In this document: positions 1-45,273 of the stretch, piece after piece
Numbering within the stretch: position 1 is the stretch's first letter
Layout: each line of letters opens with the position of its first letter
DNA from: Flavobacteriales bacterium
Lineage (GTDB): Bacteria; Bacteroidota; Bacteroidia; Flavobacteriales_D; Crocinitomicaceae
Assembly (NCBI GenBank): GCA_947449575.1
Contig: CANFRV010000026.1
Location: 1-45,273, forward strand
DNA: 45,273 nucleotides
Reading direction: 5' to 3'
The notes under the pieces: generated by a model
Seen by the model: only the letters and a program-made list of their open reading frames with translations
Told to the model about the DNA's origin: nothing
Database searches by the model: none
Translations under genes and position numbers: made by a program

Positions 1-18
1 CACTAGTGTCCGATAAAA
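1..18. repeat. IS left terminal inverted repeat
   Basis: The 18 bases CACTAGTGTCCGATAAAA are the exact reverse complement of 1386-1403. The outer 8 bases, CACTAGTG, are themselves a palindrome. The window starts exactly at this end. Confidence 0.93.
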
Positions 19-101
19 ATATGAATTAATCCTTTTACTCACAGAAATACTTTATTTTATTGGAACTTATTGATGAAATTGAAAAGTAAGCCCCCTACAT
101 T

Positions 102-1310
102 TTATGAACTACTAAATTTCAGTTGAAGTTGCGGATCGTATTCTGTGAGCCAGTCTCTCTCTGGATTTTCAAGAAATCTCAATAAATGAATGTAGTTGAA
201 CAAATGAAGTCTGCAGAAGCTCGCAAGATTTGAGAATGCCCATTTTCTTTTAATTTTCTTATGTATAACAGTGAGTAGCAAGTTGACAATCAGTGCGCAC
301 CAAATTTGTATTTTAATAGCGTTTTCATTGTCGCCAAGGAAAAATTTCAAAGGAAAGTTCTGTTTAAGTTGCTTAAAAAGTAGTTCAATTTGCCAACGTT
401 TCTTGTAAATCAATGCAATATGTCCTGCATTCATTCCATGGAGATTAGTTATGAACTCAAAGCATCGTTTGTTTTCATCGTCCCAGTATGCGATTTTCCT
501 GAGTTCAATAGTTTTTAGATATGCTCCATTTTCTTTAACGTCGACACGAATGATTTCATCTTTTAGAACACCGTCGTCGATGTATGCTGGAATGTCATTT
601 TCTTTAATCGACTCGTATGAAGCATTTGATTTTAAACGGGTAACGAAGAAAATTCCATTTTCTGTGAACTCATCAAAGGTTTTATAATCATTGTATCCTT
701 TGTCAAACACAGCGATTTTACCTTTCTCTAGTTGGAGGTGCTTCAAAAATTGTTTATCATGTGTGGTAGCAGAAGAGAACCAAATAAGTTTGGGGACTTT
801 ATCTTGTAAATTGATTTGTGTATGCACTTTGATACCTCCCTTTCTTTTGCCTGTGTTAGATTTTCTGCCAACACAACTCAAAATGTCTTTAAACAAGGAT
901 ATAGTGCTTGAATCGATTATTTCTAAACGATTTTCCCAAGCATAATATTGTCGGCTGTCCGAGATAATCGGGTGATATTCTTTGAGCAATAAATAATAAA
1001 CATCCTGGAACACTGAATGACTTCTCCTTTTGTTTGCATCACTTAAAGTACTTCTGTAAGGAATATTTTTTAATTGAAAATGATTCATCTTACCTTTTAG
1101 TCCAAGCATCGACGCTGCAACTTCACGCAATGACGTACAATGAGCAAATGTGGCAAACAACATACTTATCAAATGATCAGAGGTATCAAACTTCTTAACA
1201 TAGTGATCTGACATATGTTTTTTGCTGAGAGTTTTGATTTTATTCAAATCAAGTAAAGAAATCAGCTGTCCGAAAACGGACTGTCCAAAAAAATAGCTAC
1301 TTTTATTCAT
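102..1310 (-). CDS. IS4-family DDE transposase (N-terminal DUF4372-like domain)
   Basis: This 402-residue protein catalyses cut-and-paste movement of the surrounding element. The N-terminal 70 or so residues (FFGQSVFGQLISLL...) resemble the DUF4372 domain common in Bacteroidota IS4 transposases. The catalytic DDE core is visible: first Asp in IIDSSTISLF, second Asp in VFDKGYNDY, and the IS4 hallmark Y-(2)-R-(3)-E-(6)-K, seen in YKKRWQIELLFKQLK and supplying the catalytic Glu. Start is ATG and length is normal for the family, with no frameshift. It fills the element between the two inverted repeats. The exact IS name was not assigned. Confidence 0.94.
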   Translation of the reverse strand: MNKSSYFFGQSVFGQLISLLDLNKIKTLSKKHMSDHYVKKFDTSDHLISMLFATFAHCTSLREVAASMLGLKGKMNHFQLKNIPYRSTLSDANKRRSHSVFQDVYYLLLKEYHPIISDSRQYYAWENRLEIIDSSTISLFKDILSCVGRKSNTGKRKGGIKVHTQINLQDKVPKLIWFSSATTHDKQFLKHLQLEKGKIAVFDKGYNDYKTFDEFTENGIFFVTRLKSNASYESIKENDIPAYIDDGVLKDEIIRVDVKENGAYLKTIELRKIAYWDDENKRCFEFITNLHGMNAGHIALIYKKRWQIELLFKQLKQNFPLKFFLGDNENAIKIQIWCALIVNLLLTVIHKKIKRKWAFSNLASFCRLHLFNYIHLLRFLENPERDWLTEYDPQLQLKFSSS

Positions 1311-1341
1311 GTAATTTATGTTCGCAAAACCAAATTACATT

Positions 1342-1380
1342 AAAGTGGGAAATCTTTTAACGGAAATCCCGCTTTTTTTT
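1342..1380 (+). terminator. Hairpin plus T-run inside the IS, ahead of the transposase
   Basis: AAAGTGGGA (1342-1350) pairs with TCCCGCTTT (1367-1375) with one G-T pair, followed on the plus strand by eight T. It lies between the right inverted repeat and the transposase start. In minus-strand transcripts entering from gatC, the same dyad would fold just upstream of the transposase start. IS elements often use such structures to damp transposase synthesis from outside promoters; that role here is inference. Confidence 0.55.
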
Positions 1381-1385
1381 AAAAG

Positions 1386-1403
1386 TTTTATCGGACACTA
1401 GTG
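1386..1403. repeat. IS right terminal inverted repeat
   Basis: TTTTATCGGACACTAGTG matches the complement of bases 1-18 without mismatch. The match stops at base 1385 (G instead of the expected T), which fixes the repeat length at 18 bp. Confidence 0.93.
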
Positions 1404-1406
1404 GAA

Positions 1407-1697
1407 TTATTTATCTAAAACTTTTGGAATACGGAAATAATCAGAATCTTTTTTGGGAGCATTTTTCAATGCTTCCGATTGAGTAAGCGTTACTTTCGAA
1501 ACATCTTCACGCAATACATTTACAGATTCATTCATGAAAATTAATGGTTCCACATTTTCGGTGGGAAGATCTGAAAGTTTGTCCATAAACGAAATGATTT
1601 TTTCTAGATCCTGTTTAATAGCAATTTTTTTATCTCCTTCAAATTTTAATCTGGCAAGGTGAGCAATATGATCTACTATTTCATCTGTAATTTTCAT
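1407..1697 (-). CDS. gatC: Aspartyl/glutamyl-tRNA(Asn/Gln) amidotransferase subunit C
   Basis: GatC is the small scaffold subunit of the GatCAB amidotransferase, which converts Glu-tRNA(Gln) (and Asp-tRNA(Asn)) to the amidated form in the cytoplasm. The 96-residue product has the family pattern: an N-terminal helix with HIAHLARLKF, an acidic linker with LPTENVEPL, and the C-terminal ALKNAPKKDSDYFRIPKVL that ends almost every GatC. A longer frame upstream begins with GTG, but the ATG at 1697 gives the conserved N-terminus and sits 19 bases behind a -7 box, so it was chosen. asnS is present in this window, so the complex is probably needed mainly for Gln-tRNA (inference). gatA and gatB are not here. 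Confidence 0.93.
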   Translation of the reverse strand: MKITDEIVDHIAHLARLKFEGDKKIAIKQDLEKIISFMDKLSDLPTENVEPLIFMNESVNVLREDVSKVTLTQSEALKNAPKKDSDYFRIPKVLDK

Positions 1698-1716
1698 TCT
1701 GTCTATTTTTACATGG

Positions 1717-1724
1717 CAAAGATA
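1717..1724 (-). promoter_or_regulatory. Bacteroidota -7 box for gatC
   Basis: The minus strand reads TATCTTTG, an exact match to TAnnTTTG, 19 bases before the gatC ATG. No clear -33 TTTG was found at the usual distance. Confidence 0.55.
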
Positions 1725-1789
1725 AGAAAACACTATAGATTTTTTGACATCAGACCCTAGACAATTTAAAGTTATTTTCTGTATTTGTC

Positions 1790-2557
1790 TTAAAATCTTT
1801 TTTCGTCGTGTCTTTTATCTTGTAACAGTGGTTCATTAATTATATCAAAACATTTCTTCATTACTTCCTCTTCCGTTAAATTAGCAATTAATTCTGGACT
1901 TAAATAATCGTGCATATATACATTCACAATTCCGGGACGGGCACCTCCAAAGTAATTACTCGGATCAGAAAATAATTTATAACTATTTGTAAATGTTAGT
2001 GGTATGATGGGAATACATAGATTTTTTGCCAATTTAAAAGCCCCCTCTTTAAAAGGAGCCATTTGCGGTAAATTATCATCCGGAATTCCCCCTTCTGGAA
2101 AAATCATTAAAGACCATCCTTTTTTCACCATTTGTTTCGCTTGCACAAATGATTTTGCAGCTTTCATTTTGTTATTTCTAAAAACTGGAATGTGAAGTAG
2201 TTTAAAATAAGAGCCTAAAATAGGGTATTTTAACAATTCACTTTTTCCTAAAAAAACAAAGGGTGAGTGAGGTAAAATGGAATGCATTAAAAAAATATCT
2301 AAATAGGAAGAATGGTTGGAAATAATAATAAAAGGACCTTTTGGTAAAGGAGATTTTTTCACTTTTTTAACAAAATAAAATGAAAACAAACGAATACTCC
2401 AACTCCAGAGACAAAAAAAAGTGTGCGAATATTTTTTCCATGATTCTTTCATTAAGAGAACCCGGATAAAAGGATAGAGCACTAATCCAAAGATTATAAA
2501 AACTATTGCCACATATACCTTCCAAAGGATAGAAAAAACGGATAAAAAATACTTCAC
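1790..2557 (-). CDS. plsC: 1-acyl-sn-glycerol-3-phosphate acyltransferase (PlsC/LPLAT family)
   Basis: This membrane-bound acyltransferase transfers an acyl chain to a lysophospholipid such as lysophosphatidate in phospholipid synthesis. The 255-residue protein has two hydrophobic N-terminal segments (residues about 5-36 and 46-62), then the catalytic HX4D motif (NHSSYLD, His82/Asp87) and the substrate-binding FPEGG (153-157), both diagnostic. The start is GTG; the in-frame codons upstream include a stop, so no ATG start is available. The minus strand shows TATTTTTG only four bases before the GTG, which would give an almost leaderless mRNA. It is divergent from trpS. Exact acyl acceptor is unknown; Bacteroidota carry several paralogues, and ornithine-lipid synthesis is an alternative. 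Confidence 0.88.
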   Translation of the reverse strand: MKYFLSVFSILWKVYVAIVFIIFGLVLYPFIRVLLMKESWKKYSHTFFCLWSWSIRLFSFYFVKKVKKSPLPKGPFIIISNHSSYLDIFLMHSILPHSPFVFLGKSELLKYPILGSYFKLLHIPVFRNNKMKAAKSFVQAKQMVKKGWSLMIFPEGGIPDDNLPQMAPFKEGAFKLAKNLCIPIIPLTFTNSYKLFSDPSNYFGGARPGIVNVYMHDYLSPELIANLTEEEVMKKCFDIINEPLLQDKRHDEKRF

Positions 2558-2681
2558 TAATCAAAAATACAAAAACAACTCGAAATTTCTTAGTATTATT
2601 TGCACAAAAGTTACTTGTTGCTGAATCATTAAAAAAATCAATTAAAAATAATTACTTTCGTAATCAAAATTCTTTATCTCA

Positions 2682-3653
2682 ATGGCACGTATTCTTACCG
2701 GAGTTCAAAGTACAGGAACACCACATTTAGGAAATTTATTAGGCGCAATTATTCCAGCTGTAGAAATGGCTAATAATCCTGAAAATGAGGCGTTTATTTT
2801 TATAGCTGATTTACATTCATTGACTCAAATTAAAGATCGTGAAACAATGATGACAAACACCTATTCAACGGCGGCAACTTGGTTAGCGTGTGGAATAGAT
2901 CCTTCAAAAACCGTTTTTTATCGTCAAAGTGATATTCCAGAGGTCACTGAATTAATGTGGTATTTATTGAGCTTTTACCCATATCAGAGGTTAACATTGG
3001 CACATGGATTTAAAGATAAAGGCGACCGACTAGATGATGTCAATTCAGGTTTATTTACCTATCCCATGCTTATGGCTGCTGATATTTTGTTGTATGATGC
3101 TGAAATAGTTCCGGTAGGCAAAGACCAGCTTCAACATTTAGAAATGACGAGAGATGTCGCTTCAAGATTTAATAATAAAATGGGAGACACTTTTGTTCTT
3201 CCTCAGGAAAAAATTCAATCTGACACTCAACTTGTGCCAGGTACTGATGGTCTAAAAATGAGTAAGTCACGAAATAATTTTATTACGATTTTTCTGCCTG
3301 AAAAAGAATTAAAAAAGCAAGTAATGTCCATCGTTTCTGATAGCAAAGCACTTGAAGATGTCAAGGATCCTGAAAGTTGTATGATATTTGGCCTGTATAA
3401 ATTAATTGCTTCACCGATTGAAATTGAAAAAATGCGCACCCATTATTTGAGCGGCGGTTATGGATATGGGCATGCTAAGATAGAACTCTATGAATTAATT
3501 CTTAGAAAATTTGAAAAAGAACGCGCTATTTATTTTGAATTTATGGCAAATCCTTCCAAAATTGATGAACTACTTGCTATTGGTGCTGAGAAAGCAAGAA
3601 AAGTGGCAAAAAATGTGTTAGCGAGAGTTCGATCAAAAGTAGGTTATCTTTAA
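2682..3653 (+). CDS. trpS: Tryptophanyl-tRNA synthetase
   Basis: TrpS charges tRNA(Trp) with tryptophan in the cytoplasm. The 323-residue length is normal for the bacterial enzyme. Class I signatures are present: the HIGH-type motif as PHLGN (His15-Asn18) in the Rossmann fold, and KMSKS at 192-196. Indole-pocket and dimer features such as LMAADILLYDA and VPVGKDQLQH are conserved. The start ATG is followed at once by ILTGVQSTG, the family's normal first strand. It stands alone, divergent from plsC and about 120 bp before the next gene. Confidence 0.97.
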   Translation: MARILTGVQSTGTPHLGNLLGAIIPAVEMANNPENEAFIFIADLHSLTQIKDRETMMTNTYSTAATWLACGIDPSKTVFYRQSDIPEVTELMWYLLSFYPYQRLTLAHGFKDKGDRLDDVNSGLFTYPMLMAADILLYDAEIVPVGKDQLQHLEMTRDVASRFNNKMGDTFVLPQEKIQSDTQLVPGTDGLKMSKSRNNFITIFLPEKELKKQVMSIVSDSKALEDVKDPESCMIFGLYKLIASPIEIEKMRTHYLSGGYGYGHAKIELYELILRKFEKERAIYFEFMANPSKIDELLAIGAEKARKVAKNVLARVRSKVGYL

Positions 3654-3706
3654 ACAAAGAGAAGAATTAATTATAGTTGATTGATTCTGTTTATTACTAT
3701 TTATTA

Positions 3707-3718
3707 ACCATTAATGGT
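3707..3718. promoter_or_regulatory. 12-bp palindrome upstream of the peptide-binding lipoprotein promoter
   Basis: ACCATTAATGGT is a perfect palindrome, ending 6 bases before the -33 box of the next promoter. The position fits an operator or activator site. No cognate regulator is identifiable. Confidence 0.3.
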
Positions 3719-3724
3719 GAAAGA

Positions 3725-3756
3725 TTGACATCAACTTGATTTTTTTGCTATATTTG
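3725..3756 (+). promoter_or_regulatory. Bacteroidota sigma-A promoter for the family-5 binding lipoprotein
   Basis: TTG (3725-3727), a 21-base spacer and TATATTTG (3749-3756) fit the Bacteroidota consensus. The box falls within the first codons of a longer in-frame ORF, so it supports the downstream ATG at 3778 as the true start, with a leader of about 15-20 bases. Confidence 0.6.
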
Positions 3757-3777
3757 TTTGAACTAAATTTTGCTCGC

Positions 3778-5490
3778 ATGAGAAATTCAATTTTATATTT
3801 ACTAATCCTATTTTCATTTATCATTTCTTCTTGCGGAGGAGGAGCAGATGATACAAAAAAACTGAAAGCAGTTGGCGGTAAAATTTATGGCGGAGAATTT
3901 AGTTTTATGTCTACTGAAAAAATAGAATCATTATTTCCCGTTTCAGTATCAGATGTTTATTCTCATCGAATCATTTCACAAGTTTTTGAATCACTGTTGA
4001 AGATTGATGTTGCTACGATGAAAGTTATTCCAAATATTGCTGAATCTTTTACCGTAAGTGAAGATGCTCGAATCTTTACTTTTAAAATTAGAAAAGGAGT
4101 GATGTTCCATGATGATGCTTGTTTTGGAGGGAAAGGTAGAGAAGTAAATGCTGAGGATGTAAAGTTTTCTTTAGACATGGCTTGCTCGGGACTTGCATTA
4201 AATACAATTAGCTATTTACTAGTTAATAAAATTAAAGGTGCAAAGGAATTTAATTTAAATTCTAAAAAAACCTTACCTAAAGGGGGTGTTTCTGGAATAA
4301 AAGTTTTAGATCCTTCCACCGTTGAAATTCAACTTTCAGAACCATTTGTTGGATTTGATAAATTAATAACACACAATAGTTTGGGTATTTTCTCTAGAGA
4401 GGCGTATGAAAAATATGGTTCTGAGATTAATAAACATCCAGTGGGTACTGGGGCTTTTATGCTCGAAACATTTAATAATGACAGAATCGTTTTAAAAAGA
4501 AATCCTAACTATTGGAGAAAAGATGATTTTGGTAATAAATTACCTTTTTTAGATAAAGTAATATTAACCTATACGAAGGATAAAAAAAGTGAATTGTTAG
4601 CATTTAGAAATAAAAAAATTGATCTCGTTCTTGAAATTCCAGTGGAAGAGATAGAAAATGTGTTTGGATCATTAGAAGATGCACAAAATGGAAAAAATGT
4701 AAAGCACAAAGTAGAAACCGAATCTAATCTGCACATGGTATATATGGCTTTTGCTTGTGAAAGTGCAGAGTTCAAAGATGAGAGAGTTAGAAAAGCGTTT
4801 AATCTTGCCATTAATAGACAAAATATTGTAGATAATATTTTAGAAGGAGAAGGATATCCAGCTTTGAATGGCTTTGTTCCAAACATGGTTTCATATTCAA
4901 ATAGTAAAATTAAAGGTTTCCAATATAATCCAGAATTGGCAAAAACATTACTGGCGGATGCAGGATATAAAAATGGAGTGAATTTCCCGGCCCTAGAGAT
5001 TTATGTGAATACAAAAGAAGGGTCTAGTACTCACAAAATGTATAAAGCAATTGTCTCCGACATAAACTCAACATTAAATATCCAACTAAAAGTAAAATTG
5101 TGCACTATCAAAGAGAGAAATACTGAAATATTGTCTGGTAGAGCAAAACTATGGAAAGGAGGATGGGTTGCAGATTACCCTGATCCAGAAAATTTCTTGT
5201 GTTTATTTTACAGTCCAAACATTGATGAAAAAGGGGGAGCAATCAATAATTTCAAATTTAGAAATACTGAATTTGACTCCTATTTTCAAAAAGCTTTGAA
5301 GGAATTAAACAATGATAAAAGAAATGAATACCTAGCAAAATGCGACCAATTGGTCATTGATCATGCAGCAGCTGTCCCTATATTAACAGATGATTTAATA
5401 ATCATGGTAAATGTGCGGGTTAAAGATTTTAAAACCAATAACTTACAAGCCATGGATTTCTCAACGCTCTACATAAAAGAGCAGAGATAG
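3778..5490 (+). CDS. ABC transporter solute-binding lipoprotein, family 5 (peptide/OppA-like)
   Basis: Family-5 solute-binding proteins capture peptides or similar solutes and hand them to an ABC permease. The 570-residue product begins with a lipoprotein signal, the lipobox being ISSC with the acylated Cys at 19. The mature part shows the SBP_bac_5 pattern: PNIAESF, TFKIRKGVMFHDD, AEDVKFSLD, PVGTGAFML, LKRNPNYW, RVRKAFNLAINR and a C-terminal WVADYPDPENFL. The in-frame ATG at 3736 was rejected because it lies upstream of the -7 box and would bury the signal. No permease or ATPase gene is nearby, so it is an orphan. Ligand unknown; a di/oligopeptide is most likely. Confidence 0.88.
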   Translation: MRNSILYLLILFSFIISSCGGGADDTKKLKAVGGKIYGGEFSFMSTEKIESLFPVSVSDVYSHRIISQVFESLLKIDVATMKVIPNIAESFTVSEDARIFTFKIRKGVMFHDDACFGGKGREVNAEDVKFSLDMACSGLALNTISYLLVNKIKGAKEFNLNSKKTLPKGGVSGIKVLDPSTVEIQLSEPFVGFDKLITHNSLGIFSREAYEKYGSEINKHPVGTGAFMLETFNNDRIVLKRNPNYWRKDDFGNKLPFLDKVILTYTKDKKSELLAFRNKKIDLVLEIPVEEIENVFGSLEDAQNGKNVKHKVETESNLHMVYMAFACESAEFKDERVRKAFNLAINRQNIVDNILEGEGYPALNGFVPNMVSYSNSKIKGFQYNPELAKTLLADAGYKNGVNFPALEIYVNTKEGSSTHKMYKAIVSDINSTLNIQLKVKLCTIKERNTEILSGRAKLWKGGWVADYPDPENFLCLFYSPNIDEKGGAINNFKFRNTEFDSYFQKALKELNNDKRNEYLAKCDQLVIDHAAAVPILTDDLIIMVNVRVKDFKTNNLQAMDFSTLYIKEQR

Positions 5491-5511
5491 TAAATACCTC
5501 TGTTCTTTTTT
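5475..5511 (+). terminator. Rho-independent terminator overlapping the binding-protein stop codon
   Basis: AAAAGAGCAGAG (5475-5486) pairs with CTCTGTTCTTTT (5498-5509) with a single G-T pair, and a run of T follows. The stop codon TAG lies in the loop, so the last codons of the gene form the left arm. Confidence 0.75.
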
Positions 5512-5519
5512 CTATAAAA

Positions 5520-5550
5520 CTGAGTTCGACCGATATTTTATTGTCAAATC
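5520..5550. repeat. Dispersed intergenic repeat, copy A
   Basis: About 31 bases built around AGTTCGACCGATATTTTATT match 45058-45088 at about 25 of 31 positions. Both copies lie just behind a plus-strand terminator, between convergent genes. It is unlike anything else seen in the window. Confidence 0.35.
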
Positions 5551-5656
5551 GCTTATTTAAAAATCTTTTAAAGAGTAAAACGAAGTTAATGGTTTACATA
5601 ACTTCCCTTAAATTTTTACAATTAAAGAAGGAATTCTTTCTACCATTGAAAATGAT

Positions 5657-6922
5657 TTACAATCCTAATAAAACAGCATAAGGATCTTTGCTTCCAAAAA
5701 GCATTCTCTCTGGGTTTTCTAACATTTCTTTTACTTTCACTAGGAAACTAACAGATTCCTTTCCATCGATAATTCTGTGATCGTATGAAAGTGCTAGATA
5801 CATAATTGGACGAATCTCCACTTTTCCATTAATTGCCACTGGGCGGTCAACAATATTGTGCATTCCTAAAATAGCAGATTGTGGCGGATTGATAATTGGA
5901 GTAGATAACATCGATCCAAAAACACCTCCATTGGTGATAGTGAACGTTCCTCCAGTCATTTCATCTGGCGTGATTTTTCCATCTCTCGCTTTAATTGCCA
6001 ATCGTTTGATTTCTCTTTCGATTTCCGCCAAACTCATCTGTTCAGCATTACGAACAACAGGAACCATTAATCCTTTTGGCGAAGAAACAGCAACACCAAT
6101 ATCAGCATAATCATGGAAAACAACCTCATTTCCGTCAATCATTCCGTTCACAGCTGGGTATAAATTCAATGCTTCTGTTACCGCTTTTGTAAAAAATGAC
6201 ATGAATCCCAAATTAACATCATGATGTTTCGCGAAAGCATCTTTGTATTTTGCGCGTAAATCCATTATTGGCTTCATATCTACCTCATTAAAAGTAGTTA
6301 ACATAGCTGTAGTGTTTTTCACAGCAACTAATCGTTCAGCAATTTTGCGGCGCATCATGGACATTTTTTCACGTTTTTGTTCACGTGATCCACCCCAACC
6401 TTGCGCAGCATCTGCAGAAAATCCTGCGGCCATTGCTGCTACAACATCTTGCTTCGTTATGCGGCCATCTCTTCCTGATGCAGTTACTTTTGATGTATTA
6501 ATTCCATTTTCAGCAATTATTTTAGCTGCTGCCACAGATGGAGTTCCACTTGCATAAGAAGCGGATTTTTCGTTCACTGGATTTGGACTTGGAACCACGA
6601 CTGCCGCTACTGGAGCAACTGCCTGTTCAGTTTTTACATCCGCTACCTTTTCAGTTTTAGGAGTACTTCCCGCAGGACGAGCTGCAGAGGTGTCAATTAA
6701 ACAAACTACAGCACCTACTTTTACAGCATCACCTTCAGCCGCTTTTAAAGTGATAATACCACTTTCTTCTGCAGGCAATTCTAAAGTCGCTTTGTCAGAA
6801 TCTACTTCTGCAATAGCTTGATCTTTTTCTACGTAATCACCATCAGCTACTAACCATTGAGCAATTTCAACTTCTGAAATCGATTCACCTGGACTCGGAA
6901 CTTTCATTTCTAATACTGACAT
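5657..6922 (-). CDS. sucB: 2-oxoglutarate dehydrogenase E2, dihydrolipoyl succinyltransferase
   Basis: E2 core of the 2-oxoglutarate dehydrogenase complex; it moves the succinyl group from E1 to CoA in the TCA cycle. Domains in the 421-residue protein: an N-terminal lipoyl domain (about 2-76, lipoylated Lys44 in DSDKATLEL), an Ala/Pro/Val-rich linker, a subunit-binding domain (about 122-165, [10 protein letters not shown]...[11 protein letters not shown]) and the catalytic domain, with the active-site HRIIDG (His382, Asp386). A longer frame starting with TTG at 6991 is translated intergenic repeat, so the ATG at 6922 was chosen. It follows sucA by 78 bp in the same operon. The single lipoyl domain is usual for SucB. 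Confidence 0.96.
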
Positions 6923-6966
6923 ATTGTATGTATTTTTAAACTCTATAATTTCTAAATTCTTATTGT

Positions 6967-6995
6967 CAATTTGCAATCTGCAATTTGTCAATTTG
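6967..6995. repeat. Heptamer tandem repeat between sucA and sucB
   Basis: Plus strand: CAATTTG, CAATCTG, CAATTTG, one extra T, then CAATTTG again. This is four copies of a 7-bp unit in the 78-bp sucA-sucB gap, starting 6 bp beyond the sucA stop. The remaining gap is plain AT-rich sequence. Confidence 0.75.
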
Positions 6996-7000
6996 TAATC

Positions 7001-9748
7001 CTATGCTTTTACTGAAGCGAATTTAAACAACTCGTCAAACAATAATTTCAATCGTTTTTTGTGTAGTTGAGATGACCCTTCTGCGGATGCTGCGGATGCA
7101 TTTCTTGAAATACCTATAATAGGTAAGTGTCTTAATGCCATTGCGAAATAGGTCCAAGCTCCCATATTAGCAGGCTCTTCTTGTGCCCATAAAATATTTG
7201 AAGCATTTTTATATTTAGCGAGAATTGCATCAATTTGAATCTTTGGCAAAGGATATAATTGCTCAACACGAACGAAAGCCATATTTTCAACTTCCAATTC
7301 TTTCGCTTTTGCTTTCATTTCATAATAGAATTTACCAGAACAAAAAACAACTGTATCGATATTTGCAACAACTGCTGCATTATCATCAATTACCTCTTGG
7401 AAACCTCCTTTCGCCATTTCATCTAAGCTAGAAACAGCTTCTGGGTTACGTAACAATTGTTTTGGAGAAAAGACAATCAAAGGTTTTCTAAAATCACGCT
7501 TCATTTGTCTTCTTAATAAATGAAAATGATTTGCTGGTGTCGATGTATTAACAACTTGAATATTGTCATCAGCACATTGAACTAAAAACCGTTCCATTCT
7601 TCCACTTGAATGCTCAGCGCCCTGACCTTCGTAACCGTGCGGCAATAATAACACCAAACCACTTTGCGTATCCCATTTATCTTCTCCTGCAGTGATGAAT
7701 TGATCAATCATTATTTGAGCTCCATTAAAGAAATCTCCAAATTGTGCTTCCCAAATAGTTAACCCTTTAGGAGAAGCTAATGAATATCCGTATTCAAAAC
7801 CAAGCACCCCATATTCAGATAATAAAGAATTATAAATTGAGAATGTAGCTTGTGAATCACTTAATAAATTCAACGTCACCACTTCTTCTTCTGTATCTTC
7901 CGTTTTTACCACAGCATGTCTGTGAGAGAAAGTTCCTCTTTCAACATCCTGACCTGAAACACGAACAGGATGGCCTTCCTCTAGTAAAGTAGCATACGCT
8001 AGCATTTCAGCAGAACCCCAATCCAATTTATCTGTTTTAATAGCGTTTAATCGATCATCAAATATTTTAGAAATTTTGCGGAAGTACTTTTTCCCTTCTG
8101 GAAGTGTGGATAATTTTATACCCAATTCCAACAATTTCTTTTTCTCAACGCCGGTATCAATAGAAGAATCAAAATCTGAAGAAACACTATGTCTATATCC
8201 TTCCCAAGTTTTACTCAAGAAATCATACACCAATGCTTTATCATTTTTGCGCGAGATTTCATATTCATCATCCAAATGCTTGTTAAAATCTTCTTCTAAT
8301 TGTTTTGCCACTTCCTTCGTGATAACACCTTCTTTTTCCAATTGATCAAAATAGATGTCCTTAGGATTAGGATGTTTTGCAATTAAATCATATAATTTAG
8401 GTTGAGTGAATTTAGGTTCATCACCTTCATTGTGCCCATATTTTCTATAACACAACAAATCAATAAAAACATCTCTACTAAATTTTTGACGGTATTCCAT
8501 CGCAATTTCCATTGTTTGCACAACCGCCTCAACATCATCGCCATTCACATGAAAAACAGGGCACAAAGTAGTTTTCGCAACATCTGTGCAATACGTAGAA
8601 GATCGGCCATCGGTGAAATTCGTTGTAAACCCTACTTGATTATTGACAACAATGTGAATAGTTCCTCCAGATCTATATGCATCTAATTGAGCCATTTGCA
8701 AAACTTCGTATACGATTCCCTGACCTGCAACAGCAGCATCACCATGAATCATCACAGGACAAATTTTAGTTTCGTCTTTTAAAATATGATCTATTTTTGC
8801 ACGCGCAATTCCTTGCACAACTGGGTCAACCGCTTCTAAGTGTGATGGATTTGGAGACAATGTTAAACCAACTGTTTTACCATTTTTCAAGTCTACAACT
8901 GACGTATATCCTTGGTGGTATTTTACATCCCCATCAAACGCATGATCGATTTCAAATTCTTTTCCTTCAAACTCAGAAAAAATATCTTTTGGTCGTTTTT
9001 CAAAAATATTAATTAATGTGTTTAAACGGCCACGGTGAGCCATTCCCATAACGAAATATTCAATTCCTAGGTCTGATCCTTTAGAAATTAATGTATCTAA
9101 AGCAGGAATTAAAGCTTCTCCACCTTCGATTGAAAACCGTTTTTGTCCAACAAATTTCTTTCCTAAATACGCTTCGAAATTCGTCGCTTGATTTAATTTT
9201 TTATAAATTTCCATTTTTCGACTAGCATCGAATTTTGGACGATTTTTTAATTCAATTTTATGTTTTAACCATTCTACTCTTTCCGGAGCTCGCATGTAGG
9301 CAAACTCTATTCCAATAGAAACACAATATGTGTCTTCTAAATGAGAAATAATATCTTTTAAACTTGCAGCACCAATACCCGTTTCTTCCCCTGCTTGAAA
9401 AACAGTATCTAAATCGCCTGCGTCTAATCCAAAGTTTTCAATTGCTAGAGTTGGCGCGTATTGTCTTCTTTCACGAACAGGATTTGTGTGCGTAAATAAA
9501 TGTCCACGTGTTCTGTATCCATTAATGAGATTAATAACCTTGAATTCTTTCTGGAAATTTTCAGGAACGCCAAAGGCCTCACCGGAGGTAATGTCACCTC
9601 CGTCTTCATAATTAGTACGAGCAAAATCAAAGCCTTCAAAGAATTTTTTCCAGCCCAAATCCACGCTTTCTGGATCTTGTTGATATGATTTATACAAATG
9701 ATCAATCGCTGTGACATCTGCATTCCCTATGTATGTTACTTTATCCAT
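7001..9748 (-). CDS. sucA: 2-oxoglutarate dehydrogenase E1 component
   Basis: Thiamine-diphosphate-dependent E1 that decarboxylates 2-oxoglutarate and succinylates the E2 lipoyl group. The 915-residue length fits full-size SucA. Seen: the N-terminal E2-interaction segment (YIGNADVTAIDHLYKSYQQDP), GMAHRGRLN (235-243), the ThDP/Mg motif HGDAAVAGQG (335-344) with NNQVGFTT shortly after, and the C-terminal transketolase-like half with FSHRHAVV, FEYGYSLASP and LLPHGYEGQGAEHSS. sucB follows. No E3 (lpd) gene is near, as is usual. Start ATG gives the canonical N-terminus. The 174-bp gap upstream holds only AT-rich sequence, with no promoter I could fix confidently. Confidence 0.97.
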   Translation of the reverse strand: MDKVTYIGNADVTAIDHLYKSYQQDPESVDLGWKKFFEGFDFARTNYEDGGDITSGEAFGVPENFQKEFKVINLINGYRTRGHLFTHTNPVRERRQYAPTLAIENFGLDAGDLDTVFQAGEETGIGAASLKDIISHLEDTYCVSIGIEFAYMRAPERVEWLKHKIELKNRPKFDASRKMEIYKKLNQATNFEAYLGKKFVGQKRFSIEGGEALIPALDTLISKGSDLGIEYFVMGMAHRGRLNTLINIFEKRPKDIFSEFEGKEFEIDHAFDGDVKYHQGYTSVVDLKNGKTVGLTLSPNPSHLEAVDPVVQGIARAKIDHILKDETKICPVMIHGDAAVAGQGIVYEVLQMAQLDAYRSGGTIHIVVNNQVGFTTNFTDGRSSTYCTDVAKTTLCPVFHVNGDDVEAVVQTMEIAMEYRQKFSRDVFIDLLCYRKYGHNEGDEPKFTQPKLYDLIAKHPNPKDIYFDQLEKEGVITKEVAKQLEEDFNKHLDDEYEISRKNDKALVYDFLSKTWEGYRHSVSSDFDSSIDTGVEKKKLLELGIKLSTLPEGKKYFRKISKIFDDRLNAIKTDKLDWGSAEMLAYATLLEEGHPVRVSGQDVERGTFSHRHAVVKTEDTEEEVVTLNLLSDSQATFSIYNSLLSEYGVLGFEYGYSLASPKGLTIWEAQFGDFFNGAQIMIDQFITAGEDKWDTQSGLVLLLPHGYEGQGAEHSSGRMERFLVQCADDNIQVVNTSTPANHFHLLRRQMKRDFRKPLIVFSPKQLLRNPEAVSSLDEMAKGGFQEVIDDNAAVVANIDTVVFCSGKFYYEMKAKAKELEVENMAFVRVEQLYPLPKIQIDAILAKYKNASNILWAQEEPANMGAWTYFAMALRHLPIIGISRNASAASAEGSSQLHKKRLKLLFDELFKFASVKA

Positions 9749-9922
9749 ATCTATTTTATGCTCAATAATAGACCGTAAAGTTAAATAATTCTATGGTTAT
9801 AAGTAAGACATTTCACGATTTAATTTATTGAAATACCATTGTGAGTGAAATTGAACGTAAGTTGAATCAATAAATTTATTTTAGTAGTAAGCTCAATCTT
9901 CACCTCAGTATCACGCTTCTTA

Positions 9923-11650
9923 TTAAAAACGAAACGTCACCCCGCCCATCACTTGAAAACCTTGAACAGGGGTGTTGTACCATCTTTTATAACGCTGAGC
10001 TGCTAAATTGTTACATTGTAAAAAGGCCGAAATTCGAGAATTATATCGATATTCCATTCCGAGATTAACATCAGTTATAAAGCCAAGACTTTTTGCAAAT
10101 TGAGTATTTTCCACAACCACGTCATCCTCCATTTTATACACTAAGGCTTTTCTTCCACCCTCTAAATTAAAATCCAAATTCACTAAAAATTTATCGTATA
10201 AATTATAGCTACCTCTTGTAACAATTTGAAATTGAGGTAAGTTCCAAGCATATGAATTGTTATTTAGAGAATAAGAATAATAACGCCCAATTGCATCAAT
10301 TTTTAACTTCTCAAGTAATTGATACGACATTGATCCTTCAATAGTTGCTACATTTAAGGTGTCAAAAATAATGTTGAATTTATTTCCCAATGAATAGGTT
10401 GTATCCGTTACAAAAAGCGCTTTATTTTTTATATGAGCAAAACTAGCGCTTGCATTAAAGCTAATTCTTTTGGACAACGTCCCTTTAATTCCGAAATAAA
10501 TGTCTGCCACTCTATTCTCATTTTTCATTGCCACGTTTGGTAACAAAAATTCATTCTCCAGTGTAAGTGTTTTGTATGTGTTTTGCTTCATACCACCTTT
10601 TACCCCAAGATAAGGAATAAACATATCGCTGAAAAACGAGTATTTCACTTCAGCAACTGGATAAATATAAAACTTACCTGTAGCATTTACATCAAGGGTA
10701 AGATCTATTCCAATTTTCGCCTTAAATCTGTTGTTTTTTGCAAACGTTACAATGGAGGGAGTTAAATTAATTAAGGTATTATTGATTACAATTCCAGTGT
10801 CTAAGATTGAAATACTTGTATCAGCAACTCCATATTTGTAACCATTATAGCGCATATTAAAATCAGTAGAAAATAACTCTTTTCCCATTTTATAGCTTAA
10901 TGTTGAAGATAAGGCAAAATAATTTTCACATGCTCTCCAAAGGGATAAACTATCTTGCAGAGGTTTCTTAGATTGAAAATTATTATAGGTTACTCCAATT
11001 TTATAATTTACCGAAGCGCTGTCTTTTTTATGAGAGGCAAACGAAAATGTACCTCCCGCATCACTAAATCGCTGAGCAATACTGTCTCGATCTAAAGAAT
11101 CATTTTTTATTCCATAATAGTGAAATCCTTTATTGTTGTAATGAGCGTCTCCATTCAAGGTATAATTTTGTTCTTTAATACCTCCAAAAAGCTTTATGGA
11201 ATTTCTATCAAATTGGGCTGGTGCATACCCCGGAATTTTTCCAAAAGAACTTAAATGTTTTAAATGTGCCCCGTAAACAAATTTACGAGAACGCGTTCCA
11301 TCAAAATAAAATTCTCCAAGGGGCATTAATGCGCTACCTATCCCAGCTTTCACATATGAATGATACAATTGTACATTCTTTGCTTCTAATTTTACTTTTG
11401 CTGGCTCAATTTGTTCTAATTCAATACTCGTTTTTTGTTGCAATACAAGCAGGGGATAAGGTGTTACTGGCGTCGACAAAATTGTATCAATAATTTTTGG
11501 ACTCCCCGAAATTCTATGAGCTAATGGCACAATTCGATTAACGTCAATATCTATTATAACGGGCTTATCACCTTGCGCTACAGCACAATTTTCAATCAAA
11601 ACAATAAAACTGAAAATTAGATATACGAATATTAAGGTTTGTTTTCTCAT
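9923..11650 (-). CDS. Outer-membrane beta-barrel protein coupled to a TPR protein
   Basis: The 575-residue protein has a signal peptide (hydrophobic to about residue 25, AVAQ cleavage site), a short plug-less linker, and alternating amphipathic strands rich in Tyr/Phe/Asn to the end. It finishes GGVTFRF, with the terminal Phe typical of BAM substrates. Bacteroidota annotations call such proteins TonB-dependent receptor-like, but no TonB box or carboxypeptidase-like domain is visible and the length is short for a receptor. Its ATG overlaps the stop of the upstream TPR gene by four bases (ATGA), so the two are translationally coupled and probably act together at the outer membrane. Specific substrate unknown. 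Confidence 0.72.
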   Translation of the reverse strand: MRKQTLIFVYLIFSFIVLIENCAVAQGDKPVIIDIDVNRIVPLAHRISGSPKIIDTILSTPVTPYPLLVLQQKTSIELEQIEPAKVKLEAKNVQLYHSYVKAGIGSALMPLGEFYFDGTRSRKFVYGAHLKHLSSFGKIPGYAPAQFDRNSIKLFGGIKEQNYTLNGDAHYNNKGFHYYGIKNDSLDRDSIAQRFSDAGGTFSFASHKKDSASVNYKIGVTYNNFQSKKPLQDSLSLWRACENYFALSSTLSYKMGKELFSTDFNMRYNGYKYGVADTSISILDTGIVINNTLINLTPSIVTFAKNNRFKAKIGIDLTLDVNATGKFYIYPVAEVKYSFFSDMFIPYLGVKGGMKQNTYKTLTLENEFLLPNVAMKNENRVADIYFGIKGTLSKRISFNASASFAHIKNKALFVTDTTYSLGNKFNIIFDTLNVATIEGSMSYQLLEKLKIDAIGRYYSYSLNNNSYAWNLPQFQIVTRGSYNLYDKFLVNLDFNLEGGRKALVYKMEDDVVVENTQFAKSLGFITDVNLGMEYRYNSRISAFLQCNNLAAQRYKRWYNTPVQGFQVMGGVTFRF

Positions 11651-14600
11651 TGGTTTTCTTCGATTACTTCAATTTCTGATGCACTTTTTTCAGGAATTTC
11701 CTTTTCTTTATTTTTCAATTGCATTAATTCATTCCACATATCATTCGCTTCATCAATTATACCATCTGTTTGACTCGTATAATGATCAATTATTGATTGT
11801 AAAGTCTGTTCCGCTTGAAATAAGTCCTCCTTTATTATTTGAATTTCTGCTTGTAAAAGCAATCCTTTTGCGACCCAATAATTATAGGTTGGTTTCATTT
11901 TGATCAAACTTTTTATTTGAGCATCCGCTTTATCATAATCTTGTTCAAAGAAAAATATTTCTGCGATTAAAAATTTCGCTTCAGCACATTTTTCTGTCGT
12001 TGTATTTTTTGTTATCCATTCCAACGAAATTTTTGCTTCTGCATAATTTTTTAAATCATAGTTTGCAAGACCGTTAATATATTCTGATTCAAGTTTTATT
12101 TTAGCATCCAGTTGAGAACTTTCTTGTATTATTTTAGCGTAATTCACTGCTTTTTCCCAGTTTTCAACCAAGAAATAACTGCGCATTAAACCTAACTGTG
12201 AATTATAAATAATCCCTGGATTAGAACTTGATTGCACTAATCGCTCATAGTATGGAATAGATTCTTGGTATTTATCAGAATTAAATAAATATTTTGAAAC
12301 TCTCAAGGCAGCAGTCTCTGTGTACACATTATTTGGCTCTTCCAATGTTTGCTGATACAAAGGAATGGCAAGTTCAAAATTATCTTGTTTGTAATAGCAA
12401 TTGGCAAGATAATATTTTGAATCAATAGCATATAAACCTGTTGGGTATTTTGTTAAGTACTTTTCAAACAACGAAATAGTAGTAGCTAGAGGTTTTAGCG
12501 TATCGCTATAACTTAGTAGAGCTGGAGAATAATAGAGGTCTTCTTGTTGATCTTTGGTCAATCCAGCGCATGGGTACTGTTCATTTACTTCTATTACTTT
12601 TTCAGGCTGATTTAATGCCTTGTAAATAGCCATTAATCCTTTGGCTCCTTCTTCACAAATATCTCTATCGGAACCACTTTCTAGTAAAATTTGTTTAAAT
12701 GCTTGTTCAGATTTTGAATAATCTCCCTTTTTAAAATAGATATCTGCTACTTCTATTTTGGCTTGTTTCACTAAGATATTTGTGGGATAATCCGTAATTA
12801 TCAATTCAAAATAAAGCTTTGCTTTGTCATATTCTTCGATTCCTTTGTAGGTAGTTGCCAAATTTTCAATCGCAGGAAGAACATATTTAGATTCCTTGTG
12901 ATTATTTATCAAATCCTGAAGATGAGCTATTTGATTTGTTGTTCCATTTCCAGACTCTGTAAAGGAATATGCTTTTGCTACGAAAAATAATGCTTGATCC
13001 TCAAATCCAGATTTTAATTTTAGCACTTCTAAATAATACTTAATCGCACTCTCGTTTTGCCTTGTTGCATAAGCCCCATCTGCAATCCGCATATTTGCAT
13101 CTGCTAATTTTCGCTTATCTTTTAAGTTTGATTGTTGTGTATACAGAATAAACGATTCCATCCCAAGTAAGGTGTCATGCTTTGCAAAATAAGCATAACC
13201 AATGTTATAATAAGCATCACATTTAAGGGCGTAAGACAATGTGGCTGGTAAAACCAAAAATGCTCTAAAACCTTGTATTGACTTATCATATTTTCCCATA
13301 TGAAAATACGCATCTGAAGCCCAAAACTTAGCTTTTCCGATTAAGACTGCATCAATAGGATACTTTTCTACTAATTCGAATGCTAAAATTGCCGAAGTGT
13401 ATTCTGCCTTCTGGTACAGTTCTACTCCTCTATTAAAGGCTACTAATTGGTATGCAGACTTTAGCCTTGTATCTTTGTTTGCGATATTATCCAGTGACTG
13501 CAGCGCCTTTGCGTAATTATTTGTAGAGGTGTACACATTCACTAAATATTGGTAAACATCATTTTTTCGTATCGAATTTGGATAATATTTCAAATAATAT
13601 TGAAGCGCTTCAACAGCCTCATCATAGGGATTTACATCTAATTTATAGGATAAAATCGCATAATTGTAGGAAGCATCTTCTTGGATTTTTTTATCAATAT
13701 TCGATTTGGAAGCTGCTTCAAATGCTGCTCGAGCAGGAGATAGCTGGTCTTGCTTTAGATAAGATTCGCCAATATGATAATAGGCTGTTTGCCCAATACT
13801 ATCTTTAATTTGTACTACTTTATCAAATAATTTTATAGCCTCCGAATAATCACCTACTTTATAATAGCAAAAGCCTAATTGATAATCATCCTGACGTGTC
13901 GTTTTTGTTTTTTTATTATATTCTAGTAGATATTCAACCGCTTCATCATATTTTTTTAAGCGGTAGTATGCATCGCCTAGTAGGTGATTCATGTCATTCG
14001 AATTCACTAAATTGCTAGTATCTAAAGCACTTGGAGCATATTTTATTACCTCATCATAACGTCCCTGTAAATGGTAAATTTGAACAATATAATAAGGAAC
14101 AATTTTGGAAAATCGATTATTCGTTTGGAGTTTCAATAAACCGTCCAATGCAATTTGATAGGACTTGTTTTGATAAGCAATGTGCGAATAATAATACAGA
14201 GCAGGTGCTGAATATTGAGAACTATCGTCTTTTATTTCGAAAAATGCCTTTCTCGCTTCTTCGAACTGCAACTCTTGAAAATTAGCAGAACCCACTTTAA
14301 AGTAAAATTCTTGCACATCTTCTTTTTCAAGATCAAATGCTTTCAACTGATTGAACCACACCAAAGCTTCTTTATTTTCTTTTTTCTGATAGAAAAATTG
14401 ACCTAAACGGAAATAAATAGCTGTTTTAAAGACACTTTCGGGATAATTTTTATTAAAATCTTTTAATAAAGGAACGGCATCATTATTAAATAGCTCCAAA
14501 GCAGAAATACCTTCATAATAAAGTGCTTTTTGATAAAGAGGGTCATTTTTCTTATCAAACTGATTGATAAATTCACGAAATTCATACTTGGCTGCTCCAA

Positions 14601-14727
14601 ATTGTTTTTTTGAAAACAACTCCTCTGCCCTATAAAAAGAGGCGTATTCACTGTTGTATTTGTCGGAAGTTTGTCCAAAAAGTTGTGCCGTGATGCACAA
14701 AAAAATAATCGCCAAAAACTTATACAT
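11647..14727 (-). CDS. Exported tetratricopeptide-repeat protein (1026 residues)
   Basis: Signal peptide MYKFLAIIFLCITAQLFGQ, then tandem TPR-like helix pairs across almost the entire chain. Repeats with A-x-Y-Y-x-G and AxxxF/Y patterns (e.g. YYKVGDYSEAIKLFD, YYKQDNFELAIPLYQ, YFKKGDYSKSEQAFK) number well over fifteen. The C-terminus is a charged tail (KEKEIPEKSASEIEV). It is predicted periplasmic and probably a scaffold. The start ATG is directly followed by the signal. It is the first gene of a coupled pair with the outer-membrane barrel. An enzymatic domain was not recognised; YbgF/BamD-like scaffold roles are possible by analogy only. Confidence 0.8.
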   Translation of the reverse strand: MYKFLAIIFLCITAQLFGQTSDKYNSEYASFYRAEELFSKKQFGAAKYEFREFINQFDKKNDPLYQKALYYEGISALELFNNDAVPLLKDFNKNYPESVFKTAIYFRLGQFFYQKKENKEALVWFNQLKAFDLEKEDVQEFYFKVGSANFQELQFEEARKAFFEIKDDSSQYSAPALYYYSHIAYQNKSYQIALDGLLKLQTNNRFSKIVPYYIVQIYHLQGRYDEVIKYAPSALDTSNLVNSNDMNHLLGDAYYRLKKYDEAVEYLLEYNKKTKTTRQDDYQLGFCYYKVGDYSEAIKLFDKVVQIKDSIGQTAYYHIGESYLKQDQLSPARAAFEAASKSNIDKKIQEDASYNYAILSYKLDVNPYDEAVEALQYYLKYYPNSIRKNDVYQYLVNVYTSTNNYAKALQSLDNIANKDTRLKSAYQLVAFNRGVELYQKAEYTSAILAFELVEKYPIDAVLIGKAKFWASDAYFHMGKYDKSIQGFRAFLVLPATLSYALKCDAYYNIGYAYFAKHDTLLGMESFILYTQQSNLKDKRKLADANMRIADGAYATRQNESAIKYYLEVLKLKSGFEDQALFFVAKAYSFTESGNGTTNQIAHLQDLINNHKESKYVLPAIENLATTYKGIEEYDKAKLYFELIITDYPTNILVKQAKIEVADIYFKKGDYSKSEQAFKQILLESGSDRDICEEGAKGLMAIYKALNQPEKVIEVNEQYPCAGLTKDQQEDLYYSPALLSYSDTLKPLATTISLFEKYLTKYPTGLYAIDSKYYLANCYYKQDNFELAIPLYQQTLEEPNNVYTETAALRVSKYLFNSDKYQESIPYYERLVQSSSNPGIIYNSQLGLMRSYFLVENWEKAVNYAKIIQESSQLDAKIKLESEYINGLANYDLKNYAEAKISLEWITKNTTTEKCAEAKFLIAEIFFFEQDYDKADAQIKSLIKMKPTYNYWVAKGLLLQAEIQIIKEDLFQAEQTLQSIIDHYTSQTDGIIDEANDMWNELMQLKNKEKEIPEKSASEIEVIEENQ

Positions 14728-14856
14728 AATGGTGTTTCGTTTAATCTAGTAAAATTAATCGACTTGTCTATGTTACCGGAGGCGATTTCTAAAAGTTTTA
14801 CACGTGATTCTGTTGAGATGTTGCACAGAAAGAATCGTCGAGTTAATTTTTTGGAT

Positions 14857-14884
14857 AAAAAAAAGCCTGCGAAAAAACGCAGGC
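14857..14884 (-). terminator. Rho-independent terminator of glyS
   Basis: On the minus strand GCCTGCG (14884-14878) and CGCAGGC (14871-14865) form a GC-rich 7-bp stem with a six-T loop, followed by eight T (14864-14857). It lies 30 bp behind the glyS stop and separates glyS from the TPR gene. Confidence 0.88.
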
Positions 14885-14913
14885 CTCAAATCTTTCTGTG
14901 AATGAATAGAAGG

Positions 14914-16452
14914 TTAGTTAACCAATAAATTTCTCATGTTCACTTTTTTATCTATAATCAAGAATAAATCATCAATTGACACTCTTTCTTGAAGCATTGT
15001 ATCTCTATCTCTGATTGTTACCGTATTATCTTCTAATGATTGATGATCAACGGTCACAGAATAAGGTGTACCGATGGCATCTTGTCTTCTATATCTTTTC
15101 CCAATCGCATCTTTTTCATCGTATTGACATAAAAAATCGAATTTCAATTTGTCAATTATTTCTCTTGCTTTTTCGGGTAATCCATCTTTTTTCATCAATG
15201 GTAAAATGGCCACTTTATAAGGAGCTAAAGCGGGTGGTAAATTTAAGACAACCCTTTGTGAACCATCTTCCAAGGTTTCATTTTTGTGAGATGCACTCAA
15301 TACAGACAAGAACATCCTATCTAAACCAACAGAAGTTTCTACTACAAAAGGAACATAATTTTCGTTTAATTCTGGATCGAAATATTTTAATTTCTTCCCT
15401 GAAAATTCTTCATGTTGTTTTAAATCGTAATCCGTTCGTGAATGAATTCCTTCCAATTCTTTAAAACCCATTGGGAAATCGAATTCAATATCGGCAGCTG
15501 CGTTTGCATAATGTGCTAATTTGATATGGTCATGAAAACGATAATTTTTATCTCCTAAATTCAAAGCCTTATGCCAAGCAATTCGAGCATTTTTCCAGTA
15601 TTCATACCATTTCATTTCTTCTCCTGGACGAACGAAAAATTGCATTTCCATTTGTTCAAATTCACGCATTCGGAAAATAAATTGTCTAGCGATTATCTCG
15701 TTTCTAAACGCTTTCCCAATTTGTGCAATCCCAAAAGGAATTTTCATTCTCCCTGATTTTTGCACGTTCAAAAAGTTAACAAAAATACCCTGAGCCGTTT
15801 CTGGCCGCAAATAAATAGTAGAAGCGTCTCCCGCTACAGAACCCATTTCAGTAGAAAACATTAAGTTAAACTGACGAACATCTGTCCAGTTTTTAGAACC
15901 ACTTACTGGGCAAACAATTTCTAATTCTTCAATTAAACTTTTCAACCCTACTAAATCATTGTTCTCCAATGTTTCACGCATGCGATCTTCAACCGCCTTT
16001 ATTTTCTCAACATTTCTAAGAACATTTGGGTTGGTCGCTTTAAATTGTTCCGTATCGAAGGCATCACCAAATCGTTTCAAGCCTTTTTCAACTTCTTTGT
16101 CAATTTTTTGACGAATTTTCTCCATGTATTCTTCTAAAAGTACGTCAGCTCTGTACCTTTTTTTAGAATCTTTATTGTCAATTAGTGGGTCATTAAACGC
16201 ATCAACATGTCCTGAAGCTTTCCAAGTTGTAGGATGCATAAAAATGGATGCATCAATGCCAACAATGTTTTCATGCATTTGCACCATTGCCTTCCACCAG
16301 TAGGTTTTAATGTTGTTTTTTAGTTCAGAACCCAATTGACCATAGTCGTATGTAGCTGCTAAACCGTCATATATTTCTGAAGAAGGAAATACAAAACCGT
16401 ATTCCTTTGCGTGAGAGATTACCTCTTTTAATTTATCTTCTTTTGGTTCCAT
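14914..16452 (-). CDS. glyS: Glycyl-tRNA synthetase, single-chain homodimeric type
   Basis: Charges tRNA(Gly). At 512 residues it is the alpha2 (eukaryote-like) class IIa enzyme, not the alpha/beta pair of proteobacteria. Visible: the N-terminal GFVFPSSEIYDGLAATYDYG, motif 1 region LKNNIKTYWW, the motif 2 stretch FRNEIIARQFIFRMREFEQMEM, the motif 3 region SVGLDRMFLSVL, and the C-terminal anticodon-binding domain starting LPPALAPYKVAILPL. A clear terminator follows, and a -7 box lies five bases before the ATG. No other gene shares its transcript. Confidence 0.96.
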   Translation of the reverse strand: MEPKEDKLKEVISHAKEYGFVFPSSEIYDGLAATYDYGQLGSELKNNIKTYWWKAMVQMHENIVGIDASIFMHPTTWKASGHVDAFNDPLIDNKDSKKRYRADVLLEEYMEKIRQKIDKEVEKGLKRFGDAFDTEQFKATNPNVLRNVEKIKAVEDRMRETLENNDLVGLKSLIEELEIVCPVSGSKNWTDVRQFNLMFSTEMGSVAGDASTIYLRPETAQGIFVNFLNVQKSGRMKIPFGIAQIGKAFRNEIIARQFIFRMREFEQMEMQFFVRPGEEMKWYEYWKNARIAWHKALNLGDKNYRFHDHIKLAHYANAAADIEFDFPMGFKELEGIHSRTDYDLKQHEEFSGKKLKYFDPELNENYVPFVVETSVGLDRMFLSVLSASHKNETLEDGSQRVVLNLPPALAPYKVAILPLMKKDGLPEKAREIIDKLKFDFLCQYDEKDAIGKRYRRQDAIGTPYSVTVDHQSLEDNTVTIRDRDTMLQERVSIDDLFLIIDKKVNMRNLLVN

Positions 16453-16456
16453 GGAA

Positions 16457-16464
16457 CAAAGGTA
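16457..16464 (-). promoter_or_regulatory. -7 box directly before the glyS start
   Basis: Minus strand TACCTTTG matches TAnnTTTG and ends four bases before the ATG. Transcription would start at or next to the start codon, giving a leaderless mRNA. No good -33 box was seen; the expected -33 position lies in the left arm of the inverted repeat at 16476-16568. Confidence 0.45.
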
Positions 16465-16475
16465 ATGTAAGAATT

Positions 16476-16568
16476 AAAATGGGGGATCTTTTTTATTGGA
16501 AAAGTGAAGTTGTACATCCAATTTTCAACATCAACAAAAAAAAACGAATTTGTAGATCCCCCTATTTT
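16476..16568. repeat. Inverted repeat upstream of glyS
   Basis: AAAATGGGGGATCT (16476-16489) is complementary to AGATCCCCCTATTTT (16554-16568) except for one unpaired base, with a 64-bp AT-rich interior. The arms contain almost the only G/C runs in the 325-bp gap between glyS and the LacI gene. It may be a small MITE-like remnant, a 3' structure for the LacI operon, or part of glyS control. Confidence 0.55.
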
Positions 16569-16650
16569 AGTTTAACATTCTTTTTTTGAAAAATAGTCAC
16601 TCTCAAACTACGACTTCTAAATTCGAAGTCCTCCGAATAACTGTATGCGA

Positions 16651-16794
16651 TTATTTAAATATATATGTTGCATTATCGCAACATTCGCCATAAAATAACT
16701 TCATTTCAAATTCATTTGTTTTAACGTTATAGGTCAAGACAATAACATCAGGCTCTATTTCATTATGCGTTTTGAGATTAATGTGAACCTCTTG
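16651..16794 (-). pseudogene. Coding-like fragment without a start codon, behind the LacI gene
   Basis: An open frame of 47 codons ends at a TAA at 16651-16653 and overlaps the last codons of the LacI gene in another frame. After the LacI stop it reads NLKTHNEIEPDVIVLTYN and onward to FYGECCDNATYIFK. G is strongly enriched at codon position 1 (about 13 of 46) compared with positions 2 and 3, as in real genes of AT-rich genomes. There is no usable ATG/GTG/TTG before its main part, so it is more likely the tail of a decayed gene than an active small gene. Function unknown. With 16476-16568, this is all I see in the 16453-16777 gap. Confidence 0.35.
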
Positions 16795-17770
16795 CTATAA
16801 AATTACAATTTACCAATAAATGCTTTCCAGGGGTTTCGGCATTTAATAATCTTTCCAAAATTCTTTCTGTGGTTGCTTTTCCTATCAAATCAATCGGTTG
16901 CAATAAAACTGAAATTGCCGGAGAAAAGTAAGAGAATACCTCGCTATCATCAAAAGAAATAATTCGAACTTGTTGTGGGATTTCCATCTTCAATTCTTTT
17001 AAAGCAGCCAATGTTCTTAATCCCACTTTACTATTCAATGATAAAAATGAATCTACTCCAGTTTCCAAAAGATCTTTTACGCATTTCGTTATTTCGATTT
17101 GTTCAATCGGCAAATTAACAACCTCATAAGGAACTTTTGAATCAATACAGCCTTTTGTGGCACCTTCAATTCGAGAATTGATAGTAGAAATAGCTATGGA
17201 CTGCTGAGATAAAATCGCTAGTTTTTTTGGTTTTTTAGAGAATTTAGAAACTAATTGTTCCGCTTCTTTCGCATTATTAATTCCGACGAAATCAGCATTT
17301 TCATCTCCAATTCTATCTGTAAAAACAAATGGAATATGAGTTGATCTTAATATTGGGATTAAAGTATCTATTGAATTGCAGGGTGAAATTATCATTCCAT
17401 CAATGGATCGTTGAATTAATTCATTCAATAAAACACATTCTCCCTCAGGATTGTCATTTGAATTTACGATGAGTACATTATATCCGTTCTTGTATAATTC
17501 TTCTTGAATAGTTTTGCATAATTCACCGTAATAGGCATTTGAAATATCCCCTACTAATAACCCAATTGTATTTGTTTTACCATGACGAAGACCTTTTGCA
17601 AAATAATTTGGAACGTAAGCAAGCTCTTTTGCTTTTTCGTGAATCTTCGCTTGCATTCCTTTACTAATATGATATGTATCTCCCTTACCATTCAAAACAA
17701 ATGAAATAGTTGCTTTAGAAACCCCAAGGCTCGTTGCTAAATCACTTATGGATGTTCGTTTTTCTCTCAT
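16778..17770 (-). CDS. LacI-family transcriptional regulator
   Basis: A 330-residue repressor-type regulator. The N-terminal LacI helix-turn-helix is clear (about residues 6-27, ISDLATSLGVSKATISFVLNG), followed by the hinge helix (YVPNYFAKGLRHG) and a periplasmic-binding-protein-like ligand domain beginning NTIGLLVGDISNAYY. Effector contacts include DGMIISPC, and the C-terminal region has FDDSEVFSYFSPAISVLLQP. It begins 18 bp behind the M48 protease gene and is the last gene of the rpoN transcription unit. The ligand, probably a sugar or nucleoside, is not deducible, and no sugar-use genes are nearby. Start ATG fits the family. Confidence 0.93.
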   Translation of the reverse strand: MREKRTSISDLATSLGVSKATISFVLNGKGDTYHISKGMQAKIHEKAKELAYVPNYFAKGLRHGKTNTIGLLVGDISNAYYGELCKTIQEELYKNGYNVLIVNSNDNPEGECVLLNELIQRSIDGMIISPCNSIDTLIPILRSTHIPFVFTDRIGDENADFVGINNAKEAEQLVSKFSKKPKKLAILSQQSIAISTINSRIEGATKGCIDSKVPYEVVNLPIEQIEITKCVKDLLETGVDSFLSLNSKVGLRTLAALKELKMEIPQQVRIISFDDSEVFSYFSPAISVLLQPIDLIGKATTERILERLLNAETPGKHLLVNCNFIARGSH

Positions 17771-17788
17771 AGTACAAAAATTACTCTG

Positions 17789-18607
17789 CTATTTGGGTAA
17801 TAAAGAGACCATTTTTTTATATTCTCCTTTAAACGTGTTATTTCCAAAGCAACCCAGTGTAATTTTTGAATTGTTGAAATGTTCAATTCTTCCTTCTGGG
17901 TTGGGGTGAGTACTTAAAAATTCAGGTGGCCTTTTACTATTGCTACCTAAAGAATCTATTTTTTGAAAAAAGCCAGCGGCCCCTGCTGCATTGTATTGAG
18001 TTGGGCATAAATACATTACGGAACGTTGATCTGCTTCAGATTCATGTTTCCTAGAAAATTTTAAACCAACAATCGCTGACGTTAATTGTTGCAGCATCGC
18101 ATAATTTCCTAATAAAATTTGCTCGATTACCTGAACCCCAAACATGGTTGTCATTTGGCGTGTCGAATGGCGCATATCTGCGTGTCCCATTTCATGTCCC
18201 ATAACTCCTGCTAATTGATCTTCAGAATCCATGAACTTCAAAATCCCAGTGTAAATATAAATATAGCCTCCAGGCGTACAAAATGCATTTAACGTATTGT
18301 CATCATGAATGATACGCACTCTCCAGGAGAAATCATCTTTAAAATCAACTTTCCCAGAATTCAAAAGCGTATTTCTAACCTTATAAATATAGGCATACAC
18401 CTCTTTATATTTCGCAGAATCCAATAGCGGATATTGTGTGGGATTTCCGTCTATCTCCTTCGCTACAGTAGCTCCTAAATCTCTGTCTTGCTGTACAGTA
18501 AACAGATTTATTCCTTTGCCTTTATTTTTTTTATTAATAGTGCCACAACCTATTGCCACAAAGAGTAAGGCAATAATTAATCCGGTTTTAGTTTGAGATT
18601 TTGTCAT
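17789..18607 (-). CDS. M48-family metalloprotease, lipoprotein (BepA/LoiP-like)
   Basis: A zinc endopeptidase anchored in the envelope, of the kind that degrades misassembled outer-membrane proteins. The 272-residue protein starts with a lipoprotein signal (lipobox VAIGC, Cys21). The zinc motif is HEMGH (His138, Glu139, His142), and the third ligand sits in HESEADQRS (Glu191). LNAFCTPGGYIYIYTG just before the zinc site and LSTHPNPEGRIEHF near the C-terminus are also typical. A longer frame begins with TTG at 18622; the ATG at 18607 gives a proper signal peptide and leaves an 11-bp gap to the upstream gene, so it was chosen. No TPR extension as in BepA. Confidence 0.93.
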   Translation of the reverse strand: MTKSQTKTGLIIALLFVAIGCGTINKKNKGKGINLFTVQQDRDLGATVAKEIDGNPTQYPLLDSAKYKEVYAYIYKVRNTLLNSGKVDFKDDFSWRVRIIHDDNTLNAFCTPGGYIYIYTGILKFMDSEDQLAGVMGHEMGHADMRHSTRQMTTMFGVQVIEQILLGNYAMLQQLTSAIVGLKFSRKHESEADQRSVMYLCPTQYNAAGAAGFFQKIDSLGSNSKRPPEFLSTHPNPEGRIEHFNNSKITLGCFGNNTFKGEYKKMVSLLPK

Positions 18608-18618
18608 TGATCTAATTT

Positions 18619-19263
18619 TCAAAAAGGGTAATATAAATTTAGGGTAAAAGTAATAAATAAACTCAAGAAATATCCTGATATAAGTTCTACGGGAGCATGT
18701 TTATTGAGGTATAATCGTGATGAAAGAACAATTCCTGAAACGATTAATACACTAATAAGAACAGAAACCTGAAAGAATTGTTGATCCGTTATATATGCGG
18801 AAATAAACCCTGTTAAAATCCCTACTCCAGTAGCATGTAAACTTATTTTAAAATAAAGATTTAAAATTGAAAAAAGAGAAATGATAATCCCTCCAGAAAG
18901 ACATAATCCATAGGCATATTTTGGTAAAGTGACTTCTATGGAATTAAATGAATAAAATAAGAAAAAACAAAATGAAGCCATTAGAATCATTGGAATAATT
19001 CTTTCTTTTTTATCGTCTAATTGTATTGTTTTAATGATTTTTAATTTCAAAAATATACTATACATAATTGCTGGTGCAATCACTGTAAAAAGAATGTAAT
19101 TTGATAAAATCGCGACTTTATTTTGATTTGAAAAGATAAATAATGAATTATCCTCACTTAAATTGAACGGTTGCGAAGGAACGTACATGACCAACATCAG
19201 TGCGTAAATCGGCATTAAAATTGGCATAAATAACCACGTTGTAATTTGAAAGAAAATTCTCAT
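18619..19263 (-). CDS. PAP2-like integral membrane protein
   Basis: The 214-residue protein has five to six hydrophobic segments. The last third carries weak PAP2 phosphatase features: KISLHATG in the place of motif 2 (usually PSGH), and SSRLYLNKHAPVELISGY as motif 3 (SRxxxxxHxxxD, with Glu in place of the final Asp). The motif 1 region KKERIIP is also present but weak. It may act on polyprenyl or phosphatidyl phosphates, or be a non-catalytic relative. Its ATG overlaps the rpoN stop by one base, so translation is coupled to rpoN. The M48 gene follows 11 bp downstream. Confidence 0.65.
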   Translation of the reverse strand: MRIFFQITTWLFMPILMPIYALMLVMYVPSQPFNLSEDNSLFIFSNQNKVAILSNYILFTVIAPAIMYSIFLKLKIIKTIQLDDKKERIIPMILMASFCFFLFYSFNSIEVTLPKYAYGLCLSGGIIISLFSILNLYFKISLHATGVGILTGFISAYITDQQFFQVSVLISVLIVSGIVLSSRLYLNKHAPVELISGYFLSLFITFTLNLYYPF

Positions 19264-20705
19264 TATAATTCTTTTCTTAATCGAGCAACTGGAATATTCA
19301 GCTGTTCTCTATATTTTGCAACGGTTCTTCTAGCGATATTATATCCCTTTTCTTTAAGTAATTCAGTTAATTTTTCATCCGTTAATGGGCGAAACTTTAC
19401 TTCTCCTTCAATGGCTTCAGATAATATTTTTTTCACTTCTCGTGTTGAAACTTCTTCTCCAGCATCATTTGATAATGATTCGGAGAAAAAATATTTTAGT
19501 GCAAATGTTCCATATCCCGTTTGAACATATTTACTATTGGCAACTCTCGAAACAGTCGATATATCTAAATTGACAATTTCAGCAATATCTTTTAGAATCA
19601 TCGGTCGCAAATTTGTCTCATCACCTGTTATAAAATATTCAAATTGATACATCATAATTGCATGCATCGTACTTAAAAGGGTATTTTGACGTTGTTTTAT
19701 TGCGTCAATAAACCATTTAGCACCATCTAATTTTTGCTTCACGAACATCACAGCTTCCTTGTCTGCTTTTGACGTTTTTGCCCCTTCAGAATACGTTCGC
19801 AGCATATGTTCGTAATCTCTACTCACTTTTAATTCTGGCGCATTTCTTCCGTTCAACGTCAGTTCTAATTTCCCTTCTAATTCAATAATAACAAAATCAG
19901 GAATAATTTGTTGATGATTTTTAGGAGCTTCTTTCATAGACCCTCCCGGCTTTGGATTTAATCGAATTATTTCATCGATCGCTTCTTTTAAATCTTCATC
20001 ACTAATTTCTAATTTCTTTTGAATTTTATCGTAATGTTTCTTTGTAAATTCTTCAAAATGATCCTCCAGAATTTTTTTTGCGGTGAAACGGGTGATATCT
20101 CCATCATGAATACGGGTGATTTGAAGTAGTAAACATTCTCTCAAATTACGGGCACCAATTCCAGCTGGATCCAATTCTTGCACTAATGTCAACACGAATT
20201 CAACTTCTTTTTCAGTCGTTGTAATGTTCGCAGAAAAAGCTAAATCGTCCACAATTGCTTCTATTTCCCTATTCAAATACCCTGATTCATCCAAGTTTCC
20301 TATAATTGTGTCGGCAATCATAAATTGATCGTCAGATAAATCTAATAAGTGTAATTGCTCTGTTAAACTTTGTTGAAATGATTGTTCACCTGACAAAGGC
20401 ACCACTCTTTCTTCATCATCTTTACTTGTATTGTTCGCTTGCGTTTTATAATCTGCAGAATCTTCTTCGAAATAATCTGAAATATCAAAATCATCCGAAT
20501 CATCATCTGCATCAGTGTCGAAATCCTCCTCGAAATCCTCTTCATTTTCTTCGAGTCCTTCTTCCAGAGCAGGGTTTTCTTCTAATTCTTGTTTTATTCT
20601 CTGATCTAATTCCATAGTCGGAACTTGCAGCAATTTCATTAATTGAATTTGCTGAGGCGATAATCGCTGTTCTAGTTTGTGCGCTAGATATTGTTTTAAT
20701 GCCAT
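19263..20705 (-). CDS. rpoN: RNA polymerase sigma-54 factor
   Basis: Sigma-54 directs RNA polymerase to -24/-12 promoters and needs an enhancer-binding ATPase. The 480-residue protein shows all three regions: a Gln/Leu-rich region I (LEQRLSPQQIQLMKLLQVP), a strongly acidic region II (about 43-90), and region III with the core-binding part, an HTH (DIAEIVNLDISTVSRVANS) and the RpoN box ARRTVAKYRE (458-467). The order asnS-rpoN fits my recollection of Flavobacteriales genomes. It heads a unit with the PAP2-like, M48 and LacI genes. No enhancer-binding protein is in this window. Confidence 0.97.
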   Translation of the reverse strand: MALKQYLAHKLEQRLSPQQIQLMKLLQVPTMELDQRIKQELEENPALEEGLEENEEDFEEDFDTDADDDSDDFDISDYFEEDSADYKTQANNTSKDDEERVVPLSGEQSFQQSLTEQLHLLDLSDDQFMIADTIIGNLDESGYLNREIEAIVDDLAFSANITTTEKEVEFVLTLVQELDPAGIGARNLRECLLLQITRIHDGDITRFTAKKILEDHFEEFTKKHYDKIQKKLEISDEDLKEAIDEIIRLNPKPGGSMKEAPKNHQQIIPDFVIIELEGKLELTLNGRNAPELKVSRDYEHMLRTYSEGAKTSKADKEAVMFVKQKLDGAKWFIDAIKQRQNTLLSTMHAIMMYQFEYFITGDETNLRPMILKDIAEIVNLDISTVSRVANSKYVQTGYGTFALKYFFSESLSNDAGEEVSTREVKKILSEAIEGEVKFRPLTDEKLTELLKEKGYNIARRTVAKYREQLNIPVARLRKEL

Positions 20706-20734
20706 TTTTTAAGATTATAGATTTTTAGATAATA

Positions 20735-20854
20735 GACAATAGATTTTAAATTCTAATCTTCTGAAATTATCTTTAATATTTGCAGACTTTCTATACTTGC
20801 CATCCATAACTTGTTACTTTTTAGTCTAACTTCTAATTCTAACAGTCTATTGTC
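20735..20854. repeat. Low-complexity spacer with a 9-bp inverted repeat between rpoN and asnS
   Basis: GACAATAGA (20735-20743) and TCTATTGTC (20846-20854) are perfect complements at the edges of a 157-bp gap made of variants of TTAGA/TTCTAAT. It looks like a decayed intergenic repeat. No gene or promoter was recognised in it. Confidence 0.35.
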
Positions 20855-20862
20855 GTTCTATA

Positions 20863-22302
20863 CTAAAACTCTGCATTCATCGGCGTTCTTGGAAAAGGAA
20901 TCACATCTCTAATATTTGTCATTCCCGTTACAAACATGACCATTCTTTCGAACCCTAATCCGAATCCTGCGTGTGGTACACTTCCGAATTTACGGGTGTC
21001 CATGTACCACCAAAGTTCCTCTTCATCGATATGGAAAGCAGCACATTTTTCTTTTAAAATATCCATTCTTTCTTCTCTTTGAGATCCTCCTACAATTTCT
21101 CCAATTCCAGGGAATAGAACGTCCATCGCTGCTACTGTTTTTCCATCGTCATTTTGTCGCATATAAAATGCTTTAATTTCAGCGGGATAATCCGTTAAAA
21201 TTACTGGACAATTGAATTCTTTTTCTACTAAGTAGCGCTCGTGTTCACTTTGTAAATCGATTCCCCATGCTACATCGTATTTGAATTTTTTCTTTTTATA
21301 GTGATTTGAATTCAACAATACCTGAATTGCTTCTGTGTACGTTAATCGTTTAAAATCATTGTTTACAACAAATTCCAAACGTTGAATTAATCCTAATTCA
21401 TTGCGTTCATTTTGAGGTTTTTGCGCTTGTTCTGACGCGTCTCTTTCGTGTAGAAATTGTAAATCATCTGCGCAATTTTCTAAAATATATTTACTGATGT
21501 ATTTCAAAAATTCTTCTGTTAAATCCATATTATCTTTCAAATCATTGAAAGCTACTTCTGGTTCAATCATCCAAAATTCTGCTAAATGGCGCGAAGTATT
21601 TGAGTTTTCAGCTCTAAATGTTGGACCAAATGTATATACTTGACCTAAAGCTAATGCTGCTAATTCGGCTTCTAATTGTCCGGAAACAGTTAAATTTACA
21701 GGTTTTCCGAAGAAATCTTCTTTGTAATTTACAGTTCCATCTTCATTCAAAGGTGGATTTAAAGCATCTAAATTCGTAACTCTAAACATTTCTCCCGCTC
21801 CTTCAGCATCTGAACCAGTAATAATTGGTGTATTCAAATAGAAAAATCCTTTGTCATTGAAGAATTTATGAATTGCAAATGCCACATTGTGACGAATTCT
21901 AAAAACCGCTCCGAAAACATTTGTTCTGAAACGTAAATGTGCTTGTTCCCTTAGGTAATCTAAGCTGTGTTTTTTAGGTTGCATCACTGTTTTCTGAATA
22001 TCATCTGGATTTGCTTCACCAATAATTTCAATTTCAGTAACCTGTAATTCAACGGCTTGTCCAGCACCTTGCGATTCAACCAATATTCCTTTTAAGCCAA
22101 CTGCAGCGCCTGTTGTTATTTTTTTCAATAACGCCTCCTCAAAATTTTCAGCTTCAACAACCGCTTGTAATGTTTTAATAGTTGAACCATCGTTCAGTTG
22201 AATAAAGCGATCATTCCGAAAACCACGCACCCATCCTTTAACAATCAGCTCTTTACCTAATGTAGGTTGAGCAAAAACATCCGCAATTTTAATTCTCTTC
22301 AT
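20863..22302 (-). CDS. asnS: Asparaginyl-tRNA synthetase
   Basis: Charges tRNA(Asn). The 479-residue class IIb enzyme has an N-terminal OB-fold anticodon domain ([11 protein letters not shown], about 17-110) and a catalytic domain with [16 protein letters not shown] (motif 1 region), [21 protein letters not shown] (motif 2) and [12 protein letters not shown] (motif 3, near the C-terminus). EFWMIEPE with its context and the absence of an AspS-type insertion mark it as AsnRS rather than AspRS. The start ATG yields the OB fold directly. It is 157 bp upstream of rpoN and divergent from sprE across 456 bp. Confidence 0.97.
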
Positions 22303-22416
22303 TTTTTTATTTTAATCTAAGTGTAAAAATAAGGTAAAAATCGCGTTTTTGAAAGCATATAGTTTCATAAATCCAAAAAAGGGAGTTGGTTGGTTGAGAT
22401 TAGTGCAATGATTTTT

Positions 22417-22563
22417 TTATTTCCTTTGTAATTGCGTCTTTATTTTCTCCAGATCATACCTTAAATTACGAAACATTTCTTGTATATTTTCAACGCCTAG
22501 ATCATCCGGGGAATATTTAGATGTAAAAAAAAGCGACACTCAAATTCCCACATTTCGAGTATC
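22417..22563 (-). pseudogene. Possible coding remnant upstream of asnS
   Basis: A minus-strand frame ending in TAA at 22417-22419 reads KYSPDDLGVENIQEMFRNL, then RYDLEKIKTQLQRK. The tail is amphipathic and coiled-coil-like. No ATG starts the long version; an internal ATG would give only 20 residues. Codon-position bias is weak, so chance is quite possible. Together with the terminator at 22594-22623 this is all that can be said of the 456-bp region 22303-22758. Confidence 0.2.
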
Positions 22564-22593
22564 TACCAAAATGAATGAAGTTAGTAATTATAT

Positions 22594-22623
22594 AAAGACC
22601 GTTCAGATTGAATGGTCTTTTTT
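22594..22623 (+). terminator. Strong terminator with no plus-strand gene upstream
   Basis: AAAGACCGTTCA pairs with TGAATGGTCTTT across the three-base loop GAT (12-bp stem, one G-T pair), followed by T. It is a canonical intrinsic terminator for plus-strand transcription, yet the nearest plus-strand gene upstream is trpS/binding protein far away. It may end a small RNA made between 22303 and 22594, or block antisense transcription from the asnS side. Confidence 0.7.
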
Positions 22624-22758
22624 GGTTTTCGAATAGCGTTCCTCTTCCTAAAAACTCTTTTTTCTGCTATTAAAACCTGTTTTATCAAAGATTTAAAATA
22701 AATTTGCTATTTCGGAGTTATATTCCTGGAATAATATAATTGGTGTGTTGGAGTTAAA

Positions 22759-25413
22759 ATGAATAAAGTTTTTCGATATATTTTTTTATTGCTAGTAATT
22801 ATTTTTAGTGTACTTTCTTGTTCAACTGAAAAAAATAAACTTATCAATCGCTCATATCATGGAGTTACGGCTCATTATAATGGCTATTTTAATGCCAACG
22901 AACTTATTCGACTTTCTTTATTAAATTATAGATCGGGTTTAAAAGAGAATTATTACGAAATCCTCCCAATTGATCCGCTGCCAAATGAAACAGAAGTAAT
23001 CAGTTTGTATTCTTCCATTGATACCGCTATTTCAAAATGCACAAAAGTGATTCAAAATCACAGTATGCCGAGCAATGATCGACCTTCAAAGAAAAAAGTA
23101 GAATACAATCAATGGATCGATGAAAATTGGACGACGGTAGGAATTGCTGATTTTTACCGCAGAGATTATGAAGGGGCGATGAAAAACTTTTCGTATGTAA
23201 AGAAATTTTATTCAAACGACCCAACTTTGTATATTGCTGAATTATGGATGGCTAAAACTAACATAGAAACTGGCAATTTTACGGAGGCGTTGTTTAATGT
23301 TACCAATCTAGATGATGCCATTGCTGCAGAGGAAAAGAGAAATTTAGAAAAGCCAGGGTTATTTAAAAAGAAAGAGAAAATAGCTAAAAAAGACAGAATT
23401 GCTAAATTCCCCAAAAAGATAAAATTTGATTTAGAAAAAACAAAAGCAAATTTAGCTCTAAAGAAAAACAATAAAGAAGATGCGATAAAGTATTTGGAAG
23501 AATCTTTATTATATGCCAAAAAACCTATTGACAAATCTAGAATTCACTTTATATTAGGTCAGTTATACGAAGCTACGAGTAAGCGAGACGAAGCAAAAAA
23601 ACATTATTCTGCGGTTTTAAAATACCAATCTCCCTACGAAATGAATTTCACCGCTCGAATTAAAAGAGCGTTTATGGGTGGAGATATTAAGCTTGAAAAT
23701 GACTTAAAAAAGATGCTTCGTGATGCGAAAAATTCTGAATTTAAAGATCAAATTTATTTCGCTTTAGCGGATATGGAAATTCAAAAAGGAAATATTCAAA
23801 AGGCGAAAGAATATTTAACACAATCTGCTTTTTATTCAACCACCAATACGAGACAGAAAGGGTTGGCCTTTGAAACGTTAGGAAATATGAGCTTTCGAGA
23901 GAGAAATTATGTGGTGGCCCAAAAATATTATGATTCTTGCTCCACCGTGATTAACGATCAATACCCAAATGCTGCTGGTGTTAGAACAAAAGCTACTAAA
24001 CTAGCAGATTTAGTAAAAGCCGTGGAATCAGCTCAATTTGAAGATAGTGTTCAAAAAATCGCGAAATTATCAGAGAGTGATCGCGAAGACTTTGTGAAAA
24101 ATGTAATCAAAAAAATAAAAAAAGACGAAGAACACCGGAAAAAAGTGGAGGCCGAAAGACTGAGAGAGCTCCAAAACAATCAAGCTTTAGTTGCGCAGAA
24201 CAATGATGTAAATGGTGGAAAATGGTATTGGAATAATGTCAAAACACGCTCAGAAGGATATGATGAATTTCGTAAATTATGGGGTGTCCGAGTGAATGAG
24301 GATAATTGGAGAAGAAGTGAAAAAACGGTGTTTGCCAGTTTTGAAGAATCAAAAGGAGATTCTCTCGCTAAAAAAGACACAGCCGCAGTAAAAACAGAAG
24401 TTGATACGCTTACCGTTGAACTACTAATGAAAAGAGTTCCTTTAACCGATTCCGCAATTGTCGCTTCCAACCAAAGGTTACTTTCGGCCTTGTATGACGC
24501 AGGAATTATCTACAAAGATCAATTACTGGAAACTGCTATGGCCACAAAACAGTTTAATTCTGTTTTAGATAGAAAAATTGAAAGTGAATTTAATTTATTG
24601 TCAGCCTATCAATTATATAAAATGTATAATGAAGTGGAGCCAGCCAAAGCCTTGATACAAAAGGAATATATTTTGAACATGTATCCAAATTCAGATTATG
24701 CTAATTATTTGCGTGATCCAGAATACTTCATTAAGAAAAAAGAACGAGATGCAATAGCAGAACAAGAATATGTAGCTATTTTGGATCGCTATAATAGAGG
24801 AATTTATGCTCCCGTTATTTTTAAAGCAAGTGCCGTAATTGCGGATGAAAAAGACAATCCTTTTCGATCAAAATATATGTTGTTGAAAGCAATGAGTCTA
24901 GGTCAAACTTCTGATAATAAAGATGAATTAATACCGGTACTTCAGCAAGTAGTGAGTGAATACCCGAAAACGCCAGAACAAATTAGAGCAGATGAATTAT
25001 TATTGATTATAAAAACTGGAGTTTCTAAAAATGATCCAATTGATTTTACTTCCAAGTCGATTTATACGTATGACGAAAAATCACCACATTGGGTAATGAT
25101 TTTTCTTAACAAAGATCAAACTTCGAATGCAGAAAAATCAAAAGTATCTGATTTTAATCGTGAATTTTTCAGTCGAGATAAATTAAAGATCAACTCAAAA
25201 ATATATGGAAGTGATCAAAGTATTATTATTGTAGAGGATTTTGAAACGGATCTAAAATCATTGGAATATATTCGAGTTTTTAAAAATACACGAAAATATT
25301 TATTAGATTTGCAAAAGGCTAAAATTGTGCCCATTACAAAAGAAAATTTAAGAATATTATTTGAGACGCAAAAGCTAAAAGAGTACGAAGATTTCATCCT
25401 AGAATATTATTAA
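22759..25413 (+). CDS. sprE: Gliding motility / type IX secretion TPR lipoprotein SprE (PorW)
   Basis: SprE/PorW is an outer-membrane-associated lipoprotein needed for type IX secretion and, in gliders, for motility. The 884-residue protein has a lipoprotein signal (lipobox VLSC, Cys21) followed by the family-typical CSTEKNKLINRSYHG...AHYNGYFN. The middle part holds TPR-like helices (about 140-410), then a charged Lys/Glu linker, a conserved block GKWYWNN...EFRKLWG (about residues 488-520), and a C-terminal domain. Length and order agree with Flavobacterium SprE. The start ATG is the only one before the signal. The bactofilin gene begins three bases after its stop, implying one transcript. 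Confidence 0.85.
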   Translation: MNKVFRYIFLLLVIIFSVLSCSTEKNKLINRSYHGVTAHYNGYFNANELIRLSLLNYRSGLKENYYEILPIDPLPNETEVISLYSSIDTAISKCTKVIQNHSMPSNDRPSKKKVEYNQWIDENWTTVGIADFYRRDYEGAMKNFSYVKKFYSNDPTLYIAELWMAKTNIETGNFTEALFNVTNLDDAIAAEEKRNLEKPGLFKKKEKIAKKDRIAKFPKKIKFDLEKTKANLALKKNNKEDAIKYLEESLLYAKKPIDKSRIHFILGQLYEATSKRDEAKKHYSAVLKYQSPYEMNFTARIKRAFMGGDIKLENDLKKMLRDAKNSEFKDQIYFALADMEIQKGNIQKAKEYLTQSAFYSTTNTRQKGLAFETLGNMSFRERNYVVAQKYYDSCSTVINDQYPNAAGVRTKATKLADLVKAVESAQFEDSVQKIAKLSESDREDFVKNVIKKIKKDEEHRKKVEAERLRELQNNQALVAQNNDVNGGKWYWNNVKTRSEGYDEFRKLWGVRVNEDNWRRSEKTVFASFEESKGDSLAKKDTAAVKTEVDTLTVELLMKRVPLTDSAIVASNQRLLSALYDAGIIYKDQLLETAMATKQFNSVLDRKIESEFNLLSAYQLYKMYNEVEPAKALIQKEYILNMYPNSDYANYLRDPEYFIKKKERDAIAEQEYVAILDRYNRGIYAPVIFKASAVIADEKDNPFRSKYMLLKAMSLGQTSDNKDELIPVLQQVVSEYPKTPEQIRADELLLIIKTGVSKNDPIDFTSKSIYTYDEKSPHWVMIFLNKDQTSNAEKSKVSDFNREFFSRDKLKINSKIYGSDQSIIIVEDFETDLKSLEYIRVFKNTRKYLLDLQKAKIVPITKENLRILFETQKLKEYEDFILEYY

Positions 25414-25416
25414 GAT

Positions 25417-25836
25417 ATGTTAAGAAGAAAAGAAAAAACACAATTTGAAAGTCCTGATCGTTTGAATAGACTTGTAGAAGGAACAAAAATAGTAGGAGAT
25501 ATTATTACCGACTCTAATTTGAGAATTGACGGAGAAATTGTTGGGAATGTATTTTCTAGATCCAAGGTTGTTATTGGAGAATCAGGGGTTGTTTTTGGAA
25601 ATATTAGTTGTCTTGAAGCTGATATTGAAGGGAGTGTAAATGGTTCATTAGAAACAGAAGGACTATTAATATTGCGTGAAAAGTCTAAAATAATAGGAGA
25701 CATATTAACTTCGAAATTACACATTGAAGAAGGAGCAATTTTCCTAGGGTCTTGTCACATGAATGGCCATGAAGCTATTAGAGAACAAGCGCATCTCGTG
25801 GTTTCTGAAGAAAATTCAGACAAAGACAATTATTAA
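25417..25836 (+). CDS. Bactofilin (polymer-forming cytoskeletal protein)
   Basis: Bactofilins polymerise without nucleotide into filaments that organise envelope proteins. The 139-residue product has a short charged N-terminus and a right-handed beta-helix core of repeated hydrophobic triplets around VEGTKIVGDIITDSNLRIDG, EIVGNVFSRSKVVIGESG, VFGNISC, IEGSVNGS and IIGDILTSKL (about 20-115), then an acidic tail. It starts three bases after sprE and ends four bases before the AtpZ-like gene, so it is within one tight operon. Its location between a secretion lipoprotein and ATP synthase may reflect joint envelope assembly, but no direct link is shown. Confidence 0.93.
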   Translation: MLRRKEKTQFESPDRLNRLVEGTKIVGDIITDSNLRIDGEIVGNVFSRSKVVIGESGVVFGNISCLEADIEGSVNGSLETEGLLILREKSKIIGDILTSKLHIEEGAIFLGSCHMNGHEAIREQAHLVVSEENSDKDNY

Positions 25837-25840
25837 TAAA

Positions 25841-26077
25841 ATGGCTACTGAGGAGAATAATCCTACTAAGTTTTCAAAATATGCCCGGTTTTCATCTTTA
25901 GTTATTCAGATGGGAGCCATTATAGGTTTTTTTACCTGGCTCGGGACATTCTTAGACCATAAATACAAGACAGAAACACCTTGGTGGACTATTGTTCTTT
26001 CGCTATTTGGTGTTTTTATTGGTTTATATTTAATTATCCGAGAAGTTTTAAATACAAATAAAGAAGATGAAAAGTAA
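25841..26077 (+). CDS. AtpZ/AtpI-family ATP synthase assembly protein
   Basis: A 78-residue protein with two membrane helices (about 22-40 and 50-68), joined by the conserved polar loop LGTFLDHKYKTETPWW; this is the AtpZ/AtpI (F0F1-ATPase-associated) pattern. Members help c-ring assembly or transport Mg2+/Ca2+ beside the F0 sector. A longer frame beginning at 25763 overlaps the bactofilin gene; the ATG at 25841 gives the normal length and follows the bactofilin stop by four bases. It overlaps the next gene by 11 bases. Exact role uncertain. Confidence 0.8.
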   Translation: MATEENNPTKFSKYARFSSLVIQMGAIIGFFTWLGTFLDHKYKTETPWWTIVLSLFGVFIGLYLIIREVLNTNKEDEK

Positions 26078-26444
26078 AGCCTACAAGAAAAACTTCCTAA
26101 TAATTACTTTTATTATTATTTTGTGCCACATAGCACTTTTAAGCTCAGGAATTTTCCATGTACCACTTACAAAGTTGTTTTTGATGGATGGCCTATTATT
26201 TTTACTCTTTTTGGCGAGTACATTGATTATTGCTCCAGGACTAGACAAGGCTTCCGACAATTTTGTCAATCGATTTTTACTATTAACCACGCTCCAATTA
26301 CTTACGATGATGATAACAATACTATCCTTATCACTGATCAAAATGAATCATTTTAAAGCGATTGGGTATCATTTATTAGTTCTATTTCTATCTCTTTTAT
26401 CCGTTCAAGCATTTTTATTGGTTCGACAAATTAAAAAAAGCTGA
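26067..26444 (+). CDS. Small four-helix membrane protein of the atp cluster
   Basis: The 125-residue product is almost all hydrophobic, with four predicted membrane helices (about 10-30, 34-52, 64-85 and 94-115) and a Lys-rich C-terminus (VRQIKKS). The start ATG lies inside the last codons of the AtpZ-like gene, so translation is coupled. Its position before atpB and its topology are those of AtpI, the usual fourth-helix assembly factor, but sequence identity to AtpI is not obvious to me. No other function was recognised. Confidence 0.6.
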   Translation: MKSKAYKKNFLIITFIIILCHIALLSSGIFHVPLTKLFLMDGLLFLLFLASTLIIAPGLDKASDNFVNRFLLLTTLQLLTMMITILSLSLIKMNHFKAIGYHLLVLFLSLLSVQAFLLVRQIKKS

Positions 26445-26547
26445 GGGTTCAAAAACAATAAAAAATTCATTCAATTACGGCTGATTCTGCGGTTACTGTT
26501 TACTATAAACAGGTATTCGATTAATTCTTTAAAATAAAAGTGATTTT

Positions 26548-26578
26548 TTTGTCCTTTAAGAAAGTTTAACTATCTTTG
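26548..26578 (+). promoter_or_regulatory. Promoter of the atpBEFHAG operon
   Basis: TTTG (26548-26551), a 19-base spacer and TATCTTTG (26571-26578) match the Bacteroidota consensus exactly, about 40 bases before the atpB ATG. It lets the ATP synthase genes be expressed apart from sprE and bactofilin. Confidence 0.85.
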
Positions 26579-26618
26579 CGCCAAAATTAAGTGGTTATAT
26601 CATTAATAAAAGTAGGTA

Positions 26619-27701
26619 ATGCCTTTTAAAAACATAGTAAAATCAATCTTATTAATTTGTACAGTAGTATTAGCTTTCAATACATCTTTTGCAAATGGCG
26701 GTAAAGAAGAAGATAAAAGCGCATTCATCATGCACCACATTAAAGATGCTCATGAATGGCATATAATGGGAGAAACTTCTGTTTATCTTCCTGTTATTCT
26801 TTTTGACGGAGGAATGAAGGTTTTCTCTTCTAAAAGTTTATACGATGGAGAAGTTAAAACAGCTACAAATAAAGAAGGTGAAGTGCTCGATTTTGATTAC
26901 GTGGCAAATACTAAATTAGGATATGGTATGTTTCACGAAAAAATTTACAAGCTTAATAATGAAGGGAATTTAATTTTTCATGGGGAACATCCTGAAAATG
27001 CAAAGCCAATGGATTTTTCAATTACAAAAAATACACTATCTTTATTTTTCGGAGCAATTATAATTCTTATATTGACATTAACCGCAGCTAAATTTTACAA
27101 GAAAAATGGGGCAGTCGCGCCAAAAGGATTAGCTAAATTCATTGAGCCTTTAGTAGTGTTTGTTAGAGATGATGTTGCAAAACCTTATATTCATGGAGGA
27201 AAACATACTAAATATCTTCCGTATTTATTAACGATCTTCTTTTTTATTTTCATTAATAACTTATTAGGATTAGTGCCGATTCTACCTGGTGGAGCAAATC
27301 TAACAGGTAATATTAGTGTTACGTTGGTTTTGGCAGTGTTGACCTTATTGATTACGGTTATTTCAGGAAACAAAAATTATTGGGGACATATTTTTGCAAC
27401 ACCTGGTGTACCTAAAGCTTTGTTGATAATTATGGTACCAATTGAAATAGTTGGTGTTTTCACAAAACCTTTTGCTTTAATGATACGTTTGTTTGCTAAT
27501 ATGGCAGCTGGACATATTATTGTTTTAGCATTAATTTCAATTATTTTTGTGAACCAAAGTGCAGCATGGGGATTCTTATCAGTGCCAATGGCATTGTTTA
27601 TTTCTGTGTTGGAGTTGTTAGTTGCGTTTCTACAAGCGTATTTATTTGCGATGCTTTCAGCGTTGTTTATAGGTGCTGCTGTTGAAGAAGCGCATCATTA
27701 A
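26619..27701 (+). CDS. atpB: F0F1 ATP synthase subunit a
   Basis: Subunit a forms the proton half-channels next to the c-ring. The 360-residue protein has an N-terminal hydrophobic, signal-like segment (cleaved after FANG or nearby) and about 110 exported residues rich in His/Asp, an extension typical of Bacteroidota. Then follow the conserved helices. The essential Arg is in PFALMIRLFANM (Arg290), and NNLLGLVP is the usual helix 3-4 motif. It follows the best promoter of the window and precedes atpE by 26 bp. Start ATG lies immediately before the signal. Confidence 0.96.
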   Translation: MPFKNIVKSILLICTVVLAFNTSFANGGKEEDKSAFIMHHIKDAHEWHIMGETSVYLPVILFDGGMKVFSSKSLYDGEVKTATNKEGEVLDFDYVANTKLGYGMFHEKIYKLNNEGNLIFHGEHPENAKPMDFSITKNTLSLFFGAIIILILTLTAAKFYKKNGAVAPKGLAKFIEPLVVFVRDDVAKPYIHGGKHTKYLPYLLTIFFFIFINNLLGLVPILPGGANLTGNISVTLVLAVLTLLITVISGNKNYWGHIFATPGVPKALLIIMVPIEIVGVFTKPFALMIRLFANMAAGHIIVLALISIIFVNQSAAWGFLSVPMALFISVLELLVAFLQAYLFAMLSALFIGAAVEEAHH

Positions 27702-27727
27702 TTTGTAATTTTTTAATATATATAGTT

Positions 27728-27940
27728 ATGATTTACGGAATATCCGCAATCGGAGCAGGACTTGCAGTTTTAGGTGCAGGTTTAGGAATTGGTAGAATCG
27801 GTGGTTCAGCAATGGACGCAATCGCTCGTAACCCAGAAGCTTCAGGTAAAATCACTTCTACAATGATTATTGCTGCTGCCTTAATTGAAGGTGTTGCATT
27901 ATTTGGAGTAGTAGTAGGTATGCTTGGTGCTGCTAAGTAA
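27728..27940 (+). CDS. atpE: F0F1 ATP synthase subunit c
   Basis: Subunit c builds the rotating ring in the membrane. The 70-residue hairpin has a Gly-rich first helix (GAGLAVLGAGLGIG), the polar loop ARNPE, and a second helix with the ion-binding Glu54 in AALIEGVALFG. The residue after Glu is Gly, and no Gln is seen at the helix-1 sodium position, so proton coupling is more likely than sodium. A terminator-like hairpin follows eight bases behind the stop codon (27948-27984). Confidence 0.97.
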   Translation: MIYGISAIGAGLAVLGAGLGIGRIGGSAMDAIARNPEASGKITSTMIIAAALIEGVALFGVVVGMLGAAK

Positions 27941-27947
27941 TTAAATT

Positions 27948-27984
27948 AATTTTGCTACAACGGTTGGTTGTAGCAAAATTTTTT
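27948..27984 (+). terminator. Terminator-like hairpin inside the atp operon, after atpE
   Basis: AATTTTGCTACAA (27948-27960) and TTGTAGCAAAATT (27968-27980) are perfect 13-bp complements around a seven-base loop, running into six T. By structure it is an intrinsic terminator, yet atpF begins 33 bases later in the same direction. Partial termination or 3'-end stabilisation here would raise atpB and atpE mRNA over the later genes, which fits the many copies of subunit c needed. Confidence 0.75.
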
Positions 27985-28017
27985 AAAAAGAATATTAATA
28001 TACACACTATATAAAAG

Positions 28018-28512
28018 ATGGATTTAATTACACCAGATTTGGGTTTAATGTTCTGGACAGGACTTGTATTCCTTTTGTTAATGTTTGTTCTTACAAAATT
28101 TGTTTGGAAACCAATATTAGCAGCTGTAAACAGTCGTGAACAAAGTATCACAGCTTCATTAGAGTTGGCTGAAAAGACAATGAGTGAAATGAAAGCGTTA
28201 CAAGCTCAGAATGAAGATTTATTGAAAGAAGCGCGTGCTGAAAGAGATTCTATCGTTAAAGATGCTAGAGAAATAGCTACAAAAATGGTAGATGATTCAA
28301 AAAACACGGCGAAAGTAGAAGCAGAAAAAATCATCAATTCTGCTCGTGAAGCAGTTAATAATGAAAAAACAGCTGCATTGGCGGAAATAAAAACTCAAAT
28401 TGCTATTCTTTCAATAGAAATCGCTGAAAAAGTGGTAAAAGGAGAATTATCTTCTGCTGATAAACAGAAAGCGTTATCAGAGAAACTTGCTGCTGATTTT
28501 AACTTGAATTAA
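28018..28512 (+). CDS. atpF: F0F1 ATP synthase subunit b
   Basis: Peripheral stalk subunit connecting F0 to F1. The 164-residue protein has one N-terminal membrane helix (about 8-26, GLMFWTGLVFLLLMFVLT) followed by KFVWKPILAAVNSRE and a long Ala/Glu/Lys-rich coiled coil to the C-terminus. Length is normal for b subunits. It is separated from atpH by eight bases. No b' paralogue is present. Confidence 0.95.
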   Translation: MDLITPDLGLMFWTGLVFLLLMFVLTKFVWKPILAAVNSREQSITASLELAEKTMSEMKALQAQNEDLLKEARAERDSIVKDAREIATKMVDDSKNTAKVEAEKIINSAREAVNNEKTAALAEIKTQIAILSIEIAEKVVKGELSSADKQKALSEKLAADFNLN

Positions 28513-28520
28513 TTAAGAAG

Positions 28521-29054
28521 ATGAAAGGATCGAAAGTAGCCGCGCGATACGCGACAGCACTCTTGGAATTGGCTATCGAGCAAAATAAAATTGAGCAAAT
28601 CTCTGGAGATATGAATTTTCTTTTGGAGACAAGCAATGAAACACGCGATTTTCAATTATTATTGGATAGCCCGATAATTAAAGGAGATAAAAAAATCGCT
28701 ATTTTCAATGAGCTTTTTGGTCAGTTTGAAGAAGTTTCCATGGCATTCGTGAAGTTGATTACTTCAAACGGGAGAGAAAGTTTTCTTCCTTCGATAGCAG
28801 AATCTTTCGATACGCAAGTAAAAGAATACAAAGGAATAATTCCTGTTACCATTTTATCAGCTGTAAAATTAGATGATTCAACAAAGAAAATCATTTTACA
28901 AAAAGTTGAAAACCATATTACAGGACAATTAGAAGTTACAGAATTGATCGATGAGTCACTAATTGGTGGTTTCATCGTTCGAATGGGAGATAAACAAATT
29001 GATGCTTCAGTCGCAAGCCAATTCAATGATTTAAAACAACGTTTAACAAGATAA
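28521..29054 (+). CDS. atpH: F0F1 ATP synthase subunit delta
   Basis: Delta links the b stalk to the top of the alpha3beta3 ring. The 177-residue protein shows the OSCP pattern: N-terminal helices starting SKVAARYATALLELA, a DSPIIKGDKK loop, and the C-terminal motif ELIDESLIGGFIVRMGDKQIDASV...QFNDLKQRL. Order and spacing (atpF-atpH-atpA) match the standard operon. A small hairpin lies in the 36-bp gap to atpA. Confidence 0.95.
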   Translation: MKGSKVAARYATALLELAIEQNKIEQISGDMNFLLETSNETRDFQLLLDSPIIKGDKKIAIFNELFGQFEEVSMAFVKLITSNGRESFLPSIAESFDTQVKEYKGIIPVTILSAVKLDDSTKKIILQKVENHITGQLEVTELIDESLIGGFIVRMGDKQIDASVASQFNDLKQRLTR

Positions 29055-29055
29055 A

Positions 29056-29068
29056 TTGGCACAGCCAA
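29056..29068 (+). other. Small intercistronic hairpin, atpH-atpA
   Basis: TTGGC-ACA-GCCAA begins two bases behind the atpH stop and ends 22 bases before the atpA ATG. It is a short GC-rich stem with no T-run, so not a terminator. Confidence 0.35.
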
Positions 29069-29090
29069 CATCAGAGTAAAACTACACAAC

Positions 29091-30665
29091 ATGGCAGATG
29101 TAAAACCAGCAGAAGTTTCTGCAATTTTAAGAGAACAGTTATCAGGATTCAGATCTGAAACAGAACTTCAAGAAGTAGGTACCGTTCTTTCTATAGGAGA
29201 TGGTATTGCACGTATTTATGGACTTACAGGAGTTCAATACGGTGAGTTAATAGAATTCGACGGAGGATTGCAAGCGATTGCTTTGAATCTTGAAGAAGAT
29301 AATGTAGGAGCCGTGCTTCTAGGGCGTTCTGCTTTAGTAAAAGAAGGCGATACTGTAAAACGTTTACGTCGTATTGCTTCTGTAAAAGTAGGTGATGGAT
29401 TAGTTGGACGTGTTATTGATACATTAGGTAATCCAATTGATGGTAAAGGTCCAATTACGGGTGAATTGTTTGAAATGCCTATCGAGCGTAAAGCGCCAGG
29501 TGTTATCTTCCGTCAGCCAGTAACAGAACCTCTTCAAACAGGAATTAAGTCAATTGATGCAATGATACCAGTAGGACGTGGACAACGTGAGTTAATCATT
29601 GGTGACCGTCAAACAGGAAAAACGACTATTGCGATTGATACAATTATTAATCAAAGAGAATTTTACGACAGAGGTGAAACCGTTTTCTGTATTTATGTGG
29701 CTATTGGACAAAAAGGTTCAACGGTTGCGGGAATCGTGAAAAAATTAGAAGATGCAGGTGCAATGGCTTATACAGTTGTTGTTGCTGCAAATGCTTCTGA
29801 ACCGGCTGCAATGCAGTTTTATTCTCCAATGACAGGTGCTGCTGTTGGTGAATATTTTAGAGATATGGGTAAACCAGCGTTGATTGTATATGATGATTTA
29901 TCAAAACAAGCCGTTGCTTACCGTGAAGTATCTTTATTACTTCGTCGTCCTCCAGGTCGTGAGGCATATCCTGGTGATGTATTCTACTTACACTCTCGTT
30001 TATTAGAGCGTTCAGCTAAAATTATTAACAGTGATTCAATCGCTGCAAAAATGAATGACTTACCTGTTTCTTTGCAAGGAAAAGTAAAAGGGGGTGGTTC
30101 TTTAACAGCTCTTCCTATTATTGAAACGCAAGCAGGTGACGTTGCGGCATATATTCCAACCAACGTAATTTCTATTACAGATGGTCAGATTTTCTTAGAT
30201 TCAGATTTATTTAACTCTGGAATTCGTCCAGCTATTAACGTAGGTATTTCTGTATCGCGTGTTGGGGGTAATGCTCAGATTAAATCAATGAAAAAAGTGG
30301 CGGGTACATTGAAATTGGATCAAGCACAATTCCGTGAGTTAGAAGCTTTCGCGAAGTTTGGTTCAGATTTAGATGCAGCTACGAAATCAGTATTGGATAA
30401 AGGTGCTCGTAATGTTGAGATTTTGAAACAAAGAGAAGGAAATCCTTATCCAGTTGAAAAACAAATTGCCATCATCTATGTGGGTACAAAAGGATTGATC
30501 CAACGTGTTCCTGTTGCTAAAGTAAAAGAATTCGAAACAGAATTTTTAAATTACTTGGAAGCAAAACACAAAGATATCTTAGTTGCTTTAAAAGCAGGAA
30601 AGTACACAGATGAAATTACAGATACTTTGACAAAAGTAGCTAAAGAAATAGCAGATAAATATTGA
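29091..30665 (+). CDS. atpA: F0F1 ATP synthase subunit alpha
   Basis: Non-catalytic nucleotide-binding subunit of the F1 hexamer. The 524-residue chain has the N-terminal beta barrel with [13 protein letters not shown], the Walker A motif GDRQTGKT (171-178), [12 protein letters not shown] (Walker B region), and the alpha-specific [14 protein letters not shown] before the C-terminal helical domain. Length is normal and no residue of the motifs is lost. It is preceded by atpH and followed after 84 bp by atpG, that gap carrying two tandem hairpins. Confidence 0.98.
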
Positions 30666-30676
30666 TATTGATGTAA

Positions 30677-30734
30677 GGACAGGTAACGCCCTGTCCCAAC
30701 GTCATAATCTGTAAGGATAAGGTATATCTTATCC
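30677..30734 (+). other. Two tandem hairpins between atpA and atpG
   Basis: Stem 1: GGACAGG (30677-30683) with CCTGTCC (30690-30696). Stem 2: GGATAAG (30715-30721) with CTTATCC (30728-30734). Both are perfect 7-bp stems with six-base loops, and both share the flanks GTAAGGA on the left and TCCCAA on the right, with 18 bases between them. There is no T-run behind either one. The paired design suggests an RNA signal for mRNA processing or translation of atpG. Confidence 0.7.
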
Positions 30735-30749
30735 CAATAATATAAAAAA

Positions 30750-31625
30750 ATGGCAAATTTAAAAGAAATAAGAAATCGTATCGCTTCCGTTGGATCTACT
30801 ATGCAGATTATATCGGCTATGAAAATGGTTTCTGCTGCTAAATTGAAGAAAGCGCAAGATGCAATCACACAAATGAGACCTTATGCGATTAAGCTTCAAG
30901 ATATTTTGAGTAACTTAAGTTCTTCTTTAGATTTATCTGAAAATGCTTATTCTGAAAACAGGGAAATTAAAAATGTGTTGATTGTTGGTATTACTTCTAA
31001 CCGCGGTCTATGTGGTGGGTTTAATAATAATGTTATTAAGCAAGTGAACTTACTAATTAACAATGACTACAAAAAAGCGAACACGAAAGTACTTTGCTTA
31101 GGTAAGAAAATCAAAGACTCTTTTAAAAATTCAGATAGCTATTATATTAACTCTGAACTAGCTGAAGTTGAAGATATTTTTTCTAAATTGACATTTAGTA
31201 ATTCTGCAATTATCACTAATTCATTAATGAATACTTTCGTAGCTGGTGAATTTGATAAAATTATTGTTGTATACAATAGCTTTATAAATGCAGCTTCACA
31301 AGATGTGAAATCAGAACAATTTTTACCTATTCTTCCTCCTGTTTTAACAGGGTCAGAATCGATAGGAGATTATATTTTTGAACCTTCGAAAGAAGAAATA
31401 GTTGCTGATCTAATACCAAAATCTTTAAAAATACAATTCTTTAAAGGCTTATTAGATTCAAATGCTTCTGAACATGGCGCTCGTATGACAGCAATGCATA
31501 AAGCTACTGACAACGCGAAAGAAATGAAAAAATCATTAACTATTGGTTACAATAAAGCTCGTCAAGCAGCAATTACTAGTGAAATATTAGAAATTGTTGG
31601 TGGTGCTGAAGCATTGAAAAACTAG
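30750..31625 (+). CDS. atpG: F0F1 ATP synthase subunit gamma
   Basis: Central rotor shaft of F1. The 291-residue chain starts with the signature NLKEIRNRIASVGSTMQI.TSAMKMV-type helix (here with IISAMKMVSAAKLKKAQ), has ITSNRGLCGGFNNN in the globular part, and ends with EHGARMTAMHKATDNA followed by YNKARQAAITSEILEIVGGAEAL. It is the last ATP synthase gene before a strong terminator. atpD (beta) and atpC (epsilon) are not here; in Bacteroidota they commonly sit as a separate pair. Confidence 0.97.
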   Translation: MANLKEIRNRIASVGSTMQIISAMKMVSAAKLKKAQDAITQMRPYAIKLQDILSNLSSSLDLSENAYSENREIKNVLIVGITSNRGLCGGFNNNVIKQVNLLINNDYKKANTKVLCLGKKIKDSFKNSDSYYINSELAEVEDIFSKLTFSNSAIITNSLMNTFVAGEFDKIIVVYNSFINAASQDVKSEQFLPILPPVLTGSESIGDYIFEPSKEEIVADLIPKSLKIQFFKGLLDSNASEHGARMTAMHKATDNAKEMKKSLTIGYNKARQAAITSEILEIVGGAEALKN

Positions 31626-31646
31626 AAAATTAAATAATTAGTTGTT

Positions 31647-31681
31647 AAATCCCTTTGTATTAGATAAAGGGATTTTTTTTT
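31647..31681 (+). terminator. Rho-independent terminator of the atp operon
   Basis: AAATCCCTTT (31647-31656) and AAAGGGATTT (31666-31675) pair perfectly around a nine-base loop, then nine T run to 31681. The next gene starts only nine bases later, so its promoter must overlap this structure or it depends on readthrough. Confidence 0.9.
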
Positions 31682-31689
31682 GACAGAAA

Positions 31690-32442
31690 ATGATTTATTA
31701 CACAACACATGTAAATGAAAATAGTACATTAGAATGGGTTGTGTTTGTGCACGGTGCAGGAGGTAATTCTACAATATGGTATAAACAAATAAAAGCATTT
31801 AAAGTGCATTTTAACATAGTACTTATAGATCTCAGAGGACACGGACAAAGTACCGTTATAGAAGAGATAAATAATAAATTAGAATACACATTGCCATCTA
31901 TCTCAAAAGAAATAATTGAAGTCCTCAATGAAATCAAAATCGATAAAGCACATTTTGTAGGGGTGTCACTAGGTACCATAGTAATCAGGGAATTGATCGA
32001 ATCACATTCTGAAAGAATCATTAAAACTGTTTTAACAGGAACTATTATTCGATTAAACAATTATTCTAAGACATTGATTAAAATTGGAAATGCAACAAAG
32101 AAATTTGTTCCTTTTATGGTGCTTTATAAAATCTTTGCTTTTGTAATAATGCCCCGATATAATCACAAAAAGTCTCGAAATATTTTCATAAAAGAAGCTA
32201 AAAAATTGAAACAAACCGAATTTTTAAGATGGTTCAGGATGACAAAAACACTTAATGAGAGTCTAAAAAATTACGCAAGCAAAATTCATAATTTTCCAGT
32301 GCTTTACTTAATGGGAAGACAAGATCACTTATTTGTAGACGATGCAATAGAAATGGTTAAAATGGAAAAAAAATGGGCAAATAGAAATAATCGAAAACTG
32401 TGGACATATAGTAAATATAGAACAGGCAGAACTATTCAATAG
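31690..32442 (+). CDS. Alpha/beta hydrolase, frameshifted near the C-terminus
   Basis: The 250-residue frame has the alpha/beta hydrolase pattern: VHGAGG oxyanion loop (20-25), DLRGHGQS (47-54), nucleophile elbow GVSLG (Ser93) and the acid in GRQDH (Asp212). The catalytic His that should follow is missing in this frame. A run of eight A (32366-32373) lies just before the break; the +1 frame after it continues with EIIENCGHIVNIEQAELF, which is exactly the expected His motif, and stops at 32473 (260 residues in total). So one base has been gained in the A run, or expression needs slippage. It lies behind the atp terminator. Substrate unknown. Confidence 0.8.
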   Translation: MIYYTTHVNENSTLEWVVFVHGAGGNSTIWYKQIKAFKVHFNIVLIDLRGHGQSTVIEEINNKLEYTLPSISKEIIEVLNEIKIDKAHFVGVSLGTIVIRELIESHSERIIKTVLTGTIIRLNNYSKTLIKIGNATKKFVPFMVLYKIFAFVIMPRYNHKKSRNIFIKEAKKLKQTEFLRWFRMTKTLNESLKNYASKIHNFPVLYLMGRQDHLFVDDAIEMVKMEKKWANRNNRKLWTYSKYRTGRTIQ

Positions 32443-32473
32443 TAAGGCAATTCATTTTTTAAGAGGAATTTAA
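32366..32473 (+). pseudogene. A8 slippery run and out-of-frame hydrolase C-terminus
   Basis: Bases 32366-32373 are eight A. Reading from 32375 in the alternative frame gives GQIEIIENCGHIVNIEQ and ends FNSKAIHFLRGI at a TAA (32471-32473). This is the last helix and catalytic His of the upstream hydrolase. Removing one A joins both parts into a normal enzyme. Whether this is a real mutation, phase variation, transcriptional slippage or a sequencing error cannot be told from one read-out. Confidence 0.75.
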
Positions 32474-32600
32474 TATTCCATTTTTAATAATTCGTCTTTT
32501 TGTAGGATCTACTAGGCAGAAGGATTTCTAATAAAAAAATACGTCGAAGCTGAAATATTTATTACGATGAAATATGTTTTTTCACCAAAATTTAAATCTA

Positions 32601-32933
32601 ATGATATTATCAAAAAAAAATATTTTTACCACATTCATTCTAATCCTATCTTGTCATTCATTTAGTCAAGAGAGTGAAACAGGCCAGAATTCGACTATCA
32701 AAGACTCAGTGTCTATAAAAATTTATGTTGGATTCCTTGTAACAAAAAAAGGGAAAGTAAAAGATGTTAAAGTGGTAAAAACAGAAGGAGGACCTTGTTC
32801 AAATGAAGATTTAGATAATTATAAAAAAGAAGCAATTAGAGTGGTATCCAAATCTCAGGACTTTAAAAAATCAAAAGAAGAAAAGAGGCTTATGCTTCCT
32901 ATAAAATTTGAAATTGAACAAAAAACTAAATAA
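32601..32933 (+). CDS. Small exported protein with TonB-C-like fold
   Basis: The ATG at 32601 gives a 110-residue protein with a signal peptide (KKNIFTTFILILSCHSFSQ) and a mature part of about 87 residues. It resembles the TonB C-terminal domain: IYVGFLVTKKGKVKDVKVVKT, an EDLDNYKKEAIRVVS helix and a final strand MLPIKFEIEQ. Bacteroidota have many such short, stand-alone TonB-C-like periplasmic proteins. The upstream ATG at 32574 would add nine residues before the signal and is less likely. A weak dyad overlaps the stop codon. It is not coupled to a receptor here, and its role is unknown. Confidence 0.6.
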   Translation: MILSKKNIFTTFILILSCHSFSQESETGQNSTIKDSVSIKIYVGFLVTKKGKVKDVKVVKTEGGPCSNEDLDNYKKEAIRVVSKSQDFKKSKEEKRLMLPIKFEIEQKTK

Positions 32934-33013
32934 TCTCACAAATCGAAAGGAGATTATATTAAAGGTAAGGCTGATATAGTTGACCAAATTTGCTTTTTAT
33001 TCACATAAAGTTT

Positions 33014-33700
33014 TCATTCTTTTATGCAACGAATAGAGCATCCACGACCCGTATTATCCTTTTGAAAAATCATTTCTCCAACATCATCTATTGCTAGCAT
33101 TATATAACTGGCAGAATCATTCTCTAATTCATCTGATGCCCACCAAGATGTTTCTGATAAAAAAAATGAACCTGTATTAATTGTATCTATGGTCCCATCT
33201 AAAGCAGTGGAAGTATCATAAAATATTCTCCTATGTCCAAAAAAAGGACTGGCTTTAAATGAATTATCGTCCTTACTTAGTGAATAAAAAGCTTTTTTTA
33301 TTCCACCCAATTCATCAAATAATTTTAACCAATCGCCATTTGATGGAATTCTCCAACCTGCAGGAGCTAAACCTCTTGGATCGTTAATGGAATAATAATT
33401 ATATAGAATTTCTTTCGTTTTTTTATCGTCAGAGTCCACGTAATAACACCATGCTGCTTGCTTATTTTCTTTAGCTTTTTTCCATTCTTCGAGTGTTTGG
33501 GCTTGTGGAATATTGTCTCCATTACAAAATTTTGTCACCTTCAGGTTTTCTATCGTCCAAATTTGTTGCCCTATAGTAACCTGTTTTATTGCCTTGTCAA
33601 CTTGAGCCACACAAAAAATTGGAGCTATCATAATAATGAATAATGCAGTAGGTCCTAGTAATCTTGTTTTTTTTATGAAAAGCTGACGCAGTAGGTTCAT
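33014..33700 (-). CDS. Exported Fib_succ_major (FISUMP) domain protein
   Basis: The 228-residue protein has an N-terminal hydrophobic signal (about 10-31, ending FCVAQ) and a single FISUMP domain. The domain hallmarks are IGQQIWTIENLKVTKFCNGD, AWCYYVDSD, YNYYSINDPRGLAPAGWRIPSNGDW and the closing GRGCSIRCIKE. Such proteins are surface or secreted in Bacteroidota and Fibrobacteres, and their biochemical role is not settled. No C-terminal type IX sorting domain is visible. It is divergent from the dioxygenase gene, with a coding-like fragment in between. Confidence 0.85.
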   Translation of the reverse strand: MNLLRQLFIKKTRLLGPTALFIIMIAPIFCVAQVDKAIKQVTIGQQIWTIENLKVTKFCNGDNIPQAQTLEEWKKAKENKQAAWCYYVDSDDKKTKEILYNYYSINDPRGLAPAGWRIPSNGDWLKLFDELGGIKKAFYSLSKDDNSFKASPFFGHRRIFYDTSTALDGTIDTINTGSFFLSETSWWASDELENDSASYIMLAIDDVGEMIFQKDNTGRGCSIRCIKE

Positions 33701-33735
33701 ACTTGTTTTATAAAGTTAATTTTATTTTTGATAAA

Positions 33736-33846
33736 TCAAGGGTAATTAAAAATGTTTTCAGCGTCGGAAGGCCATTTACCATATCCCAAATTACCAGTTA
33801 CAAAATTATAAAAAATATCCGAGTTCTCATTAATTATTAAGTCCAC
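33736..33846 (-). pseudogene. Coding-like fragment between the FISUMP and dioxygenase genes
   Basis: A minus-strand frame ending in TGA at 33736-33738 reads VDLIINENSDIFYNFVTGN, then LGYGKWPSDAENIFNYP. G is enriched at codon position 1 (11 of 38) as in real genes. It has no ATG; a GTG at 33846 could start a 36-residue peptide. It may be the last part of a decayed gene, or a small unannotated one. No family was recognised. Confidence 0.35.
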
Positions 33847-33887
33847 TTTTATCGATGCATAATGACAGAAACAAACTAAGACTTGTA

Positions 33888-33919
33888 TTTGTAATCCAAC
33901 AAATAATTGCTTACCTTCA
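33888..33919 (+). promoter_or_regulatory. Likely promoter of the dioxygenase gene
   Basis: TTTG (33888-33891), a 20-base spacer and TACCTTCA (33912-33919), a variant of TAnnTTTG. The ATG at 33924 lies four bases behind, so the mRNA would be nearly leaderless. This supports 33924 over an upstream in-frame ATG at 33855. Confidence 0.4.
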
Positions 33920-33923
33920 ATGT

Positions 33924-34811
33924 ATGCAAGTAGGACGCAAACAATTCATAAAATCAATAATAATGGGAGTATCAGCAATAACCACTTTGTCAGCATTTAA
34001 AAATTTTACATCTGGTCTTCCAGAACAAGAGCAGCTGATGCCGGTACTTTTTGTTGGTCATGGTTCGCCAATGAATGGAATACTCGATAATGAATTTAGT
34101 CAGAAATGGACACAGATGGCGAAGGAAATACCTGCACCCAAAGCGGTATTGGTGATTTCTGCACACTGGTTTACCAATGGAACGAAAATTACTGCGATGG
34201 ACTTTCCACAAACAATTCATGACTTTGGTGGTTTTCCAAAAGAATTGTTTGACATCCAATATCCCGCACCTGGTAATTTTATATTAGCAAAAGAAACAGC
34301 TGAATTAATTCATTCGACGAATGTTGAATTAGATCATGATTGGGGTTTAGATCATGGTACTTGGACGATTGTTCGTTTCATGTATCCGCAAGCAAATATT
34401 CCAGTTTTGCAATTGAGCATCGATTATACGAAGGGCGCTCAATTTCATTACGATCTTTCAAAAGAATTGTATGCTTTACGAAAAAAAGGTGTTTTAATTA
34501 TTGGAAGTGGAAACATGGTCCATAATCTAGGAATGGTAGCGTGGGATAAATTAAATGAGCAAGAATTCGGCTTTGATTGGGCTATTAATATCAATAATAA
34601 ATTTAAATCCTTAATAACAGATGGAGATCATAAGCCTCTAATCAATTATAGTGAATTAGGTAAAGATGCGCTGCTGGCAATTCCTACGCCTGAACATTAT
34701 TTACCTCTACTATATACATTGGGGCTAAAAGGCAATAACGACGCGGTTTCATTTTTCAACGATAAAGCAGTTGCTGGTTCACTCACCATGACATCCCTAA
34801 AAATAGGGTGA
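33924..34811 (+). CDS. 4,5-DOPA dioxygenase extradiol-type (LigB/YgiD family) protein
   Basis: Class III extradiol ring-cleavage dioxygenase fold, 295 residues from the ATG at 33924. Metal-site and active-site segments typical of the YgiD/DODA family are present: LFVGHGSPMN, VISAHWF, TIHDFGGFPKELFDIQYPAPG, DWGLDHGTW and GSGNMVHNLG. The N-terminus RKQFIKSIIMGVSAITTLSAF is signal-like with an Arg-Lys pair, so export is possible (Tat-like, weak). Family members bind zinc or iron and open catechol-type rings; the natural substrate here is unknown. It stands alone with its own likely promoter, and no aromatic pathway genes are near. Confidence 0.88.
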   Translation: MQVGRKQFIKSIIMGVSAITTLSAFKNFTSGLPEQEQLMPVLFVGHGSPMNGILDNEFSQKWTQMAKEIPAPKAVLVISAHWFTNGTKITAMDFPQTIHDFGGFPKELFDIQYPAPGNFILAKETAELIHSTNVELDHDWGLDHGTWTIVRFMYPQANIPVLQLSIDYTKGAQFHYDLSKELYALRKKGVLIIGSGNMVHNLGMVAWDKLNEQEFGFDWAININNKFKSLITDGDHKPLINYSELGKDALLAIPTPEHYLPLLYTLGLKGNNDAVSFFNDKAVAGSLTMTSLKIG

Positions 34812-34978
34812 TTAAGAGAAAATAACAATAGAGATGAATAAGTAATTTAGATATATTTCATACTAGTACTTGTGTTTATTTCTATTATCAGGAACTCCTT
34901 TTTGTAAAGAATTCAATGAATTAATACTTTTATTTGTAGTGCTAAAAGCATCCTAATTAAAAAAGATTTGTTAACAAC

Positions 34979-35008
34979 TTTGTTTTATAAATAAAATTAG
35001 TATCTTTG
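34979..35008 (+). promoter_or_regulatory. Promoter of the rplU-rpmA operon
   Basis: TTTG (34979-34982), an 18-base spacer and TATCTTTG (35001-35008) match the consensus. A 5-bp stem, TCCGA-TTT-TCGGA (35012-35024), would form at the very start of the leader, about 25 bases before the rplU ATG. Confidence 0.82.
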
Positions 35009-35049
35009 TCTTCCGATTTTCGGATAATTAGTAATTAAAAACAAGCTAT

Positions 35050-35361
35050 ATGTACGCAATTGTAGAGATAGCAGGGCAGCAGTTTAAAGTGCAAAAAGAC
35101 CAAAAGATTTTTGTACACCGTTTAAAAGATGATATTGGAGCTAAAATTAGCTTTGACAGAGTACTTTTAGTAGAAAATGGTGGCAAAATCAATGTTGGCG
35201 CCCCAGCTATATCAGGAGCCTTGGTTTCTGCAGAAGTAAATGATCACGTGAAAGGTGATAAAGTAATCGTATTCCGTAAAAAGAGACGTAAAGGTTACAA
35301 AAAAAGAAATGGTCACCGTCAAAGCTTTACGGCGATTACAATTACAGACATTAAAGCTTAA
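35050..35361 (+). CDS. rplU: 50S ribosomal protein L21
   Basis: L21 binds domain II of 23S rRNA. The 103-residue protein has the usual start MYAIVEIAGQQFKVQKDQ and the C-terminal KRRKGYKKRNGHRQSFT, the L21 signature. It follows a strong promoter and precedes rpmA by 50 bp. Length is normal with no insertion. Confidence 0.98.
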   Translation: MYAIVEIAGQQFKVQKDQKIFVHRLKDDIGAKISFDRVLLVENGGKINVGAPAISGALVSAEVNDHVKGDKVIVFRKKRRKGYKKRNGHRQSFTAITITDIKA

Positions 35362-35411
35362 TTTGAACTACTTCTAAAGCAGAAATGATTTAGAGGTTAA
35401 ATTGAAACACA

Positions 35412-35681
35412 ATGGCACATAAAAAAGGAGTTGGTAGTTCGAAAAATGGTCGTGAGTCTGAAAGCAAGCGATTAGGAGTGAAAATTTTTGGTGGACAAGC
35501 TGCAATCGCAGGGAACATTATCGTTCGTCAAAGAGGAACACATCATCATGCTGGAGCAAATGTTGGGATTGGAAAAGATCACACATTATATGCTTTAACG
35601 GATGGATTAGTAGAATTCCGTAAGAAAAAAGAAAATCGTTCGTTTGTATCAGTAGTTCCTTTCGAAACTGCAGAAGCATAA
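35412..35681 (+). CDS. rpmA: 50S ribosomal protein L27
   Basis: L27 reaches the peptidyl-transferase centre with its N-terminus. The 89-residue protein starts [20 protein letters not shown] without the cleaved extension seen in Firmicutes, and has the conserved [29 protein letters not shown]. It is second gene of the rplU-rpmA operon and is followed by a terminator. Confidence 0.98.
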
Positions 35682-35702
35682 TTGAATACGATATGTATTA
35701 TG

Positions 35703-35732
35703 AAGGTGAGCAGAAATGTTCGCCTTTTTTTT
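35703..35732 (+). terminator. Terminator of rplU-rpmA
   Basis: AAGGTGAGCA (35703-35712) pairs with TGTTCGCCTT (35717-35726) across a GAAA tetraloop, using two G-T pairs, and eight T follow. It begins 21 bases behind the rpmA stop. Confidence 0.85.
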
Positions 35733-35761
35733 GTGCTATGAATTTTAATAACACAGTATTT

Positions 35762-35880
35762 TTTAACCACGGAGTTAATGGAGTTTGGCACAGTGGAGCA
35801 CAGAGTTCATATAATACGGGGTTTTCACATAAAAAACTTTGTGATACTCCGTGATAAACTCTGATTACACTGTGGTTAAA
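35762..35880. repeat. Imperfect 46-bp inverted repeat (MITE-like) between rpmA and serS
   Basis: The left arm, starting TTTAACCACGGAGTTAAT (35762-35807), matches the complement of 35835-35880 at about 32 of 46 positions, with a 27-bp centre. Within each arm a CAC-GAG-TT pattern recurs (CCACGGAGTT, CACAGTGGAG, CACAGAGTT), so the repeat also has an internal period. Such CCACRGAG-type palindromes occur as dispersed intergenic repeats in many genomes. It has no ORF. No other copy was seen in the window. Confidence 0.65.
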
Positions 35881-35957
35881 TTCAAACTCAGTAGTTAAAA
35901 TAACCTAGTTTTCACTAAAAAAAATGTAAATTCGCACTTTATTAAAAAAATACCCAA

Positions 35958-37229
35958 ATGCTCGAAATCCAACGTATTCGTAACGAAAAAGAAGCTGTTA
36001 TTACAGGTTTAAAAAAAAGAAACTTTGACGCCACTGAAGTAGTGGATTCATTATTAGGGATTGACCTACAATGGAGAAATTCTAAAACTGAATTAGAATC
36101 TATCTCTGCTGAATTGAATATTCTTGCTAAAGAAATTGGCGAATTATTCAAACAAGGTAAACAAGCGGAGGCAACAGCTGCTAAAGCAAAAACTGCGGAT
36201 TTAAAAGAAAAAGAGGCTGTATTAAAAACAACGGTTGAAGGACTAGATACTCAAATCATTCAATTATTATATCAATTACCGAACGTTCCAAATGAAATTG
36301 TTCCTGCTGGAAAAAGTGAATTGGACAATGTCAATGTGCTAGAAGTAGGTACAAAAAGAATTTTTGATTTTGAGGCTGCTCCTCATTGGGATATTTGTAA
36401 AAAATTCGATCTAATTGATTTTGAATTAGGCGTAAAAATTACGGGTGCTGGATTTCCTGTTTACAAAGGAAAGGGGGCAAAATTACAACGTGCTTTAATC
36501 TCATTTTTTCTAGAAGAAGCAGATAAAGCGGGTTACCAAGAGTTTATTCCACCATTGGTTGTAAATGAAGCTAGTGGTTATGGAACAGGGCAATTACCCG
36601 ATAAAGAAGGGCAAATGTATTATATAAATGAAGATGATTTATACTTAATTCCAACCGCCGAAGTTCCTTTGACAAATATTTATAGAGATGTGATTCTTCC
36701 ATCGGAGGATTTCTCTATTAAAATGACTGGGTACACTCCTTGTTTTCGTCGTGAAGCGGGTTCTTACGGAAAAGATGTCCGTGGCTTGAACCGTTTACAT
36801 CAATTCGATAAAGTGGAAATCGTGCGTATAGAACATCCTTCAAATGCAGAAAAGGCCTTGGAAGAAATGGTGGATCATGTAAAAGGATTACTTGAAAAAT
36901 TAGGTTTACATTATAGAATTCTTCGCTTGTGTGGGGGCGATACTGGTTTTGCATCAGCGCTAACATACGATTTTGAAGTTTACTCAGCTGCTCAAGAAAA
37001 ATGGTTGGAGGTTAGTTCAGTTTCTATGTTTAATACCTTCCAATCTACTCGATTAAAACTACGATTTAAAACGAATGATAAAAAGACGCAGCTTTGTCAC
37101 ACATTAAATGGCAGCGCTTTGGCTCTGCCAAGAATTGTAGCTTCCTTGTTGGAAAATCACCAAACTCCCGAAGGCGTTGTGATTCCTGAAGCTTTGCGAA
37201 AGTTTACAGGATTTGACATGATTAATTAA
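35958..37229 (+). CDS. serS: Seryl-tRNA synthetase
   Basis: Charges tRNA(Ser) (and tRNA(Sec) where present). The 423-residue enzyme has the N-terminal coiled-coil arm (about 30-100, rich in Glu/Lys/Ala) and the class IIa core: YQEFIPPLVVNEAS, the motif 2 stretch TPCFRREAGSYGKDVRGLNRLHQFDKVE, and motif 3 with NGSALALPRIVASLLE. The start MLEIQRIRNEKE replaces the more usual MLDLKLIRENPE. A -7 box variant (TAAATTCG, 35927-35934) lies upstream. Confidence 0.97.
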   Translation: MLEIQRIRNEKEAVITGLKKRNFDATEVVDSLLGIDLQWRNSKTELESISAELNILAKEIGELFKQGKQAEATAAKAKTADLKEKEAVLKTTVEGLDTQIIQLLYQLPNVPNEIVPAGKSELDNVNVLEVGTKRIFDFEAAPHWDICKKFDLIDFELGVKITGAGFPVYKGKGAKLQRALISFFLEEADKAGYQEFIPPLVVNEASGYGTGQLPDKEGQMYYINEDDLYLIPTAEVPLTNIYRDVILPSEDFSIKMTGYTPCFRREAGSYGKDVRGLNRLHQFDKVEIVRIEHPSNAEKALEEMVDHVKGLLEKLGLHYRILRLCGGDTGFASALTYDFEVYSAAQEKWLEVSSVSMFNTFQSTRLKLRFKTNDKKTQLCHTLNGSALALPRIVASLLENHQTPEGVVIPEALRKFTGFDMIN

Positions 37230-37306
37230 TGTAATTTTCAAAAATTACGCTTGTCAATTTTTTAGATTATAATTTAAAATAAAAGGATTTAGACCAATCG
37301 AATTCT

Positions 37307-37314
37307 TAATTTTG
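37307..37314 (+). promoter_or_regulatory. -7 box of the Nfu-type gene
   Basis: TAATTTTG matches TAnnTTTG and ends 14 bases before the ATG. No convincing -33 TTTG is present at the proper distance. Confidence 0.45.
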
Positions 37315-37328
37315 TAAAAAATAAAAAT

Positions 37329-37922
37329 ATGAACGTTCCAGTTACTATATACGCAGAGATGACTCCCAATCCTGCTAGCATGAAGTTTGTTGCTAATAAG
37401 CACATTTTGATTGATGCTACCGTCAATTTCTTTTCAAAATCGGAAGCAAAAGGGTATTCTCCATTAGCTGAAGAACTCTTTAATTTTCCTTTCGTGAAAG
37501 GGGTTTTTATTAGCGCTAATTTCGTCACGATAACTAAAACAGAAGCCATTTCATGGGATTTCGTTCTAATGGAATTACGTGAGTTTTTAAAAGGATGGTT
37601 GACGGAAGGAAAGGATGTGCTAATTCGCATGCCTGAACCAAAAGCTGTTGAACAAAAAGAAGAAGCTCCAAAAAAAGTGTATTCTCCTTCAGAATTTGAT
37701 GAGGCAATTATTGATTTATTAGACGAATATATTCGTCCAGCGGTTGAAGGTGATGGAGGTGCGATAGACTTTAGAAGTTATGAAGATGGTGTTGTAACTG
37801 TTCTTTTAAAAGGAGCATGTGCAGGTTGTCCTTCCTCTACTGCCACATTAAAAGGGGGTATTGAAATGTTATTAAAACAACATATTCCAGAAATTACTTC
37901 AGTTGTAGCTGAAAATGCTTAA
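37329..37922 (+). CDS. Nfu-type iron-sulfur cluster carrier (NifU-like)
   Basis: Carries and hands [4Fe-4S] clusters to target proteins. The 197-residue protein has an Nfu N-terminal domain (about 6-95, with TPNPASMKFVANK and SPLAEELFNFPFVKGVFI) and a C-terminal NifU domain (about 122-190) with the cluster ligands in CAGC (Cys164, Cys167) and the usual VEGDGGAIDF. A charged linker of about 25 residues joins them. The arrangement is that of the eukaryotic NFU1/Bacteroidota type rather than E. coli NfuA. It stands alone, with its own promoter and terminator. Confidence 0.93.
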   Translation: MNVPVTIYAEMTPNPASMKFVANKHILIDATVNFFSKSEAKGYSPLAEELFNFPFVKGVFISANFVTITKTEAISWDFVLMELREFLKGWLTEGKDVLIRMPEPKAVEQKEEAPKKVYSPSEFDEAIIDLLDEYIRPAVEGDGGAIDFRSYEDGVVTVLLKGACAGCPSSTATLKGGIEMLLKQHIPEITSVVAENA

Positions 37923-37940
37923 GAAATAATTATCATTTTG

Positions 37941-37972
37941 AAACCTGTAGAGAATTTCTTTACAGGTTTTTT
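37941..37972 (+). terminator. Terminator of the Nfu gene
   Basis: AAACCTGTA (37941-37949) pairs with TACAGGTTT (37961-37969), and six T follow. It lies 18 bases behind the stop codon, and may serve weakly in reverse for the convergent GLPGLI gene. Confidence 0.82.
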
Positions 37973-38010
37973 ATGCTCTAAAATTATTAACCCACTTTAC
38001 TAACGGCAAA

Positions 38011-38724
38011 TTACAACCAACGAAATAAATCTACAAACATTCGTTTTCCCATGGGTGTATTTCCGTATTCTTTATCAATCTTTTCTTTTAGCTCTGACAT
38101 CGTATAAACGTCTTTTCTCTTTAAATCAACTTGAAACACAGTAGAAACAGGTTTAGAGATTTGAACGGACTTTGCAAAATAAATAATCCCTCCATCTTCG
38201 GTCGCCAAGCCTAAAATAGCTCCTGGTAAACCGTCAAAACCTTCGGGACCAACAGAAGGAATTATCTCGAGAGAATACCACGCATACAGTCTAGTACTGT
38301 CATTTTTTTGCCAAATTGCTTTGTAACAGTCATACCCAGCAATGGTTCGTTTACTATCAGTAATTTTCCAATCTCTTCGATAATTTTGATCCTTTACATT
38401 AATTTGTTGTCCCCACATACTCAGTACGATGACTTTTTCTTGTGTGTTAAAATTTTGAAAGACGGTGTTTTTATTCGTAGTCCAGCTTAATGGATCTGCT
38501 TCATCACTGATTATTGGTTTGAAAATCGAGCACGTATCATTAAAATATAATTCGAATGATTCAACCCTTGTCTTATTTTCCTCGCCCAGCATTTTTTTCA
38601 TTCTCGCGTCCGTGAATTTTTTCTCTAAATTTGTTTTCCGTTCAAATACTATCTTCCCCGCTGTTATTTGTCCAAAAATGTATGGTCCTATGAATAGACT
38701 TATTATCGCAAAATATATTTTCAT
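38011..38724 (-). CDS. GLPGLI-family exported protein
   Basis: The 237-residue protein has a signal peptide (MKIYFAIISLFIGPYIFGQ) and the eponymous motif near its C-terminus: EGFDGLPGAILGL, followed by EDGGIIYFAKSV. Before it comes IAGYDCYKAIW and the aromatic AWYSLEIIPSVGP, standard for this Bacteroidota-only family. The family often pairs with an OMP_b-brl_3 barrel, as here: it starts 18 bp behind that gene. Function is not established; secreted or periplasmic cofactor of the receptor is the usual guess. An upstream TTG would add only nine residues before the signal and was rejected. Confidence 0.9.
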   Translation of the reverse strand: MKIYFAIISLFIGPYIFGQITAGKIVFERKTNLEKKFTDARMKKMLGEENKTRVESFELYFNDTCSIFKPIISDEADPLSWTTNKNTVFQNFNTQEKVIVLSMWGQQINVKDQNYRRDWKITDSKRTIAGYDCYKAIWQKNDSTRLYAWYSLEIIPSVGPEGFDGLPGAILGLATEDGGIIYFAKSVQISKPVSTVFQVDLKRKDVYTMSELKEKIDKEYGNTPMGKRMFVDLFRWL

Positions 38725-38741
38725 TTTTCTAGTTTTAATTA

Positions 38742-41525
38742 TTAATGCCAACCATGTTTTGCATCTTCTTCCTTAATTTTATTATTATTAAACTTATAGA
38801 CCAGTTTCAATAAAAAATAACGAGAAATGATTTTAGTTCTATTATCTGTCGTAATGTTGCCATTAATAACCCGAGCGGCTGAAATATTTTGGTTTAAGAT
38901 ATCATTGCCAGAAAGCGAAACAATTAAATTCTCCGTTTTCAAAAAAGCTTTACTGAACGATGCATTCCAAACAAAGTAATTGATATTGTATCCATTGGCT
39001 CTTTGACTATTTATTGTATATGTTACATCGGTAGATAATTTCATGTTACCTGCGATTGTCCAAACAAGATCGGCGCTGTACACTTGATTTGTATAGGAAT
39101 TGTTTGCGATAGAACTAATAGAGTTTGTAGGACTGTTAAACGTATATTTCCCGCCAAAGTTCATTTGAATGGAATCAAAATTAACCTCAAAATTTAATTC
39201 TCCTGTTATGGCTTGCGTAATCGTGGTGTTTTTAATAAAGTCCGCCACTTCCGCATATTTAACAAGATTGGAATATTTAGAATAACTAGCATTCAATCCC
39301 GGAGAAACTTCAAACTTCTTGTTGAAAAAAGGAAATCCAGCGCTCGCATTTACGGATGAAAAAATATTTCCGTTCACATTTTCTGTTTGCGACACTGTTC
39401 TACCAAAAGCATCATATTCAGTTTTAGACGCAAAAGCATTATTGGTCAAAGTTGAATTAATACCCGCCCAAATATATCGCCCTGAAAGTGCTTGCCAGCT
39501 ACTGAAATTAACAGCGAGAGAATGCTCATAATTAGGTTTCAAATTTGGATTTCCTAAAACAATTTTGTTTGGATTTGTATTATTTTGCACATTCTGAAGA
39601 TCACTAATCGCTGGTTGACTAGATTTCGTAGAATAATTTACATTCATTCTTTGACTAATACTAGGTTTATATAAATAGGTGAATTTGGGAAGATAATTTG
39701 AAAAATTTTGGTGAATCGTCGTGTCATTCGTAATATTTTCATTCAATATGTCAATATTTCGAACTTTTAAACCTGCTGATATCGTTTGATTCCTAGATTC
39801 GTAAATCAATGTTGACCCAAATCTATTTTGCTGTCTTAAATTTTTGAAATTATTAGACAACATCGGATTGATCGTGGAATAACTTCCATTGAACCCATTT
39901 CTTGTTTCTTTATTTTGACCTGATAATCCGTACTCAAATAAATATTCAAATTCAATTTTAATTTTCTTAGAAAGTGGCTCAGTATAGGTCCATTTTCCAA
40001 TATGTGTTTGGGCATTTGTTGCATTTATTTTTTGCTGATTGAGGGTGTCACTTGCTGTCGCAGTAGAAGAATATTCATTGTATGATTTCATAATTCCCTT
40101 GGAAGAACCGGTTGAGATAGATAATTCATAATTAAAATTAATCACTCTTCTTGGCTTCATAAATTTTCGAATAAAGTTCATTTCATTGTCCAAAGAAATC
40201 CCATTGGAGGCCGTAGAATTATCAATAATACTGCTTCTTGAAAACACTTCATTTTCATTCAAATAGTTAGACATGTTCAAATTTTCCAATGTACCTGAAC
40301 TAATGTTCAATTTTGGCCTTACTTCAAAAGAGGTCAAAGAATCGATTTGTGAAAATAAATTGAAATTGATTTTATGCGCTTGACTTACATCAATATTGCT
40401 CGTAGAATCATCCGAGTAATAACTTGTATCAGAAGGTAATACATATTTTGAACGACTAGCAGTAGAAGAATTTAGCTGATAATTGCTATAGGAATAATTG
40501 AACCCAATTTTGGTTTGTTTGCGCGCTCCTATTTTATCTGTGTAATATACACCTGTGCTGAAAGTCTTTGGCACACCCGCTGCTTTTACCGTATTATTTC
40601 CTCCCCATAGCATTTGTCCATCTCCATTCATGGAATTTCCTTGGTTATTATCCAGGCCAAATTTATTCATGTCAGCTCGACTCACATTCGTTCGAGGTGT
40701 GGTAGAACCCAAAGCAAAAACAGAAATTTTTTGACTTCCCTTGAATTTATTAAAGAGCAATTCCCCTTCGTGGAAGTTTTGAAAATCGCTCGCAGCAGAA
40801 ACCTTCCCAAAATAACCATTCTTAGCTGAATTCTTTAATCGTAAATCCATTACTTGAATCGTAGCATCGTCGCCATCAGAGGCGCCATCGCTTTTCTTTT
40901 CATATACCTTCACAGATTCAACACCTTTAGCGGCTAAATTTTTGGTCGCAATCGTTGGGTCTGTGCCAAAAAACTCATCTCCATCCACTAAAACTTGACT
41001 AATCGATTTTCCCTGGGAAGTAATTTTTCCATCCTTATCCACTTTCACACCGGGTAATTTTTTTAATAAATCTTCAACTACCGCGTTGGGCGCAACTTTG
41101 AAAGAATCCGCGACATAAATAAGGGTGTCTCCTCGATAGTAAATTGGATTTTTGTTGGCGAAAATAACCACTTCTTCCATTTCCTTTGACTTAATTGCCA
41201 TTTTAATGGAAGAGATATTTATCTCATTATTGAATGCATTTCCTAAGATATAGTAGGTTTTATTATCAAAACGAGGATGGGCAATAATCAATGAAAATGT
41301 ATCTACTGGAAAATCTTTCAAGATAAACGTACCATTTTCATTGGTTCGATCAAAAGCTAAAAGAAGTGAATCTTTCACTCTCACCGCCATTGCTACTGCT
41401 TGATACAAGGGCTTTGCTCCAGTTGAATCATAGACAGTACCGGTAATTTTCATGCTCTGAGAATTCCCTAAGAATGGAAATAATAGAAAAATTGACAAAA
41501 TAATAGAGAGGAAAAATTTATTCAT
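38742..41525 (-). CDS. Outer-membrane beta-barrel protein with carboxypeptidase-like N-terminus (OMP_b-brl_3 type)
   Basis: The 927-residue protein has a signal peptide ending about GNSQ, a carboxypeptidase-regulatory-like beta-sandwich (about 26-110, MKITGTVYDSTGAKPLYQAV), a TonB plug-like segment (about 130-210, with DLLKKLPGVKVDKDGKI, SQVLVDGDEFFGTDP and ESVKVYEKK), and a long barrel of Asn/Tyr/Ser-rich strands. VLVDGDEFF is typical of the PF14905-like family of Bacteroidota receptors. The last strand does not end in Phe (it ends KHGWH). A perfect 7-bp palindromic dyad sits 8 bases before the ATG. Its GLPGLI partner follows. Cargo unknown. Confidence 0.88.
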   Translation of the reverse strand: MNKFFLSIILSIFLLFPFLGNSQSMKITGTVYDSTGAKPLYQAVAMAVRVKDSLLLAFDRTNENGTFILKDFPVDTFSLIIAHPRFDNKTYYILGNAFNNEINISSIKMAIKSKEMEEVVIFANKNPIYYRGDTLIYVADSFKVAPNAVVEDLLKKLPGVKVDKDGKITSQGKSISQVLVDGDEFFGTDPTIATKNLAAKGVESVKVYEKKSDGASDGDDATIQVMDLRLKNSAKNGYFGKVSAASDFQNFHEGELLFNKFKGSQKISVFALGSTTPRTNVSRADMNKFGLDNNQGNSMNGDGQMLWGGNNTVKAAGVPKTFSTGVYYTDKIGARKQTKIGFNYSYSNYQLNSSTASRSKYVLPSDTSYYSDDSTSNIDVSQAHKINFNLFSQIDSLTSFEVRPKLNISSGTLENLNMSNYLNENEVFSRSSIIDNSTASNGISLDNEMNFIRKFMKPRRVINFNYELSISTGSSKGIMKSYNEYSSTATASDTLNQQKINATNAQTHIGKWTYTEPLSKKIKIEFEYLFEYGLSGQNKETRNGFNGSYSTINPMLSNNFKNLRQQNRFGSTLIYESRNQTISAGLKVRNIDILNENITNDTTIHQNFSNYLPKFTYLYKPSISQRMNVNYSTKSSQPAISDLQNVQNNTNPNKIVLGNPNLKPNYEHSLAVNFSSWQALSGRYIWAGINSTLTNNAFASKTEYDAFGRTVSQTENVNGNIFSSVNASAGFPFFNKKFEVSPGLNASYSKYSNLVKYAEVADFIKNTTITQAITGELNFEVNFDSIQMNFGGKYTFNSPTNSISSIANNSYTNQVYSADLVWTIAGNMKLSTDVTYTINSQRANGYNINYFVWNASFSKAFLKTENLIVSLSGNDILNQNISAARVINGNITTDNRTKIISRYFLLKLVYKFNNNKIKEEDAKHGWH

Positions 41526-41533
41526 ATGTTATC

Positions 41534-41552
41534 TGTACCATAGTTTGGTACA
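41534..41552. promoter_or_regulatory. Perfect operator-like palindrome before the OMP_b-brl_3 gene
   Basis: TGTACCA (41534-41540), TAGTT, TGGTACA (41546-41552): two 7-bp arms with a five-base centre. The dyad overlaps a -7-like box on the minus strand (TAAACTTG, 41558-41551) and ends 8 bases before the ATG. This position is that of a repressor operator. No TetR/MerR-type gene adjoins it. Confidence 0.6.
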
Positions 41553-41690
41553 AGTTTAAGAATACCTTTTCAAATAGTGTCATTTAAACTGATTATCGGT
41601 TAAATTTCAATTATAAATGGTTGAAAAATTAAACTATCGATCAGTACTTTTGGGTAGCAACAAAAAAATAATTCCTAACTGTTTTCTCGT

Positions 41691-42479
41691 TTATTCGGCA
41701 ATCGACAAAAGAATTTGGTATTCAAATCCGCTTGGTTCTATCATTTTTTGAAACTCGATATTTAAATTTTTACCCAGATATTTTGCTTGGTCTTTTTGTA
41801 GTTTTTTTGTTAAAGATGTTTGATATTGCACCATCATTGTTGAGATATAACCATTTTCTATCGATTCACCAACAGATAGATAGGTGTCGCCTCGAGCGGT
41901 GATAAATCCTTGAAAGTTGGTTTGAAAACTGCCTTCTTGATTAAGCGCATCCATCGCACGTTGAATAGAACAATCATACGGAGCAATAAATTCAAATTTT
42001 TTGGCATCCACATCTTCTTCAAATTCTGCATTTCTAATTTTTGTCGTTATCACTTTCTGTTGTTGATCATAGAATGAAACACGTTCAACAAAAGTTGCTT
42101 TTTGTCCAACTTTTACTTCGAATCGCTCTTTAGAGGCATATTTTTTACCCTTGTTTATGTAAAAAATATGAGTCCCATATTCACCCGTCGCTCCATCAGA
42201 GTATTTCTCTTCAATTTTTTCTATCTCCTCAGACTTATTTAAAAAGGCATTAACTTCCAAAGTGGATTGATCTTCCTTCGTAAAATACAAGCTATTCATC
42301 ACTTTTAGCTGATCATTTAAATCAGTTTGTGCAATCATTGCTTCAATTTTACTTTCTAACGTCTCTTTATTTATTGCTAAATCTGAACTTTCAGAAGCCG
42401 TCTTTTTTTTAGATTTATTTGAAGGGGTGCATTGAACTAATAAAATTAAAATAAAACTGAAATAAAATATTTTCGACAT
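41691..42479 (-). CDS. Lipoprotein of unknown function (262 residues)
   Basis: The signal and lipobox LLVQC (Cys17) mark a lipoprotein. The mature part starts with a Ser/Lys-rich linker (TPSNKSKKKTASESSD), then a helical part (about 35-65) and mixed strands with THIFYINKGKKYASKERF and KATFVERVSFYDQQQKVI. The C-terminal part ends FEYQILLSIAE. No known domain was recognised. It is upstream of the OMP gene on the same strand with a 165-bp gap. A -7 box lies 32 bases before the ATG, with a 9-bp dyad around the -33 position. Confidence 0.7.
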   Translation of the reverse strand: MSKIFYFSFILILLVQCTPSNKSKKKTASESSDLAINKETLESKIEAMIAQTDLNDQLKVMNSLYFTKEDQSTLEVNAFLNKSEEIEKIEEKYSDGATGEYGTHIFYINKGKKYASKERFEVKVGQKATFVERVSFYDQQQKVITTKIRNAEFEEDVDAKKFEFIAPYDCSIQRAMDALNQEGSFQTNFQGFITARGDTYLSVGESIENGYISTMMVQYQTSLTKKLQKDQAKYLGKNLNIEFQKMIEPSGFEYQILLSIAE

Positions 42480-42511
42480 ACGCTTGTTTTCTAGTATTGA
42501 AATTTAATACA

Positions 42512-42519
42512 CAAAAGTA
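42512..42519 (-). promoter_or_regulatory. -7 box of the lipoprotein gene
   Basis: Minus strand TACTTTTG matches TAnnTTTG, 32 bases before the ATG at 42479. A TTG at 42545-42543 lies 23 bases further, slightly too far for a standard -33 box. Confidence 0.5.
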
Positions 42520-42536
42520 ACAAGTATTTTGAATTG

Positions 42537-42564
42537 TAATAGCAAGTTTGACTTATTGCTATTA
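42537..42564. promoter_or_regulatory. 9-bp inverted repeat at the -33 region of the lipoprotein gene
   Basis: TAATAGCAA (42537-42545) and TTGCTATTA (42556-42564) are perfect complements with a ten-base spacer, about one helical turn apart. The left arm contains the candidate -33 TTG. It may be an operator, or a hairpin. The rest of the 42480-42768 gap shows only AT-rich sequence. Confidence 0.4.
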
Positions 42565-42768
42565 TTTTATTTTGGGATGTTCCTTGAGGTAATATTTTGA
42601 AATATCCATTTATCATTTGTTCCAAAAACACAGGAAGAAAACCGTTAATTTAGAAAGATAATAATCTGATCAAATGGATGTTATGTTTTTTTGTTATACA
42701 ATGGGTTTCACAGCAAGACGCAACCTTCCAAGATACTTAAAAAACACTGTTTATTTTCCTTCATTAGA

Positions 42769-43656
42769 TCAAAACAATAATAAAAAACCTCCAATTGAAG
42801 CAAGTAGGATTAATAACCAATCTTTTTTGTCGAGTTTTTCTCTAAAAAAATAAATTCCAACGGCTAATATTATAATTTCAAATAATAAACCAATTAGAAT
42901 ATTCATACTAACGGGAAAAAGCGTTAATGTGAAATTACTTAACAAGCTGCCGCCGGCGACAAGAAAGCCCATAAGCAAACAAAGGAATAAACTATTTTTA
43001 CTCAGTGAAGGAGGAATTATTCTTTTTTCTTTAAAAATGAGTAATCCCACACAAGAAATAAAAACACATACTTCGAGGATCAAACTAAAATTAATCACTC
43101 CAAACTTTTTGATTGGAATTAAATAAAACACAAAAGAGACTCCCCAAAAGAGACTGAATAATAGGATTAATAAAACTTCTTTAGAAATTTCAAAATTTCT
43201 CAACTTTTCTCGTTGATGCAGAAATAAACCTAAAATAATAAGTAGAAGCGAAAAATATTTTGACATACTTAAAGCCTCATTATAAATAATGAGAGAAGTA
43301 ATAAATGAAATAGCAGACGAGACAACCACCAAGGGGGTTATGAAACTAAGCCGTCCATTTTGTAAAGCATTAGTATAAAAATAAAGTCCCCAAAAGCTGA
43401 AAAGGCAAAGAGAAATGCAAAATAGCCAATCTTTAAAATGATTACTTGAAAACCCTGCACTAAAATTTTCTATTGCAGCATAATGAAAATAAGACTTTAG
43501 TATTAGTAAGAAAAAGAAGGTGGCAATAACGCGGTAGAAAATATAGTGATAATTAATTCTATCTTTTAGTAATAATTTCTTCCAAACGATACCTGAGAGG
43601 AGAAAAAACAGGGAAGCAATTATTTTTAATACGAGTGAGGTGTTAAAATCAAGCAT
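42769..43656 (-). CDS. DMT-superfamily (EamA-type) permease
   Basis: The 295-residue protein has ten membrane helices arranged as two five-helix repeats (about 5-145 and 150-294), the EamA pattern. Features include LFSFWGLYFYTNALQNGRLSFITPLVVVSSAISFI (second half of repeat one) and the PVSMNILIGLLFEIIILAVGIYFFREKL stretch in repeat two, with EKLDKKDW as the usual cytoplasmic loop. Substrate cannot be predicted; relatives export amino acids or metabolites. It is a single gene with a -7 box, divergent from the regulator-like gene at 43916. Confidence 0.85.
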   Translation of the reverse strand: MLDFNTSLVLKIIASLFFLLSGIVWKKLLLKDRINYHYIFYRVIATFFFLLILKSYFHYAAIENFSAGFSSNHFKDWLFCISLCLFSFWGLYFYTNALQNGRLSFITPLVVVSSAISFITSLIIYNEALSMSKYFSLLLIILGLFLHQREKLRNFEISKEVLLILLFSLFWGVSFVFYLIPIKKFGVINFSLILEVCVFISCVGLLIFKEKRIIPPSLSKNSLFLCLLMGFLVAGGSLLSNFTLTLFPVSMNILIGLLFEIIILAVGIYFFREKLDKKDWLLILLASIGGFLLLF

Positions 43657-43677
43657 AATATTTTATGTGTAATTTTT

Positions 43678-43685
43678 CAAATATA
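43678..43685 (-). promoter_or_regulatory. -7 box of the DMT permease gene
   Basis: Minus strand TATATTTG matches TAnnTTTG exactly, 21 bases before the ATG at 43656. No -33 TTTG was found at the right distance. Confidence 0.5.
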
Positions 43686-43888
43686 GAAACTTTCACTTGG
43701 TATTGAAAGTACTCGAATCATTATGATTTATTTTTTTCTCGCTAAGTGTCTTTTTTTGCAATGCCGACAACCTATAGTATAATCATAGTTGGTTAACAAA
43801 CTGCCAATTGTTATTGTTTGGTAGATATAAAACTTTTTTTAATGGCAAATAAGAAGGGACCTCTATATCTGTATTAAACTTTATTTCT

Positions 43889-43896
43889 TATCTTTG
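43889..43896 (+). promoter_or_regulatory. -7 box of the regulator-like gene
   Basis: TATCTTTG matches the consensus exactly and ends 19 bases before the ATG at 43916. The -33 box is not clear. Confidence 0.55.
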
Positions 43897-43915
43897 AGCA
43901 GTACTAAAAACATAT

Positions 43916-44998
43916 ATGTCAGCTTCTCGTTACACTTTAAATACTTTTACACTATCTGAATTAAAAAGTGAGCTTACCTTAAAGTTACGTTTTTCTATAA
44001 TAGGTAAACCTGCCTGTGCTAAGTTGAGCGAGGTTTTAGTAAATGAAGGATACGGTTATCTATCCGTCGCCACGTTGTATCGATTATTTGTGAAATTTGA
44101 GGGCATTGCGCCCTACCAAAACACCTTGAATATATTAGCGAATTTTATTGGCTATGATTGTTGGCCAGATTTTGTGAAAAATATTGAAGCTAAAAACGAT
44201 AATTATTCAAGTGCTCAAAAGAAAGTCGTTACGAATACGTTGATATATTATTGTATTGACTCTAGAACGACTGAGCCATTGCTTTCTTTTTTTGAAAGTA
44301 TAGAGGATATGGATCACGAATTTAAAGCGAAAGTTGCGTTGGATATTTACGACAGCTTATTAAAAACCAAAAATCCAGAAGAGTTTTTCTCTACATTTAT
44401 TGATAATAAATTTGTGAAGGAATACGTGTTAGAAATCATGTTTGATCCAGCTTTTCGTATAAAAAATTATGAACATGCGTATAAATTATACTGTAATGAT
44501 TTTAATAAAGCGACTTCAATTGCTGCTATTCAAGACTATATTTTTTCGCAATCTGTTTTATTTCGACATTATTTTTTAAGTGGTAATGTGCCAGAAGCCT
44601 TTAGTATAGGGAAAAGAATTTATAGCGATAATTCAATTGCTTCGACTGATTTAGACAGTATATTTATTTTTCCTAATATTCGATATAGGGCCTATAAAAT
44701 TTGGTATTTCCAATTGATAGGGCATCCAAAAAATAATATTGAAGATTATGTGAGCGAGTTATTAGATTATTGTAAAAGCAAATACAAATCATTTGGAATT
44801 GATGAAAGAAAAATTGTTTTTCATTGTGTCGCAGAAGTTTTTTGTAGTTCAAATGTTGATATAGCTTATCATTTAGTGCTTAAAACAATTTTTAAAGATG
44901 AGTTTGGGACAATTCCAAATTTTGTTTTTGATAAATCTCTCAAAAAAGCCCTACCTTATTTTGAAGTAAATGGCTTACTCTATTATCGACCCATATAG
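43916..44998 (+). CDS. Putative Bacteroidota regulator with N-terminal HTH-like domain
   Basis: The 360-residue protein has two parts. The first (about 12-90) looks like a DNA-binding domain: a Leu-rich helix (ELKSELTLKL), then GYLSVATLYRLFVKF as a recognition-type helix and TLNILANFIGYDCWPDFVKNI, a block I associate with Bacteroidota-specific helix-turn-helix proteins. The rest (about 100-360) is helical, with TPR-like amphipathic segments and no enzyme motif. It is not secreted. It stands alone, with its own -7 box and terminator. Targets unknown; the domain call is by pattern, not by search. Confidence 0.6.
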   Translation: MSASRYTLNTFTLSELKSELTLKLRFSIIGKPACAKLSEVLVNEGYGYLSVATLYRLFVKFEGIAPYQNTLNILANFIGYDCWPDFVKNIEAKNDNYSSAQKKVVTNTLIYYCIDSRTTEPLLSFFESIEDMDHEFKAKVALDIYDSLLKTKNPEEFFSTFIDNKFVKEYVLEIMFDPAFRIKNYEHAYKLYCNDFNKATSIAAIQDYIFSQSVLFRHYFLSGNVPEAFSIGKRIYSDNSIASTDLDSIFIFPNIRYRAYKIWYFQLIGHPKNNIEDYVSELLDYCKSKYKSFGIDERKIVFHCVAEVFCSSNVDIAYHLVLKTIFKDEFGTIPNFVFDKSLKKALPYFEVNGLLYYRPI

Positions 44999-45014
44999 CA
45001 ATCCCATAAAGTTC

Positions 45015-45044
45015 AAAATAGTGTATATCTATATACTATTTTTT
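45015..45044 (+). terminator. Terminator of the regulator-like gene
   Basis: AAAATAGTGTAT pairs with ATACTATTTT plus flanking bases (12 bp with one G-T pair), and six T run to 45044. It lies 16 bases behind the stop codon. Confidence 0.75.
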
Positions 45045-45057
45045 GTAATCTATTAAC

Positions 45058-45088
45058 CTCAGTTCGACTAATATTTTATTATCAGATT
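45058..45088. repeat. Dispersed intergenic repeat, copy B
   Basis: Built around AGTTCGACTAATATTTTATT, this copy matches 5520-5550 at about 25 of 31 positions. It again follows a plus-strand terminator between convergent genes. Confidence 0.35.
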
Positions 45089-45169
45089 TCAATTTACTTT
45101 GAAAAGACAAGGCGTTTTTTTGCAGGTTTAACTTGTTAAATCAAAGAAATACAACGAAGGATTTTCGAA

Positions 45170-45273
45170 CTAAATTGAAAAGTATTTTAATGACCCACCT
45201 ATAAATTGCGATTTACTTCCCGAAAACCTATTAAAATAACCAGTTATTTCTTCTATGCTTTCAGTCGTATCTC
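45170..45273 (-). CDS. C-terminal end of a gene cut by the window edge (partial)
   Basis: A minus-strand frame open from the window end reads DTTESIEEITGYFNRFSGSK, then SQFIGGSLKYFSI, and stops at TAG (45172-45170). The 33 residues have a composition like real protein and would converge on the regulator-like gene. Only the tail is visible, so no family can be assigned. A chance frame is not excluded. Confidence 0.4.
   Translation of the reverse strand, partial: DTTESIEEITGYFNRFSGSKSQFIGGSLKYFSI

Follow-up and report, generated by a model that had tools for sequence, protein, structure and literature searches.

The window (the whole 45,273-nucleotide stretch of DNA analysed here, which is one whole contig) carries an ATP synthase unit with the gene order atpB-atpE-atpF-atpH-atpA-atpG and, in the gap between atpE and atpF, an RNA hairpin (Table 1). 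All six genes lie on the + strand, in line with the statement of an earlier note on this DNA that atpF, H, A and G follow atpE in the same direction, and each of their proteins scores above one or more of the curated NCBIfam cut-offs. The host genome (3.5 Mb) has one atpE match. Among 80 named loci (the best 80 of at least 451), the gene order is complete in 65 and partial in the other 15.

The earlier note also held that no clear promoter separates atpE from the genes that follow, and this stands: between atpE and atpF there is no exact match to TTTG-N17-21-TANNTTTG, which we take to be the Bacteroidota-type promoter consensus, and a sigma-70-type scan of the + strand reports nothing there. 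The slightly wider pattern TTTG-N17-22-TANNTTTG is present in one of 215 atpE-atpF gaps. In the window as a whole, promoter-type matches are as frequent as chance would have them (three found, 3.6 expected); the nearest one upstream of the hairpin lies ahead of atpB and is likely to be the start of the atp unit.

Table 1. Features of the atp unit and of the atpE-atpF hairpin in the window
Feature	Coordinates	Strand	Basis or remark
Candidate operon promoter, TTTG-N19-TATCTTTG, 40 nt upstream of atpB	26548..26578	+	By position; count not above chance
atpB, F0 subunit a, upstream of atpE in the same unit	26619..27701	+	NCBIfam
atpE, F0 subunit c, 70 aa	27728..27940	+	ORF; TIGR01260, 47 bits against a cut-off of 43.95
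atpE-atpF gap, containing the hairpin	27941..28017	+	77 nt
Hairpin 5' arm, AATTTTGCTACAAC	27948..27961	+	14 nt; folding and covarying stem
Pentaloop GGTTG (consensus GRUUG), nearly invariant	27962..27966	+	Alignment of relatives
Hairpin 3' arm, GTTGTAGCAAAATT	27967..27980	+	14 nt; folding and covarying stem
T6, short U-tract	27979..27984	+	Two T inside the stem; T-rich tract conserved at a like distance from the loop
atpF, F0 subunit b, first gene past the hairpin	28018..28512	+	NCBIfam
atpH, subunit delta	28521..29054	+	NCBIfam
atpA, subunit alpha	29091..30665	+	NCBIfam
atpG, subunit gamma, last gene of the unit	30750..31625	+	NCBIfam
Terminator-like hairpin at the operon end, 3' of atpG (internal comparison)	31647..31675	+	d-score +13.6

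The hairpin in the window

The hairpin spans 27948–27980 (+) and has a 14-bp stem and a 5-nt loop. It is the single main structure of the gap in minimum-energy and centroid folds alike, with a minimum free energy of -19 kcal/mol. A 71-nt stretch around it gives a z-score of -5.1 and the whole 77-nt gap one of -6.2, and in neither case did any of 200 dinucleotide shuffles fold as well. The earlier note had described a 13-bp hairpin immediately after atpE followed by six T. The observation of a hairpin at 27948 is confirmed, with the corrections that the stem has 14 bp and begins 7 nt downstream of the atpE stop codon (27938–27940); the six T are there too, two of them paired within the stem. 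No Rfam 15 family matches the window above its gathering cut-off, and at E ≤ 5 the region 27850–28100 returns just two microRNA models, far under the cut-off.

Conservation among relatives

Three samples of loci were compared: 75 atpE-atpF gaps from the host family (L001–L035 and L066–L105), the 80 named loci and 60 loci from other families of the phylum (L036–L065, L186–L205 and L266–L286 do not enter the locus counts). The named set, taken as the best 80 from a pool of at least 451, is biased towards similar atpE genes, and some of its contigs duplicate host-family loci; its members with atpE most like the host's are Fluviicola and bins labelled Flavobacteriales, Cryomorphaceae or Crocinitomicaceae, along with a few ill-fitting titles, and the host would accordingly belong near Fluviicola. 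The class and order of other genomes were assigned from similar named atpE loci.

That a hairpin might also be found after atpE in relatives, as the earlier note suggested checking, is strongly borne out. A strict script finds the GRUUG hairpin in 70 of the 75 host-family gaps; two of the five misses (L080, L088) do carry ACGGTTGGT in a hairpin and the other three have the pentaloops AAATA, GATAG and GGATT. The script passes 18 of 35 loci from families of the same order or class (f2–f21) and none of 25 from families of the same phylum only (f22 and beyond). Of the named loci (best 80 of at least 451), 54 pass; among the 26 that do not, four show the GRUUG loop in a hairpin (L119, L138, L140, L152), 12 carry Cytophagales titles (Hymenobacter, Pontibacter, Adhaeribacter and others), four bear titles that do not belong to Bacteroidota and the remaining six are other Bacteroidota or unassigned by title. 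At least three loci with a GRUUG hairpin (L088, L119, L138) were scored as misses because a later stop codon was taken. Many Cytophagales and a Bacteroides locus possess a strong hairpin with another loop (GTTAG, ATTAG, GCATG, CCTGC).

Where the hairpin occurs its placing is fairly constant: across 138 loci, which include a few with a later stop, the median distance from stop codon to loop is 23 nt (IQR 20–28), that from loop end to the next ATG is 50 nt (IQR 46–53) and the median gap length is 79 nt. The GRUUG hairpin is missing from four of five loci in family f9 and from both loci in f8, one of which carries a different hairpin; in all of these atpF still follows atpE. The f8 and f9 loci L212, L213, L218, L222, L223 and L225, which lack the loop or the whole hairpin, form a natural comparison set for a partner of the loop.

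Selection as RNA

Covariation was measured over 14 pairs in 92 anchored hairpins, chosen partly by pairing from 110 references; the 18 omitted are near-duplicates, hairpins with odd loops and some with poorer stems. Over 12 positions pairing is 93.7% in all 110, 94.9% in the 92 and 87.5% in the 18. In the 92 hairpins, 92.5% of cells are paired, compared with 54.5% after shuffling and 34–46% when slid; double-changed cells number 513 (shuffled, 144) and the covariation score is 0.98 (shuffled, 0.23). None of 500 shuffles reached any of these three values. Two other measures say less: all 14 pairs show a double change, which 211 of 500 shuffles match and which is thus no evidence, and 58 further pair types are seen, a weak measure matched by four of 500 shuffles.

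Because the 92 hairpins had been selected partly on pairing, a further set was picked by the string CGRTTGG alone, which occurs in 111 of 155 loci (96 non-redundant). In these 96, positions 4–12 are paired in 88–98% of loci with five or six pair types each, and positions 1–3 are nearly constant (C-G, then A-U or G-C, then mostly A-U). Mismatches at positions 4–12 are G-U in 60 cases and A-C in 13 (p 2.3e-8), with 67 others, and this excess points to RNA of the atp-sense (+) strand as the functional molecule, excluding a DNA-level palindrome or an antisense RNA.

One caller reads the loop itself as GGTTG or GATTG at 123 of the 155 loci, and in the window's hairpin it is closed by C27961-G27967, which like the next two pairs varies little among relatives. 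Taken together, these comparisons show a genuine hairpin under selection as RNA, with the pentaloop and its closing pairs as its most conserved part and a stem that drifts freely with compensation.

Specificity for atpE

A covariance model built from the 92-hairpin alignment was used to search further genomes, with search filters that drop weak matches. In the host genome its one match at E ≤ 0.5 is the atpE hairpin. Across 60 genomes of the order there are 46 such places, 38 of which (in 37 genomes) adjoin atpE; 23 of the 60 genomes give no atpE-side match with this model. The eight places away from atpE comprise a terminator-like hairpin after a long ORF (L266), an intergenic hairpin with an E-value of 0.45 (L274) and six that lie in ORFs or lack a comparable fold.

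In 198 genomes of the phylum, at least 22 of 32 places at E ≤ 0.05 adjoin atpE. All 22 come from the host's class, represented by 49 genomes; the 149 genomes outside it have none at the atpE places among the matches listed and, judged against the same places, 27 of the 49 class genomes have nothing at atpE. The model evidently undercounts, since the gaps of G335, G354, G385 and G393 hold a GRUUG hairpin though unmatched. Five of the ten phylum places away from atpE were read: two are terminator-like (L277, L278), one is without clear context (L279) and two (L275, L276) are described below. The remaining five (G297, G272, G337 twice and G325) are defined simply as lying off the atpE places among the matches listed. 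L275 and L276, from two sister genomes that do not belong to the host's class, are hairpins just 3' of a tRNA-Pro gene; they share the CGGTTGG loop apparently by chance.

We considered whether the motif might be shared by a regulon and rejected this. Exact copies of AACGGTTGGTT occur 73 times in 20 genomes, compared with 77 for the reversed control, and among 30 copies fetched, those lying away from atpE form nothing like this hairpin; what comes closest is an AT-rich palindrome of -11.9 kcal/mol (L061) and a partial one of -11.4 (L063).

Within the atp unit of the named loci (best 80 of at least 451), strong hairpins follow atpB in 0 of 77 cases, atpE in 58 of 79, atpF in 2 of 76, atpH in 0 of 75, atpA in 31 of 70 and atpG, at the operon end, in 51 of 67, counts for which 120 nt were searched after atpG and 85–90 nt after the other genes. 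None of the 51 operon-end hairpins in these same loci (best 80 of at least 451) has a GRUUG loop. Many of the hairpins in the atpA-atpG gap are long AT-rich palindromes of short repeats such as AAGTATCAAGTATC, with no common loop, and are possibly repeat-derived (examples are L127–L134, L160, L161 and L179–L182). The window's own atpA-atpG gap (30666–30749) contains two small palindromes, as judged by eye.

Terminator character

Terminator character was gauged with an implementation of the d'Aubenton-Carafa score, the best-scoring stem length being chosen in the same way for all genes. T is enriched at positions 14–17 after the loop (0.60–0.70, a few later-stop rows included). At positions 15–18 it keeps a frequency of 0.63–0.76 even when C or T stands opposite, so that the T-tract is conserved independently of pairing. 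The tract is short, with a longest T run of 3–6 in 115 of 139 loci. In the 8 nt that follow the outermost G-C pair, the mean number of T is 5.2 for atpE, 6.4 for atpG and 3.6 for atpA (named loci, best 80 of at least 451).

Scored over the stretches given above (120 nt after atpG, 85–90 nt after the other genes), the atpE hairpins lie at the border, with a median of -3.6 and 26 of 62 above zero. Those at the operon end after atpG are clear terminators (median +19.2, 47 of 51 above zero) and those after atpA are not terminators (median -33.7, 1 of 33 above zero). In the window the + strand scores are +3.1 after atpE and +13.6 after atpG, and a terminator scan reports the 27948–27984 site on the - strand only; the earlier note's description of a full intrinsic terminator was thus too strong.

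By clade, with 125 nt searched after both atpE and atpG and a few later-stop rows included, named Flavobacteriales have an atpE median of +5.8, with 19 of 30 above zero; the medians are -8.2 for the Bacteroidales group, -9.3 for Sphingobacteriales and -17.2 for Cytophagales, the clades being assigned from record titles of which some, for metagenome bins, are unreliable. The host-family set of 75 loci has a median of -6.4, with 23 of 72 hairpins above zero. Since the scores differ in this way, termination cannot be the shared function everywhere: on this evidence it is the hairpin that is shared, and the predicted leaky-terminator character varies by lineage.

Proposed function and alternatives

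From the comparative evidence we infer partial termination, protection from decay, an effect on stoichiometry and a partner for the loop. The reading we prefer, with a probability of roughly 0.6, is that the hairpin acts as a leaky terminator and mRNA-decay barrier that yields more atpE than downstream message, with a putative partner at its loop. On this reading it is a cis-acting RNA element bordering the atpE message on its 3' side, and it is widespread in the host's class, taken to be Bacteroidia. A fraction of RNA polymerases would be stopped at the short U-tract, most clearly in the named Flavobacteriales, and 3'-to-5' exonucleases would be blocked on the shortened messages, the latter being the part that may be common to lineages with a poor U-tract. 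The net effect would be more atpE (or atpB-atpE) mRNA than atpF-atpH-atpA-atpG mRNA.

Each complex takes some ten or more copies of subunit c and one to three of each of a, b, delta, alpha and gamma, subunit a being needed just once. An mRNA-level stoichiometry device would fit these needs because the hairpin follows atpE, is nearly absent after atpB, atpF and atpH and lies near the terminator border. Counting against such a device is the finding that the gene for subunit alpha, needed in three copies, also precedes strong hairpins (31 of 70; named loci, best 80 of at least 451). We discarded the atpA hairpins as a second stoichiometry element, many of them being repeat-like AT palindromes without a shared loop. 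A 3' hairpin would moreover raise atpB along with atpE, and as subunit a is needed once the hairpin cannot by itself account for the c:a ratio, which would in addition need translation or cleavage between atpB and atpE. The earlier note's "partial termination or 3'-end protection" was therefore a sensible class of explanation and is partly supported: the conserved hairpin and the border-level terminator features speak for it, and the fixed pentaloop and the predicted rise in atpB go beyond it or tell against it.

Neither termination nor protection from exonucleases needs a fixed loop, and it is for this reason that a loop-reading partner is proposed; a trans-acting protein or RNA probably reads GRUUG and the closing pairs and would thereby adjust output. 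The loop core R-U-U-G-G resembles the D-loop of tRNA, so that an enzyme that reads D-loops, or some tRNA-like recognition, might be involved. Pairing of the loop with nearby sequence was sought by eye within the gap and dismissed. An RRM protein was likewise set aside as the partner, the passages drawn on from the papers on RbpB (PMC11697453) and RbpPg1 (PMC12119571) giving no matching motif. We put forward only tentatively, as something that may well prove wrong, the proposal that a GRUUG-reading trans-acting partner sets the level of subunit c in Bacteroidia in place of the E. coli enhancer, the hairpin being then a dedicated c-ring RNA element.

Were read-through complete, the hairpin could simply guard the 3' end of atpE after cleavage downstream, with the U-tract unused. 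Hairpins of this kind, without a U-tract, are described for E. coli in passages of Dar and Sorek (2018; PMC5927463), and the scores in named Cytophagales and Sphingobacteriales are mostly negative, as are those of the host family, where 23 of 72 are above zero. A pure decay barrier does not, however, account for a T-rich tract conserved at positions 15–18 apart from pairing, nor for the scores of named Flavobacteriales, which come close to the terminator border or pass it (above zero in 19 of 30), and we consider it rather unlikely. At the other extreme, atpE might end in a true terminator with atpF-atpG served by a promoter of their own. The window copy does score slightly above zero (+3.1), but with a promoter motif in one of 215 gaps, gaps of just 79 nt (median, 138 loci) and the whole gene order present in 65 of the named loci (best 80 of at least 451) and part of it in the other 15, this can be given almost no credence.

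The fixed loop raises a different possibility, namely that a GRUUG-binding protein or RNA gates transcription or translation into atpF-atpG, so that output follows a signal. Such a switch would explain why the loop and closing pairs are far more conserved than the drifting stem, and why the strongest covariance-model matches are linked to atpE, as befits a specific site. Yet neither a partner nor an alternative fold nor an anti-terminator came to light, and folding the gap gives one main hairpin; RbpB of Bacteroides, moreover, prefers single-stranded regions, with neither atpE nor ATP synthase appearing in the main text of its description (PMC11697453); a switch seems to us improbable. More remote still is a purely translational role, in which the hairpin keeps post-termination ribosomes off the atpF start or shields termination at atpE. 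The fairly constant spacing to both genes (median 23 nt from stop to loop, 50 nt from loop to ATG) would suit such an insulator, but strong hairpins after atpB, atpF and atpH number just 2 in 228 (named loci, best 80 of at least 451), and the T-tract and fixed loop would be left unexplained.

Relation to known systems

In E. coli a translation-enhancing leader lies ahead of atpE and meets the same need as that proposed here, for more subunit c than its operon neighbours; it is upstream and acts on translation, whereas the present element is downstream of the gene. Bacteria of the host's class rely little on Shine-Dalgarno sequences. For the earlier note's statement that Bacteroidota lack the E. 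coli enhancer, the analysis covered base composition: the atpE leaders of 178 loci are A/T-rich, A standing at 0.60–0.75 between -13 and -11, and position -3 is A or G. They resemble the A-rich start regions of these bacteria; T-rich stretches are seen farther upstream.

The boxB element of lambda-type phages is a pentaloop hairpin read by a protein. The atpE element is like it in being a short hairpin with a fixed 5-nt loop, a freely changing stem and a terminator-like site nearby, and differs in the sequence of the loop and in that its partner is putative. With intrinsic terminators, including leaky ones within operons, it shares a stable GC-containing stem-loop on the sense strand followed by a T-rich tract; set against these are the shortness of the tract, the border score and the genes continuing in the same direction. 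Its fixed loop also distinguishes it from the operon-end hairpins after atpG, the loops of which vary (29 of 51 have 4 nt).

There is also a likeness to intercistronic stem-loops that set stoichiometry within an operon through differential mRNA decay, such as puf of Rhodobacter, malEFG and the E. coli set of PMC5927463. In that set, 26 of 34 gene pairs in which the upstream gene is the more stable carry a stable hairpin where the stabilised part ends on its 3' side. In each case a stable hairpin separates a many-copy gene from few-copy genes on one transcript, and the same placing between high-need and low-need genes is found here (58 of 79 after atpE, compared with 2 of 228 after atpB, atpF and atpH; named loci, best 80 of at least 451). 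The atpE hairpin differs in keeping to a single site throughout much of a bacterial class, in its fixed pentaloop and in its short T-tract, and its effect on decay is a prediction. The lack of a U-tract that marks the E. coli set is not seen overall (positions 15–18 are T-rich), tail scores being low in Cytophagales. The hairpin may act like an intercistronic stoichiometry hairpin and is a putative member of that kind.

Among the open-licence papers listed, no title or abstract shown describes a hairpin after atpE in Bacteroidota. Two structured-RNA surveys (PMC8040213, PMC2864571) mention neither atpE nor ATP synthase in their main text, and a supplementary listing under an anonymous label is possible.

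Significance

What was a single suspicious hairpin appears from these comparisons as a conserved RNA motif over much of the sampled class, with a fixed loop. How about ten c subunits are obtained from an operon with one gene copy per subunit is a classic question, answered mainly in E. coli and there through translation. One conserved site after atpE would offer a direct and testable answer to c-ring supply for a large bacterial class. A partner for the loop, if real, would add a new RNA-binding specificity to a group that is said to have neither Hfq nor CsrA.
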